Source: an uncultured Gammaproteobacteria bacterium
Lineage (GTDB): Bacteria > Pseudomonadota > Gammaproteobacteria > SZUA-152
Length of the DNA stretch: 40,602 nucleotides
Assembly (NCBI GenBank): GCA_913009875.1
Contig: CAJVYS010000017.1
Coordinates: 1 to 40,602, forward strand
Direction of reading: 5' to 3'
Part shown: positions 1 through 40,602 of the stretch, in pieces
Numbering within the stretch: the first letter of the stretch is position 1
Layout: every line of letters begins with the position of its first letter
Made by a program: the position numbers and the translations under genes
Notes under the pieces: generated by a model
What the model was told of the DNA's origin: nothing
Databases searched by the model: none
What the model saw: the letters and a program-made list of their open reading frames with translations, nothing else

Positions 1-106
1 TCAGACAATGCAGCTATCATGATACATTGTTTTTTTTTTTCAAGCAGAAGACGGCATACGAGATATATCAGTGTGACTGGAGTTCAGACGTGTGCTCTTC
101 CGATCT
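1..106. other. Illumina adapter read-through (not genomic)
   Basis: Positions 41-64 match the Illumina P7 flow-cell sequence, 65-72 look like an 8-base index (reverse complement ACTGATAT, which I recall as a TruSeq index), and 73-106 match the TruSeq read-2 adapter, ending CTCTTCCGATCT. Positions 30-40 are a run of 11 T and 1-29 are unassigned sequence. Read on the minus strand, this is the order expected when a read passes through a short insert: insert, adapter, index, P7, poly-A, then junk. Genomic sequence begins at 107. The match is from memory of the adapter sequences but is essentially exact. Confidence 0.97.
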
Positions 107-1158
107 AGGGTGTCGATGGAGCCGGTTTCCTCGCCCACCGCCATCATCTGCATCACCAGGGCGTCAAACATGCCGGTGGTGGCGGCGGTCTGGGTAATGG
201 ATTCACCGCGCTCGATGCCGGTCTGCATACTGAGGATGCGTTCTTCCACATAATCGTTATCCAGCGCGCGCGCCACCACCGTCAGCGCCGTGATCAACGG
301 CACCCCGGCACGAATGGACATGGCAAACAGGCGCATGAAGCGCGCCAGGGTGGCGCGGTAAATAATGTCGCCAGCCAGCGGCAATTTCAGTTTCCACTTG
401 TGCCAGTTGTAGCGCCCCTGCTCGCGGCTCACGTAATAACGCGCACCCAGAATCAAGGCCACCAGCAAAGTCAACAACTCGGGCCAGTGCGCCACGGTAA
501 AACTGGAGGTTGCCATCAATACCTGTGTGGCCAACGGCAGCTCGGCGCCGAAACCGGCGAAGACCTTGGCGAAGGTTGGGATCACGAACAGATTGAGAAT
601 GGCGATGGCGGCAATGATCGCCATGATGACGAAACTGGGATAGCGCAGTGCCGACTTGATCTGATCGCGGGTGCGCTTGTCCTTTTCCAGATATCGGGCT
701 AACTGAATAAAGATATCATCGAGCTGGCCGGTGGTTTCACCAATCCGCACCATGGAAATATAAAACAGGGAAAAGATGCCACGGTGTTCACTCAGCGCAG
801 TGGCCAGGTCACGGCCGGCCTCCAGGCTTTGCGCCACCGTGGAAATCGTCGATGCCAGGAGTGGATTGCGGGTGGACTTCGCCAGCCCGTGCAGGGCGCT
901 GAGCATGGGCACACCGGCCTTGGTCAGGCTGTGCATCTGGCGCGAGAACTGGATCAGATCGGTGTCCGTGACTTTGGCTGGAAACAGATCCTGCAGGGAC
1001 AGACTGCGGCTTTCTTCTTTCGTTGCCGGCAAGATGTCCACCGGCGTCATGCCGCCTTCCAGCAGCTGTGCCGCCACCGCATCGGAACTGGCCGCATCCA
1101 GGGTGCCATTAATGGCATCGCCGTGGCGGTCGCGGGCCTTGTAGCGGAACAGGGGCAT
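107..1158 (-). CDS. mshG: MSHA biogenesis inner-membrane platform protein MshG, 3' end lost
   Basis: GspF/PilC-family polytopic protein that forms the inner-membrane platform of the mannose-sensitive haemagglutinin type IV pilus and couples the MshE ATPase to pilin assembly. About 350 genomic codons remain. The start MPLFRYKARD is typical of the family, and two GspF domains are seen (about residues 70-190 and 270-350) with hydrophobic segments near 170-200 and 215-240. The gene ends artificially at 107: the open frame continues into adapter and would add a tail starting DRKSTRLNSSH, which is adapter translation and not protein. Roughly 50 C-terminal residues are missing compared with the usual length of about 400. 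It follows mshE with a 126-base gap holding a hairpin repeat. Confidence 0.93.
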
Positions 1159-1191
1159 CAGACAATTTCCCTGTCAGCATCATCACACTTT

Positions 1192-1263
1192 TGTAGGAGC
1201 GGACCCTTGGGCCGCGATGGCAATGCCAGGCAATCTATCGCGGCCCAAGGGTCCGCTCCTACA
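1192..1263. repeat. REP-like hairpin, family A copy 1
   Basis: Long inverted repeat with arms beginning TGTAGGAGCGGACCCTTGG and closing with its complement at 1237-1263. The arms are about 27 bases with a loop of about 18. Near-identical hairpins lie at 28532-28603 and 36072-36142. The GTAGGAGCGG...CCGCTCCTAC pattern resembles the REP sequences common in Pseudomonas and other gammaproteobacteria. This copy sits inside the msh operon between mshE and mshG and could attenuate or stabilise the transcript there. Confidence 0.9.
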
Positions 1264-1284
1264 ATTATTCGTTTCTGCACGGCC

Positions 1285-2988
1285 TTACTCCACCCACCCA
1301 GCGACGCGAACCACCTCATCCAGGGTGGTTACACCCTGCCGGGCCAGCGCCAGCGCATTTTGTACTAGCGGTAAATAGCCTTCCTGCGCCAACGCCAGGC
1401 GCTTGAACTCTGCATAGTCTTTGTTGCGCAGCGCATCGGCCAGCTCTGCATTGATTTCCAGCATTTCGTGCACCGGCACGCGGCCCTTGTAACCGGTACG
1501 GCTACAGGCCGGGCAACCGGCACCATGATGGAACCGCATCTGCGCCGCCGCCTCATCACCCACCACGCCGGCCAGCCAGGCCAGTTGCCCGGCATCGGGC
1601 GTGTAGTCGCTGCTGCATTTTTCACAAATGCGCCGCACCAGACGCTGGGCGAGAATGGCGTGCACCGCCGAGGCGATGAGAAAATCCTCAATGCCCATGT
1701 CGACCAGGCGCATCACGGTGCTGATGGCGTCGTTGGTGTGTAGCGTCGACAGCACCAGATGACCGGTGATGGACGCACGCAGGGCGATCTCGGCGGTCTC
1801 GTGGTCGCGGATCTCACCCACCAGGATGATGTCCGGATCCTGACGCAGGGTGGTACGCAGCACGCGCGCGAAGTCGAGGCCGATTTTTGGATTCACCTGT
1901 ACCTGATTGACGCGCGACAGGCGGTACTCCACCGGGTCTTCCACGGTGATAATCTTGCGCGCCGCATCGTTGAGTGCGCTCAGCGCCGCATATAGGGTGG
2001 TGGTCTTGCCGCTGCCGGTGGGGCCGGTGACCAGCAACAGGCCATGCGGCCGGCGGATCGCCTTTTCCAGTTGGGCCTTGATGGGCGCGGACAGGCCGAT
2101 CTCGTCCAGGTCCTTCACGCCCTCCGAGTGATCCAGTAGACGCATTACCACCGCCTCACCGTACTGGGTGGGCATGGTGGAAAAACGCACGTCCACCGAT
2201 TTGTCTTTCAGCTTGATATTAAAGCGTCCATCCTGGGGCAGGCGACGCTCGGCGATATCCAGCCCGGCCATCAGCTTCAAACGCGACACCAGCGCCGGGG
2301 CGATGGCGCGCTCGTTCATCACCTGTTCCTGCAGCACACCGTCGATGCGGCGGCGGATGCGCAGCACCTTTTCGTCCGGCTCGATGTGGATGTCCGAGGC
2401 CTTGGCGCGCACGGCGTCCTCGAACACCGTTTCAATCAACCGCACCACCGGTGCATCGGAGGAACTGACGGCCCGATTCAGGGCATCCAGATCGAAGACA
2501 TTTTCCGCCAGATCATCGTCGATCTCGCTGGCCAGGGTCTGGATCTCGGCGCCATGTTGATAGACCTGCTCGATGCCGTGCAGCAGGTCGCTCTCCTTCA
2601 CCACCGCCAGCTTGATGGGGCGCTTGAGGATGCGCATCAGATCGTCGTAGGCGAAGATATTGGTCGGGTCGGCCATGCCCACCAGCAGGCCGTCCGGGGT
2701 CTCCTCCAGGGCCAGGGCGCGGTAACGGCGCGCGGTGGTCTCGGGAATCAGCTTCACCACCTCGGGCTTGTACTGATAGCTGGCCAGATCCACGTAGGGC
2801 AGACTGAGCTGGCGTGACAGCAGATTCAGCAGTTCGTCTTCCTTGACATAGCCGTTCTCTATCAACACCCGACCCAGCTTGCGGCCGGTCTTTTTCTGCG
2901 CTGTGAGGGCATCTTCGAGCTGGGCCTCGGAGATCAGTTTGTGCTCGACCAGCAGGTCGCCGAGTCGAATACGTTTCGGCTGCACCAC
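1285..2988 (-). CDS. mshE: MSHA pilus extension ATPase MshE with c-di-GMP-binding MshEN domain
   Basis: Cytoplasmic GspE/PilB-family hexameric ATPase that powers MSHA pilus extension, 567 aa. The N-terminus carries two 24-residue MshEN motifs, at residues 8-31 (RLGDLLV...Q) and 37-60 (KLGRVLI...Q), the signature by which V. cholerae MshE binds cyclic-di-GMP. The first has H where the consensus has G, and the second begins K rather than R. Walker A GPTGSGKT is at 322-329, followed by the Walker B region ILVGEIRD and a C-terminal four-cysteine zinc site (CEKC, CPAC). The start is GTG-GTG with AGGA overlapping the end of mshN; the mshN stop is 4 bases upstream. Confidence 0.95.
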   Translation of the reverse strand: MVQPKRIRLGDLLVEHKLISEAQLEDALTAQKKTGRKLGRVLIENGYVKEDELLNLLSRQLSLPYVDLASYQYKPEVVKLIPETTARRYRALALEETPDGLLVGMADPTNIFAYDDLMRILKRPIKLAVVKESDLLHGIEQVYQHGAEIQTLASEIDDDLAENVFDLDALNRAVSSSDAPVVRLIETVFEDAVRAKASDIHIEPDEKVLRIRRRIDGVLQEQVMNERAIAPALVSRLKLMAGLDIAERRLPQDGRFNIKLKDKSVDVRFSTMPTQYGEAVVMRLLDHSEGVKDLDEIGLSAPIKAQLEKAIRRPHGLLLVTGPTGSGKTTTLYAALSALNDAARKIITVEDPVEYRLSRVNQVQVNPKIGLDFARVLRTTLRQDPDIILVGEIRDHETAEIALRASITGHLVLSTLHTNDAISTVMRLVDMGIEDFLIASAVHAILAQRLVRRICEKCSSDYTPDAGQLAWLAGVVGDEAAAQMRFHHGAGCPACSRTGYKGRVPVHEMLEINAELADALRNKDYAEFKRLALAQEGYLPLVQNALALARQGVTTLDEVVRVAGWVE

Positions 2989-2992
2989 GGTT

Positions 2993-4210
2993 TTATTCCT
3001 CTCTCTTCGCTGCCTTGGCAGCTTTCTTCATCGCCGCCACACGCGGCGCCAACACGCTAATGCGACGGCCCAGATACTCCAGTACCTGCGGATTCAGCCC
3101 GGCACCCAACTGGTGCGCCTTGACGAAGGCCTCCAGTGCCGGCGCGGAATCACCCAGCGCCTCCAGCGAAATACCCAGACCCATCCACCACGCGGCCTGC
3201 GTGCCACGCCGGGCGAGCAGCTGGCGATAGGTCCAGGCCGCCGGTTCATGCCGGCCGGCACGCTGATACAGGGCCGCCAGCAGGGCGTGATAGTCGGGGT
3301 TCTGCTCCAGCGGCGGACGCGCCCGCTGCAGGACCGTCAGCGCCATGTCCAATTCACCCTGATCTGCCATCAGGCGTGCATAAAACTGCACCAGCCCCGC
3401 GGCGCGGGGCGACAGACGCACGCCTTCAGTAAGCAGGGTCTGTGCCTCGCTGAGGCGGCCACTGTTGAAATACAATGCCGCCAGGGTCTCGCGGGCACGC
3501 AGTTGCCGGGGGTCAATTTGCAGCGCCTCCCGCAGGGCCAGCTCCGCCTCGGCCTGACGCCCCTGCCCGAGCAGGCCCACACCACGGCGCAGGGCCTGCT
3601 CGGCACGTTGTTCATTATTCAGCGGGAGGATGCGTTTGTTGATCTGGGGGGCGGAAGATGAGGACTCAGGACTGAGGACTGCGGGCTGAGGATTGGGGAC
3701 TGAGGACTCGCGGGCCGGCGGTTCGACAGGCGCGGGGCGGGATAGCGGTTCTGTGGCGATTTTTTTCGCGACGACAGGCGGCGTTGCCGCAACAGGTTCG
3801 ACGACCTCAACGGTCTTAACGACCTTAACGGGTTCAATGGGTTCAACGGACTCAATCGGCTCGGCGGCAGAGGGGGCCACCGTCATCGCCACCACCGGCA
3901 CACGAGCCACGGGCTCGACAAGCCCTGCCGTGGCAGGCGGTACACTATCTGTCATGCGCCCCTGCCAGGGCGGCTGCGACGACCACAGCAACAGGCCCAG
4001 CAGCACCGCCAGCAGCACGATGACCGCAATCAGCCAGCCCTGGGTCCTGCGTGCCGGGCCATCGACGCTCGCCTGCACCGATGCGACCGGGGTTTCAGCA
4101 TCCGCCGCACGCTCCGCGGCCAGTGCCAGCGAGGCCACGCCGCCAGCAGCCGCGGCCGGCGTGGCGCGGCGGCTTTCGAGATCACGCAACATCTGGTTGA
4201 TGAGGCTCAT
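2993..4210 (-). CDS. mshN: MSHA biogenesis TPR protein MshN
   Basis: 405-aa bitopic inner-membrane protein thought to scaffold MSHA assembly. A short cytoplasmic N-terminus (MSLINQMLRDLESRR) is typical of MshN. A single membrane segment lies near residues 80-95 (LIAVIVLLAVLLGLLLW), followed by a long Pro/Val/Glu-rich linker (about 115-210) and C-terminal tetratricopeptide repeats (about 215-375). The start ATG overlaps the mshM stop in an ATGA, suggesting translational coupling. The DNA encoding the linker is internally repetitive (3659-3710 and 3800-3870). The family match rests on the N-terminus, architecture and gene order. Confidence 0.88.
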   Translation of the reverse strand: MSLINQMLRDLESRRATPAAAAGGVASLALAAERAADAETPVASVQASVDGPARRTQGWLIAVIVLLAVLLGLLLWSSQPPWQGRMTDSVPPATAGLVEPVARVPVVAMTVAPSAAEPIESVEPIEPVKVVKTVEVVEPVAATPPVVAKKIATEPLSRPAPVEPPARESSVPNPQPAVLSPESSSSAPQINKRILPLNNEQRAEQALRRGVGLLGQGRQAEAELALREALQIDPRQLRARETLAALYFNSGRLSEAQTLLTEGVRLSPRAAGLVQFYARLMADQGELDMALTVLQRARPPLEQNPDYHALLAALYQRAGRHEPAAWTYRQLLARRGTQAAWWMGLGISLEALGDSAPALEAFVKAHQLGAGLNPQVLEYLGRRISVLAPRVAAMKKAAKAAKREE

Positions 4211-5136
4211 GCGGGTACTCCAACACCTGCGATCAACGCCACCAGCCCCAGTGCACCGAGTCCGGCCGCCAGCGCCATGCCACGGCGGGCACGCAGGCGC
4301 GCCAGCAGGCCACTGGGGGCCAGCGCCACGCCCTCGGTGTCGGCGCAGGCCATGGCCACGCAGTCCCGGTCCACCAACGACAGACCACGACCGAAAGCGG
4401 CCATCAGTGACTTGTGGGCGAGAATGTTGATCAGGCGAGGAACACCGCGGCTGGCCTCAAACATCACTGCCAACGCCTCCGCCGTGAACAGGGGCTTACC
4501 GTGGTAGCCGGCCACCAGCAGGCGGTGCGCCAGATAGCCCGGCAGACCGTCGCGGTCAATGGCCTGCAAGCGGTGGGAAAAACTGATGCGCTGACGCAGC
4601 TGCCGCAGGCCGGGCCGGGCCAGCCGTTCATCCAGCTCCGGCTGGCCGAACAGCACCACTTGCAGCAGTTTGCTCTTTTCTGTTTCCAGGTTGGTCAGCA
4701 GTCGCAGGGCCTCAAGGGCATCATCGGGCAGGGCCTGGGCCTCATCCAGCAGCACCACCACGCGGCGGCCGCGGGCATTGATCTCGATCAGGCCTTGGTT
4801 GATCAGGCTCAGCAGGCGGTGCTGGCCCTGGTTGCGCGGGTAGCGGATGCCCAGCTCATCGGCCAGTGCCATACGCAGGGCCGCGGGGGTCAGGCAGGGG
4901 TTGGGCAACCAGGCGGTGACGAATTCATCCGTGTCGATGCTGCCGAGCAGTTTGCGGCATAACAGGGTCTTGCCGGTGCCCACTTCACCGCTGATCTTGA
5001 TGAATCCCTCGCCATTGCGCAGGGCCACCATGAGTACGTCGAAGGCCTCCTGCCAGGCGCCGTAGCTGTAAAAGAATTCTGTATCCGGGGTCAGCGAGAA
5101 GGGCATTTCCTGCAGGCCGAAGTGTTCGAGATACAT
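4207..5136 (-). CDS. mshM: MSHA biogenesis AAA ATPase MshM (ExeA-like)
   Basis: 309-aa ExeA/GspA-type AAA ATPase. Start MYLEHFGLQEMPFSLTPDT is the family hallmark; Walker A is GEVGTGKT (residues 50-57) and Walker B is VVVLLDEAQ. A C-terminal hydrophobic tail (LAAGLGALGLVALIAGVGV) may anchor it. I chose ATG 5136 rather than an in-frame start at 5169 because GGAGGG (plus positions 5144-5149) lies 7 bases upstream and the family begins here. This leaves 16 bases after mshL instead of an overlap. The stop overlaps the mshN start by 4 bases. In related systems ExeA-type ATPases help insert the secretin into the cell wall; that role is inferred here. Confidence 0.92.
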   Translation of the reverse strand: MYLEHFGLQEMPFSLTPDTEFFYSYGAWQEAFDVLMVALRNGEGFIKISGEVGTGKTLLCRKLLGSIDTDEFVTAWLPNPCLTPAALRMALADELGIRYPRNQGQHRLLSLINQGLIEINARGRRVVVLLDEAQALPDDALEALRLLTNLETEKSKLLQVVLFGQPELDERLARPGLRQLRQRISFSHRLQAIDRDGLPGYLAHRLLVAGYHGKPLFTAEALAVMFEASRGVPRLINILAHKSLMAAFGRGLSLVDRDCVAMACADTEGVALAPSGLLARLRARRGMALAAGLGALGLVALIAGVGVPA

Positions 5137-5143
5137 GACCACA

Positions 5144-5149
5144 CCCTCC
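5144..5149 (-). promoter_or_regulatory. Shine-Dalgarno site fixing the mshM start
   Basis: GGAGGG on the minus strand, 7 bases upstream of ATG 5136. It supports this start over the longer in-frame candidate at 5169. Confidence 0.8.
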
Positions 5150-5152
5150 GCG

Positions 5153-6937
5153 TTAGTGCCCGGCGTCATCCGGCTGAATATTGAGCTGGGTCAGCTCGTC
5201 CAGCCCGCCGAAGCGTTCGGTAATGCGCTGCAGTTCGTCGTCCCACACCTGGCCGCTATCCACCACCACCGGACGCAACAGGATCACCAGCTCGCTCTTC
5301 ACGTAGCTCTTCTGCTTATGACGGAACAGGCCACCTATCACGGGCAGGTCGCCCAGCACCGGCACACTGGCGGTGCGGTCGCGGGAGATGTTCTGCATCA
5401 GGCCGCCGATCACGATCACCTGGCCACTGCGCGCGCGCACGATGCTGTCCGACTCGCGGATCGTCGACACCGCCATGGGCACCCGCAGGGATTCGGTTTC
5501 GGAGAAATCGATCTGTTTGATCTTCTCTTTTACATCACTCACCGAGGGGTGGATGTGCAGGGTGACGAAGCCCTCGTCGTCGATCTGCGGCGTCACGTCC
5601 AGCGCCACGCCGGAGAAGAAGGGCGTGAACTCCACGCTAAAGGTCTGGTTGGTGGTGCTGCTGCCGCCGGCGTAGAGCTGGTTATTGGTGTCGACGTCAG
5701 TGACGAAAAATTCATCAATGCCCACCTTGATCACCGCCTTCTGATTGTTGACGGTGGAAATGCGCGGACTGGACAACACGTGCACGTCACCCTGGGATTC
5801 GAGAAATTCGATAAAACTGGTGAAATTGCCGCTGGTCAGACGCATACCGAATACACCCCCAAAGGCCGAGGCCACGGCGGCACCAACGGCATCCGGGTTC
5901 GCGGGGTTCAACACATCGGAGAGACCGGCAAGATTACTGCGGCCATCCGAGAACATGCGCCCACCGCCAAACTGTCCGCCGGCGATACCGTCGGTGCCAT
6001 TGCTACCCATGGCCGCCCAGTTGATGCCGGACTGGAAACCGTCCTTCAGTTCCACTTCAAGAATCTTCGCCTCCAGGATCACCTGCCGCTGCACCACCGC
6101 CTGGGTATCCCGCAGATACTGCCCCACGGCACGCAATTCCCCGGGCTGGGCGCGCACCACGATGATGCCGGAGTGGGCGTTGAGGACGATCTTGCGGCCG
6201 TCTTCCGCGCCGATGATGGCCTCCAGCGCGTCTCTCAGTTCGGCCCAGAAATCCGACTGGGTGCGGGTATCCATCTCGCTGCCGGACACCGCCTCGACCT
6301 GGCGCCGGCCGCTGTTGGCGCTGCTGCTACTGGCACCGCTACCGTAACGGCTACTGTTATTGCGACTGCGCGATGCACTCACCTGCCCGGAGCTGACCCG
6401 CACCCGCGAGCGCCCCTTGCGCTGCACGTTGAGATAATCCACTTTGAAGATCTTCGAGCGCAGTGCCGTTGTGAGAATCTCATAACCGCTGGCACTGCGG
6501 CGGTATTCGTAGCCGTACACCTCACGCACCGTCTCCATCACTTCGTCGAGGGTGACATTCTTCAGACTCAGGCTGATACGCCCCTTCATATCCGGTGGCG
6601 TGACCATGTTGTAGGGCGTGTCTTTCACCAGGCTCATAAAGAAGGTACGCGCCAATACGCGGTTAACCGTGATATCAAAGCGCCGCTGCACCGGCTCCTG
6701 CCCCAGCCCGGACAGCTGCACATTCAGCGTCGGCAGCAACGCAGCGGAGACGGCCGGCGGCGGCAGCTCGGGCTGGGCGGCCAGGACGGCATTCTGTGCC
6801 TGACTCTCAGCCAGCGACTGGTCGATTCCCTCACCCACCGCACCGGTGCGCGGCGGGTTGTTCGCACAGGCACCCAGTGCCAGTACCCAGACCAGCACAC
6901 CGACACGATTCAGGATGACTCGTTGTTTCTTTTTCAT
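5153..6937 (-). CDS. mshL: MSHA pilus secretin MshL
   Basis: 594-aa outer-membrane secretin through which the MSHA pilus exits. The N-terminal lipoprotein signal reads VLVWVLALGACANN, with lipobox LGAC and acylated cysteine at about residue 24. A secretin/TonB short N-terminal region follows (about 110-170), then a Ser/Arg/Asn-rich stretch (about 180-215), an N-domain, and the C-terminal secretin domain with the conserved stretch VIVIGGLMQ near 510 and a PVLGDLPVIGGLF motif. The start overlaps the mshK stop in an ATGA. The C-terminus (LTQLNIQPDDAGH) ends 16 bases before mshM. Confidence 0.95.
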   Translation of the reverse strand: MKKKQRVILNRVGVLVWVLALGACANNPPRTGAVGEGIDQSLAESQAQNAVLAAQPELPPPAVSAALLPTLNVQLSGLGQEPVQRRFDITVNRVLARTFFMSLVKDTPYNMVTPPDMKGRISLSLKNVTLDEVMETVREVYGYEYRRSASGYEILTTALRSKIFKVDYLNVQRKGRSRVRVSSGQVSASRSRNNSSRYGSGASSSSANSGRRQVEAVSGSEMDTRTQSDFWAELRDALEAIIGAEDGRKIVLNAHSGIIVVRAQPGELRAVGQYLRDTQAVVQRQVILEAKILEVELKDGFQSGINWAAMGSNGTDGIAGGQFGGGRMFSDGRSNLAGLSDVLNPANPDAVGAAVASAFGGVFGMRLTSGNFTSFIEFLESQGDVHVLSSPRISTVNNQKAVIKVGIDEFFVTDVDTNNQLYAGGSSTTNQTFSVEFTPFFSGVALDVTPQIDDEGFVTLHIHPSVSDVKEKIKQIDFSETESLRVPMAVSTIRESDSIVRARSGQVIVIGGLMQNISRDRTASVPVLGDLPVIGGLFRHKQKSYVKSELVILLRPVVVDSGQVWDDELQRITERFGGLDELTQLNIQPDDAGH

Positions 6938-7395
6938 GGTTTTCCACTCCCGCTCCGGGATGGCCGTTTGATACTCTTTTTCAGCAATACCAAGGTGATA
7001 TCGCGGCCGTTGTAACGCAGGCGCACCTTCATCGGCAGGATCTCCACCACCCGTGCACCATTAATTTTTTCACCCACGCTGACCACACGGTCATTGATCA
7101 CCGCCGTGCGGCGCTGCGCCGACACCAGGGTCGAGTTCAGCATCCAGTGCGTCTGCTTGTGCACGGCCTTGTGAACCTTGACAGGCTGCGCCGTCGGCGG
7201 GCGGGTGGGATCACCCAGCGGCACCGCCAGTGCAGTACCCGAAATCACTATCCCGGCCAGCAGCATCGCCACAACTTGCCCCCGTAGGTTGGGCAAAGGA
7301 GCGCTAGCGACGTGCCCAACGGGATAGATAGGAATGTTGGGCACGCTACGCTTTGCCCAACCTACCTTGGCTGCACTACCATTCGAGTCAGACAC
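6934..7395 (-). CDS. mshK: MSHA biogenesis protein MshK, 5' end interrupted by a repeat
   Basis: Small periplasmic pilus-assembly protein (PilP-like pilotin/secretin partner). The recognisable protein begins with the signal-like segment MLLAGIVISGTALA, then VPLGDPTRPP and a beta-rich region ending VLLKKSIKRPS. The longest frame starts at GTG 7395, overlapping mshJ by 8 bases as expected in this operon, but codons about 10-40 are made by a hairpin repeat (7284-7365) that translates to VGWAKRSVPN, a string characteristic of such repeats. The functional start may instead be ATG 7266, giving 110 aa. Either the repeat was inserted in frame, or mshK now starts downstream of it. Confidence 0.78.
   Translation of the reverse strand: MSDSNGSAAKVGWAKRSVPNIPIYPVGHVASAPLPNLRGQVVAMLLAGIVISGTALAVPLGDPTRPPTAQPVKVHKAVHKQTHWMLNSTLVSAQRRTAVINDRVVSVGEKINGARVVEILPMKVRLRYNGRDITLVLLKKSIKRPSRSGSGKP
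7284..7365. repeat. Hairpin repeat family D, inside mshK 5' end
   Basis: Inverted repeat with arms starting GTAGGTTGGGCAAAG (7284) and ending CTTTGCCCAACCTAC (7365), with inner arms GTGCCCAAC/GTTGGGCAC around a short AT-rich loop. No second copy was seen in this window, but the translated motif VGWAKRSVPN is one I know as a recurrent product of intergenic repeats in proteobacterial genomes. Its place between mshJ and the mshK signal peptide makes it likely to affect mshK translation. Confidence 0.85.
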
Positions 7396-8068
7396 CGATC
7401 CAACCCTCCTCGAGGCTCAGGGTATGGATGGTGATGCTCACCCGTGCGCGCGGATAATCCTCCACGCGGTAGTCCAACTCATCCCAGTAAAAACGCCAGG
7501 GCATGCCTTCCAGCGCCTGTAGATATTGCAGCGTGGCGAAGTAGTCGCCCTCGAAACTCACCCGCATGCCGTGCTTGTAGATGCCCGGCTGCTCATATTT
7601 CTCCGCTGCAGCCTCTTGCTCATTCTCATTTTCGGGGGGCGGAAACAGCGGTTGCACTCCCAAGCTCTCCAGCTTCAGCAGGATCAGCTTGCCGTCGCTG
7701 CCGAGCATGTCGCGCAGCACCCCGGCCATCTGTTGCGGACGGATGAACTCCACCGTCAGCGCCGCCTGCTGGCTGGCCAGCCCGCGCAAGGCCTCGCGCA
7801 GTTCGGTAATGCGCTGGCGCTGGCGACGCACCTCGCTGTCACCGAGGCTGGCGGTCAGCGTCTGCAACTGCACACCCACCGCCACCATGCGTTCGTTGAG
7901 CTGATACATCTCACCCACCAGCTGTTTCTGCCGCAGGTGTTCCGGGCTCATCAGCACCGCGTCCCAGAGCATGTACATCACCACCAGCACCGCCAGCGAC
8001 ACCAGCGCCCGCTCGCGCAGACTGAGGGCATCGAAGCGTTCCGCCAACTGCTGGATACGCGCCTTCAT
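7388..8068 (-). CDS. mshJ: MSHA biogenesis protein MshJ (PilO-like)
   Basis: 226-aa bitopic inner-membrane protein of the PilO/GspM type, part of the alignment complex joining the inner-membrane platform to the secretin. A short cytoplasmic N-terminus (MKARIQQLAERFDALSLRER) precedes one membrane segment at about 23-42 (ALVSLAVLVVMYMLWDAVLM), a coiled-coil region (about 45-110) and a ferredoxin-like periplasmic domain with the typical FEGDYFATLQYLQALEG motif near 170. The start overlaps the upstream PilN-domain gene in an ATGA. Its stop overlaps the mshK GTG by 8 bases. Confidence 0.9.
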   Translation of the reverse strand: MKARIQQLAERFDALSLRERALVSLAVLVVMYMLWDAVLMSPEHLRQKQLVGEMYQLNERMVAVGVQLQTLTASLGDSEVRRQRQRITELREALRGLASQQAALTVEFIRPQQMAGVLRDMLGSDGKLILLKLESLGVQPLFPPPENENEQEAAAEKYEQPGIYKHGMRVSFEGDYFATLQYLQALEGMPWRFYWDELDYRVEDYPRARVSITIHTLSLEEGWIGV

Positions 8069-8694
8069 GGGCGTGTCTCCTCGGGCTCCGGCGGCGGCTC
8101 ACTGCCGGTGTAAAGAGTGAAATCCACCTGCTGGGTGGCGGCGTCCTCGCGTTCGATCTGCAACAGGCCGAAGTGGGTGCCGGCCAAGGTGGCCTCTTCG
8201 GTCAGGCGTTGTAAAAAGGACGGCACCAGCGCCGGCTGCAGCGCACTGCCGCGGATCACCAACCCCTCGCCACCGGCCTGTACCACGAAACCGGTCAGCC
8301 AGACACCCTTCGGCACCTGCCGCGCAAAGCTCTCCATATAGCCGGAGACGCCGCGGGTGTAGGTATCGCGCACCCGCGTCAGGGCATCCACCACCCGCCG
8401 GCGCGCCGCCATCTCCTGCTCCAGCCGCGCCAGCTCCTGGGCAGCGCTGGTGTCAGTCTTGCGCTGCGCCAGGCGTGTTGCCAGCTCCTCGACCTGCGCC
8501 ACACGCCGATCCAGCTGTCCTTGCAACTGGGACAGATCCGCCTGCATCTCCGCGGTCTGGCGCATGCCGTAGCCGACCATCGACATCAGCAGCACAAACA
8601 CCACCGCACTGGCCTGCAGCAGCACGCGAAAAGACAGCAGCTTGCGCTCCTTGCGGAACATGGGCTGGAACAGATTGACTTGTTGGTTGATCAC
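8065..8694 (-). CDS. PilN-domain MSHA biogenesis protein (MshI2-like)
   Basis: 209-aa bitopic protein with a short N-terminus (VNLFQPMFRKERKLLSF), one membrane segment (about residues 22-42), a coiled coil (about 50-100) and a PilN fold with a conserved GVWLTGFVVQAGGEGLVIRG stretch near 130. VNLF at the N-terminus is the usual PilN motif that binds the PilM-like cytoplasmic partner. GTG 8694 gives the family-like start INQQVNLF; an upstream in-frame start at 8751 adds 19 residues unlike the family. No PilM-like ATPase-fold gene (the rest of MshI) lies upstream, so this appears to be the first gene of the operon. Confidence 0.82.
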   Translation of the reverse strand: MINQQVNLFQPMFRKERKLLSFRVLLQASAVVFVLLMSMVGYGMRQTAEMQADLSQLQGQLDRRVAQVEELATRLAQRKTDTSAAQELARLEQEMAARRRVVDALTRVRDTYTRGVSGYMESFARQVPKGVWLTGFVVQAGGEGLVIRGSALQPALVPSFLQRLTEEATLAGTHFGLLQIEREDAATQQVDFTLYTGSEPPPEPEETRP

Positions 8695-8880
8695 GCTATT
8701 TGTCGTTTCAACATTCCACAGTGGAACCGCCAAGCCCTCGGCCAGAGTCAAGAAACCGGCAGCAATACGCTAACTTATTGAGGCAGAGCAATATTCATGC
8801 CGCACAGGATTAGCGGCAGGGTGGGAGGGAGTCTTAAGTTGGCGGGCTTTAGATAGTTAGAGGAAGGGAAACCTATTGGG

Positions 8881-9045
8881 CGGAGCGGGCCATGCCCGCG
8901 ATAGCCTTGCTTATTACCACAGAGGCAGAGGATCTGGACATTGTGGGAGCGGCTTCAGCCGCGAATAAAACCCGTCTTCTTCGCGGCTGAAGCCGCTCCC
9001 ACAGGTTGTTTTTTGTTGCTTTTCGCGGGCATGGCCCGCTCCTAC
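8881..9045. repeat. Nested double REP hairpin, family B copy 1
   Basis: An outer inverted repeat (CGGAGCGGGCCATGCCCGCG at 8881-8900 against CGCGGGCATGGCCCGCTCC ending near 9043) encloses an inner hairpin (8942-9003, arms TGTGGGAGCGGCTTCAGCC). The same outer-plus-inner arrangement recurs at 32451-32598. The motifs match the Pseudomonas-type REP theme GGGAGCGG...CCGCTCCC. The rest of the 8695-9176 intergenic space shows no convincing gene or promoter. Confidence 0.9.
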
Positions 9046-9176
9046 ACACACGGCCCTGCCTGTCAGGGCCGGTGCTTGAGAGAAGGAGATGGCATCTACA
9101 TGTTGAAATGAACTCGAGAGCCTCTACAGAGGGTTACGTTTTAACCGGGGTCTCTGTTACCCCCTAAGGTTGACAG

Positions 9177-9989
9177 TTATTTCACCCCGGTGGCCAATAA
9201 AAACTCATGGGGGATCACCAGCTCATTTTCAGTCATGTGAACATTGGCCAGCACGGCAATCTCTTCGCGGATCAGCGCATGCCGGTCCTTGGGCAGGGCA
9301 TCGTATTGCTGCTTGAGGATGTCGCTGGCCTCGACGATATCCCAGTACGCATCGAAGGACTCGAAGTAGTAGTGGAAGGTGTGGGACTCGATGCTGAATT
9401 CACTGAATCCGGCCTTGGCCAGCATCTCGTTCAGAACGCCAGGCCGGCCCAGTGAAGTAACCTTGTGCAGCGGCGGGGCGGCGTCTTCGGCGATATGCTT
9501 GCTGAACACATCATACGACCAGCGCAGGGTGGGCATGGTTTCCGGCGTGCTCCATACGGCAATGGCAAAGTGCCCGCCCGGTTTCAGCACACGGTTGATC
9601 TCTTTCAAGCCCTGCAGGGAGTCATTGAACAGCATCACGCCGAAGCGCGACATGGCGCGGTCAAAGCTGTTGTCGGCAAAGTCGAGTTGTTCGGCGGGCA
9701 TGTGCAGGAAGCGAACATTGGCCAGACCTTCGTCCGTCACCTTGCGCTGCGCCACGTCCACCATGGGCCCGGCGCTGTCGACGCCGGTGATGTCGATCCG
9801 GCCCCGCATGCGACGGGTCAGGGTCAGGGCCGGCTCACCGGTGCCGGAGCCAAGGTCGATGATCTTGTCGCCCGGCTGGGCGGCCAGTCCCTCCAGCAGC
9901 ACCTCGCCCACCGGCGCAATCTGTGGCAACCAGAGGTCGAATTTCTCCGCGATGGAAGCCCAGTCCGGTTGATTGTCGCTGCTGCTCAT
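9177..9989 (-). CDS. Class I SAM-dependent methyltransferase (UbiE-like), substrate unknown
   Basis: 270-aa soluble methyltransferase. Motif I is IIDLGSGTGEPAL (about 43-55), motif II region ITGVDSAGPM with acidic residue D75, and a post-motif block AIAVWSTPETMPT. The overall look is of the UbiE/COQ5 superfamily (Methyltransf_11/25). It is not the ubiquinone enzyme itself on sequence feel, and nothing nearby names a substrate. A run of nine C on the plus strand (9995-10003) reads as a G-tract at the ribosome-binding position, a potential slippage site affecting spacing. It lies 45 bases downstream of trpB on the same strand and may be co-transcribed. Confidence 0.85.
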   Translation of the reverse strand: MSSSDNQPDWASIAEKFDLWLPQIAPVGEVLLEGLAAQPGDKIIDLGSGTGEPALTLTRRMRGRIDITGVDSAGPMVDVAQRKVTDEGLANVRFLHMPAEQLDFADNSFDRAMSRFGVMLFNDSLQGLKEINRVLKPGGHFAIAVWSTPETMPTLRWSYDVFSKHIAEDAAPPLHKVTSLGRPGVLNEMLAKAGFSEFSIESHTFHYYFESFDAYWDIVEASDILKQQYDALPKDRHALIREEIAVLANVHMTENELVIPHEFLLATGVK

Positions 9990-10034
9990 AATTACCCCCC
10001 CCCATTTACAGTTATTATCACCCAGCCGCTTGGA

Positions 10035-11234
10035 TCAAAGCGACAATCGCTCGGCCACGAAGTCGGCGTCTTTGTCACCACGGCCGGAAAGATTGACGAG
10101 TATCGTTTCGTCGTTAGACATGTCTTTGGCGATCTTCATCGCATGGGCAATGGCATGCGCACTCTCCAGCGCGGGGATGATGCCCTCCAGGCGGGACATC
10201 TGCATGAAGGCATCCAGACACTCTTCGTCATCCACCGCTTCATAGGTGACGCGCTTAATGTCCTTCAGGTGACAGTGCTGCGGGCCAACGCCGGGGTAGT
10301 CCAGACCCGAGGCGATGGAATAGACGGGCAAGGCGTTACCTTCCTTGTCCTGTATGTTGTAGCACTCGAAGCCGTGAATGGACCCCTTGGTGCCCAGGGT
10401 CAGAGTGGCCGCATGTTCGTCGGTATCCAGGCCCTTGCCCGCCGGCTCGACGCCGATCATCCTGACCGCTTCATCGTCCAGAAAGGCGGTAAACAGACCC
10501 ATGGCATTGGAGCCGCCACCGATGCAGGCAATGAGCACATCCGGCAGTCTGTTTTCCTTGGCCAGAAACTGCTCCCTTGCCTCCTTGCCCACGACACTTT
10601 GAAAGTCACGCACGATCTTCGGGAATGGGTGGGGACCCACCACCGAGCCGATGGCATAGAAATAGTTGGCCGGATCTTTCAAATATTCTTCGAAGGCGCT
10701 GTCCACCGCGTCCTTGAGTGTTCTGGTACCACGCGATACGGGAACCAGCTTGCAACCCAGAATCTTCATCTTGGTGACATTGGGGTGCTCTTTTTCAATA
10801 TCGATTTCACCCATGTGGATTTCACAGTCGAGACCCACCAGCGCACAGGCCGTGGCCAGGGCCACGCCGTGCTGCCCCGCACCTGTCTCGGCCAGCACCT
10901 TGGTCTTTCCCATGTGTTTGGCCAGCAAGGCCTCGCCAAGGCAATGGTTGATCTTGTGCGCGCCCGTGTGATTCAAATCCTCGCGCTTAAAGAATATGCG
11001 CGCGCCGCCCACCTTGTCGGTCAATCGTTCGGCGAAATAGACGGGGCTGGGGCGACCCACATAGTCCGCGTAAAGTTGTTGCAATTCCTGTTGAAAGGCT
11101 TCCGTTTGCGTGACCTTGTCATAGGCGTCATTGATCTCATTCATGACATCAATCAGCGGGGGTGGAATGATCTGCCCGCCGTACTCACCGAAGTATCCAT
11201 TCTCGTCAGGCATTTCCAGATTTTCTTTTGTCAT
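10035..11234 (-). CDS. trpB: Tryptophan synthase beta chain, stand-alone
   Basis: 399-aa PLP enzyme that condenses indole with serine to tryptophan. NHTGAHKIN carries the Schiff-base lysine (K94), AETGAGQHG the catalytic glutamate (E116), and [10 protein letters not shown] the phosphate-binding loop; the C-terminal NLSGRGDKD is typical. Start ATG 11234 is chosen because GGAGG (plus 11243-11247) lies 8 bases upstream and an earlier in-frame ATG (11249) would include that site. No trpA or trpF adjoins, which is unusual since trpB normally sits with trpA. It may be a second TrpB copy or indole-salvage enzyme; the genome outside the window would decide. Confidence 0.93.
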
Positions 11235-11242
11235 CTTTACAG

Positions 11243-11247
11243 CCTCC
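11243..11247 (-). promoter_or_regulatory. Shine-Dalgarno site fixing the trpB start
   Basis: GGAGG on the minus strand, 8 bases upstream of ATG 11234. It argues against the upstream ATG at 11249, which would place the site within the coding sequence. Confidence 0.75.
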
Positions 11248-11425
11248 ATCTTGGGAATAATTCCAGCAATACAACAATGTATAAATCCTCAACTCCACAT
11301 CACTTGCCGAGCGAAAACCCGTGCAGACTGCTCTAGGCAGCTTCACCAAAACCGAATAGCACTTACTTTATTCTGTTCTGAAGAACCTGGAATACCATCA
11401 TTCTCGTGAAAAAGGAAACCCAGCT

Positions 11426-11540
11426 CAGTAGGGTGCGCCGTGCGCACCATGGCAAAACAGCCGATTTCTTTGCCGTTAAATTAACATCAAGCATCACCAC
11501 ATACCGTTGCCATGTTTGGTGCGCACAGCGCACCCTACTG
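11426..11540. repeat. Inverted repeat family E copy 1, upstream of trpB
   Basis: Arms CAGTAGGGTGCGCCGTGCGC (from 11426) and its near complement ending CACCCTACTG (11540), with an AT-richer centre of about 50 bases. A second, closer-spaced copy in the opposite relative orientation lies at 26381-26434. The rest of 11235-11705 holds no convincing gene; small frames here are translations of the repeat. Confidence 0.85.
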
Positions 11541-11705
11541 GACAGAGGTACGCCGGATATCATCCTTAACCCCGGCAGGCTGGGATGCGAATGAGAAGAG
11601 AACCCCGCCAGGCTGACAACCAGCATTAGCCATGCCACATTTTGCTAGAACTCTGGCAATATCAGACAACACCCTTTTCTTACTCACTCAACAAAGTCGA
11701 ACTTG

Positions 11706-12653
11706 CTACCCATTTAACACCAGCGTCCCCACCAGTTGCGAAACCTCGGTGAGCTCATGACGCTCCAGATAGGCGACGATGCCATCGTTGATCTTCTTGC
11801 ACACCAGTGGATCATAGAACAGTGCCGTTCCCACACCCACTGCCGAGGCCCCGGCGATGAGGAATTCGAGGGCGTCGTCGGCGGTGGTGACGCCGCCCTG
11901 GCCGATGATGGGGATGCCGTGGTCGCGGCAGACCTGATAGACCTGATGTGTCTTCAATACCGCGACGGGCTTGATGGCGGGACCGGAGAGGCCGCCCTGG
12001 TTATTGCCGATAATGGGTGCGCGGGACTCGATGTCGATGGCCATGCCCATCAGGGTGTTGATAACGGCGAAACCGTCGGTACCCGCCTCGATGCAGCGGC
12101 GGGCATTTTCCTGAATGTCCGTCTGGTTGGGCGACAGCTTGGTGATCAGCGGTTTTTCCGTCTGCTTGCGCACCGCCTCGACCACCCGTGCCGACATGTC
12201 CGGGTCGTTGCCGAAGGCCATGCCGCCCTCTTTGACGTTGGGACAGGAGATGTTGATCTCCATGGCATCGATGGGCGAATCATCGAAGATGCGCGCCACC
12301 TCGGCGTATTCTTCGATGGAGGAGCCGGAGATGTTGGCGATGAAGCGGGTCTCGTCGAAATCCAGCGTCGGTAATATCTCGTCCACCACGTAGCGCGCGC
12401 CCGGGTTCTGCAGGCCAATGGCGTTGATCATGCCCTGCGGGGTTTCGCAGACGCGGTGCGGCGGGTTGCCGTGGCGCGGCTCCAGGGTGGTGCCCTTGAG
12501 GCACACAGCGCCTGCGTCGCGGTTGGTAAAGCCCTTGACCCGCGTGTATTCTTCGCCGAAGCCGACACAGCCGGACAGCAACACCAGCGGCGTGTCGAAA
12601 CGCATGCCGCAGAATTCACTCACCAGCATGTCTTTTTGCAATTTGTGCACCAT
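11706..12653 (-). CDS. pyrD: Dihydroorotate dehydrogenase, class 1B-type catalytic subunit
   Basis: 315-aa FMN enzyme oxidising dihydroorotate to orotate in pyrimidine synthesis. The active-site loop INISCPNVKEGG supplies the class 1 catalytic cysteine (C137), where class 2 enzymes use serine. SGCVGFGEEY, KGTTLEPRHGNPPHR and MINAIGLQNPG match the Gram-positive-type PyrDB pattern, and IGQGGVTTADDALEFLIAGASAVGVGTAL is the FMN phosphate site. No membrane-binding N-terminus of class 2 is present. Class 1B normally works with the iron-sulfur/FAD subunit PyrK, which is not in this window. The start at 12653 has only a weak GAGAAG ribosome site; ATG 12629 is an alternative. Confidence 0.88.
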   Translation of the reverse strand: MVHKLQKDMLVSEFCGMRFDTPLVLLSGCVGFGEEYTRVKGFTNRDAGAVCLKGTTLEPRHGNPPHRVCETPQGMINAIGLQNPGARYVVDEILPTLDFDETRFIANISGSSIEEYAEVARIFDDSPIDAMEINISCPNVKEGGMAFGNDPDMSARVVEAVRKQTEKPLITKLSPNQTDIQENARRCIEAGTDGFAVINTLMGMAIDIESRAPIIGNNQGGLSGPAIKPVAVLKTHQVYQVCRDHGIPIIGQGGVTTADDALEFLIAGASAVGVGTALFYDPLVCKKINDGIVAYLERHELTEVSQLVGTLVLNG

Positions 12654-12685
12654 CTTCTTCTCGCCTACCTGAATATTGAAAGCCT

Positions 12686-13150
12686 ATGCTTCACGTGGTT
12701 TTGTTTCAGCCGGAAATTCCGCCCAATACGGGCAATATTATCCGCTTATGCGCCAATTGTGGTGCAAAACTGCACTTGATTCGCCCTCTGGGCTTCGACA
12801 TGTCGCACAAGCAGCTGCGCCGCGCGGGGCTGGATTATCATGAGTTCGCCGACGTGGCGCTGTACGAGTCACTGGCGGCGTTTGCCGAGGCAGTGCAACC
12901 GGCGCGGATTCTGGCCTGCTCCACCCGTGGCCGACAGAACTACAGTGAGGTGACCTATGGGCCGGATGATGCGTTGCTGTTCGGCCCGGAGACACGCGGT
13001 CTGCCGGGTGCGCTGCTGGACGGTCTGCCCGCGGATCAGCTGTTGCGCATCCCCATGCAGCCGGACAATCGCAGCCTGAATCTGTCCAACGCGGTGGCGA
13101 TTATCGCCTTCGAGGCGTGGCGGCAGCTGGGCTTCAACGGCGGCGCCTGA
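12686..13150 (+). CDS. trmL: tRNA (cytidine/uridine-34 2'-O)-methyltransferase TrmL
   Basis: 154-aa SPOUT-family methyltransferase (YibK) that methylates the wobble ribose of leucine tRNAs. The N-terminus MLHVVLFQPEIPPNTGNIIRLC is diagnostic; the C-terminal trefoil-knot motifs LLFGPETRGLP and IPMQPDNRSLNLSNAVAI bind SAM. Length matches the family. It is divergent from pyrD with only 32 bases between starts, and convergent with gpsA across a hairpin repeat. In E. coli the gene lies in the same yib neighbourhood as secB and gpsA. Confidence 0.95.
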   Translation: MLHVVLFQPEIPPNTGNIIRLCANCGAKLHLIRPLGFDMSHKQLRRAGLDYHEFADVALYESLAAFAEAVQPARILACSTRGRQNYSEVTYGPDDALLFGPETRGLPGALLDGLPADQLLRIPMQPDNRSLNLSNAVAIIAFEAWRQLGFNGGA

Positions 13151-13152
13151 AC

Positions 13153-13223
13153 ACGTAGGGCGGGTTCCACCCGCCGCGACGGAGTACGGTGCTGGTGCAT
13201 GGCGGGTGGAACCCGCCCTACGT
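13153..13223. repeat. Hairpin repeat family C at the trmL/gpsA junction
   Basis: Perfect arms of 23 bases (13153-13175 and 13201-13223, starting ACGTAGGGCGGGTTCCACCC) with a 25-base loop. The right arm contains the gpsA stop codon (TAG on the minus strand, 13218-13220). It sits between two convergent genes, where it could act as a two-way transcript end or 3' stabiliser, although there is no T-run. Confidence 0.88.
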
Positions 13224-14228
13224 CTCGGCCTTCTGCTCCCGGGTCAGCAGCGCGTGCACGGCCTCTTTGGGCGCACGCGCCTCGTACAGCACCGCGTGCA
13301 CCTGCTCGGTAATGGGCATCTCGACGCCCTGACTCAGGGCCAGGTCGTGCACCTCGCGCGCGGTCTGCACACCTTCCACCACTTGATCGATATCGGCCAG
13401 CGCAGCCTCCAGGGTGTTGCCACGACCCAGCGCCAAACCCAGGCGACGGTTGCGCGACTGGTCATCGGTGCAGGTCAGCACCAGATCACCCAGCCCGGCC
13501 AGACCCATGAAGGTCTCGTGCTGACCACCGAGGGCATCGCCGAGGCGCATAATTTCGGCCAGACCACGTGTAATCAGAGCGCTGCGGGCATTGGCGCCGA
13601 AGCCCAGGCCGTCGGAAATACCGGCGGCAATGGCGAGTACGTTTTTCACCGCCCCGCCCACTTCCACACCCGGCACATCCGAACTGGTGTAGGCGCGAAA
13701 AGTGTCGCTGTGCAGACGTTCGGCGACGAAGTGAGCATAATCCGCATCTTTCGAGGCCACGGTCAGTGCCGTCGGCAGGCCCACGGCCACCTCGCGGGCG
13801 AAGGTGGGGCCGGATACCACGGCCATGGTTTGCGTCTCGCCCAGTACTTCTTCCACCACCCGGTGCAACAGTTTGCCGGAGCCGGATTCCAGCCCCTTGG
13901 TGGCCCACATCAGGCGAGCATCGGTGCGCAGGTGCGGCTGCATGGCCAGGAGTACGGCGCGGAAGGCGTGACTGGGAACAACGACGAGGATGTCGCGCAC
14001 GTCCTGCACGGCGCCGGCCAGGTCATCACTGAGTTGCAGACTGTCCGGCAGCGGCACACCCGGCAGGTAGCGCGCGTTAACACGCTCCGCCTGCAGGCTG
14101 GCCATGTGTCGGGGGTCGTGTCCCCAGAGGGTGGCCGGACGCCCGCCGCGGGCCAGCTGGATAGCCAGGGCGGTGCCCCAGGAACCGGCACCGAGAACGG
14201 TAACGGGTGTCACGTTGATATCGGCCAA
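13218..14228 (-). CDS. gpsA: NAD(P)-dependent glycerol-3-phosphate dehydrogenase
   Basis: 336-aa cytosolic enzyme reducing dihydroxyacetone phosphate to sn-glycerol-3-phosphate for phospholipid synthesis. The Rossmann motif GAGSWG is at residues 13-18, with conserved blocks LWGHDPRH, LMWATKGLE, VSGPTFAREVA and the catalytic lysine block VGGAVKNVLAIAAGISDGLGFGANARSALITRG. The start lies 3 bases after secB's stop, so the two are probably one operon, as in E. coli. The stop codon falls within a hairpin repeat, suggesting the repeat trimmed or replaced the original 3' end. Confidence 0.96.
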   Translation of the reverse strand: MADINVTPVTVLGAGSWGTALAIQLARGGRPATLWGHDPRHMASLQAERVNARYLPGVPLPDSLQLSDDLAGAVQDVRDILVVVPSHAFRAVLLAMQPHLRTDARLMWATKGLESGSGKLLHRVVEEVLGETQTMAVVSGPTFAREVAVGLPTALTVASKDADYAHFVAERLHSDTFRAYTSSDVPGVEVGGAVKNVLAIAAGISDGLGFGANARSALITRGLAEIMRLGDALGGQHETFMGLAGLGDLVLTCTDDQSRNRRLGLALGRGNTLEAALADIDQVVEGVQTAREVHDLALSQGVEMPITEQVHAVLYEARAPKEAVHALLTREQKAET

Positions 14229-14231
14229 GGT

Positions 14232-14732
14232 CTAATGAACGGCGGTTTCGCCGTCACCCTGGGTTTGTGGGGTTTGTTGGCGCTGCAGATGTTCAGTGTA
14301 CATGGCGTCGAAATTCACCGGGCCCAGCAGCATCTGCGGGAAGCCGCCCTTGGCGACCAGGTCGGAAATGGCTTCGCGCGCATAGGGGAAGAGGATGTTG
14401 GGGCAATAGCTGCCCAGCATGTGGGCACGCTCTTCGTCGCTGAAACCAGCCACGGTGAACACGCCGGCCTGCTGCACTTCCACCAGATAGGCGGTCTTAT
14501 CACCCAGCTTGGCGGTGACAGTGACGGTCAGCACCACGTCGTGGACATTCTCGCCCAGGGCTTTGCCCGATGACTGCAGCTCGACGTTAACCGTGGGCTC
14601 CCACTTTTCGGTGAAAATAGCCGGGGAGTTGGGGGTTTCAAAGGAGATGTCTTTGAGGTAGATCTTTTGCAGGGCGAACTGCTGTTGCGACTGATCGCCC
14701 TGTGCGACGGCTTCTTGTTCTGGTTCTGACAT
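14232..14732 (-). CDS. secB: Protein-export chaperone SecB
   Basis: 166-aa cytosolic tetrameric chaperone that holds preproteins unfolded and hands them to SecA. The sequence FALQKIYLKDISFETPNSPAIF and the block AGFSDEERAHMLGSYCPNILFPYAREAISDLVAKGGFPQMLLGPVNFDAMY are the SecB core. A short acidic/Gln-rich N-terminus and a C-terminal TPQTQGDGE tail are normal. Gene order trxC - secB - gpsA follows; E. coli has grxC - secB - gpsA. A 120-base gap separates it from trxC. Confidence 0.97.
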   Translation of the reverse strand: MSEPEQEAVAQGDQSQQQFALQKIYLKDISFETPNSPAIFTEKWEPTVNVELQSSGKALGENVHDVVLTVTVTAKLGDKTAYLVEVQQAGVFTVAGFSDEERAHMLGSYCPNILFPYAREAISDLVAKGGFPQMLLGPVNFDAMYTEHLQRQQTPQTQGDGETAVH

Positions 14733-14852
14733 GGCGATAATTCCGAGTGCGGGGCCCGCGCGGGGCCGTTTCAGACGTGCGGGAAGTCTACTGGCTCACC
14801 AGCGAAATTGAAACCGGCGAGCCCGGTACTGTTCACCCGGCACACCTGTACC

Positions 14853-15287
14853 TCAGAGGTGTTGGCGTGCCCAGGCCAGCAGATTGCCCAGATCCAGAGC
14901 ACCGGACATGCGCGCCGCTTCCTGGCCGTTTTTGTAGAGAATGAGGGTGGGAATGCTACGAATGCCGAGCTGGGAGGAAAGCTGCTGCTCTTCTTCACTG
15001 TTGATTTTGATCAGCCGCACCTGCGGTTCGAGCTGCGGCGCGGCCTGCGCGAACACCGGCGCCATCATCTTGCACGGCCCGCACCAGGCGGCCCAAAAAT
15101 CCACCAGCAGGGGCAGATCACCCTTGCTCAGGTGGCGCTGGAAACGGGCGGTATTCAGAGCCAGCGGCTGGCCGGTGAAGAGGGGCCGGTGACAAACCCC
15201 GCAGTTGGGGCCGGCGCTCAGTTTTGCCTGCGGCACACGATTGATGCCGTCGCAGTGGGGACACACAATATGCAGGGAATCGGCCAT
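14853..15287 (-). CDS. trxC: Thioredoxin 2
   Basis: 144-aa thioredoxin with an N-terminal zinc ribbon: C9-x2-C12 (CPHC) and C29-x2-C32 (CGVC), then the WCGPC active site (C69, C72) and the cis-proline block RSIPTLIL. It reduces disulfides in the cytosol; in E. coli TrxC is induced by oxidative stress. The start at ATG 15287 is fixed by GGAGG (plus 15294-15298) 6 bases upstream; a frame open to 15371 adds 28 unrelated residues. Placed between a rhodanese-glutaredoxin gene and secB, it makes a three-gene thiol-redox group with the upstream ArsR-type regulator. Confidence 0.95.
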   Translation of the reverse strand: MADSLHIVCPHCDGINRVPQAKLSAGPNCGVCHRPLFTGQPLALNTARFQRHLSKGDLPLLVDFWAAWCGPCKMMAPVFAQAAPQLEPQVRLIKINSEEEQQLSSQLGIRSIPTLILYKNGQEAARMSGALDLGNLLAWARQHL

Positions 15288-15293
15288 GAATTT

Positions 15294-15298
15294 CCTCC
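15294..15298 (-). promoter_or_regulatory. Shine-Dalgarno site fixing the trxC start
   Basis: GGAGG on the minus strand, 6 bases upstream of ATG 15287. The position decides between this start and a longer open frame. Confidence 0.85.
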
Positions 15299-15410
15299 GG
15301 GTTGTGAATGCGATTACGTTAGGGAGCCGGTCGAAACCGTCATCCCTGTCCAGCTCCAGCGCAACAACCACAGCCGTCAGAGCAGTAAACGCCTACCCTG
15401 ACCACGCCAC

Positions 15411-16262
15411 TCACGCTTGACCTATCCCCAGCGCCTCATCCAGCTTGCCCTGCGCATCCAGGGCGTGAATGCCATCGCAGTCGCCGATGTGTTTGCCATC
15501 GACAAAGATCTGCGGCACGGAATCCGAGCCGGCTTTCTGCGTCATCTCCTGGCGCAGCTCGGGCTTTCCGCCAACGTCTATTTCAATAGTGGCAACACCC
15601 TTGTCTTTCAAGAGCTGGATGGCTCGTACACAAAAAGGACAGTGCGCAGCGGTGTAAATGGTGATCTCCGGGCTACGAGTGGTTTCTTCTGTTCGCTCTG
15701 TTTCTTCCGGCGGCGCTTGTTCATCGGCCGGCGTGTCATGCCCGATTGCTTTGACCCCTTCTTCCTTGGCCTCTTCCTCGGCGGCCTTCTTGTCCGTCAC
15801 CTTATCCGCAGGCTCGGCAGCGGACGGCTTCGGCGGTTTTCCCTTCTCCGTGGTCAACGGCATGTTGGCGCTCTGCCAGGCCATGATGCCGCCGGCGAGG
15901 TTGTGTACCTGTTCAAAACCCGCCTTTCTCAGGGTGCCCGCTGCCTGCGCAGAACGAGAGCCAGTGCGGCATACGATCACGATGGGAGAGTGCTTGTACG
16001 CCGCCAGCTGTGACAGGCTGCTGGATAACATGCCCAGCGGAACGTGCATGGAATTGATGATATGGCCACCCTGATATTCCTTGTCCGTACGCACATCCAG
16101 CACCAGGGCATTCTGGTGATTAATCAGCCGCAGGAGCTCCATAGGGCTCACGGGCCTGGAAACACCGGGACCGACGTAGGAACGAACCAGCATGAAGAGG
16201 ATGATGGCCAGGGCCAGAAGCAGGGGCCAGTTGGTGACGAAAAAAGTGCTTAATTGCTGCAT
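15411..16262 (-). CDS. Membrane-anchored rhodanese - glutaredoxin fusion (YibN-GrxC)
   Basis: 283-aa single polypeptide. A membrane segment (about residues 13-31, LLLALAIILFMLV) leads to a rhodanese domain (about 40-135) with canonical loop CRTGSR (C98), then a charged Lys/Glu/Pro-rich linker (about 136-197) and a glutaredoxin domain (about 198-283) with dithiol site CPFC (C208, C211), cis-proline block SVPQIF and the GSH-binding block IGDCDGIHAL. In E. coli these are two neighbouring genes, yibN and grxC, beside secB. I see no internal ribosome site or start at the domain boundary, so a fusion is the simplest reading. It would move sulfane sulfur or reduce glutathione disulfides at the membrane; that role is inferred. 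Confidence 0.9.
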   Translation of the reverse strand: MQQLSTFFVTNWPLLLALAIILFMLVRSYVGPGVSRPVSPMELLRLINHQNALVLDVRTDKEYQGGHIINSMHVPLGMLSSSLSQLAAYKHSPIVIVCRTGSRSAQAAGTLRKAGFEQVHNLAGGIMAWQSANMPLTTEKGKPPKPSAAEPADKVTDKKAAEEEAKEEGVKAIGHDTPADEQAPPEETERTEETTRSPEITIYTAAHCPFCVRAIQLLKDKGVATIEIDVGGKPELRQEMTQKAGSDSVPQIFVDGKHIGDCDGIHALDAQGKLDEALGIGQA

Positions 16263-16384
16263 GATATTTTTGAATCGCTTGAGTGGAAACTGGGCGGACG
16301 ATATAGCGGAAAGGTGGGAAACTCAAGCCACAGGCGTACCGCAGAGCGGTATCGCCGACGCCAAAGCGCCTATTATCGCCTCAG

Positions 16385-16406
16385 AGCGCCTACTTTTGGT
16401 GGCGCC
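16385..16406 (+). repeat. 22-base inverted repeat, left copy, flanking the arsR-type gene
   Basis: Perfect reverse complement of 16894-16915; it begins AGCGCCTACTTTTGG. The pair brackets the regulator gene 16472-16783. A 12-base core (AGTAGGCGCTTT) reappears at 27417-27428. It could be the ends of a gene-carrying element or a repeat-induced structure. Confidence 0.85.
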
Positions 16407-16471
16407 TGGACACGCTTGGAGGGCTCTTTAATCCGTCAATATTGCCTTGCCGGTTCAGGAGCCCGCTGGCA

Positions 16472-16783
16472 TTAATCGCCGGAACAAAAAACCTCGCGCA
16501 TCATGCTGATGAGACGCAGAGTTCGCGAATCACCTACGCGGTAATAGACACGGTTGGCGTCCTTGCGCGACATCAGGATGCCCTTGTCACGCAGAATGGC
16601 CAGATGTTGGGATATATTGCTCTGCGAGGTACCCACCATGCCGACGATGTCCTGCACACTGACCTCCTTACCACCCAGGGCACAGAGAATCTTCAGCCGC
16701 AAGGGGTGCGACATCGCCTTGATGGAACGCGATGCACGCTCGATATCTTCATCGCGGGTAATTAAATGTTCCGAGTCACTCAT
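16472..16783 (-). CDS. ArsR-family regulator with SqrR/BigR-like cysteine pair
   Basis: 103-aa winged-helix repressor. The core IKAMSHPLRLKILCAL, recognition helix TSQSNISQHLAILRDKGI and wing RKDANRVYYRV are typical ArsR/SmtB. Cysteines C34 and C100 are 66 residues apart, equal to the spacing of the persulfide-sensing pairs in SqrR (C41/C107) and BigR (C42/C108), and they sit in the same helices. It lacks an ArsR metal motif of the ELCVCD kind. I chose ATG 16783 (GGGGG 7 bases upstream; length fits SqrR); ATG 16846 would add 21 residues. It reads toward the rhodanese-glutaredoxin gene 209 bases downstream. Persulfide sensing is an inference. Confidence 0.87.
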   Translation of the reverse strand: MSDSEHLITRDEDIERASRSIKAMSHPLRLKILCALGGKEVSVQDIVGMVGTSQSNISQHLAILRDKGILMSRKDANRVYYRVGDSRTLRLISMMREVFCSGD

Positions 16784-16861
16784 AGCAAAACCCCCTGATT
16801 TGGCTGGCTCCAGCCCGGCACTTGAATTACTGATATCAGCGGACATACGCCGCTCTCCCCT

Positions 16862-16993
16862 GGAGGCTGTCGGACTTAGGTGACTGTAGCCAGGGCGCCA
16901 CCAAAAGTAGGCGCTTTTCTTAGGAACCTACTTTTATGCAGGCAGCGCGGGAGCAGTTGCCGTGTAGATTCACCCTAAGTCCGACAGTCTCCT
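16862..16993. mobile_element. MITE-like element with terminal inverted repeats
   Basis: About 132 bases bounded by imperfect inverted repeats GGAGGCTGTCGGACTTAGG (16862 on) and CCTAAGTCCGACAGTCTCC (to 16993). Inside lies a second hairpin AAAAGTAGG/CCTACTTTT and one arm of the 22-base repeat. There is no coding capacity. It lies just upstream of the arsR-type gene, between it and gpmI. The name MITE is structural; no transposase relative is visible. Confidence 0.6.
16894..16915 (-). repeat. 22-base inverted repeat, right copy
   Basis: Exact reverse complement of 16385-16406, located inside the MITE-like element upstream of the regulator gene. Confidence 0.85.
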
Positions 16994-16997
16994 AGCA

Positions 16998-17025
16998 ATA
17001 TTACCAAAGTAAAATACAGTAATAT
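16998..17025. promoter_or_regulatory. AT-rich dyad, possible operator
   Basis: ATATTAC and GTAATAT separated by 14 bases, directly beyond the right end of the MITE-like element, in the divergent region between the arsR-type gene and gpmI. ArsR-family repressors bind such AT-rich dyads, but symmetry outside the 7-base arms is poor. The remainder of 16847-17192 shows no clear promoter or gene. Confidence 0.25.
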
Positions 17026-17192
17026 ATGACTGCGTTAATCCAGAATAGTCCGAAACACTAATAATCAAAAGGTTTTTTATTGTCTGATCCGCCCGCTGGA
17101 TCGCCCTTCATGCTTTCCAGGCAAGGCGGAAATCGTTTAAAATTCCGCTCTTCTGCGCAAGTTGCGCAAGCAAAAGAAGATGATACGAATCC

Positions 17193-18767
17193 ATGTCCAC
17201 ACCTCCCTCCCCGATGATCGCCATCATTCTCGACGGCTGGGGCTATAGCGAAGATCCTGAAGCCAACGCCATCTACAGCGCACGCAAGCCGCAGTGGGAC
17301 AAGCTCTGGGCACGGCATCCGCACACCCTCATCAAGGGCTCCGGGGCGGAAGTCGGCCTGCCCAGCGGGCAGATGGGTAATTCCGAGGTCGGCCACCTGA
17401 ACCTGGGCGCCGGGCGTGTGGTGTATCAGGAATTCACCCGCGTCAGCCGCGCCATCCGCACCGGTTCGTTCTTTACCAATCTGACCTTGACCAATGCCGT
17501 CGATCAGGCCATCGAGAATGACAGGGCCCTGCACATCCTCGGCCTGCTGTCAGACGGCGGCGTACACAGCCATGAAGAACACATCCAGGCCATGGTCCGC
17601 CTGGCGGTGGAGCGCGGCGCCAAGCGCGTCTACCTGCACGCCTTCCTCGACGGCCGCGACACGCCGCCGAAGAGTGCCGAAACCTATATCGCCAACATGC
17701 AGAAAATATTCGATGAATTGGGCGGCGGGCGTTTTGCCTCCATCATCGGGCGCTATTACGCCATGGATCGCGACCACCGCTGGCCACGCATTCAGGCGGC
17801 CTACGACCTCATCACCCAGGGCAAGTCCAAGTACCGGGCCCGGGATGCACTGGGCGCATTGCAGGCCGCCTATGAGCGCGGTGAAAGTGATGAATTCGTC
17901 CTCGCCACGGCCATCGTGCCCGAGGGTGAAAACCCCGTCACCATTGAAGATGGCGACGTGATGGTGTTCATGAACTACCGTTCCGACCGCGCGCGCCAGA
18001 TCACCCGTCCCTTTATCGAAACAGACTTCAACTGCTTCGAACGCGCCGCCAAACCAACGCTGGGAGCCTTTATCAGTCTCACCGAATACAGCGCCAACTT
18101 CGACGTGCCCGTAGCCTTCCCGGCCGAGCGGTTGAAAAACGTCTTCGGTGAATACATCGCCGAACAGGGCCTGCGCCAGCTGCGCATCGCCGAGACGGAG
18201 AAATACGCCCACGTCACCTTCTTCTTCAACGGTGGCCGTGAAGAACCCTTCGAGGGCGAAGACCGCATCCTCGTCCCCTCGCCCAACGTCGCCACCTATG
18301 ACGAACAGCCGGAGATGAGTGCGCCCGAACTCACCGACAAGCTGATCACCGCCATCGAAAGCGGCAAGTACGACATCATCATCTGCAACTACGCGAATCC
18401 GGATATGGTTGGACACACCGGCAAGTTCGATGCAACGGTGAAGGCCATTGAGGCCCTGGACGGCTGCCTGGGCCGGGTCATCGAGGCCTTGCAAAAGGTG
18501 GGCGGCGAGGCGCTGATCACCGCCGACCACGGCAACGCCGAACGCATGGCCGACGCGGAAACCGATCAGCCACACACCGCCCACACCAACAACCCGGTGC
18601 CGCTGATCTACGTCGGCCGCCCGGCACGGCTTGAGGAGCATGGCTCCCTGTGCGATGTCGCCCCCACCCTGCTGCACCTGATGGGCCTGGAGATCCCGCC
18701 GGAGATGGGCGGCCACTCACTGGTGATGCTCGAATCCGAGCGGAATGCCAGCGGCGAAGAAAACTGA
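17193..18767 (+). CDS. gpmI: 2,3-bisphosphoglycerate-independent phosphoglycerate mutase
   Basis: 524-aa manganese enzyme of the alkaline-phosphatase superfamily interconverting 3- and 2-phosphoglycerate. ILDGWG gives the first metal ligand (D14); [17 protein letters not shown] carries the phosphoserine nucleophile S64; HDGRD-like [27 protein letters not shown] and TADHGNAE complete the metal and substrate sites. Length is normal. The gene heads a plus-strand run with envC 71 bases downstream, matching E. coli gpmM - envC - yibQ order. The start at 17193 is the first ATG of the conserved frame; the ribosome site is weak. Confidence 0.96.
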
Positions 18768-18838
18768 CCCACTGCGGGACCGCCCGGTTCCGCAGGCTTT
18801 TCGCCCCTCCTCCCTTGCGATACCATCCACAGCATCCC

Positions 18839-20011
18839 ATGACTAATGTCCGCTACGCCGTGCCCCTGCCGCTACTGTTCCTGTTCCTGTTCAGCCTCTT
18901 TTTCAGCGCCCTGCCAACGGACAGTCTGGCCGACAACACCGATCGTCTGCAGCAACTGCGCCAGCAAATCCACGACCTGCGCAGCGAGCTGGATAGCGAC
19001 CGCCAGCGCCAGCAATCCTTGCAATCCCGCCTGCGCAACACGGAAAAACGCATCGGCAAGACCGCCGCCCTGCTACGTGAGCTCGATCAACAGATCCGCC
19101 AGCAGAAACGCGAACTGAAGACTCTACAAAAAAAGCAGGAAGGCCTGCGTGGTGATCTGCGCCAGCACCGCCTCGCCCTCGCCCGACAGCTGCGCGCCGC
19201 CTATGCCACTGGCCAGCAGGAATACCTGAAGATCCTCCTCAACCAGCAGGATCCCGCCGCCGTGGCGCGCACCCTCACCTATTACGACTATTACAATCGC
19301 GCCCGTCTGAAGAAGATGCGGATCATCACTACCCGCCTCACGGAACTCACCACGCTGGAAAAGAAAATCCAGCAGCAGACCCGTCAGCTCGAACGAAACC
19401 GCACGGAAAGGGTCAATGAGAAGCAGCAACTGGAACACAGCCGCCGTGAGCGCTCACAACTGCTGGCCAGTCTGAAGAAGGACATGCGGGGCAAGGACCA
19501 GCGTCTGTCACAGCTGCTGGAAGATGAAAAGCGCCTGCAACGTCTGCTCAAGCGCATCGCCGAGCGTCCGCTGAAAGGCCCCCTGGAGCTGGGCGAAGGC
19601 AAACCCTTCAGTCAACTGCGCGGCAAACTGATCTGGCCCACGGCGGGGCGCATCACGGCGCGCTTCGGCAGCCGGCGCAAGGTCGGCAAACTGCGCTGGC
19701 AGGGTGTCCGCATCAGCGCCCGCGAGGGCACCGGGGTACGCGCCATCTCCCACGGCCAGGTGGCCTTTTCCGACTGGCTGCGCGGCTTCGGCCTGCTCAC
19801 CATCATCGACCACGGTGACGGCTACATGAGCCTCTATGGTGGAAACCAGAGTCTGTACAAGGAAGTGGGTGACTGGGTTGAGGCGGGTGAAGTGGTCGCC
19901 GCGGTCGGCAACAGCGGCGGTAATGAAAAGCACGCGCTGTATTTCGAGATCCGTCACAACGGCAAACCCATCAACCCGCTAAAGTGGTGCCGCGGCAAGC
20001 CGAAGAGTTAG
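18839..20011 (+). CDS. envC: EnvC-like murein hydrolase activator
   Basis: 390-aa exported protein. Signal peptide about 1-31 (YAVPLPLLFLFLFSLFFSALPT), long coiled coil about 35-265, and C-terminal LytM domain about 285-385. The LytM zinc ligands appear lost: W-Q-G-V-R replaces H-x-G-x-D, and HALYFEIR replaces the HLHFE motif, as in E. coli EnvC, which has no activity itself but activates the amidases AmiA/AmiB during division through FtsEX. The true start is ATG 18839, just before the signal peptide; the open frame extends to 18650 over the end of gpmI without family resemblance. Confidence 0.92.
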   Translation: MTNVRYAVPLPLLFLFLFSLFFSALPTDSLADNTDRLQQLRQQIHDLRSELDSDRQRQQSLQSRLRNTEKRIGKTAALLRELDQQIRQQKRELKTLQKKQEGLRGDLRQHRLALARQLRAAYATGQQEYLKILLNQQDPAAVARTLTYYDYYNRARLKKMRIITTRLTELTTLEKKIQQQTRQLERNRTERVNEKQQLEHSRRERSQLLASLKKDMRGKDQRLSQLLEDEKRLQRLLKRIAERPLKGPLELGEGKPFSQLRGKLIWPTAGRITARFGSRRKVGKLRWQGVRISAREGTGVRAISHGQVAFSDWLRGFGLLTIIDHGDGYMSLYGGNQSLYKEVGDWVEAGEVVAAVGNSGGNEKHALYFEIRHNGKPINPLKWCRGKPKS

Positions 20012-20172
20012 CAGGCCACTGAGCATTCACACCCGCACACCGGGAAGCAGGCAAGAAATGTGCAAGTTCCCTGGGAGTCCGGCATAATCGGCGCAATCTT
20101 GCGCCGTAAGTATTCGGCCACGCCTAACCATTGAATGTGGCCTTTAATCGCGAACCATCGCGGCATCTCCAC

Positions 20173-20176
20173 GGAG
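20173..20176 (+). promoter_or_regulatory. Shine-Dalgarno site fixing the ctpA start
   Basis: GGAG 6 bases before ATG 20183. Confidence 0.7.
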
Positions 20177-20182
20177 TTACAC

Positions 20183-21529
20183 ATGAAAGCAAACACGCGC
20201 ACCTTGCTGGTGCTCATTATTGGCCTCACTCTCGGCATCATGCTGGCCATCGGCCAGGGTGTGCTTGCCGAAAAAGAGAACAATGCTGCGTCATTGCCAC
20301 TCAATGAGCTGCGCACCTTCACCGAGGTCTTCGCCCGCATCAAGAAAGACTATGTGGAACCCGTCAGCGACAAGGAGCTGTTGGAAAATGCCATCCGCGG
20401 CATGCTCTCCGGCCTCGACCCCCATTCCAGCTATCTCGACCCCGACAGTTTCAAAGACCTGCAGGTGGGCACCACCGGCGAATTCGGCGGACTCGGCATC
20501 GAGGTCGGCATGGAAGACGGCTTCGTCAAGGTCATCTCCCCCATCGACGACACCCCGGCCCAGCGTGCCGGCGTGAAGGCCGGCGACCTGGTTATTCGTC
20601 TCAATGAAAAACCCGTCAAGGGCATGACCCTGCGTGACGCGGTCAAGATCATGCGCGGCAAGGTGGGTACCGATATCACCCTCACCATCATCCGCGAAGG
20701 CGAGGAAAGACCCCTCAAGATCACCATCACCCGCGACATCATCAAAGTGAAGAGCGTGCGCCAGCGCAGCCTCGGAGACGGCTTCGGCTACCTCCGCATC
20801 TCCCAGTTCCAGTCACACACAGGTGAAAATCTGGCCGAGGCCATCGACAAGCTGAAGGAAGAAAGCGGCGGTTCACTGAAGGGCGTGGTGTTGGATCTGC
20901 GCAACAATCCAGGCGGCGTGCTGAATGCCGCTGTGGACGTCACCGACGCCTTCATCGACAACGGTCTGATCGTCTACACCAAGGGCCGCATCCGCGATTC
21001 AGAGCTGAAGTTCAACGCCACGCCGCGCACCCTGCTTGACGGCGCACCGCTGGTGGTGCTGGTCAACGGAGGCTCCGCCTCGGCCTCCGAGATCGTCGCC
21101 GGCGCCCTGCAAGATCACAAGCGCGCCATCATCGTCGGCACCCGCACCTTCGGCAAGGGCTCGGTACAGACCATCCTGCCGCTCAACAACAACACCGCCC
21201 TGAAGCTCACCACGGCCCGTTATTACACGCCGTCCGGCCGTTCCATCCAGGCCGAGGGCATCGAGCCGGACATCGTCCTCGAGCCGGTCAAGATCACCAC
21301 CCTGGCGCATGCCGAGGATGGCCGCCTGAAAGAGGCCGATCTCACCGGTCATCTGGAAAACGGCAATGGCAAGGACAAGGACAAGGACAAGGACAAGGAC
21401 AAGGACAAGAAGGAGTCCGACACCAAGGCCGACAAGAAGGCGGCCAAGCTGCCACTGGCACAGACCGACTACCAGCTCTACGAGGCCCTGAACATCCTCA
21501 AAGGGGTGCAGATTCTGGAAAGCCGCTAG
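20183..21529 (+). CDS. ctpA: C-terminal processing periplasmic protease (S41)
   Basis: 448-aa exported serine protease. N-terminal signal/anchor about 7-28, PDZ domain about 80-160 (GGLGIEVGMEDGFVKVISPIDDTPAQRAGVKAGD), then the S41 core with SASASEIVAGALQDHKR (nucleophile serine) and FGKGSVQT (catalytic lysine). The C-terminal region carries six perfect KD dipeptides. The start ATG 20183 follows GGAG by 6 bases; an earlier frame to 20135 lacks support. It degrades or trims periplasmic proteins, including cell-wall hydrolases in related bacteria; its place between envC and yibQ fits an envelope role. Confidence 0.95.
   Translation: MKANTRTLLVLIIGLTLGIMLAIGQGVLAEKENNAASLPLNELRTFTEVFARIKKDYVEPVSDKELLENAIRGMLSGLDPHSSYLDPDSFKDLQVGTTGEFGGLGIEVGMEDGFVKVISPIDDTPAQRAGVKAGDLVIRLNEKPVKGMTLRDAVKIMRGKVGTDITLTIIREGEERPLKITITRDIIKVKSVRQRSLGDGFGYLRISQFQSHTGENLAEAIDKLKEESGGSLKGVVLDLRNNPGGVLNAAVDVTDAFIDNGLIVYTKGRIRDSELKFNATPRTLLDGAPLVVLVNGGSASASEIVAGALQDHKRAIIVGTRTFGKGSVQTILPLNNNTALKLTTARYYTPSGRSIQAEGIEPDIVLEPVKITTLAHAEDGRLKEADLTGHLENGNGKDKDKDKDKDKDKKESDTKADKKAAKLPLAQTDYQLYEALNILKGVQILESR
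21371..21406 (+). repeat. Six tandem AAGGAC hexamers in ctpA
   Basis: Six exact copies of AAGGAC, in frame, encoding (KD)6 in the ctpA C-terminal tail, followed by more Lys-rich sequence. Copy number changes would keep the frame, so length polymorphism between strains is plausible. Confidence 0.95.
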
Positions 21530-21535
21530 TGTAAT

Positions 21536-21562
21536 GTCCTGAATAAAACATATATTCAGGAC
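21536..21562. terminator. Hairpin after ctpA
   Basis: Stem GTCCTGAAT/ATTCAGGAC, 9 base pairs with a 9-base loop, just after the ctpA stop. No T-run follows, so it may be an attenuating or stabilising hairpin rather than a true intrinsic terminator. Confidence 0.4.
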
Positions 21563-21594
21563 GCTACGCTAAGGGACGCCACAGGAACACCCGC

Positions 21595-22446
21595 ATGGTT
21601 GGCCTGTCTGCATTCAGAGGAATGAAAACCTATCTGCTCAGCCGGATAAAAACCGCATCCCTGCCAGCCCTGCTGTTGGCGGGGATGCTGTCCGGGCATC
21701 CGGTCTCGGCGGATCCCCTCACCCCCATCGCCGAGCCGGGCCGGCCGGCCATCAGCATCATCATCGATGACCTCGGCAACCTCCGCGATCGTGACCTGCG
21801 CGCCATCCGCCTGCCCTGGGCCATCACCTATGCCTTCCTGCCGCACACGCCCCATGCCCGCGAACTGGCCAATCTCGCCAACAGTCTCAACAAGGAGGTC
21901 ATGCTGCACCTGCCCATGGAGGCCATGGAGCGCAATCGCCTCGGCCCCGGCGGCCTGACCCTGGACATGACCCGGCAACAGTTCCTGCACCAGCTGCGTG
22001 ACGACATCACCGCCGTGCCCCACCTCGCCGGCATCAACAACCACATGGGCAGTCTGCTCACCCAGGACCTGGGCTACATGCGCTGGCTGATGCAGGAACT
22101 GGACAAACACGACGCGCTCTATTTCGTCGACAGCTACACCACCAAGACCAGCGTGGCAATACAGGCCGCCAACGAAAACTGGGTGCCCAACATCCGCCGC
22201 GACGTGTTCCTCGACAGCGACCGCGACCCCGCCAAAATCCGCGCCGAACTGCGCCGCACCGTGCGCCTGGCCCGTAAATACGGCATCGCCCTGGCCATCG
22301 GCCACCCCTATCCCGAGACCCTTGAGGTACTGGAGCAGGAACTGCCGCGACTGGCCGCTGAAGGCGTCGACATCCTGCCCGTCTCACAACTCCTCAATCA
22401 ACACATGCAAAGGTTTCGCACATGGCGCGCGTTCTTGTCCCCCTAG
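21595..22446 (+). CDS. Divergent polysaccharide deacetylase family protein (YibQ-like)
   Basis: 283-aa exported protein, signal peptide about 10-40 (ASLPALLLAGMLSGHPVSA). The core AISIIIDDLGN, YAFLPHTPHARELA, EVMLHLPMEA, INNHMGS and YFVDSYTT is the divergent polysaccharide deacetylase (DUF610/YibQ) fold, a relative of carbohydrate esterase family 4. Substrate is unknown. ATG 21595 has AGGA 8 bases upstream; ATG 21622 would place AGGA against the start codon. The gene follows envC and ctpA as in other gammaproteobacteria (E. coli envC - yibQ), suggesting an envelope function. It overlaps yajL by 25 bases. Confidence 0.9.
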   Translation: MVGLSAFRGMKTYLLSRIKTASLPALLLAGMLSGHPVSADPLTPIAEPGRPAISIIIDDLGNLRDRDLRAIRLPWAITYAFLPHTPHARELANLANSLNKEVMLHLPMEAMERNRLGPGGLTLDMTRQQFLHQLRDDITAVPHLAGINNHMGSLLTQDLGYMRWLMQELDKHDALYFVDSYTTKTSVAIQAANENWVPNIRRDVFLDSDRDPAKIRAELRRTVRLARKYGIALAIGHPYPETLEVLEQELPRLAAEGVDILPVSQLLNQHMQRFRTWRAFLSP

Positions 22447-22973
22447 CCCAGGGTTGTGAGGAACTGGAAGCCGTGACCATCATTGACCTGCTGGTGCGCG
22501 CCGGCATCGAGGTGGTCAGCGCCGGCCTCGAACCCGGCCCTGTGCACTGCAGCCGTGGTGTCATTATCCTCCCTGACACCACCCTCGATGAGGCCCTGCG
22601 GCACGACTTCGACATGATTGTGTTGCCCGGCGGCCTACCCGGTGCCGATCACCTCGACGCCGACCCACGCATCCACTCCCTGCTGAAAGACATGGCCGCA
22701 CAGGGCAAGTACACCGCCGCCATCTGCGCCGCGCCCAAGGTGCTCGCCAGTTGCGGCCTGCTGACCGGCAGACGCGCCACCGCCTACCCCGGCACACTGG
22801 AAAAACTCGACCTGCCCGACACCACGAAAGAGCCCGCCGCCGTGGTCATCGACGGCCAGGTCATCACCTCGCGTGGGCCGGGCACGGCGATGGATTTCGC
22901 CCTCACCCTGATTGAAACCCTACTCGGCCGAGACAAGCGCAATGACGTCGAAATCGCTCTGCAGCGCCCGTAA
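22422..22973 (+). CDS. yajL: DJ-1/PfpI family protein YajL
   Basis: 183-aa DJ-1 superfamily protein. Nucleophile-elbow cysteine C102 in AAICAAPKVLA, paired acidic residue in GCEELEAV (E16), and the fold blocks IVLPGGLPGADHL and ITSRGPGTAMDFAL. YajL/DJ-1 proteins protect against oxidative and electrophile stress; a deglycase activity has been claimed and disputed. The start lies inside the end of yibQ with AGG 8 bases upstream, so translation is likely coupled. An intrinsic terminator follows at 23049. Confidence 0.92.
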   Translation: MARVLVPLAQGCEELEAVTIIDLLVRAGIEVVSAGLEPGPVHCSRGVIILPDTTLDEALRHDFDMIVLPGGLPGADHLDADPRIHSLLKDMAAQGKYTAAICAAPKVLASCGLLTGRRATAYPGTLEKLDLPDTTKEPAAVVIDGQVITSRGPGTAMDFALTLIETLLGRDKRNDVEIALQRP

Positions 22974-23048
22974 TTCTTCACAAACTGCCTAAAAACCCAC
23001 TATTGCTTCAGGATTAATTAGCCGATAGAATCGGTCGATCTACAAGAC

Positions 23049-23081
23049 GGCAGTCTCTATCGGGACTGCCTTTTTATTTTT
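23049..23081 (+). terminator. Intrinsic terminator after yajL
   Basis: Stem GGCAGTC.../...GACTGCC (23049-23070) followed at once by a T-rich tract (TTTTTATTTTT). This is a good rho-independent terminator closing the gpmI-yajL run before argD. Confidence 0.85.
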
Positions 23082-23123
23082 AGCCTGTTTAACAAAAATT
23101 AATTGATTGAAGCACACCCAACC

Positions 23124-24293
23124 ATGTCAAACACACTGATGACCACCTATGGACGGCTCCCCGTCAACTTCGAGAAAGGCGACGGCGCCTGGCTGTGGGA
23201 TACGGAGGGCAGGCGCTACCTGGATGCCATCAGCGGTATCGCCGTCTGCAGCCTGGGCCATGCCCACCCGGCGGTTACCCGCGCCCTCTGCGAGCAGGCC
23301 GGCCAACTGGTGCACACCTCCAATCTGTACGGCATCCAGCGCCAGCAGGCGCTGGGTGACCGGCTCACCGCCGTGGCCGGCATGGATCGGGTGTTCTTCG
23401 GCAACTCCGGCGCCGAGGCCAATGAGGCCGCCATCAAGCTGGCGCGCCTGCACGGCCATGGCCTTGGCATCGAGCGGCCCGCCATCGTGGTTATGGAAGG
23501 CAGTTTTCACGGCCGCACCCTGGCCACCCTGAGCGCCACCGGCAACCGCAAGGTGCAAGCCGGTTTCGAGCCGCTGGTGAGTGGCTTTCTGCGCGTGCCC
23601 TACGGCGACCTCGAGGCCATCGCCGCACTGAGCAAGAATAAAGACATCGTCGCCGTGCTGGTGGAACCGGTGCAGGGTGAAAGCGGCATTCGTATCCCCG
23701 CCGACGACTATCTGCCCGGCATTCGCCAGCTGTGCGACGACAACGGCTGGCTGATGATGCTGGACGAGATCCAGACCGGCCTGTGCCGCAGCGGCGAATG
23801 GTTCGCCTGGCAGCACAGCGGCGCGCGGCCCGACGTGCTCACCAGCGCCAAGGCGCTGGGCAACGGCGTGCCCATCGGCGCCTGTCTGGCGCGGGGCGCA
23901 GCCGCCGAACTGTTCCATCCCGGCAACCACGGCTCCACTTTCGGCGGTAATCCGCTAGTCTGTGCCGCCGCACTGGCGGTCATCGACACCATGGATGAAC
24001 ATAAGCTCGCCGCCCGCGCCAAGGTCCTGGGCGAGCAGCTGCTGGCCGACTTGCGCAACGCCCTTGACGGCATCACAGGCATCAGCGAAATTCGTGGCCA
24101 GGGCCTGCTGCTGGCCATCGAGCTGAACCGGCCCTGTACCGAGCTGGTGCAACAGGCACTGGACGAGGGCCTGTTGATCAACGTGACCGCCGGCCAGGTG
24201 GTGCGCCTGTTGCCGCCGTTGACCCTGAGCGACGACGAGGCCGCGATGCTGGTGGACACCCTGTCCACCCTGATCCGCCGCTTTCTCGGCTGA
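23124..24293 (+). CDS. argD: Acetylornithine aminotransferase
   Basis: 389-aa PLP class III aminotransferase converting N-acetylglutamate semialdehyde to N-acetylornithine in arginine synthesis. Motifs: GNSGAEANEAAIKLAR, GSFHGRT, LLDEIQTG-type MMLDEIQTGLCRSG, and PLP lysine in TSAKALGNGVP; HGSTFGGNPLVCAAA is conserved. ATG 23124 is chosen over a TTG at 23103. It directly precedes argF (33 bases), making a small arginine operon behind a terminator. Confidence 0.94.
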   Translation: MSNTLMTTYGRLPVNFEKGDGAWLWDTEGRRYLDAISGIAVCSLGHAHPAVTRALCEQAGQLVHTSNLYGIQRQQALGDRLTAVAGMDRVFFGNSGAEANEAAIKLARLHGHGLGIERPAIVVMEGSFHGRTLATLSATGNRKVQAGFEPLVSGFLRVPYGDLEAIAALSKNKDIVAVLVEPVQGESGIRIPADDYLPGIRQLCDDNGWLMMLDEIQTGLCRSGEWFAWQHSGARPDVLTSAKALGNGVPIGACLARGAAAELFHPGNHGSTFGGNPLVCAAALAVIDTMDEHKLAARAKVLGEQLLADLRNALDGITGISEIRGQGLLLAIELNRPCTELVQQALDEGLLINVTAGQVVRLLPPLTLSDDEAAMLVDTLSTLIRRFLG

Positions 24294-24326
24294 GCCTTTC
24301 CACCCGACCCTGCAGAGATCACCGCC

Positions 24327-25229
24327 GTGGCCGTACGACACTTTCTGACCCTCAACGACCTGAGTCGTGACGAGCTGCGCGCCCTTATCCTGCGCGCCAT
24401 CGAACTCAGGCAAATGCAACACAATGGCGAGATCTACCAGCCGCTGAAGAACAAAGTGTTGGGCATGGTATTCGAGAAATCCTCCACCCGCACCCGCGTG
24501 TCCTTTGAGGCCGGCATGACGCAGTTCGGCGGCCACGCCATCTTTCTCTCGCCTCGCGACACCCAGCTGGGACGCGGCGAGCCCATCGAGGACTCGGCGC
24601 GCGTCATGTCCCGCATGCTCGACGTGATCATGATCCGCACCTTCGAGCACGAGAAGATCGAGCGCTTCGCCGAGTTCTCCAGTGTGCCGGTGATCAACGC
24701 CCTCACCGACCAGTACCATCCCTGCCAGCTGCTGGCCGACATGCAGACCTGGACCGAGCAGCGAGGCGATATCGCGGGCAGAACCGTGGCCTGGATCGGC
24801 GATGGCAACAACATGTGCCACTCGTACATCAACGCTGCACGCCTGTTCGACTTCCAGCTGCGCATCGCCGCCCCCGAGGGCTATCTGCCGGACACGGCGA
24901 TACTGGCAAGCAACGAAGACCACGCCCGCCTCTGCGCCACCCCCGCCGAGGCCGTGGCCGGTGCAGATCTGGTGGTCACCGACGTCTGGTCCAGCATGGG
25001 CCAGGAAGAGGAACAGGCGGCGCGCGAGAAGGCCTTCGCCGACTATCAGGTCGACGCCGAACTGATGGCGCAGGCCGCGCCCGACGCCCTGTTCATGCAC
25101 TGTCTGCCCGCCCATCGCGGTGAGGAAGTGGCGGCCGAGGTCATCGACGGCCCGCAGAGCGTGGTATGGGACGAGGCCGAGAACCGCCTGCACTCACAAA
25201 AGGCCCTGCTGGAATTCCTCCTCGGCTGA
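24327..25229 (+). CDS. argF: Ornithine carbamoyltransferase
   Basis: 300-aa enzyme forming citrulline from ornithine and carbamoyl phosphate. Carbamoyl phosphate motif SSTRTR (residues 52-57), [25 protein letters not shown], ornithine-binding DVWSSMGQE and catalytic HCLPAHRG near residue 265. The start is GTG. Length is normal for the anabolic enzyme. It is paired with argD; the stop is followed within 6 bases by a strong hairpin. Confidence 0.95.
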
Positions 25230-25234
25230 CGCTG

Positions 25235-25265
25235 GTACTCCATCAAGTTTATATTGATGGAGTAC
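25235..25265. repeat. 12-bp hairpin after argF related to the 27310 element
   Basis: Perfect stem GTACTCCATCAA/TTGATGGAGTAC with a 7-base loop. The outer sequence (TACTCCxTCAAG and GGAGTACTAG) is shared with the ends of the 288-base element at 27310-27597, so this may be a minimal relative of it. It may also serve as the argF transcript end, but there is no T-run. Confidence 0.75.
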
Positions 25266-25311
25266 TAGTGGCGCCCCAGGCCGCCGCGCCTCTGTTATCA
25301 TCCTCCGCGCG

Positions 25312-26355
25312 ATGCAAGCCTTACTGGAAATCAAGAATATCGAGTGCCGTTACCGCGAACAGATCGTGGTCAGCGGTCTGTCCCTGCACATCAACGAAGG
25401 CAGCTTGGCCTGCCTGCTCGGCCCCAGCGGCTGCGGCAAGACCACGGCGCTACGTGCCATCGCCGGCTTCGAACCCATCAGCCAGGGCGAGATCCGCATG
25501 GGTGACGTCAGCCTGTCGCGCCCGGGCTTCACCCTGGCCCCGGAAAAACGCCGCCTGGGCATGGTCTTTCAGGACTACGCCCTGTTCCCGCACATGACCG
25601 TCGGCGACAACGTGGGCTTCGCCCTGCGCCACCAGTCGGGCCGTCAACGGCGTGAAACCGTCGAGCGCATGCTCAAACTGGTTGGCCTGTCGGATCTTGT
25701 CGCACGCTATCCCCACGAACTGTCCGGCGGGCAGCAACAGCGCGTGGCCCTGGCCCGCGCCCTCGCCGCCCAGCCGCGCGCCATCCTCATGGACGAACCC
25801 TTTTCCAATCTCGACGTGGATACCCGCGAACGCCTCAGTCTGGAAGTGCGCGACATCCTCAAGAACGCGGGTATCACCGGCATCCTCGTCACCCATCATC
25901 AGGACGAGGCCTTTGCCCTCGGCGACCAGGTCGGCGTCATGTCGCAAGGCCGCATCCTGCAGTGGGACACGCCCTTCAATCTCTACCACGAACCGCAAAA
26001 TCGCTTCGTCGCCGACTTCATCGGTCAGGGTGTGTTCATTCCCGGCACCATGCTGAGCCGCGACACCGTGAAAACCGAACTCGGCGTATTGCAGGGCGAC
26101 CGCGCCTACGACTGCCCACCGGGGGCACCCGTGGAGCTACTGTTACGCCCCGATGACATCGTCCCCGAGCCCGGCGGTCAGCTGCAGGCCCGCATCGTGC
26201 AGAAGGCCTTCAAGGGAGCCGAGACACTCTATACCCTGGAACTACCCACCGGCACCCAGCTGCTGTCCCTGCTTCCCAGCCACCTGGATCACGCCATCGG
26301 CGAACAGGTTGCCATCCGCGCGGATGTACACCATCTCGTCACCTTTCCCCGCTGA
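25312..26355 (+). CDS. ABC transporter ATP-binding protein, FbpC/ferric-iron type
   Basis: 347-aa ATPase subunit. Walker A GPSGCGKTT (37-45), Q-loop FQDYALFPHMTV (Q87), signature LSGGQQQR (137-144), Walker B ILMDEPFSNLD (158-168), switch histidine in VTHHQDEA, and a C-terminal TOBE-type region (about 240-347). Best fits the FbpC/PotA/CysA subgroup that energises periplasmic-binding-protein importers, with iron(III) the most likely cargo from its style. No permease or binding protein adjoins, so the substrate is a guess. Confidence 0.85.
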   Translation: MQALLEIKNIECRYREQIVVSGLSLHINEGSLACLLGPSGCGKTTALRAIAGFEPISQGEIRMGDVSLSRPGFTLAPEKRRLGMVFQDYALFPHMTVGDNVGFALRHQSGRQRRETVERMLKLVGLSDLVARYPHELSGGQQQRVALARALAAQPRAILMDEPFSNLDVDTRERLSLEVRDILKNAGITGILVTHHQDEAFALGDQVGVMSQGRILQWDTPFNLYHEPQNRFVADFIGQGVFIPGTMLSRDTVKTELGVLQGDRAYDCPPGAPVELLLRPDDIVPEPGGQLQARIVQKAFKGAETLYTLELPTGTQLLSLLPSHLDHAIGEQVAIRADVHHLVTFPR

Positions 26356-26380
26356 TACACGCCCGACAACAACATCCATC

Positions 26381-26434
26381 TTGTGCGCACGGCGCACACT
26401 ACACCTGCCCGTAGCGTGCGCTGTGCGCACGGTG
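26381..26434. repeat. Inverted repeat family E copy 2
   Basis: GTGCGCACGGCGCACACTAC followed by GTAGCGTGCGCTGTGCGCAC: the same GTAGxGTGCGCyGTGCGCAC unit as at 11426-11540, but with the two copies arranged outward rather than inward. It lies at the convergent junction between the ABC ATPase and the cytochrome gene. Confidence 0.8.
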
Positions 26435-26493
26435 GCACTGAAGGTAGAACCCGGTAAAAGGCTTTTTGGTTTTTTTGGGTTAAAAATACCCGG

Positions 26494-26530
26494 CACAAAA
26501 AAACGCGCCCCGGATAACCGGGGCGCGTTT
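26494..26530 (-). terminator. Intrinsic terminator of the cytochrome c4-like gene
   Basis: 13-bp perfect stem AAACGCGCCCCGG/CCGGGGCGCGTTT (26501-26530, 4-base loop ATAA). Read on the minus strand it is followed by a run of T (the A-run at 26497-26503). It lies 23 bases past the stop of the minus-strand cytochrome gene and may also stop the convergent ABC ATPase transcript. Confidence 0.9.
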
Positions 26531-26553
26531 AGCACGCGTCACTACTGCCTGCC

Positions 26554-27222
26554 TCAGAGGCCGGACAGATACTCCGACACCGCGATGATTTCCTCATCGG
26601 TCATACCCTGCGCCACCATGGCCATCATGCTGGCCGGATCATTGGTGCGGGTACCGGACTTGAAGTCCTTGAGCTGCTTGATCAGGTAATCCCTGGTCTG
26701 TCCGCCAATCACGGGGAACAGCGTGTTCTTCTTGTCCAGGCCCTTGCCCTGCTTGCCATGGCAGCGGATGCAGGCGGCAAAATCGCCCAGTTTCTTGTTG
26801 CCGCTCAGGTACACCTTCTCGCCCTTTTTGGCCAGTTTGGCATCGCCCGGCGTACCCTTCATCATCTTCAGGCTGGCATAATAAGCAGAGATATCCTTCA
26901 GATCCTGAGCCTCGGTCACCATGCCGGCCATGGCACTCATGGTATCGTCGTTACGGTTGCCCAACTGGAAATCCAGCGTTTGCTTGAAGATATAGCCCGC
27001 ATACTGGCCCGCCAGGTGCGGGAAGGTGGTGGGATCGATGCTCATACCCTCGGCACCGTGGCAACCGCCACACATCTCGGCCTTTTCCTTTCCGGCTACC
27101 GGATCGCCTTCGCCATCACGCATGCTGCCGGCAATGTTCTTCTCCGCTGCGTAAGCTCCCCCCACACTCATCATCAAGGCAATGAGCAGTACAACTATTC
27201 CTATTCCGCTTCTTTTTGTCAT
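26554..27222 (-). CDS. Di-heme cytochrome c, c4 type
   Basis: 222-aa periplasmic electron carrier. Signal peptide about 1-26 (IGIVVLLIALMMSVGGAYA), then two cytochrome c domains with heme sites CGGCH (51-55) and CIRCH (151-155). Likely methionine ligands lie in the DDTMSAMAG and DPASMMAMVAQGM stretches. Length and two-domain layout match cytochrome c4, which passes electrons to terminal oxidases in many gammaproteobacteria. It is monocistronic, with its own terminator. Its upstream region contains the 288-base inverted-repeat element. Confidence 0.92.
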   Translation of the reverse strand: MTKRSGIGIVVLLIALMMSVGGAYAAEKNIAGSMRDGEGDPVAGKEKAEMCGGCHGAEGMSIDPTTFPHLAGQYAGYIFKQTLDFQLGNRNDDTMSAMAGMVTEAQDLKDISAYYASLKMMKGTPGDAKLAKKGEKVYLSGNKKLGDFAACIRCHGKQGKGLDKKNTLFPVIGGQTRDYLIKQLKDFKSGTRTNDPASMMAMVAQGMTDEEIIAVSEYLSGL

Positions 27223-27309
27223 GGAACAATACCCTTCACTTAAGTTGGAATCTTCCGTTGCCGCGACGCCGACCAGATATCGACCGTCAGAAATGCCGCG
27301 CCCCCCTCG

Positions 27310-27597
27310 AGTACTCCGTCAAGGTAGTATCGACGGGTTCAGCGCCACAGGGAAGTTATCCTGCACGACGCGCTTTCGAAGGCATAGTGGGCCTACGTCA
27401 AGAAAGCGCACCAACAGTAGGCGCTTTAGGCGACACCGCAGGACGGCTTCCCTGTGGCGCCCAGAGGGCTTGGCTGTCTGCGCCCACGGACTGCGTTGCT
27501 TTTTCTCGATTTGGACCCACCAAGTCTTCGAAAAAACGCCTTGCCGTGAACGCAGACAGCCAAGCTGAACCCGTCGATACTACCTTGACGGAGTACT
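27310..27597. mobile_element. 288-base multi-hairpin element with 34-base perfect terminal inverted repeats
   Basis: Ends 27310-27343 and 27564-27597 are exact reverse complements over 34 bases (AGTACTCCGTCAAGGTAG...). Inside are two further arm pairs: 27342-27364 with 27438-27460 (20 of 23 matching, GCGCCACAGGGAAG) and 27468-27482 with 27551-27565 (15 of 15, GCTTGGCTGTCTGCG), plus a small AAGCGC/GCGCTT stem in the middle. There is no coding capacity. Structured like a MITE or a folded non-coding unit. The 27598-27873 remainder holds no recognised feature. Confidence 0.75.
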
Positions 27598-27873
27598 AGC
27601 CGCAAAAGTATATCAAGCCCGCCGATCAGGTCAATTCTGCCCGGGAACCAGTAACGCCCGATAGTCGTGATGTACAGAGCTTGGTTTTGCACCGCTCGGA
27701 CTTTTGAGTCCGTCATAGCGATAGAGTATTATCGCCGCAGCCTCCTGCATTAGCGTCAAGCATCGCGGATCGCAACCCAATGTGCAAGCAAGGCCGCAAA
27801 CGCCATCATGATCCCGGCCCACACCGGTGTCAGCGACCTTAATTATTAAGCAAGTAAGTCGGTATCCCAAACC

Positions 27874-28536
27874 ATGACCAGAAAATTGCTCTTTGCCCTC
27901 TGCCTGTTACTGTTGGGCGGCAACGTCTATGCAGAAACAAAATATGTTGTCGACCAGATCGTCATCACCCTGCGCTCAGGACAGTCCAACCAGCACCAGA
28001 TACTCCGCACCCTGCCCAGCGGCACAAAGATGGAGGTGCTGGAAACAAGCGACAAATACAGCCGGGTGCGCCTCACCGACGGCACCGAGGGCTGGGTGCT
28101 GAACCAGTACATGACCGCAACCCCCATCGCCAAACACCGATTGGCGTCAGTGCAGAAAAAACTGGCCGGGCTGGAAGCGGAAAATATCCGTCTAAAAGAA
28201 GAACTGGTGGCCGCCAGCAGTAAGGAGGGCGACATCAGCACGCAGTACGCCAAGCTGAAAAAGGCCGATGAGAAACTCAACGAAGAGCTCGACCAGCTGC
28301 GCAGCGTCGCCGCCAAGCCCCTGCAACTGAAAAATGAAAACACCCGGCTGAAAAAAGCACTGCTGGATATTGAAAACGAGCACGAACTGGTGCAGCAGGA
28401 AAACCAGATGCTACGCGACAGCGCCGAACGCGAGTGGTTTCTCACTGGCGCCGGAGTCATCATCCTCGGCATCATCCTTGGCCTGATCGCCCCCAGCCTG
28501 CGACCACGCAAAAAGTCGAGCTGGAGTTCACTGTAG
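27874..28536 (+). CDS. SH3-domain membrane protein, YgiM-like (TIGR04211 type)
   Basis: 220-aa envelope protein. Signal peptide about 1-20 (KLLFALCLLLLGGNVYA), bacterial SH3 domain about 22-85 (ITLRSGQSNQHQILRTLPSG...GWVLNQYM), coiled coil about 90-185, and C-terminal membrane anchor about 190-210 (LTGAGVIILGIILGLI) ending in basic residues. This is the layout of E. coli YgiM, whose role is not firmly known. The stop codon TAG lies inside a family A hairpin. The upstream ribosome site is not evident. Confidence 0.88.
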   Translation: MTRKLLFALCLLLLGGNVYAETKYVVDQIVITLRSGQSNQHQILRTLPSGTKMEVLETSDKYSRVRLTDGTEGWVLNQYMTATPIAKHRLASVQKKLAGLEAENIRLKEELVAASSKEGDISTQYAKLKKADEKLNEELDQLRSVAAKPLQLKNENTRLKKALLDIENEHELVQQENQMLRDSAEREWFLTGAGVIILGIILGLIAPSLRPRKKSSWSSL

Positions 28537-28603
28537 GAGCGGACCCCCGGGCCGCGATGGATGACCCGACTTCGTCATCGCGGCCCGGGGGCCCGCTCCT
28601 ACA
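28532..28603. repeat. REP-like hairpin, family A copy 2
   Basis: Arms starting TGTAGGAGCGGACCCCCGGG and complement ending GCTCCTACA. It contains the YgiM-like stop codon (28534-28536) and lies at the convergent junction with ilvD. It matches 1192-1263 and 36072-36142, with compensating changes in the CCCCCGGG part of the stem. Confidence 0.9.
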
Positions 28604-28622
28604 GCGATGGGTGCCAGCCTCC

Positions 28623-30473
28623 CTATTTCTCGATCTGACTGACGTCCCGCACCGCACCACGTGAGGCAGAGGTGGCGAGCGCCGCATAGGCGCGCAGGGC
28701 GGCGGACACCTGCCGCTCACGCCCCTGCGGCTTCCACGCCGCCTCCCCCTTCGCCACCATGGCCGTGCGCCGCGACGCCAGTTCCTCATCGGGGATCGCC
28801 AGGCGAATGGAGCGCTTGGGAATGTCAATCTCGATACGATCACCTTCTTCCACCAGGCCGATAGCGCCGCCCTCGGCGGCCTCCGGCGAGGCGTGGCCGA
28901 TGGACAGGCCGGAGGTACCGCCGGAGAAGCGGCCATCGGTGATCAGGGCACAGACCTTGCCCAGCCCCTTTGATTTCAAATAGCTGGTGGGATACAGCAT
29001 TTCCTGCATACCGGGGCCACCACGCGGGCCTTCGTAGCGAATGATGAGCACGTCACCTGCCTTGATCCGGTCGCCAAGAATGGCCGACACGGCGGCGTCC
29101 TGGCTCTCGAAGATGCGCGCGGGACCGCTGAAGGTGAGGATGGACTCATCCACCCCGGCGGTCTTCACCACACAGCCGTCCTCGGCGATGTTGCCATAGA
29201 GCACGGCAAGACCACCCTCGAGGCTGTAGGCATGCGCCAGATCGCGAATGCAGCCCTCGGCGCGATCATCATCCAGCGACGGCCAGCGCTTTTCCTGGCT
29301 GAAGGCCTGCTGGGTGGGCACGTTACCGGGGCCGGCGCGGAAAAACGTCTTCACCTGTTCGTCCCCGGTCTGCATTACATCCCACTGCGTCAATGCCTCG
29401 GCCAAACTTCCGGCATGGATCATGGGCAGATCGCGGTTGAGCAGTCCGGCACGATCCAGTTCGCCGAGGATGCCCATCACGCCGCCGGCACGATGTACGT
29501 CCTCCATGTGATATTTCTGCGTCGAGGGTGCCACCTTGCACAGTTGCGGCACACGCCGCGACAGGCGGTCGATGTCGTCCATGGTGAACTTCACATGCCC
29601 CTCTTCCGCCGCCGCCAGCAGGTGCAGGATGGTGTTGGTGGAGCCGCCCATGGCGATGTCCAGTGACATCGCGTTCTCGAAGGCGCCAAAGCTGGCCACC
29701 GAGCGCGGCAGCACCGAGGCATCATCGCGCTCGTACCAGGCACGGGCGATGTCGACAATGCGCCGCCCCGCTTCGAGAAACAGCTGGCGGCGATCGGCGT
29801 GGGTGGCCAGCATCGAGCCATTGCCCGGCAGCGACAGGCCCAAAGCCTCGGTCAGACAGTTCATGGAATTGGCGGTGAACATGCCGGAGCAGGAGCCGCA
29901 GGTGGGACAGGCGGAACGCTCCAGTTGCAACACCGTATCGTCGTCCACCGAGGCATCGGCGGCACTGACCATGGCATCCACCAGATCCAGGTGCACCTCC
30001 TGGCCATGAATCACCGCCTTGCCCGACTCCATCGGCCCGCCGGAGACAAAGATAGTCGGGATGTTCAGACGCAATGCGGCATTGAGCATGCCGGGGGTGA
30101 TCTTGTCGCAATTGGAGATGCACACCAGGGCATCGGCACAGTGGGCGTTGACCATGTATTCCACCGAGTCGGCGATGAGCTCGCGTGAGGGCAGCGAATA
30201 GAGCATGCCGCTATGACCCATGGCGATGCCGTCGTCGATGGCAATGGTGTTGAATTCCTTGGCCACGCCGCCGGCCTTTTCCACCTCGCGCGCCACCAAC
30301 TGACCCATATCCTTCAGATGTACGTGGCCGGGCACGAACTGGGTGAAGGAATTGGCAATGGCGATGATGGGCTTGTCAAAGTCACCATCTTTCATGCCGG
30401 TGGCGCGCCACAGGGCACGGGCGCCGGCCATGTTGCGGCCGTGGGTGGAAGTGCGGGAGCGGTATTCAGGCAT
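28623..30473 (-). CDS. ilvD: Dihydroxy-acid dehydratase
   Basis: 616-aa iron-sulfur enzyme of branched-chain amino acid and pantothenate synthesis, dehydrating 2,3-dihydroxy-3-methyl acids. Cluster and metal residues are in [11 protein letters not shown] (C122) and [20 protein letters not shown], with D81 in [14 protein letters not shown]. The C-terminal block [14 protein letters not shown]...[11 protein letters not shown] is conserved. Length matches the E. coli enzyme (616 aa), which carries an oxygen-sensitive 4Fe-4S cluster. Monocistronic here; ilvC, ilvBN and ilvE are not in view. Confidence 0.97.
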
Positions 30474-30636
30474 GGTGTTCCTCGTCGCGGATTCTGTGCC
30501 GACAGCAGGCGGTTGAAGACAGACAGCAATAATAACAGATGCCCACCCGGCGGCGGCAGCACAGAAATTCTGCGGCCAGCAGAAAGGGGCTTTCCATGTA
30601 TTCCAGGTACTTCAGATTGATCACTTGGAAGTCCCC

Positions 30637-30663
30637 TAAAGTCCACCTCAGTACTGCCGATAC
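30637..30663 (+). promoter_or_regulatory. Sigma-28 (FliA) promoter of the chemoreceptor gene
   Basis: TAAAGTCC (30637-30644), 11 bases, then GCCGATAC (30656-30663). The known FliA consensus is TAAAGTTT-N11-GCCGATAA, so 13 of 16 positions match with exact spacing. It lies 55 bases upstream of the chosen ATG of the methyl-accepting protein. It predicts co-expression with late flagellar genes. Confidence 0.85.
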
Positions 30664-30718
30664 TTTTTCCGCATAAATATCCATGATTTACCTATCAATT
30701 TACTCTGGGATTCACCTC

Positions 30719-32407
30719 ATGAAGAAATCCTTGTTCTGGCAGCTGTTCACACCGATCAGCCTGATTTTCGCCGTCTGCATCATTGCCCTGGCACTGATGA
30801 TTCCCGATATGGTACGCAAAAATACCGAGCTGGAGGCCATTGCCCAGGCCGAGACCACCGTCCAGCAATTCAAGACACTGCGCGCCTATTACACCAAGAA
30901 CGTGATCAAGAAGATCGCCGGCAAGGACGGCATTACCCCGGCCATCGATCACCGGACCAACCCCGACAGCATCCCCCTGCCGGCAACCATGATCCATGAC
31001 CTCAGCGGCCTGCTCGCAGAGCAGGGCATCTCCATCCATCTCTATTCGGCCTTCCCGTTTCCCAATCGTGAAAGCCGCCAGATGGATGACTTCGGCAGCG
31101 AAGCCTGGCGCACCCTCAGCCAAAGCCCCGATACGGTTTTCAGCCGCACTGAGGAAGTCGACGGCAAGACCCTGGTCCGTGTCGCCATCGCCGACCGGAT
31201 GGTCAACCAGGCCTGTGTCGACTGTCACAATTCCCGGGCCGACACGCCCAAGAATGACTGGCAGCTCAACGATGTCCGTGGCGTACTGGAAGTCGCCCTG
31301 CCCATCGATCAGTCACTCGCCAATGGCGCGATGCTGAGCAACGAAATCACCGGCTTCCTGCTCGCCACCGCCTTGCTCATCTTCGCCCTGCTCTATTTCA
31401 TCTACAAAAAGACCATCGGTAAAAAACTCGAGCAACTGGCCACCGCCCTGCAGGAGATTGCCGAAGGTGACGGCGACCTGACCCGGCGCCTGGATGAAAG
31501 CCGCAAGGATGAACTGGGCGAAGTCGCCCACTGGTTCAACACCTTTGTCGGCAAACTGCAACACCTGGTGGGCGACATCAAGGGCTCCACGGATAGCCTG
31601 ACGGGCTCCGCCCAGCAGCTCTCCCAGGTCGCCGAGAAGTCCAACACCGAAATCACCGAGCAGCAGATGCAGACCGACCAGCTGGCGACCGCCATCAACG
31701 AAATGGCCGCTGCGGTACAGGAGGTCGCACACAATACGCAGCAGGCGGCCGCAGCAGCGGATAAGGCCAACCGGGAGGCCGGCAACGGACGAAGCATCGT
31801 CAATGGCAACATCGACACCATGGACAGCCTCGCCAGTGAGATCCAAAAGGCCTCTGACGTCATCCATCAGCTGCAGTCAGAAACCAATGAGATCGGCGGC
31901 GTGCTGGACGTCATTCGAGGCATTGCCGAACAGACCAACCTGCTGGCCCTCAATGCCGCCATCGAGGCCGCCCGCGCCGGTGAACAGGGACGTGGTTTCG
32001 CCGTGGTCGCCGATGAAGTCCGCACCCTGGCAAGCCGCACACAGGAGTCCACGCAGGAGATTCAGAACATGATCGAGCGCCTGCAGTCACGCGCCCGGGA
32101 GGCGGTCAAGGTGATGGATGAAAACCAGGTGCAGAGTCAGGCCGGGGTGGAAAACGCCAGCCGGGTCAATGACTCACTGCAAAACATCAACACCGCCATC
32201 GAGGAAATCAGTGACCTCAACACACAGATCGCCAGCGCCGCCGAGGAGCAGAGTCATGTTGCCGAAGAGGTGAACCGAAACATCCAGCAGATCAGTCAGG
32301 GCACGGATGCCGCTGTCGGCGGCTCCGAGCAGGTCGCCCGGGCCAGCGAAGACCTGACCCAGCTGGCTGCGCAGTTGCGCGAGCTGGCGGACAGGTTTAA
32401 GACCTAA
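30719..32407 (+). CDS. Methyl-accepting chemotaxis protein with periplasmic c-type heme motif
   Basis: 562-aa chemoreceptor. Membrane segments about 8-28 and 215-235 bound a periplasmic sensor of the Tll0287/DUF3365 kind, containing CVDCH (C166, C169, H170), a c-type heme site, near its end ([27 protein letters not shown]). Then HAMP (about 236-290) and the signalling domain with hairpin tip [35 protein letters not shown], which contacts CheA/CheW. Start ATG 30719 is chosen over 30683 because [10 protein letters not shown] leads straight into the first membrane segment. A redox, oxygen or NO signal is plausible by analogy with heme chemoreceptors, but not shown here. Confidence 0.93.
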
Positions 32408-32450
32408 TGAGGCCCACACCATCGAGCCAGCAATGCCAAGGGGTGTTTCT

Positions 32451-32598
32451 GGAGCGGGCCATGCCCGCGATGGATAATGGATGGGAAACCATAAATCCCT
32501 GTGGGAGCGGCTTCAGCCGCGAAGAAATAACAATCTTTTTTCGCGGCTGAAGCCGCTCCCACAATCTCTACAAATATTCGCGGACATGGCCCGCTCCA
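32451..32598. repeat. Nested double REP hairpin, family B copy 2
   Basis: Outer arms GGAGCGGGCCATGCCCGCGA (32451-32470) and TCGCGGACATGGCCCGCTCC (32578-32597) enclose an inner hairpin (32500-32563, arms TGTGGGAGCGGCTTCAGCC). Same architecture as 8881-9045. It lies between the chemoreceptor and the convergent copper genes. Confidence 0.9.
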
Positions 32599-32652
32599 TG
32601 TATGTTAACCACACTCCCTACCATGGAGGATGTAGCGAGATGTCTCTGGCAC

Positions 32653-32739
32653 TCAGCGGCCCCGCGGTGCCAGCCAAAACCACCAGACAATAAAACCCAT
32701 CAATGCCAGCCCGCCCAGGTTCACCAGCCAGTCGCTCAT
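32653..32739 (-). CDS. 28-residue membrane peptide coupled to copA
   Basis: Start ATG overlaps the copA stop (ATGA), with GGAGG (plus 32746-32750) 6 bases upstream, so expression looks real. The peptide is [16 protein letters not shown] followed by [12 protein letters not shown] and stop: one membrane segment with a Trp-rich end and basic C-terminus. It resembles the N-terminal anchor of cupredoxin-domain proteins often found beside copA, but the copper-binding domain is absent and the downstream frame does not supply it. It could be a small regulator of CopA or a truncated remnant. No name is assigned. Confidence 0.7.
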
Positions 32740-34970
32740 AGACGCCCTCCGGTACGCGCTCTCGGTTGAAAAAACCGCAAGCGGTTGGCGTTGCTGACCA
32801 CGGTCACCGAGGACATGGCCATGGCGGCGCCGGCAATCACCGGGTTGAGCAGCGGCCCGCCGAAAGGGTACAGCACACCCGCCGCCACCGGGATACCCAC
32901 CACGTTGTAGATGAAGGCGCCGAACAGGTTCTGCTTGATGTTGCGCACCGTGGCGCGGGAAACGGCGATGGCATCGGCCACACCGTGCAGGGAACCGCGC
33001 ATGAGGGTGATATCGGCGCTCTCAATGGCCACATCGGTACCGGTGCCGATGGCGAAGCCTACGTCAGCACGCGCCAGCGCCGGGGCATCATTGATGCCGT
33101 CGCCCACCATACCCACCACACGCCCTTCGCCCTGCAGCGCGGCCACCTTGTCGGCCTTCTCGCCCGGCAGCACCTCGGCGATGACATCACTCACGCCCAC
33201 CGTGCGCGCCACCGCCTCGGCCGTGGCACGGTTGTCGCCGGTGAGCAGCACCACGCGGATACCCTCGGCACGCAGGCGGGCAATGGCCTCGCGAGAGTCG
33301 GCCTTGACGGGGTCGCTGACCGCCAGCAGACCGGCGATACGGCCGTCCACGGCAAGGAACATGGGCGTCTGCGCCTCCGCGGCCAGGACCCCGGCACGCG
33401 CGACCAGCCCGCCGGGCTCTATGCCGTTGTCCGCCATCAGTTTGGCATTGCCGAACAACACCTTGCGGCCCTCCACGCATCCGCGCACGCCTCGGCCTTC
33501 GACGGCAGCGAAATCCTCGACCGCCGGCCATTCGATGCCCCGCTCCCGCGCCGCTTGCAGCACCGCCTCAGCCAGCGGGTGCTCGGAACCCTGCTCGATG
33601 GCCGCGGCCAGGTGCAACAGCCCGGCCTCGTCGAAACCGGGGGCGGGCTCCACGGCGGTCAGCGCCGGACGGCCCTCGGTGACGGTGCCGGTCTTATCCA
33701 GCACCACCGTATCCAGCGAACCGGCCCGCTGCAGGGCCTCGCCGTTGCGGATCAAAATGCCGTTCTCCGCCGCCTTGCCCACCCCCACCATAATGGCGAT
33801 GGGTGTGGCCAGACCGAGGGCGCAGGGGCAGGCAATGATGAGCACGGTCATGGTGGTGACCAGCATATAGCTGACACGCGGCTCGGGGCCGAAGTTGTAC
33901 CAGGCAAGACAGGTGAGCACGGCGATGATCAGCACCGTGGGCACAAACACGCTGGCGATGCGGTCGGCCAGGCGACCGATGGCCGGCTTGGAATTCTGCG
34001 CCTGACGCACCATTTCGACAATACGCGCCAGCGCCGTGTCGGCACCCACATGTTTCGCCTGCATGAGGAAGCTGCCGCGCTTGTTCAGGGTGCCGCCCAC
34101 CACCTCGTCATCCACGGCCTTGGACACCGGCATGGGCTCGCCGGTGAGCATGGATTCATCCACCGTGGTGCTACCATCGATGATCACGCCATCCACCGGG
34201 ATCTTCTCGCCGGGGCGCACGCGCAGGGTCTCGTTGAGACCCACCTGTTCGATGGGCACGTCCCGCTCACGGCCCTCGCGCACCACCCGTGCGGTCTTCG
34301 GCGCCAGACCGATGAGGCGCTTGATGGCCTCGGAGGTCTTGCCGCGGGCGCGCATCTCCAGCGCCCCGCCGAGGTTGATGAGGGCGATGATGATGGCCGC
34401 CGCCTCGAAGTACAGATGACGGGCGGACTCAGGCACCAGCGTAGGCCACAGTAACACCAGGCTGGAATAGACCCAGGCGGTGCCGGTGCCCAGGGCCACC
34501 AGGGTGTCCATATTGGCGTTGTGATTGACGAAGGATTTCCACGCGCCACTGAAGAAGCGCCCACCGGCGTACCAGAGCACGAACAGCGACAGCCCGGCGA
34601 CCACGAACCAGAACACCCGCCCCGCGCCCGCCAGCGGTGGCATCAGCCCCAACCAACCGGCCAGCATCAGTGGAAAACCGATAGCACCGGCAACCAGGGC
34701 CTGGCGCAACAGACGATGATAATGGGCCTGCTCGGCGGCCTCCTTCTCGGCCTCGTCAGCGGCGCTCTTCAGCTCGGCGGCCTCGTAGCCGGCGGCGATA
34801 ACGGCCTTGATGAGCTCTTCGGCAGTGACCTCGCCCGTCACCTCGGCGGTGTGCTCGGCGAAGTTGACGCTGGCGGCCTCCACCCCCGGCACTGATTTCA
34901 GCGCGCCCTCCACCGCCCCCACGCAACCCGCGCAGGCCATACCACCGATGGACAACCGAACCGTCGGCAT
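32736..34970 (-). CDS. copA: Copper(I)-exporting P1B-type ATPase
   Basis: 744-aa integral-membrane pump. N-terminal heavy-metal domain with CAGC (C13, C16), then eight predicted membrane segments, TGEPMP (actuator), ion motif CPC in [13 protein letters not shown], phosphorylation site [14 protein letters not shown], and hinge [10 protein letters not shown]. The last two segments carry FIYNVVG and [14 protein letters not shown], the residues that define Cu(I) P1B-1 pumps. Start ATG 34970 overlaps the copZ stop (TGATG); a frame open to 35021 is not needed. It exports Cu(I) to the periplasm. Confidence 0.96.
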
Positions 34971-35185
34971 CAGGCGCTCTTCACCACCGCCGGATAGCCC
35001 GCCTCGGTGAGCACCTGGCACACCGTCTGTGGATCCACCTCGCCCGCCACCTTGGCGGTACCGGCGTCTAAGTCAAACTCGGCGGAAACAAAACCCGGCA
35101 CACCCGCCAGGACCTTATTGGCATTGGCGGTACAGCCGGCGCACTTCATGCCCTGGACAAAGAATTCAGTGGTGGTTTCTGACAT
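34970..35185 (-). CDS. copZ: Copper chaperone / heavy-metal-associated domain protein
   Basis: 71-aa soluble HMA domain with motif GMKCAGC (C15, C18) that binds Cu(I) and would deliver it to CopA. ATG 35185 is chosen because AGGAG stands 10 bases upstream and [15 protein letters not shown] matches the family; the open frame reaches 35323 without sense. It forms an overlapping operon copZ - copA - small peptide. I saw no clear CueR-type dyad upstream. Confidence 0.92.
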
Positions 35186-35459
35186 GGTTCTGCGACTCCT
35201 GCTGGTTGAGTTTACATCGGCCTGTGGTGCGCAAAAAAACGCATTCACCACAAAGTGCGCGAAGGATCGCAAAGTACCACGCCCGGGGGAAATATGCCGA
35301 AAGGGTAGGAGGAGGCCACGCACGCAATAGCCCGCAAAGCCTATGTAAACATGTCGGTTTTCTTTACAAATTCACCATCACACGCCGTCAAAAAATTTCA
35401 CATGCACACAATATGGCTGTATTCAAACACGAAATTCTATACGGCATAAAAATTGCTTA

Positions 35460-35490
35460 TTGGTCATAAATCAATCAAATCGGTTAAAAT
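35460..35490 (+). promoter_or_regulatory. Possible promoter of the SleB-like gene
   Basis: The stretch 35330-35540 is clearly AT-richer than its surroundings. TTGGTC (35460) and TAAAAT (35485) are 19 bases apart, a loose sigma-70 match. The rest of 35186-35544 contains no gene I can support. Confidence 0.3.
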
Positions 35491-35544
35491 TTCACCGCTG
35501 GTCAACCCGATCCGCGCAGAAATGCCGCCATCAGGAATTGTCGT

Positions 35545-36027
35545 ATGAGAGTTTTCTTGCTGTTATTGCTGGCCTTCGGCACCGAGCGGGCACTGGCCGA
35601 AACCACCCTCAGCCCCAAAGAGGCCAAGGAGATGCGCTGCCTGGCGTTGAATATCTATTTCGAGGCCCGCAGCGAGCCCGTCGATGGCCAGCTTGCCGTC
35701 GCCTTCGTGACCATCAACCGCATGCAGAACCGGCGTTACCCGAACACCCTCTGCGGCGTGGTGTGGCAAAAGCGCCAATTCAGCTGGACCCACGACGGCA
35801 AGAGTGACCGGCCCTCCGAGCATCGCGCCTGGGGACAGGCACAGATGATCGCCCGCTTCATTTTCAACAAATACATGGCCCTGCCGGAGAAGGTGCGTCG
35901 TATTATGGATCGCACCAATGGCGCCCTGCACTACTACGCCCCCAAGCTGGCCGACCCTTACTGGGCCAAGGCCAAGGAAGTCACCTTCACCGTCGGCGGC
36001 CACGTCTTCCTGGCCGAGCGCTCCTGA
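35545..36027 (+). CDS. Cell wall hydrolase, SleB/CwlJ family
   Basis: 160-aa exported protein. Signal peptide about 1-18 (VFLLLLLAFGTERALA), then the hydrolase-2 (SleB) domain: LALNIYFEARSEPVDGQLAVAFVTINRM with probable catalytic glutamate E40, TLCGVVWQKRQFSWT, ALHYYAPKLADPYWA. SleB enzymes cleave spore cortex in Bacillus; non-sporing proteobacteria keep short versions thought to act on periplasmic murein. Single gene divergent from copZ, followed by a small hairpin (CCTGAA...TTCAGG near 36045-36062). Confidence 0.9.
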   Translation: MRVFLLLLLAFGTERALAETTLSPKEAKEMRCLALNIYFEARSEPVDGQLAVAFVTINRMQNRRYPNTLCGVVWQKRQFSWTHDGKSDRPSEHRAWGQAQMIARFIFNKYMALPEKVRRIMDRTNGALHYYAPKLADPYWAKAKEVTFTVGGHVFLAERS

Positions 36028-36071
36028 AAAAAACAGACTACACCTGAACCCTCGGATTCAGGTACAGGCCT

Positions 36072-36142
36072 CGTAGGAGCGGACCCTCGGGCCGCGATAG
36101 CTTGGTGGGATTCAGGTCGCGGCCCGAGGGTCCGCTCCTACA
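36072..36142. repeat. REP-like hairpin, family A copy 3
   Basis: Arms starting CGTAGGAGCGGACCCTCGGG and complement ending CGCTCCTACA. Convergent junction between the SleB-like gene and the glycosyltransferase. Stem variation relative to copies 1 and 2 keeps pairing. Confidence 0.9.
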
Positions 36143-36279
36143 GGGGCTGGATAGGCCGTGGCATACCAGATGATGCCGAACCTGCCGGCTCAAGCAAGCT
36201 CACGATGGGCTGCCATTTGGCTGTCAACCTGGTCGTCTCAAACCGCTACGGCAAACAATCCCGGGCACCACCGCCAATG

Positions 36280-37335
36280 TCACCCCTGAGCCGGCAACTT
36301 CCACGGCAGGTCGCCATTCCCCTCCGCCTGCGAACGCTGGGTGAGAATGTAGGGACGGGTATCAGAGGATTCGTAATAGGTGCGGGTGATCATCTCGCTC
36401 ATGATGCCGGTGGTAAAAAACTGGATCGAGACCACCACCAGCAGCACCCCCAGTAACAGCAGTGGACGATTACCGATCTGCTCGCCGAACACCAACTTGA
36501 TAAAGGCCAGATAGGTCAGAATCAGGCCGCCCAGGCCACCCATCACCAGGCCGATGCGGCCAAAGAAGTGACCCGGCCGGGCACGGAAGCGCATGAAAAA
36601 ATACACGAACATCAGATCCAGCAACACCCGATAGGCGCGCGAGATACCGTATTTGGACTCGCCATACTGGCGCGCATGATGTTTCACCACTTCCTCCTTG
36701 ATGCGCGAAGGCGAGGTGTTGGTGGCCACCCAGGCGGGGATGAAGCGGTGCATCTCGCCATACAGGCGGATATTCTTGATCACCGTGGCGCGGTAGACCT
36801 TGAGACTGCAGCCATAGTCATGCAGGCGCACGCCGGTGATGCGGCCGATGAGACGGTTGGCGATACGCGAGGGGATCTTGCGCATCACCAGATTGTCGTG
36901 GCGATCCTTGCGCCAGCCGGACAGCAGGTCGAGATCTTCACACAGCAGGCGCGCCACCATGCGCGGGATGTCGGTGGGGTCGTTCTGCAGATCGCCGTCC
37001 ATGGTGACAATGACATCACCGCGAGCATGGTCGATACCAGCCTGCATGGCGGCGGTCTGGCCAAAGTTGCGCTGCAGCTCGATGAGATGCACGTGCGCAT
37101 TGCCCTCTTCCAGTGACTTACGCACCACCGCCACCGTATTGTCACTGCTGCCGTCGTCCACCAGCACCAGTTCCCAGGGGGCGGAATAGTCCTTCAGGGC
37201 CTCGTTGATGGTCGTGATCAGTGGCCCGACGCTTTCTTCTTCGTTATACAGGGGAACAACCACCGACAGGGGGCAGACCTCCGCAACAGGCATATCGGTC
37301 ACATTCTTTTCAGTCACATCATTCGTCACAGACAT
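36280..37335 (-). CDS. Family 2 glycosyltransferase, dolichyl/undecaprenyl-phosphate sugar synthase type
   Basis: 351 aa from ATG 37335. Catalytic domain LSVVVPLYNEEESV, VLVDDGSSDNT, TMDGDLQNDP (metal-binding DGD), GWRKDRHDN and DYGCSLKVYR, then two C-terminal membrane segments (FFGRIGLVMGGLGGLILTYLAF and PLLLLGVLLVVVSIQFFTTG). This is the layout of ArnC/GtrB-type enzymes that load a sugar onto undecaprenyl phosphate for transfer across the membrane. The sugar cannot be told. ATG 37335 has GGA 6 bases upstream; the frame opens at 37425 and ATG 37293 is also possible. No lipid A or O-antigen genes adjoin. Confidence 0.87.
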   Translation of the reverse strand: MSVTNDVTEKNVTDMPVAEVCPLSVVVPLYNEEESVGPLITTINEALKDYSAPWELVLVDDGSSDNTVAVVRKSLEEGNAHVHLIELQRNFGQTAAMQAGIDHARGDVIVTMDGDLQNDPTDIPRMVARLLCEDLDLLSGWRKDRHDNLVMRKIPSRIANRLIGRITGVRLHDYGCSLKVYRATVIKNIRLYGEMHRFIPAWVATNTSPSRIKEEVVKHHARQYGESKYGISRAYRVLLDLMFVYFFMRFRARPGHFFGRIGLVMGGLGGLILTYLAFIKLVFGEQIGNRPLLLLGVLLVVVSIQFFTTGIMSEMITRTYYESSDTRPYILTQRSQAEGNGDLPWKLPAQG

Positions 37336-37427
37336 ATCGTTCCACAGATAAACCGGAGCACCGCACATCGACGCAATTGCGGCGACTATACCATCAAGGG
37401 GCGACGGACTCTCCAAGGGCGTCATTC

Positions 37428-37670
37428 AACCTAGATTAATCAGTTGAACGGCTTGTCCAGTGGTTCTGAGTGTTCGTCTGGCGTAGCCAAAAAAATAAGT
37501 TAATGGCCCTGCTCCTTAACGAGTTTTTTTGCATAGTCAGGCGGGCACTCAGAGCTGCTGGACAGGTCGTAGCGTCCTCACCCAGCCGGTGAAGTCTAGC
37601 TTTGAGATGAATTCGTTTATTTCCATGCACTTAGACTTACCTCGAAGCGGTCAACTGATTAATCTAGGTT
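37428..37670. mobile_element. 243-base element with 20-base perfect terminal inverted repeats
   Basis: Ends AACCTAGATTAATCAGTTGA (37428-37447) and its exact complement (37651-37670). An inner imperfect pair (37454-37472 with 37546-37564, 16 of 19 matching) and a short AAGTCTA/TAGACTT pair give a folded, gene-less unit, AT-richer than the flanks. MITE-like by structure only. It fills the divergent region between the glycosyltransferase and the DNA-repair genes. Confidence 0.65.
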
Positions 37671-37758
37671 CAAATCCATACCCTCGAGAAACAGCCACGC
37701 AAATGGTTGCGTCCGAAAACGGCGAGAATAGCAAAGGGACGTTTGCTAGGCTTGCCGA

Positions 37759-39282
37759 ATGGATCTTGATCACGATGCCTGCTACCGCGCGATTGTAACG
37801 CGAGATGCCCGCTTTGACGGTCGTCTGTATATCGGCGTTCGCACCACCGGAATTTACTGCCGACCGATCTGTCCTGCACGTACACCCAAACGCGAAAATG
37901 TCTCGTTCTATCCGACGGCCGCCGCGGCCCAGGAGGCCGGGTTTCGCCCTTGCCTGCGCTGCCGGCCGGAAAATTCGCCGGATCTGGCGGTATGGAACGG
38001 TACCTCAAACACCGTCAAGCGGGCACTCGCATTGATCGGCGAAGGGGCAATGGATGGCGAAACAGTCGATCATCTCGCCGAACACCTGGGTGTCGGTGAG
38101 CGCCACCTCAGGCGACTCTTCCAGCAACATCTTGGGGCATCGCCGATTGCGGTCGCCCAAACCCGTCGCATCCTGTTTGCCAAACAGCTGATCATGGAAA
38201 CCCGAATGCCGATGACCGAAATCGCGCATGCCGCCGGCTTCGGCAGCATTCGTCGCTTCAACGCGGTTTTTCAGACACTGTACAAACGACCACCCGGCGC
38301 GCTGCGCCGCACACACCAGAGCACTCACAGTGACATATCCGCAGCTTCAAATATCATGCTGACAATGTCCTATGCTGCACCGTACAACTGGCCCAGCATG
38401 ATTTCATTTCTGAAAACGCGTGCTATTCCGGGGGTTGAGTGGGTAGACGAGCAAGACCGATATCACCGCTCGATTGCGCTGGATGGCTACCACGGTACCG
38501 TCCGTGTTGCGTTCGTTGAAAAGAAAAAATGTTTGCGCGCGACAATCCGTTTCCCGCGCGTATCAAGCCTCGCCTTCATCGTCAGCCGCCTTCGCCGGGT
38601 ATTTGATCTCACGGCCGATCCCATCGCCATCGACGCCCACCTTGCCGATGACCCCCGGCTCGCACCGCTGATCGCCGCCCGGCCCGGCTTGCGCGTACCC
38701 GGCGCGTGGGACGGGTTCGAACTTGGCATTCGTGCGATTCTCGGACAACAAATTACCGTCGCTGCCGCCACAACACTCGCGGGCAAACTGGTATCCCTGT
38801 ACGGGGAGCCACTTGAAACGTCGTTAAAAACAGAAGGACTGAGCCATGTCTTTCCATCGCCGAAGCGCCTTGCTGCGGCAGACTTACGCTTGCTCGGTAT
38901 GCCCGGCACCCGCGCCCGTGCGTTGTCGGCGCTGAGCGAGGCGGTCCTGGAAAGCCCGAATATGCTCAGCACCAGCCAGGCACCGGAAGTCACACTCGAA
39001 CGCCTGAAGACATTGCCCGGTATCGGCGACTGGACCAGCCAATACATTCTCATGCGTGCGCTTTGCGAACCCGATGCATTTCCGGCGGCCGACATTGGTT
39101 TGATGCGCGCAATGGCCGCCAAAAAGGGACAACGCCCGACACCCGCCACACTTCTTGAGCGAGCCGAAACCTGGCGGCCCTGGCGGGCCTACGCCGCACT
39201 GCATCTTTGGGCTTCCGAAGGCAACACATCGGCTGTGCACGACAAAGAGAAAATCACCGATGCTGCAACACTTACCCCCTGA
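37759..39282 (+). CDS. alkA: Ada-AlkA fusion: methyl-sensing activator / 3-methyladenine DNA glycosylase
   Basis: 507 aa. An N-terminal Ada zinc domain with C34, C38, C65 and C68 matches E. coli Ada C38, C42, C69, C72 at a constant offset of 4, so C34 should accept methyl from phosphotriesters. An AraC-type DNA-binding region follows (about 85-185, AEHLGVGERHLRRLF). Then come the AlkA N-domain (about 200-310) and helix-hairpin-helix glycosylase (LKTLPGIGDWTSQYILMRAL) with catalytic D445. It both senses methyl damage and excises alkylated bases. The O6-methylguanine domain of full Ada is supplied by the overlapping ogt gene. Confidence 0.94.
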   Translation: MDLDHDACYRAIVTRDARFDGRLYIGVRTTGIYCRPICPARTPKRENVSFYPTAAAAQEAGFRPCLRCRPENSPDLAVWNGTSNTVKRALALIGEGAMDGETVDHLAEHLGVGERHLRRLFQQHLGASPIAVAQTRRILFAKQLIMETRMPMTEIAHAAGFGSIRRFNAVFQTLYKRPPGALRRTHQSTHSDISAASNIMLTMSYAAPYNWPSMISFLKTRAIPGVEWVDEQDRYHRSIALDGYHGTVRVAFVEKKKCLRATIRFPRVSSLAFIVSRLRRVFDLTADPIAIDAHLADDPRLAPLIAARPGLRVPGAWDGFELGIRAILGQQITVAAATTLAGKLVSLYGEPLETSLKTEGLSHVFPSPKRLAAADLRLLGMPGTRARALSALSEAVLESPNMLSTSQAPEVTLERLKTLPGIGDWTSQYILMRALCEPDAFPAADIGLMRAMAAKKGQRPTPATLLERAETWRPWRAYAALHLWASEGNTSAVHDKEKITDAATLTP

Positions 39283-39802
39283 AACTCTGTTCCGTGATCA
39301 ACTGGAAACGCCCATCGGTACGATGCTGGTCATCACCGATAAACAGGAACGCCTGCGCGCCCTTGACTGGCGTGAATACGAAGACCGCATGCACCGGCTT
39401 TTGCAGCTTCATGCCAAAAAGAAAAACAGAGAATATGAGTTACAAGCGGCCCCCCTGCCGGCCGCCATACACAAAGCACTGGATGCCTATTTCGCCGGCA
39501 ACTTCGTCCCAGTGAACGACATCCCCGTCTACACCACTGGAACCGTATTCCAGCAAGCCGTCTGGCGTGCACTCAGAAACATTCCGGCCGGCACCACGCT
39601 CAGCTACAGCGCGCTGGCCAAAAACCTGGGACGGCCGAAAGCGGTGCGCGCCGTCGGCACCGCCAACGGCGCCAACCCTGTCGGTATTGTCATTCCCTGC
39701 CACCGGGTAATCGGGATGGATGGATCCATGGCGGGGTACGGCGGCGGGCTTGCGCGCAAGCGCTGGCTGCTTGCGCACGAAGCCGCCGGCCTTAGCCCGT
39801 AA
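39260..39802 (+). CDS. ogt: Methylated-DNA--protein-cysteine S-methyltransferase
   Basis: 180-aa O6-alkylguanine repair protein. The core VFQQAVWRALRNIPAGTTLSYSALA and active site IPCHRVI (acceptor C147), then GYGGGLARKRWLLAHE. Start ATG 39260 lies inside the end of alkA (23-base overlap), implying coupling; the frame is open from 39155 but those codons overlap alkA in another frame and lack family resemblance. It removes methyl from guanine O6 by suicide transfer. Confidence 0.94.
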   Translation: MLQHLPPETLFRDQLETPIGTMLVITDKQERLRALDWREYEDRMHRLLQLHAKKKNREYELQAAPLPAAIHKALDAYFAGNFVPVNDIPVYTTGTVFQQAVWRALRNIPAGTTLSYSALAKNLGRPKAVRAVGTANGANPVGIVIPCHRVIGMDGSMAGYGGGLARKRWLLAHEAAGLSP

Positions 39803-39821
39803 AATATTCACAAATATTATC

Positions 39822-39840
39822 CTGAATCCGTGGATTCAGA
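39822..39840. terminator. Small hairpin between ogt and the next gene
   Basis: CTGAATCC/GGATTCAG, 8-bp stem with a 2-base loop; no T-run. A weak transcript end or processing site at most, since the next start is only 20 bases on. Confidence 0.3.
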
Positions 39841-39859
39841 ATTATCTTAAGGAACACTC

Positions 39860-40602
39860 ATGACAACATCGACGAAGCACAAAGCAAAAATTTTCCGCGA
39901 CCTGAACACCCAGGGTCATCTACTGCTACCCAACGCCTGGGACGCGGCAAGCGCACGTATTTTCGAAGCGGCGGGTTTTCCTGCCATTGGAACCACCAGT
40001 GCCGGCATTGCCTATAGCCGAGGGTTTCGTGACGCCCAGCAAATCAGCAGAGAAGAGATGATGCACGAAGTGGCCATTATTGCCCGCGCGGTGGACATAC
40101 CGGTAACGGCAGACATCGAAGCAGGCTATGGCCCCAGCGCTGGCGACGTCACCAAAACAGTGCGCGCTGTTATTGATGCAGGCGCGGTCGGCATCAATCT
40201 GGAAGACAATACCCATGGCGGAACCCACCCGCTCTTTGACATCACCGCGCAGGTCGAAAGAATTGCGGCGGCAAAGTCAGAAGGCGACCGGAACGGAATT
40301 GCACTGACAGTCAACGCACGCACTGACAGCTTTCTGCTTGATCTGGGAGCCGATGAAAACGAACGGACCGCGATGACCATCGAACGCGGCCATGCCTACC
40401 TTGCCGCCGGAGCCGATCTCATCTTTGTGCCAAAGTTAATCGACGCCCGCATTGCGCGACACCTATCGGACGCTTTTGAAGGCCGCCTGAACCTGATGGC
40501 CATGCCTGGCGCACCAGCGGCAAACGTACTGTTCAACGCCGGAGTCCAGCGCGTCAGCCTCGGCCCGACCGCGATGTTGGCAAGCCTCGGCACAGTGCAA
40601 AA
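39860..40602 (+). CDS. Isocitrate lyase / phosphoenolpyruvate mutase family protein, 3' end outside window
   Basis: 247 codons remain before the window ends, with no stop. ATG 39860 follows AGGA by 8 bases. The sequence begins MTTSTKHKAKIFRDLNTQGH and continues LLPNAWDAASARIFEAAGFPAIGTTSAGIAYSRG, TADIEAGYGPSAGDV, AGAVGINLEDN and VNARTDSFLL: the (beta/alpha)8 barrel of the PEP mutase/isocitrate lyase superfamily with metal-binding D/E residues. The KKCGH motif of true isocitrate lyase is absent, so it is one of the uncharacterised or oxaloacetate/carboxy-PEP-type members. It follows ogt by 57 bases and may share its transcript. Confidence 0.88.
   Translation, partial: MTTSTKHKAKIFRDLNTQGHLLLPNAWDAASARIFEAAGFPAIGTTSAGIAYSRGFRDAQQISREEMMHEVAIIARAVDIPVTADIEAGYGPSAGDVTKTVRAVIDAGAVGINLEDNTHGGTHPLFDITAQVERIAAAKSEGDRNGIALTVNARTDSFLLDLGADENERTAMTIERGHAYLAAGADLIFVPKLIDARIARHLSDAFEGRLNLMAMPGAPAANVLFNAGVQRVSLGPTAMLASLGTVQ

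Follow-up and report, generated by a model that had tools for sequence, protein, structure and literature searches.

Pairs of an ArsR-type sensor and a rhodanese are already known. In E. coli, the sulfide-responsive repressor YgaV is cotranscribed with the membrane rhodanese YgaP and is autoregulated (PMC9774250), and rhd genes have been placed near such ArsR-type regulators in general (PMC12423496). In published members of the RSS-sensing cluster a sulfur bridge forms between equivalent cysteines (PMC12423496). The sensing of inorganic sulfur compounds by sulfur oxidisers has been described as little known (PMC10451225). A second membrane rhodanese of E. coli, YibN, was listed as an orphan with no reported activity as of 2023 (PMC10215317) and has been identified as a partner of YidC (PMC12282094).

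The window analysed here is a stretch of 40,602 nucleotides from an uncultured gammaproteobacterium of the SZUA-152 lineage (contig CAJVYS010000017.1), in which the following features concern us:

13218..14228, minus strand: gpsA, conserved downstream neighbour
14232..14732, minus strand: secB, conserved downstream neighbour
14853..15287, minus strand: thioredoxin 2 (TrxC), with zinc-ribbon cysteines and WCGPC
15411..16262, minus strand: YibN-type membrane rhodanese with a glutaredoxin 3 domain (yibN-grxC fusion), 283 aa
16472..16783, minus strand: ArsR-family regulator (SqrR/BigR/YgaV/HlyU group), 103 aa when counted from the conserved start
16862..16992, no strand assigned: MITE-like repeat whose ends form 19-nt inverted repeats, separating the predicted operator from the regulator gene
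17004..17026, minus strand: predicted operator/promoter of the regulator, TATATTACTGTATTTTACTTTGG, matching the class-wide element tatATTATTGTATAATG
17193..18767, plus strand: gpmI, divergent neighbour

Along the minus strand the order is regulator, fusion, trxC, secB and gpsA, with gpmI divergent. Open reading frames, Pfam and NCBIfam agree that the ArsR regulator, the rhodanese-glutaredoxin fusion and thioredoxin 2 are three genuine genes on that strand. The initial annotation had described this row, with a regulator that it called SqrR-like, and had placed it between gpmI and secB; the placement is borne out by gpmI, divergent at 17193 on the plus strand, and by secB-gpsA downstream. A longer ArsR open reading frame reaches 16846; since relatives of the regulator have the common start MS[DE]SEHLITRDEDI, and some of them lack any start codon farther upstream, we take 16783 as the best start, which agrees with the end coordinate implied by the initial annotation. 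TrxC starts at the ATG at 15287, not at the GTG at 15371. An Rfam search of 14000-18000 returned zero matches, which rules out a known RNA element in that interval.

The 283-residue fusion frame matches the Pfam models Rhodanese (1.5e-22) and Glutaredoxin (1.7e-20), and opens with a hydrophobic helix at its N terminus, followed by a single rhodanese domain, a linker of low complexity and a Grx3 domain bearing CPFC. An N-terminal membrane helix (recognised by inspection), a single rhodanese domain and a position upstream of secB-gpsA are the marks of YibN. The rhodanese loop reads CRTGSRS, with Cys98 at the first loop position, and as a loop of the CxxGxRS type it is predicted to be active. The glutaredoxin 3 domain scores 92.1 bits on TIGR02181 (cut-off 90), carries CPFC and lies under the stricter PRK10638 cut-off of 129; TrxC scores 144.4 bits on NF008229 (cut-off 125) and has both the zinc ribbon (PF21352) and WCGPC. 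The initial annotation had the trio replacing the yibN-grxC segment. That is wrong, since the fusion has both the architecture of YibN and its place upstream of secB-gpsA, and is itself yibN fused to grxC; read from its sequence, the locus is yibN fused to grxC, with trxC inserted and a regulator in front. Within the window's family, 21/23 loci carry the fused frame. Six fused frames were found in the wider locus set, from the same family where their origin could be matched, and none was seen there outside it. In this family the fusion is often followed by a further glutaredoxin gene that stands on its own (L022-L026, L028, L030-L034).

The regulator matches the ArsR HTH_5 model of Pfam (E 7.8e-12). 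Its top-ranked relatives in a phmmer search of the PDB are SqrR (1.5e-16), YgaV, BigR and HlyU, and its AlphaFold model (pLDDT 85), a predicted ArsR winged-helix fold, finds HlyU, BigR, NolR, YgaV and SqrR. Its only cysteines, Cys55 and Cys121 (124-aa numbering), lie 66 residues apart and align with the sensing pair of SqrR; both are kept in 66/66 families. The label SqrR-like is thus well chosen: no solved relative is closer than SqrR, YgaV, BigR and HlyU, and neither signalling cysteine has been lost. The sole class member seen with an altered C-terminal cysteine (L169, reading VFV) has no secB found nearby. The regulator shares about 39-40% identity with SqrR and YgaV (39% with SqrR; 39.8% over 88 residues with YgaV) and 30% with BigR, whereas the listed class members of its group match the window protein at about 65-94% identity. 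On the NCBIfam BigR equivalog NF040642 it reaches 69.4 bits against a cut-off of 155, and we therefore do not call it BigR. In view of the gap in identity and the missed cut-off, the regulator is best placed in an orthologous group of its own inside the RSS-sensing cluster.

In a class-wide sample of 369 genomes, a regulator ortholog (threshold E<=1e-30) was found in 175/369, nearly always in single copy. The order gpmI / ArsR-YibN-Grx-TrxC-SecB is kept in all genomes of the genus with a long enough contig and in almost all of the family. We then considered 110 loci, made up of the 30 highest-ranking class matches together with 80 named public contigs (including Thiohalobacter, Thiogranum, Thiothrix, Sedimenticola, Thiodiazotropha, Thiohalocapsa and Competibacteraceae), and YibN follows the regulator with a single exception, at a contig end; secB-gpsA lies downstream in nearly all. 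Among sampled loci of lower score YibN follows in 20/20, once past a 6-kb insertion (L173:5294-11368, where about 6 kb of other DNA separates regulator and yibN). With one genome per family, YibN lies downstream of the regulator on the same strand in 65/66, at a median gap of 119 bases between matched domains. Since the same gene order recurs across genus, family and class, the arrangement is more than chance, and a strain-specific assembly is ruled out; the search for the neighbourhood in other genomes that the initial annotation had proposed thus finds the regulator-YibN order far beyond the strain, and its refuting condition of no conservation outside the strain clearly does not hold. The accessory genes behave differently. 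Glutaredoxin is present at the locus in 40/65 regulator-bearing families versus 29/58 others, which is not significant, and TrxC in 24/65 versus 1/58 (p 5e-7), all these counts being lower bounds as some loci are clipped by contig ends or by the stretch fetched. The regulator and YibN are the conserved core, and Grx and TrxC are optional. Conservation of the whole module is ruled out, and the "self-contained" unit of sensor, transferase and reductants that had been proposed is not supported, given these frequencies and a fusion limited to one family.

The presence of the regulator is associated with the state of the rhodanese loop. We compared YibN from regulator-bearing families with YibN at the yib locus of families without a regulator ortholog, where no regulator was found at any of the yib loci. 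The first loop residue is Cys in 65/65 families with the regulator and in 47/58 without (p 1.5e-4). The full loop, C..G.RS, is found in 55/65 versus 7/58 (odds ratio 40), with a p of 8e-17 that is optimistic, the motif having been chosen after a first look at overlapping data; 40 of the regulator-bearing families were fetched after that choice. Co-occurrence of this kind is confounded by shared ancestry. On a tree of SecB, GpmI and GpsA, the regulator switches state about 20 times, and among 20 independent pairs the state of the loop agrees with that of the regulator in about 15, runs counter to it in about 0 and is tied in 5 (sign p about 1e-4), a test that uses a poorly resolved best tree with few well-supported branches; limited to the well-supported branches, it leaves one usable pair. 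The association is also seen within genomes with dsr/sox (p 0.04) and within other genomes (p 0.01). These comparisons suggest that the active site of YibN is usually degraded where the regulator is missing. The yib locus of E. coli is without the regulator; its YibN has the loop cysteine at a non-canonical position (PMC12282094), and thiosulfate gave no increase in sulfane sulfur when yibN was expressed (PMC10215317).

The regulator is also associated with sulfur oxidation. It is present in 114/119 dsrA genomes and 131/153 soxB genomes; of the 175 genomes with the regulator, 143 carry dsrA or soxB, and the genome from which the window comes carries both. When each family is counted once, dsrA is found in 52/75 with the regulator versus 2/82 without (p 9e-21), and independent pairs for dsrA and the regulator, on the same weakly supported tree, agree in about 15 cases and disagree in 0.6. 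There are 32 regulator genomes with neither dsrA nor soxB, so the module is not strictly a part of sulfur oxidation. Five dsrA genomes have no regulator match at E<=1e-30 (G092, G138, G247, G339 and G350); some have close relatives with the regulator, so an effect of threshold or assembly is possible. One of them, G138, still has an intact YibN loop.

Upstream of the regulator lies a palindromic element, ATTAT-TGT-ATAAT, that is nearly single-copy per genome. The dyad ATTAT-N3-ATAAT occurs there in 14/58 families against at most 4 in shuffles, and a position matrix with the consensus tatATTATTGTATAATGtTtT reaches p<=0.02 in 70% of 57 families, the window included, under leave-one-out. At <=1 mismatch the element was found in 9/10 genomes searched, in one or two copies each; in the nine matching genomes it sits at the regulator every time, with two extra sites in total. 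By eye, the extra element in L285 adjoins genes seemingly unrelated to sulfur. Within the genus of the window the site has diverged to TATTACTGTATTTTACTTTGGTAATA, a genus-level dyad TATTAC-N14-GTAATA spans 16999-17024, and the window's 26-mer is unique in its own genome at <=3 mismatches. TATAAT lies in the right half of the element; promoter and operator therefore overlap or cannot be told apart, and the element's conservation may be due in part to this -10-like overlap. A predicted operator that is almost single-copy points to narrow autoregulation; a master regulator of sulfur genes is not supported, given the copy number, the L285 site and the uniqueness of the window's 26-mer. The 131-nt MITE-like repeat at 16862-16992 (19-nt inverted ends, hairpin z-score -5.9) is absent from the sister genome G003. 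Its core 20-mer occurs at 24 places in the genome at <=3 mismatches, and one of these, an inverted copy, lies at 16385-16406, between the regulator and yibN-grxC. The repeat may affect expression in the window's genome and is outside the conserved system.

The gene order, conserved residues, cis element and co-occurrence described above are direct observations. We consider it probable that they belong to an autoregulated sulfane-sulfur response operon, in which the regulator acts as repressor of a membrane-rhodanese operon. The ligand, the repression, the operon transcription and the sulfur transfers we infer, the sensing of sulfane sulfur by homology and co-occurrence. An ArsR-type dimer would bind the palindrome overlapping its own promoter and repress arsR-yibN(-grxC-trxC), with transcription possibly continuing into secB-gpsA. 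A rise in cytoplasmic persulfide or polysulfide would, by analogy with SqrR and SoxR, form a sulfur bridge between Cys55 and Cys121; the bridged regulator would leave the DNA, and more membrane-anchored rhodanese would be made. As far as domain function can tell, YibN would then load sulfane sulfur on Cys98 at the inner membrane face, and the fused glutaredoxin and TrxC would reduce the persulfide or pass it onward. In sulfur oxidisers, sulfur passing between the membrane side and the cytoplasmic Dsr pathway would be buffered or routed by the operon, which would also shield thiols. Two findings on E. coli, whose locus has no such regulator, speak against this reading: sulfane sulfur did not rise when yibN was expressed (PMC10215317), and YibN is a partner of YidC (PMC12282094). 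Its purpose may be detoxification, buffering or feeding of the Dsr pathway, between which we do not decide; the earlier suggestion of persulfide detoxification is not supported, since the trafficking of sulfur for energy metabolism would fit the observations equally.

A different reading is that the regulator is a general thiol-redox switch, in which peroxide, disulfide or nitrosative stress forms a cysteine disulfide that derepresses the rhodanese and a Grx/Trx repair set, sulfur oxidation being a mere correlate. It would account for the Grx and TrxC neighbours and has precedents in the ArsR-type RexT, which senses H2O2 and controls thioredoxin (PMC8960804), and in BigR, which makes a disulfide (PMC9774250). 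We hold it unlikely, since the rhodanese is constant while Grx and TrxC are optional, the association with dsrA/soxB and with an intact rhodanese loop is strong, and the vicinal disulfide of RexT is not present in the window regulator.

Relatives of the regulator outside the class bear on the sulfane-sulfur operon, both for and against, and on a further reading. Of ten examined, about 55% identical, nine immediately precede a rhodanese whose loop reads C[RQ][ST]G.RS and which has, where its start is visible, an N-terminal hydrophobic stretch. Their neighbours, where examined, are xerC and threonine synthase, not secB, so the regulator-rhodanese pair is separable from the yib locus. Cys55 is absent in 10/10 (L298-L307), which instead have cysteines within the first helix and ahead of the last one. 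The rhodanese is kept though Cys55 is gone; that the pairing survives loss of the canonical dithiol counts against the sulfane-sulfur reading. One relative without Cys55 (L300:2940-3834) lies beside a thioredoxin-like gene and efflux-operon-like genes, with no rhodanese. A role in envelope biogenesis, where YibN would serve YidC/SecB-dependent membrane protein insertion and the regulator would tune the operon to membrane or metabolic state, is harder still to credit. It can draw on the single E. coli operon of yibN, grxC, secB and gpsA, on the binding of YibN to YidC (PMC12282094) and on the presence of secB-gpsA downstream in nearly all loci, yet an intact loop goes with the regulator, a coupling for which a non-catalytic YibN would have no use, and the out-of-class pair is found away from secB. 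Finally, despite the ArsR family and a match to the metalloregulator subfamily model NF033788, a metal- or metalloid-responsive ArsR/SmtB repressor is very improbable, and we reject metal sensing on its absent ligand motifs: sequence inspection finds neither an Alpha3N CxC nor an alpha5 ligand set, the last helix is not His-rich, the only two cysteines are 66 residues apart, and the neighbours are not metal transporters.

Returning to the sulfane-sulfur operon, a broader and more tentative idea, which we regard as possible at best, is that a sensor group undescribed in the literature searched, near-universal with gammaproteobacterial Dsr-type sulfur oxidation, gates YibN at the SecB/YidC export locus and so wires sulfane-sulfur supply to membrane-protein biogenesis, E. 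coli YibN being a relic after loss of the sensor. From the comparison YibN acquires a partner, a probable signal and an ancestral role open to testing, and the dsr-bearing Gammaproteobacteria acquire a candidate sulfur sensor that is nearly universal among them and has a single operator. The correlation of an intact active site with the sensor allows a prediction of the lineages whose YibN still handles sulfur. In the main texts of open-licence papers we found no description of yibN with ArsR, or of a rhodanese with glutaredoxin and secB, and none of the regulator group, its tie to yibN or the loop correlation.

Among described systems, the BigR operon of Xylella and Acinetobacter likewise has a two-cysteine ArsR-type repressor, there of sulfide-detoxification genes, but the window regulator differs from BigR in its equivalog score (69.4 vs 155 bits), its 30% identity and its targets. 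SqrR of R. capsulatus and SoxR/sHdrR of H. denitrificans share the fold, the cysteine pair and the link to sulfur oxidation (PMC10451225, PMC12423496); however, they control sqr, sox or shdr operons, whereas the predicted operator of the window's group is found essentially only at its own yibN operon. In E. coli ygaV-ygaP, too, a two-cysteine SqrR/BigR-type repressor lies directly upstream of a membrane rhodanese gene. That pair is at another locus and without Grx/TrxC, YgaP is anchored C-terminally (PMC10215317) and YibN N-terminally, and YgaV is about 40% identical to the window regulator, against about 65% or more across the class for listed members of the regulator's own group. The E. coli yibN-grxC-secB-gpsA operon shares the downstream order and the architecture of YibN; E. 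coli lacks the regulator, whereas the window has yibN and grxC fused and trxC inserted.

Follow-up and report, generated by a model that had tools for sequence, protein, structure and literature searches.

The analysis of the 40,602-nucleotide stretch of gammaproteobacterial DNA considered here (hereafter, the window) suggests that the 288 bp folded element lying at positions 27310-27597 is a non-autonomous MITE of the IS630/Tc1-mariner type, a reading to which we assign a probability of about three in four. As far as could be found, the gene-less mobile-DNA family to which it belongs was previously unnamed; the literature, searched both by sequence and by topic among open-access papers, gave no description of it.

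Structure and copies of the element

The left arm of the element (27310-27343, plus strand) and the right one (27564-27597, minus strand) are complementary at 34 out of 34 positions. If the two outer bases are considered target-derived, the left end reads CGA|GTACTCCGTCAAGG..., and the right end is followed by AG, giving ...GTACTAG. Two inner pairs were found, that is, 27342-27364/27438-27460 (87% pairing) and 27468-27489/27544-27565 (91% pairing). The DNA fold of the element strand has an energy of -110.8 kcal/mol vs. -49.0 +/- 3.7 for shuffled sequences (z = -16.5, with none of 100 shuffles as good), and the corresponding RNA fold gave z = -16.9. Two ORFs of 127 and 128 aa run across the element, and both are read as incidental, no gene-like content being seen. 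Hence, the arm complementarity, the fold energies and the ORF check bear out the first-pass annotation, which had described a cloverleaf-like fold with perfect 34-base ends and no gene. Short, bounded by 34-bp terminal inverted repeats and devoid of coding capacity, the element resembles a MITE in each of these respects. It is located in a divergent intergenic region, since its left neighbour, which reads in translation as a cytochrome c gene (26554-27222), is on the minus strand and its right neighbour, which reads as a gene for an SH3-type membrane protein (27874-28536), is on the plus strand.

The element used as a BLAST query against its own genome gave 24 matches, and the end motif AGTACTCCRTCAAG (with at most one mismatch) occurs 33 times in this genome vs. 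none for the reversed control. These include four long copies of 267-313 bp and short copies of 33-37 bp, in which the outer palindrome alone is retained. One of the short forms is located 3' of argF (25232-25268, 37 bp, CTGGTACTCCATCAAGTTTATATTGATGGAGTACTAG) and is absent in six congeners; the idea that this hairpin carries the outermost sequence of the 288-base element was thus confirmed, over a slightly different extent, and the multiple copies of both sizes support the proposed family with short and long forms. The BLAST searches of the element and of its ends against the genome and its relatives also mean that the situation named beforehand as speaking against a mobile family, i.e., a single copy with no empty sites, is not the one observed. 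Searches for a plasmid, phage or viral spread of the element gave no matches.

The short forms (CTAGTACTCCATCAA-GTTTATATTGATGGAGTACTAG) may have arisen by deletion between two copies of a direct repeat, CCATCAA or TTGATG, that both ends of a long copy contain. At one short-form site (L046), decayed copies are found in G001 and G005 and the copy has apparently been lost in G003, so that the short forms are passed on and erode. In the related genome G011, about 58 matches to the end pattern were found, many of them at contig ends, as expected of near-identical copies. G002 harbors a separate subfamily with another outer stem (CTAGTGTGGTGTAACG), and all 15 fetched copies are alike from CTAG on and preceded by unrelated DNA. 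Another copy (C29) is 81% identical overall to that of the window and has its own, different and perfectly paired ends. A stretch of G005 (L122, 611-1670) carries two different half-ends of the family, 1059 bp apart, around a 323-aa ferredoxin-reductase-like gene; its interpretation as a 1059-bp composite around the reductase gene was rejected, since the half-ends do not match each other and there is no transposase.

Two other features of the window were recorded. About 40 bases at 26400-26443, directly after an ABC-transporter gene, are a separate dispersed repeat with dozens of matches, mostly at 86-97% identity, in this genome and its sister genomes. The minus-strand ORF at 40-1158 terminates (window 40-100) in RKSTRLNSSHTDISRMPSSA, which we take to be a translated Illumina adapter, so that the start of the contig is probably adapter contamination.

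Insertion sites, age and the candidate transposase

At the locus of the window element, the DNA is uninterrupted in G003, G004, G005 and G006, whereas the congener G002, whose flanks are 84-88% identical, harbors a remnant of about 27 bases, in which 18 bases of the right end are exactly preserved. The insertion most likely predates the split between G000 and G002, and the presence of a remnant at the same site argues that it is not recent in spite of its perfect ends. The suggestion that perfect ends imply recent movement is therefore not supported, in view both of this remnant and of the C29 copy, which has diverged to 81% identity while possessing perfectly paired ends of its own.

Dispersed copies with empty sites, a further attribute of MITEs, were found at other loci. 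The clearest case is the C42 copy, where the filled site GGG-CTA|GTGGTCT...AGACCAC|TAA-GGACC corresponds to the empty site GGGCTAAGGACC (GGG-CTAA-GGACC) in G003, the other relatives having TTAG (G001 and G002) or CTAG (G005). The C29 site is GA-TCAG when empty, in three relatives, vs. GA-CCAGTACT...AGTACTAG when filled, and a copy of G018 (L343) corresponds to an intact CTAG at the same site in G023. The simplest common reading of these sites is an insertion at TA (C-TA-R) with TA on either side. C42 and L343 fit a TA target with a 2-bp duplication; the junctions of the window copy (CGA/TAG), of the C29 copy (CCAG/CTAG) and of several siblings are not clean. A count of mirrored TAs over 56 elements gave no information, as palindromes contain mirrored TAs in any case. 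A strict 4-bp CTAG duplication was discarded, since neither the C42 nor the C29 empty site is consistent with it. One element of G180 (L421) has TT in place of TA at both borders, which is reminiscent of the few AA/TT insertions reportedly observed for ISY100.

The search for a transposase, in which 17 genomes were screened for the DDE_3 domain (PF13358) and then for inverted ends, resulted in one element (L489), belonging to G011, a genome of the same taxonomic family. It spans 1248 bp and has perfect 33-bp ends (CTAGTACATCGACCAGTTTATATTGACGGATAG) around two ORFs of 161 and 206 aa, which match positions 2-109 and 130-298 of the IS630 transposase profile (DDE_3 match, E 4e-28; NCBIfam IS630 match, E 4e-39). 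The ends of three copies of our family are identical to the L489 ends at 27 (L006), 28 (L025) and 29 (L379) of 33 positions, none of 500 shuffles being as good. Those of the window element reach 24/33 (2 of 500 shuffles as good; 23-24/33 for the left end alone, 27310-27343, plus strand), and the ends of some copies, including the abundant ones of G011 itself, match L489 no better than shuffles do. The transposase of L489, split as it is over two ORFs, may be decayed, which makes the autonomy of this element uncertain, and H, the hairpin described below, is absent from it. The sought transposase with homologous ends was found in a related genome, but no IS630 element carrying such ends was detected in that of the window. 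Moreover, no PF13358 transposase was detected in seven genomes that are rich in H and nearly complete (G038, G048, G080, G099, G106, G153 and G180), implying that the mover there is absent, diverged or different.

This last finding, together with the insertion of MITEPsy1 at CTAG or YTAA with a 4-bp duplication (PMC3189936), is what might be expected if the family were a MITE of another DDE family targeting CTAG or YTAR, such as the IS5 family suggested for MITEPsy1. We consider this improbable, because the C42 copy, with CTAG on its left and CTAA on its right, is predicted by a TA duplication and not by a 4-bp one, and because a search covering the PF13358 family yielded a single transposase with homologous ends, which is of the IS630 type. 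For IS630 elements, insertion at TA and duplication of this target are documented (PMC2170065), and the same paper refers to studies of a CTAG preference. According to the IS630-type reading, which we prefer, the 33-35 bp terminal inverted repeats would serve as binding sites for the transposase, by which the element would be excised and then inserted at TA, preferentially within CTAG, with duplication of the TA. We infer that members of the IS630 enzyme family moved these copies.

The conserved hairpin H

Both inner arms represent the same hairpin, H, present once in each orientation. Arm A (27344-27458, plus strand) has its 3' side split by a 22-nt insert, named M, and gives a partial match to R1, the model of H, at 27370-27410 (20.3 bits, E 6e-4), while arm B (27470-27563, minus strand) is matched at 27481-27551 on the minus strand (53 bits, E 4e-14). 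According to the comparison of the folded copies, the arms are joined by a linker mini-hairpin (27459-27469), GCCCAGAGGGC here and CCCGAAGGG in other copies. When 19 long elements were folded, nearly all of them exhibited the same order, that is, outer stem, arm, linker mini-hairpin, arm and outer stem. Each arm consists of a long variable stem, an AA bulge, a GGC helix, a 7-bp variable helix, a GCA/AA internal loop, a short helix with its tip, and an AAC bulge on the returning side.

In an alignment of 23 cores, changes on both sides were found at 21 of 27 pairs, with 142 double-change cells vs. 44.8 in shuffled data. The 136 distinct cores retrieved with R1 gave 879 such cells vs. 225, with 90.7% of cells paired (33-46% once slid); since this larger alignment was fitted to the model, that of 23 cores is the cleaner covariation test. 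Among the mismatches, G.T/T.G (353) largely exceed A.C/C.A (43, 23 of which fall in one column), a skew that may be somewhat inflated by the acceptance of G.U by the model, and conservation reaches 95-99% at the unpaired A, A and AAC and at the loop A. The tolerance of G.T far above A.C points to selection on one strand; neither the mismatch skew nor the conserved unpaired bases are predicted by an equal use of both strands or by a mere palindrome correction.

The last of these possibilities deserves attention. A hairpin-templated (quasipalindrome) correction occurring during replication might keep the pairing without selection in an otherwise inert repeat, and it would account both for the perfect ends of an old insertion and for the double changes in the stems. 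Nevertheless, such correction should erase the bulges too, yet AA, AAC and the loop A stay at 95-99%, and it does not predict the G.T excess; as a full explanation it seems unlikely to us. It is compatible with an IS630-type MITE, and both can operate together. Somewhat less probable is the idea that the main role of the element is that of a structured RNA gene, or of a cis-regulatory RNA, with incidental mobility: the covariation, the conserved unpaired bases and the mismatch ratio do favor a function exerted by one strand, but copies occur at unrelated loci and are absent at orthologous sites of close relatives, old copies (L323 and L324) lose pairing, and no Rfam family was matched (the sole hit, mir-498, is due to chance, with 22.6 bits vs. 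a cut-off of 85). Hence, of the three possibilities listed in the first-pass annotation (MITE, structured RNA or recombination target), the MITE is supported by copies, empty sites and IS630-type ends, and a structured nucleic acid by the covariation, as far as the inner arms are concerned.

On the basis of its conservation, H would function in a folded, single-stranded state, formed either by the RNA of read-through transcripts or by DNA made single-stranded during replication, and this state might help the element to persist or spread. Between the ends of the MITE lies a conserved structured pair, H(+) followed by H(-) and joined by the mini-hairpin, and, the pair being inverted, either strand of the element holds one H in the selected orientation. 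Tentatively, and with less than even confidence, we propose that H is a structured nucleic-acid module of a portable kind, which some factor of the host or of the transposon reads as a single folded strand (RNA or ssDNA) and which MITEs with many different ends have long carried across Gammaproteobacteria, its inverted pairing allowing both strands to supply a functional copy.

The distribution of H is wide. R1 detected it in 23 out of 24 genomes of the taxonomic family, with at least 61 H in the own genome, and in 56 of the 185 sampled Gammaproteobacteria genomes (about 30%), representing 54 genera. H+/H- pairs recur about 104 bases apart inside outer stems of differing sequence, mostly starting with CTAG (CTAGTACTC, CTAGTGTCC, CTAGTGTAGTG, CTAGTACATC, CTAGGGAAAC and CTAGTGGGCC); single-arm elements with the same end type also occur (L379).

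The inverted hairpin pairs resemble REPINs, which raises the question of whether we are dealing with REP/BIME-like elements moved by RAYT (Y1 HUH) transposases, the hairpins being single-strand substrates of the tyrosine transposase. RAYT-type genes are common in these genomes (the own genome has 16 Y1_Tnp matches), and they are found in 47 of 56 H-positive vs. 76 of 129 H-negative genomes. However, H was near none of 30 RAYT loci, the repeats beside RAYTs, where present, represent different and unrelated types (e.g., GGGTCAGG), and nine H-positive genomes have no RAYT match, including G070 (100% complete, 8 H) and G121 (22 H). Furthermore, the elements are about 270 bp long, with long inverted ends and TA junctions, and are not 20-40 bp GTAG-tagged units. 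A RAYT partnership, which we regard as very unlikely, was therefore rejected, on the grounds of the missing linkage to H and of the H-positive genomes without RAYT. One RAYT gene (L160, 1380-2600) lies between inverted GGGTCAGGTCTAGCAAAGTAGCA repeats and tandem arrays.

Some arms, arm A of the window among them, carry the M insert. The motif M (TCGCCTAAAGCGCCTACTGTTGGTGC) is at 27408-27433 on the minus strand, as revealed by a with/without comparison against the copy L002, and is present in many gammaproteobacterial genomes; the insert proper consists of 22 bases, CCAACAGTAGGCGCTTTAGGCG on the plus strand, at 27411-27432, where it precisely separates the two A residues of the bulge (L001 vs. 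L002). In one copy (L114, 606-919), both bulges of one arm contain it, and in two others (L116, 566-812, and L132, 674-920) the core flanked by two M copies has been lost, which suggests that M copies recombined with each other. A 26-base core containing the insert is present in 117 or more stretches of publicly available genomes, mainly those of Methylobacter and relatives, where it is embedded in another repeat. In methanotrophs and others (L189, L192, L232 and L184), M lies within a different repeat, CTCGGCAACTGCTCCTGCG-M-TCTACCTCCTGCAT.

Relation to known repeat families

The RUP elements of Streptococcus pneumoniae, a MITE of IS630-Spn1, resemble the window family in being short and non-coding, with inverted ends in common with an IS630-family element and a TA target (PMC2229807); they differ in their length (107 bp) and in their 9-bp terminal inverted repeats, the window family having about 270 bp, ends of about 35 bp and two inner hairpins conserved across the class. 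ERIC, YPAL and NEMIS/Correia are likewise palindromic intergenic repeats with strong RNA folds, with TA termini in ERIC and NEMIS (PMC2229807). Going by their descriptions, they differ in length and architecture, and no description of an inverted covarying hairpin pair with conserved internal loops was found for them. MITEPsy1 of Pseudomonas syringae is also a MITE found at CTAG/YTAA, but with a 4-bp duplication, IS5-like ends and a length of 100 bp (PMC3189936). Lastly, REP/REPIN/BIME sequences share with the window family the inverted pairs of imperfect hairpins, from which the latter differs in having no RAYT linkage, a much greater length, terminal inverted repeats and TA junctions.

Bacterial MITEs are usually viewed as IS ends plus degenerate filler. 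In this family, conservation is instead highest in the filler, a covarying hairpin whose internal loops are fixed and which usually occurs as an inverted pair, in 54 genera of one class, so that why some MITEs succeed becomes a testable question, and the model R1 could annotate many unnamed intergenic repeats. What distinguishes this family from the known ones is the conserved inverted H pair common to MITEs with different ends.
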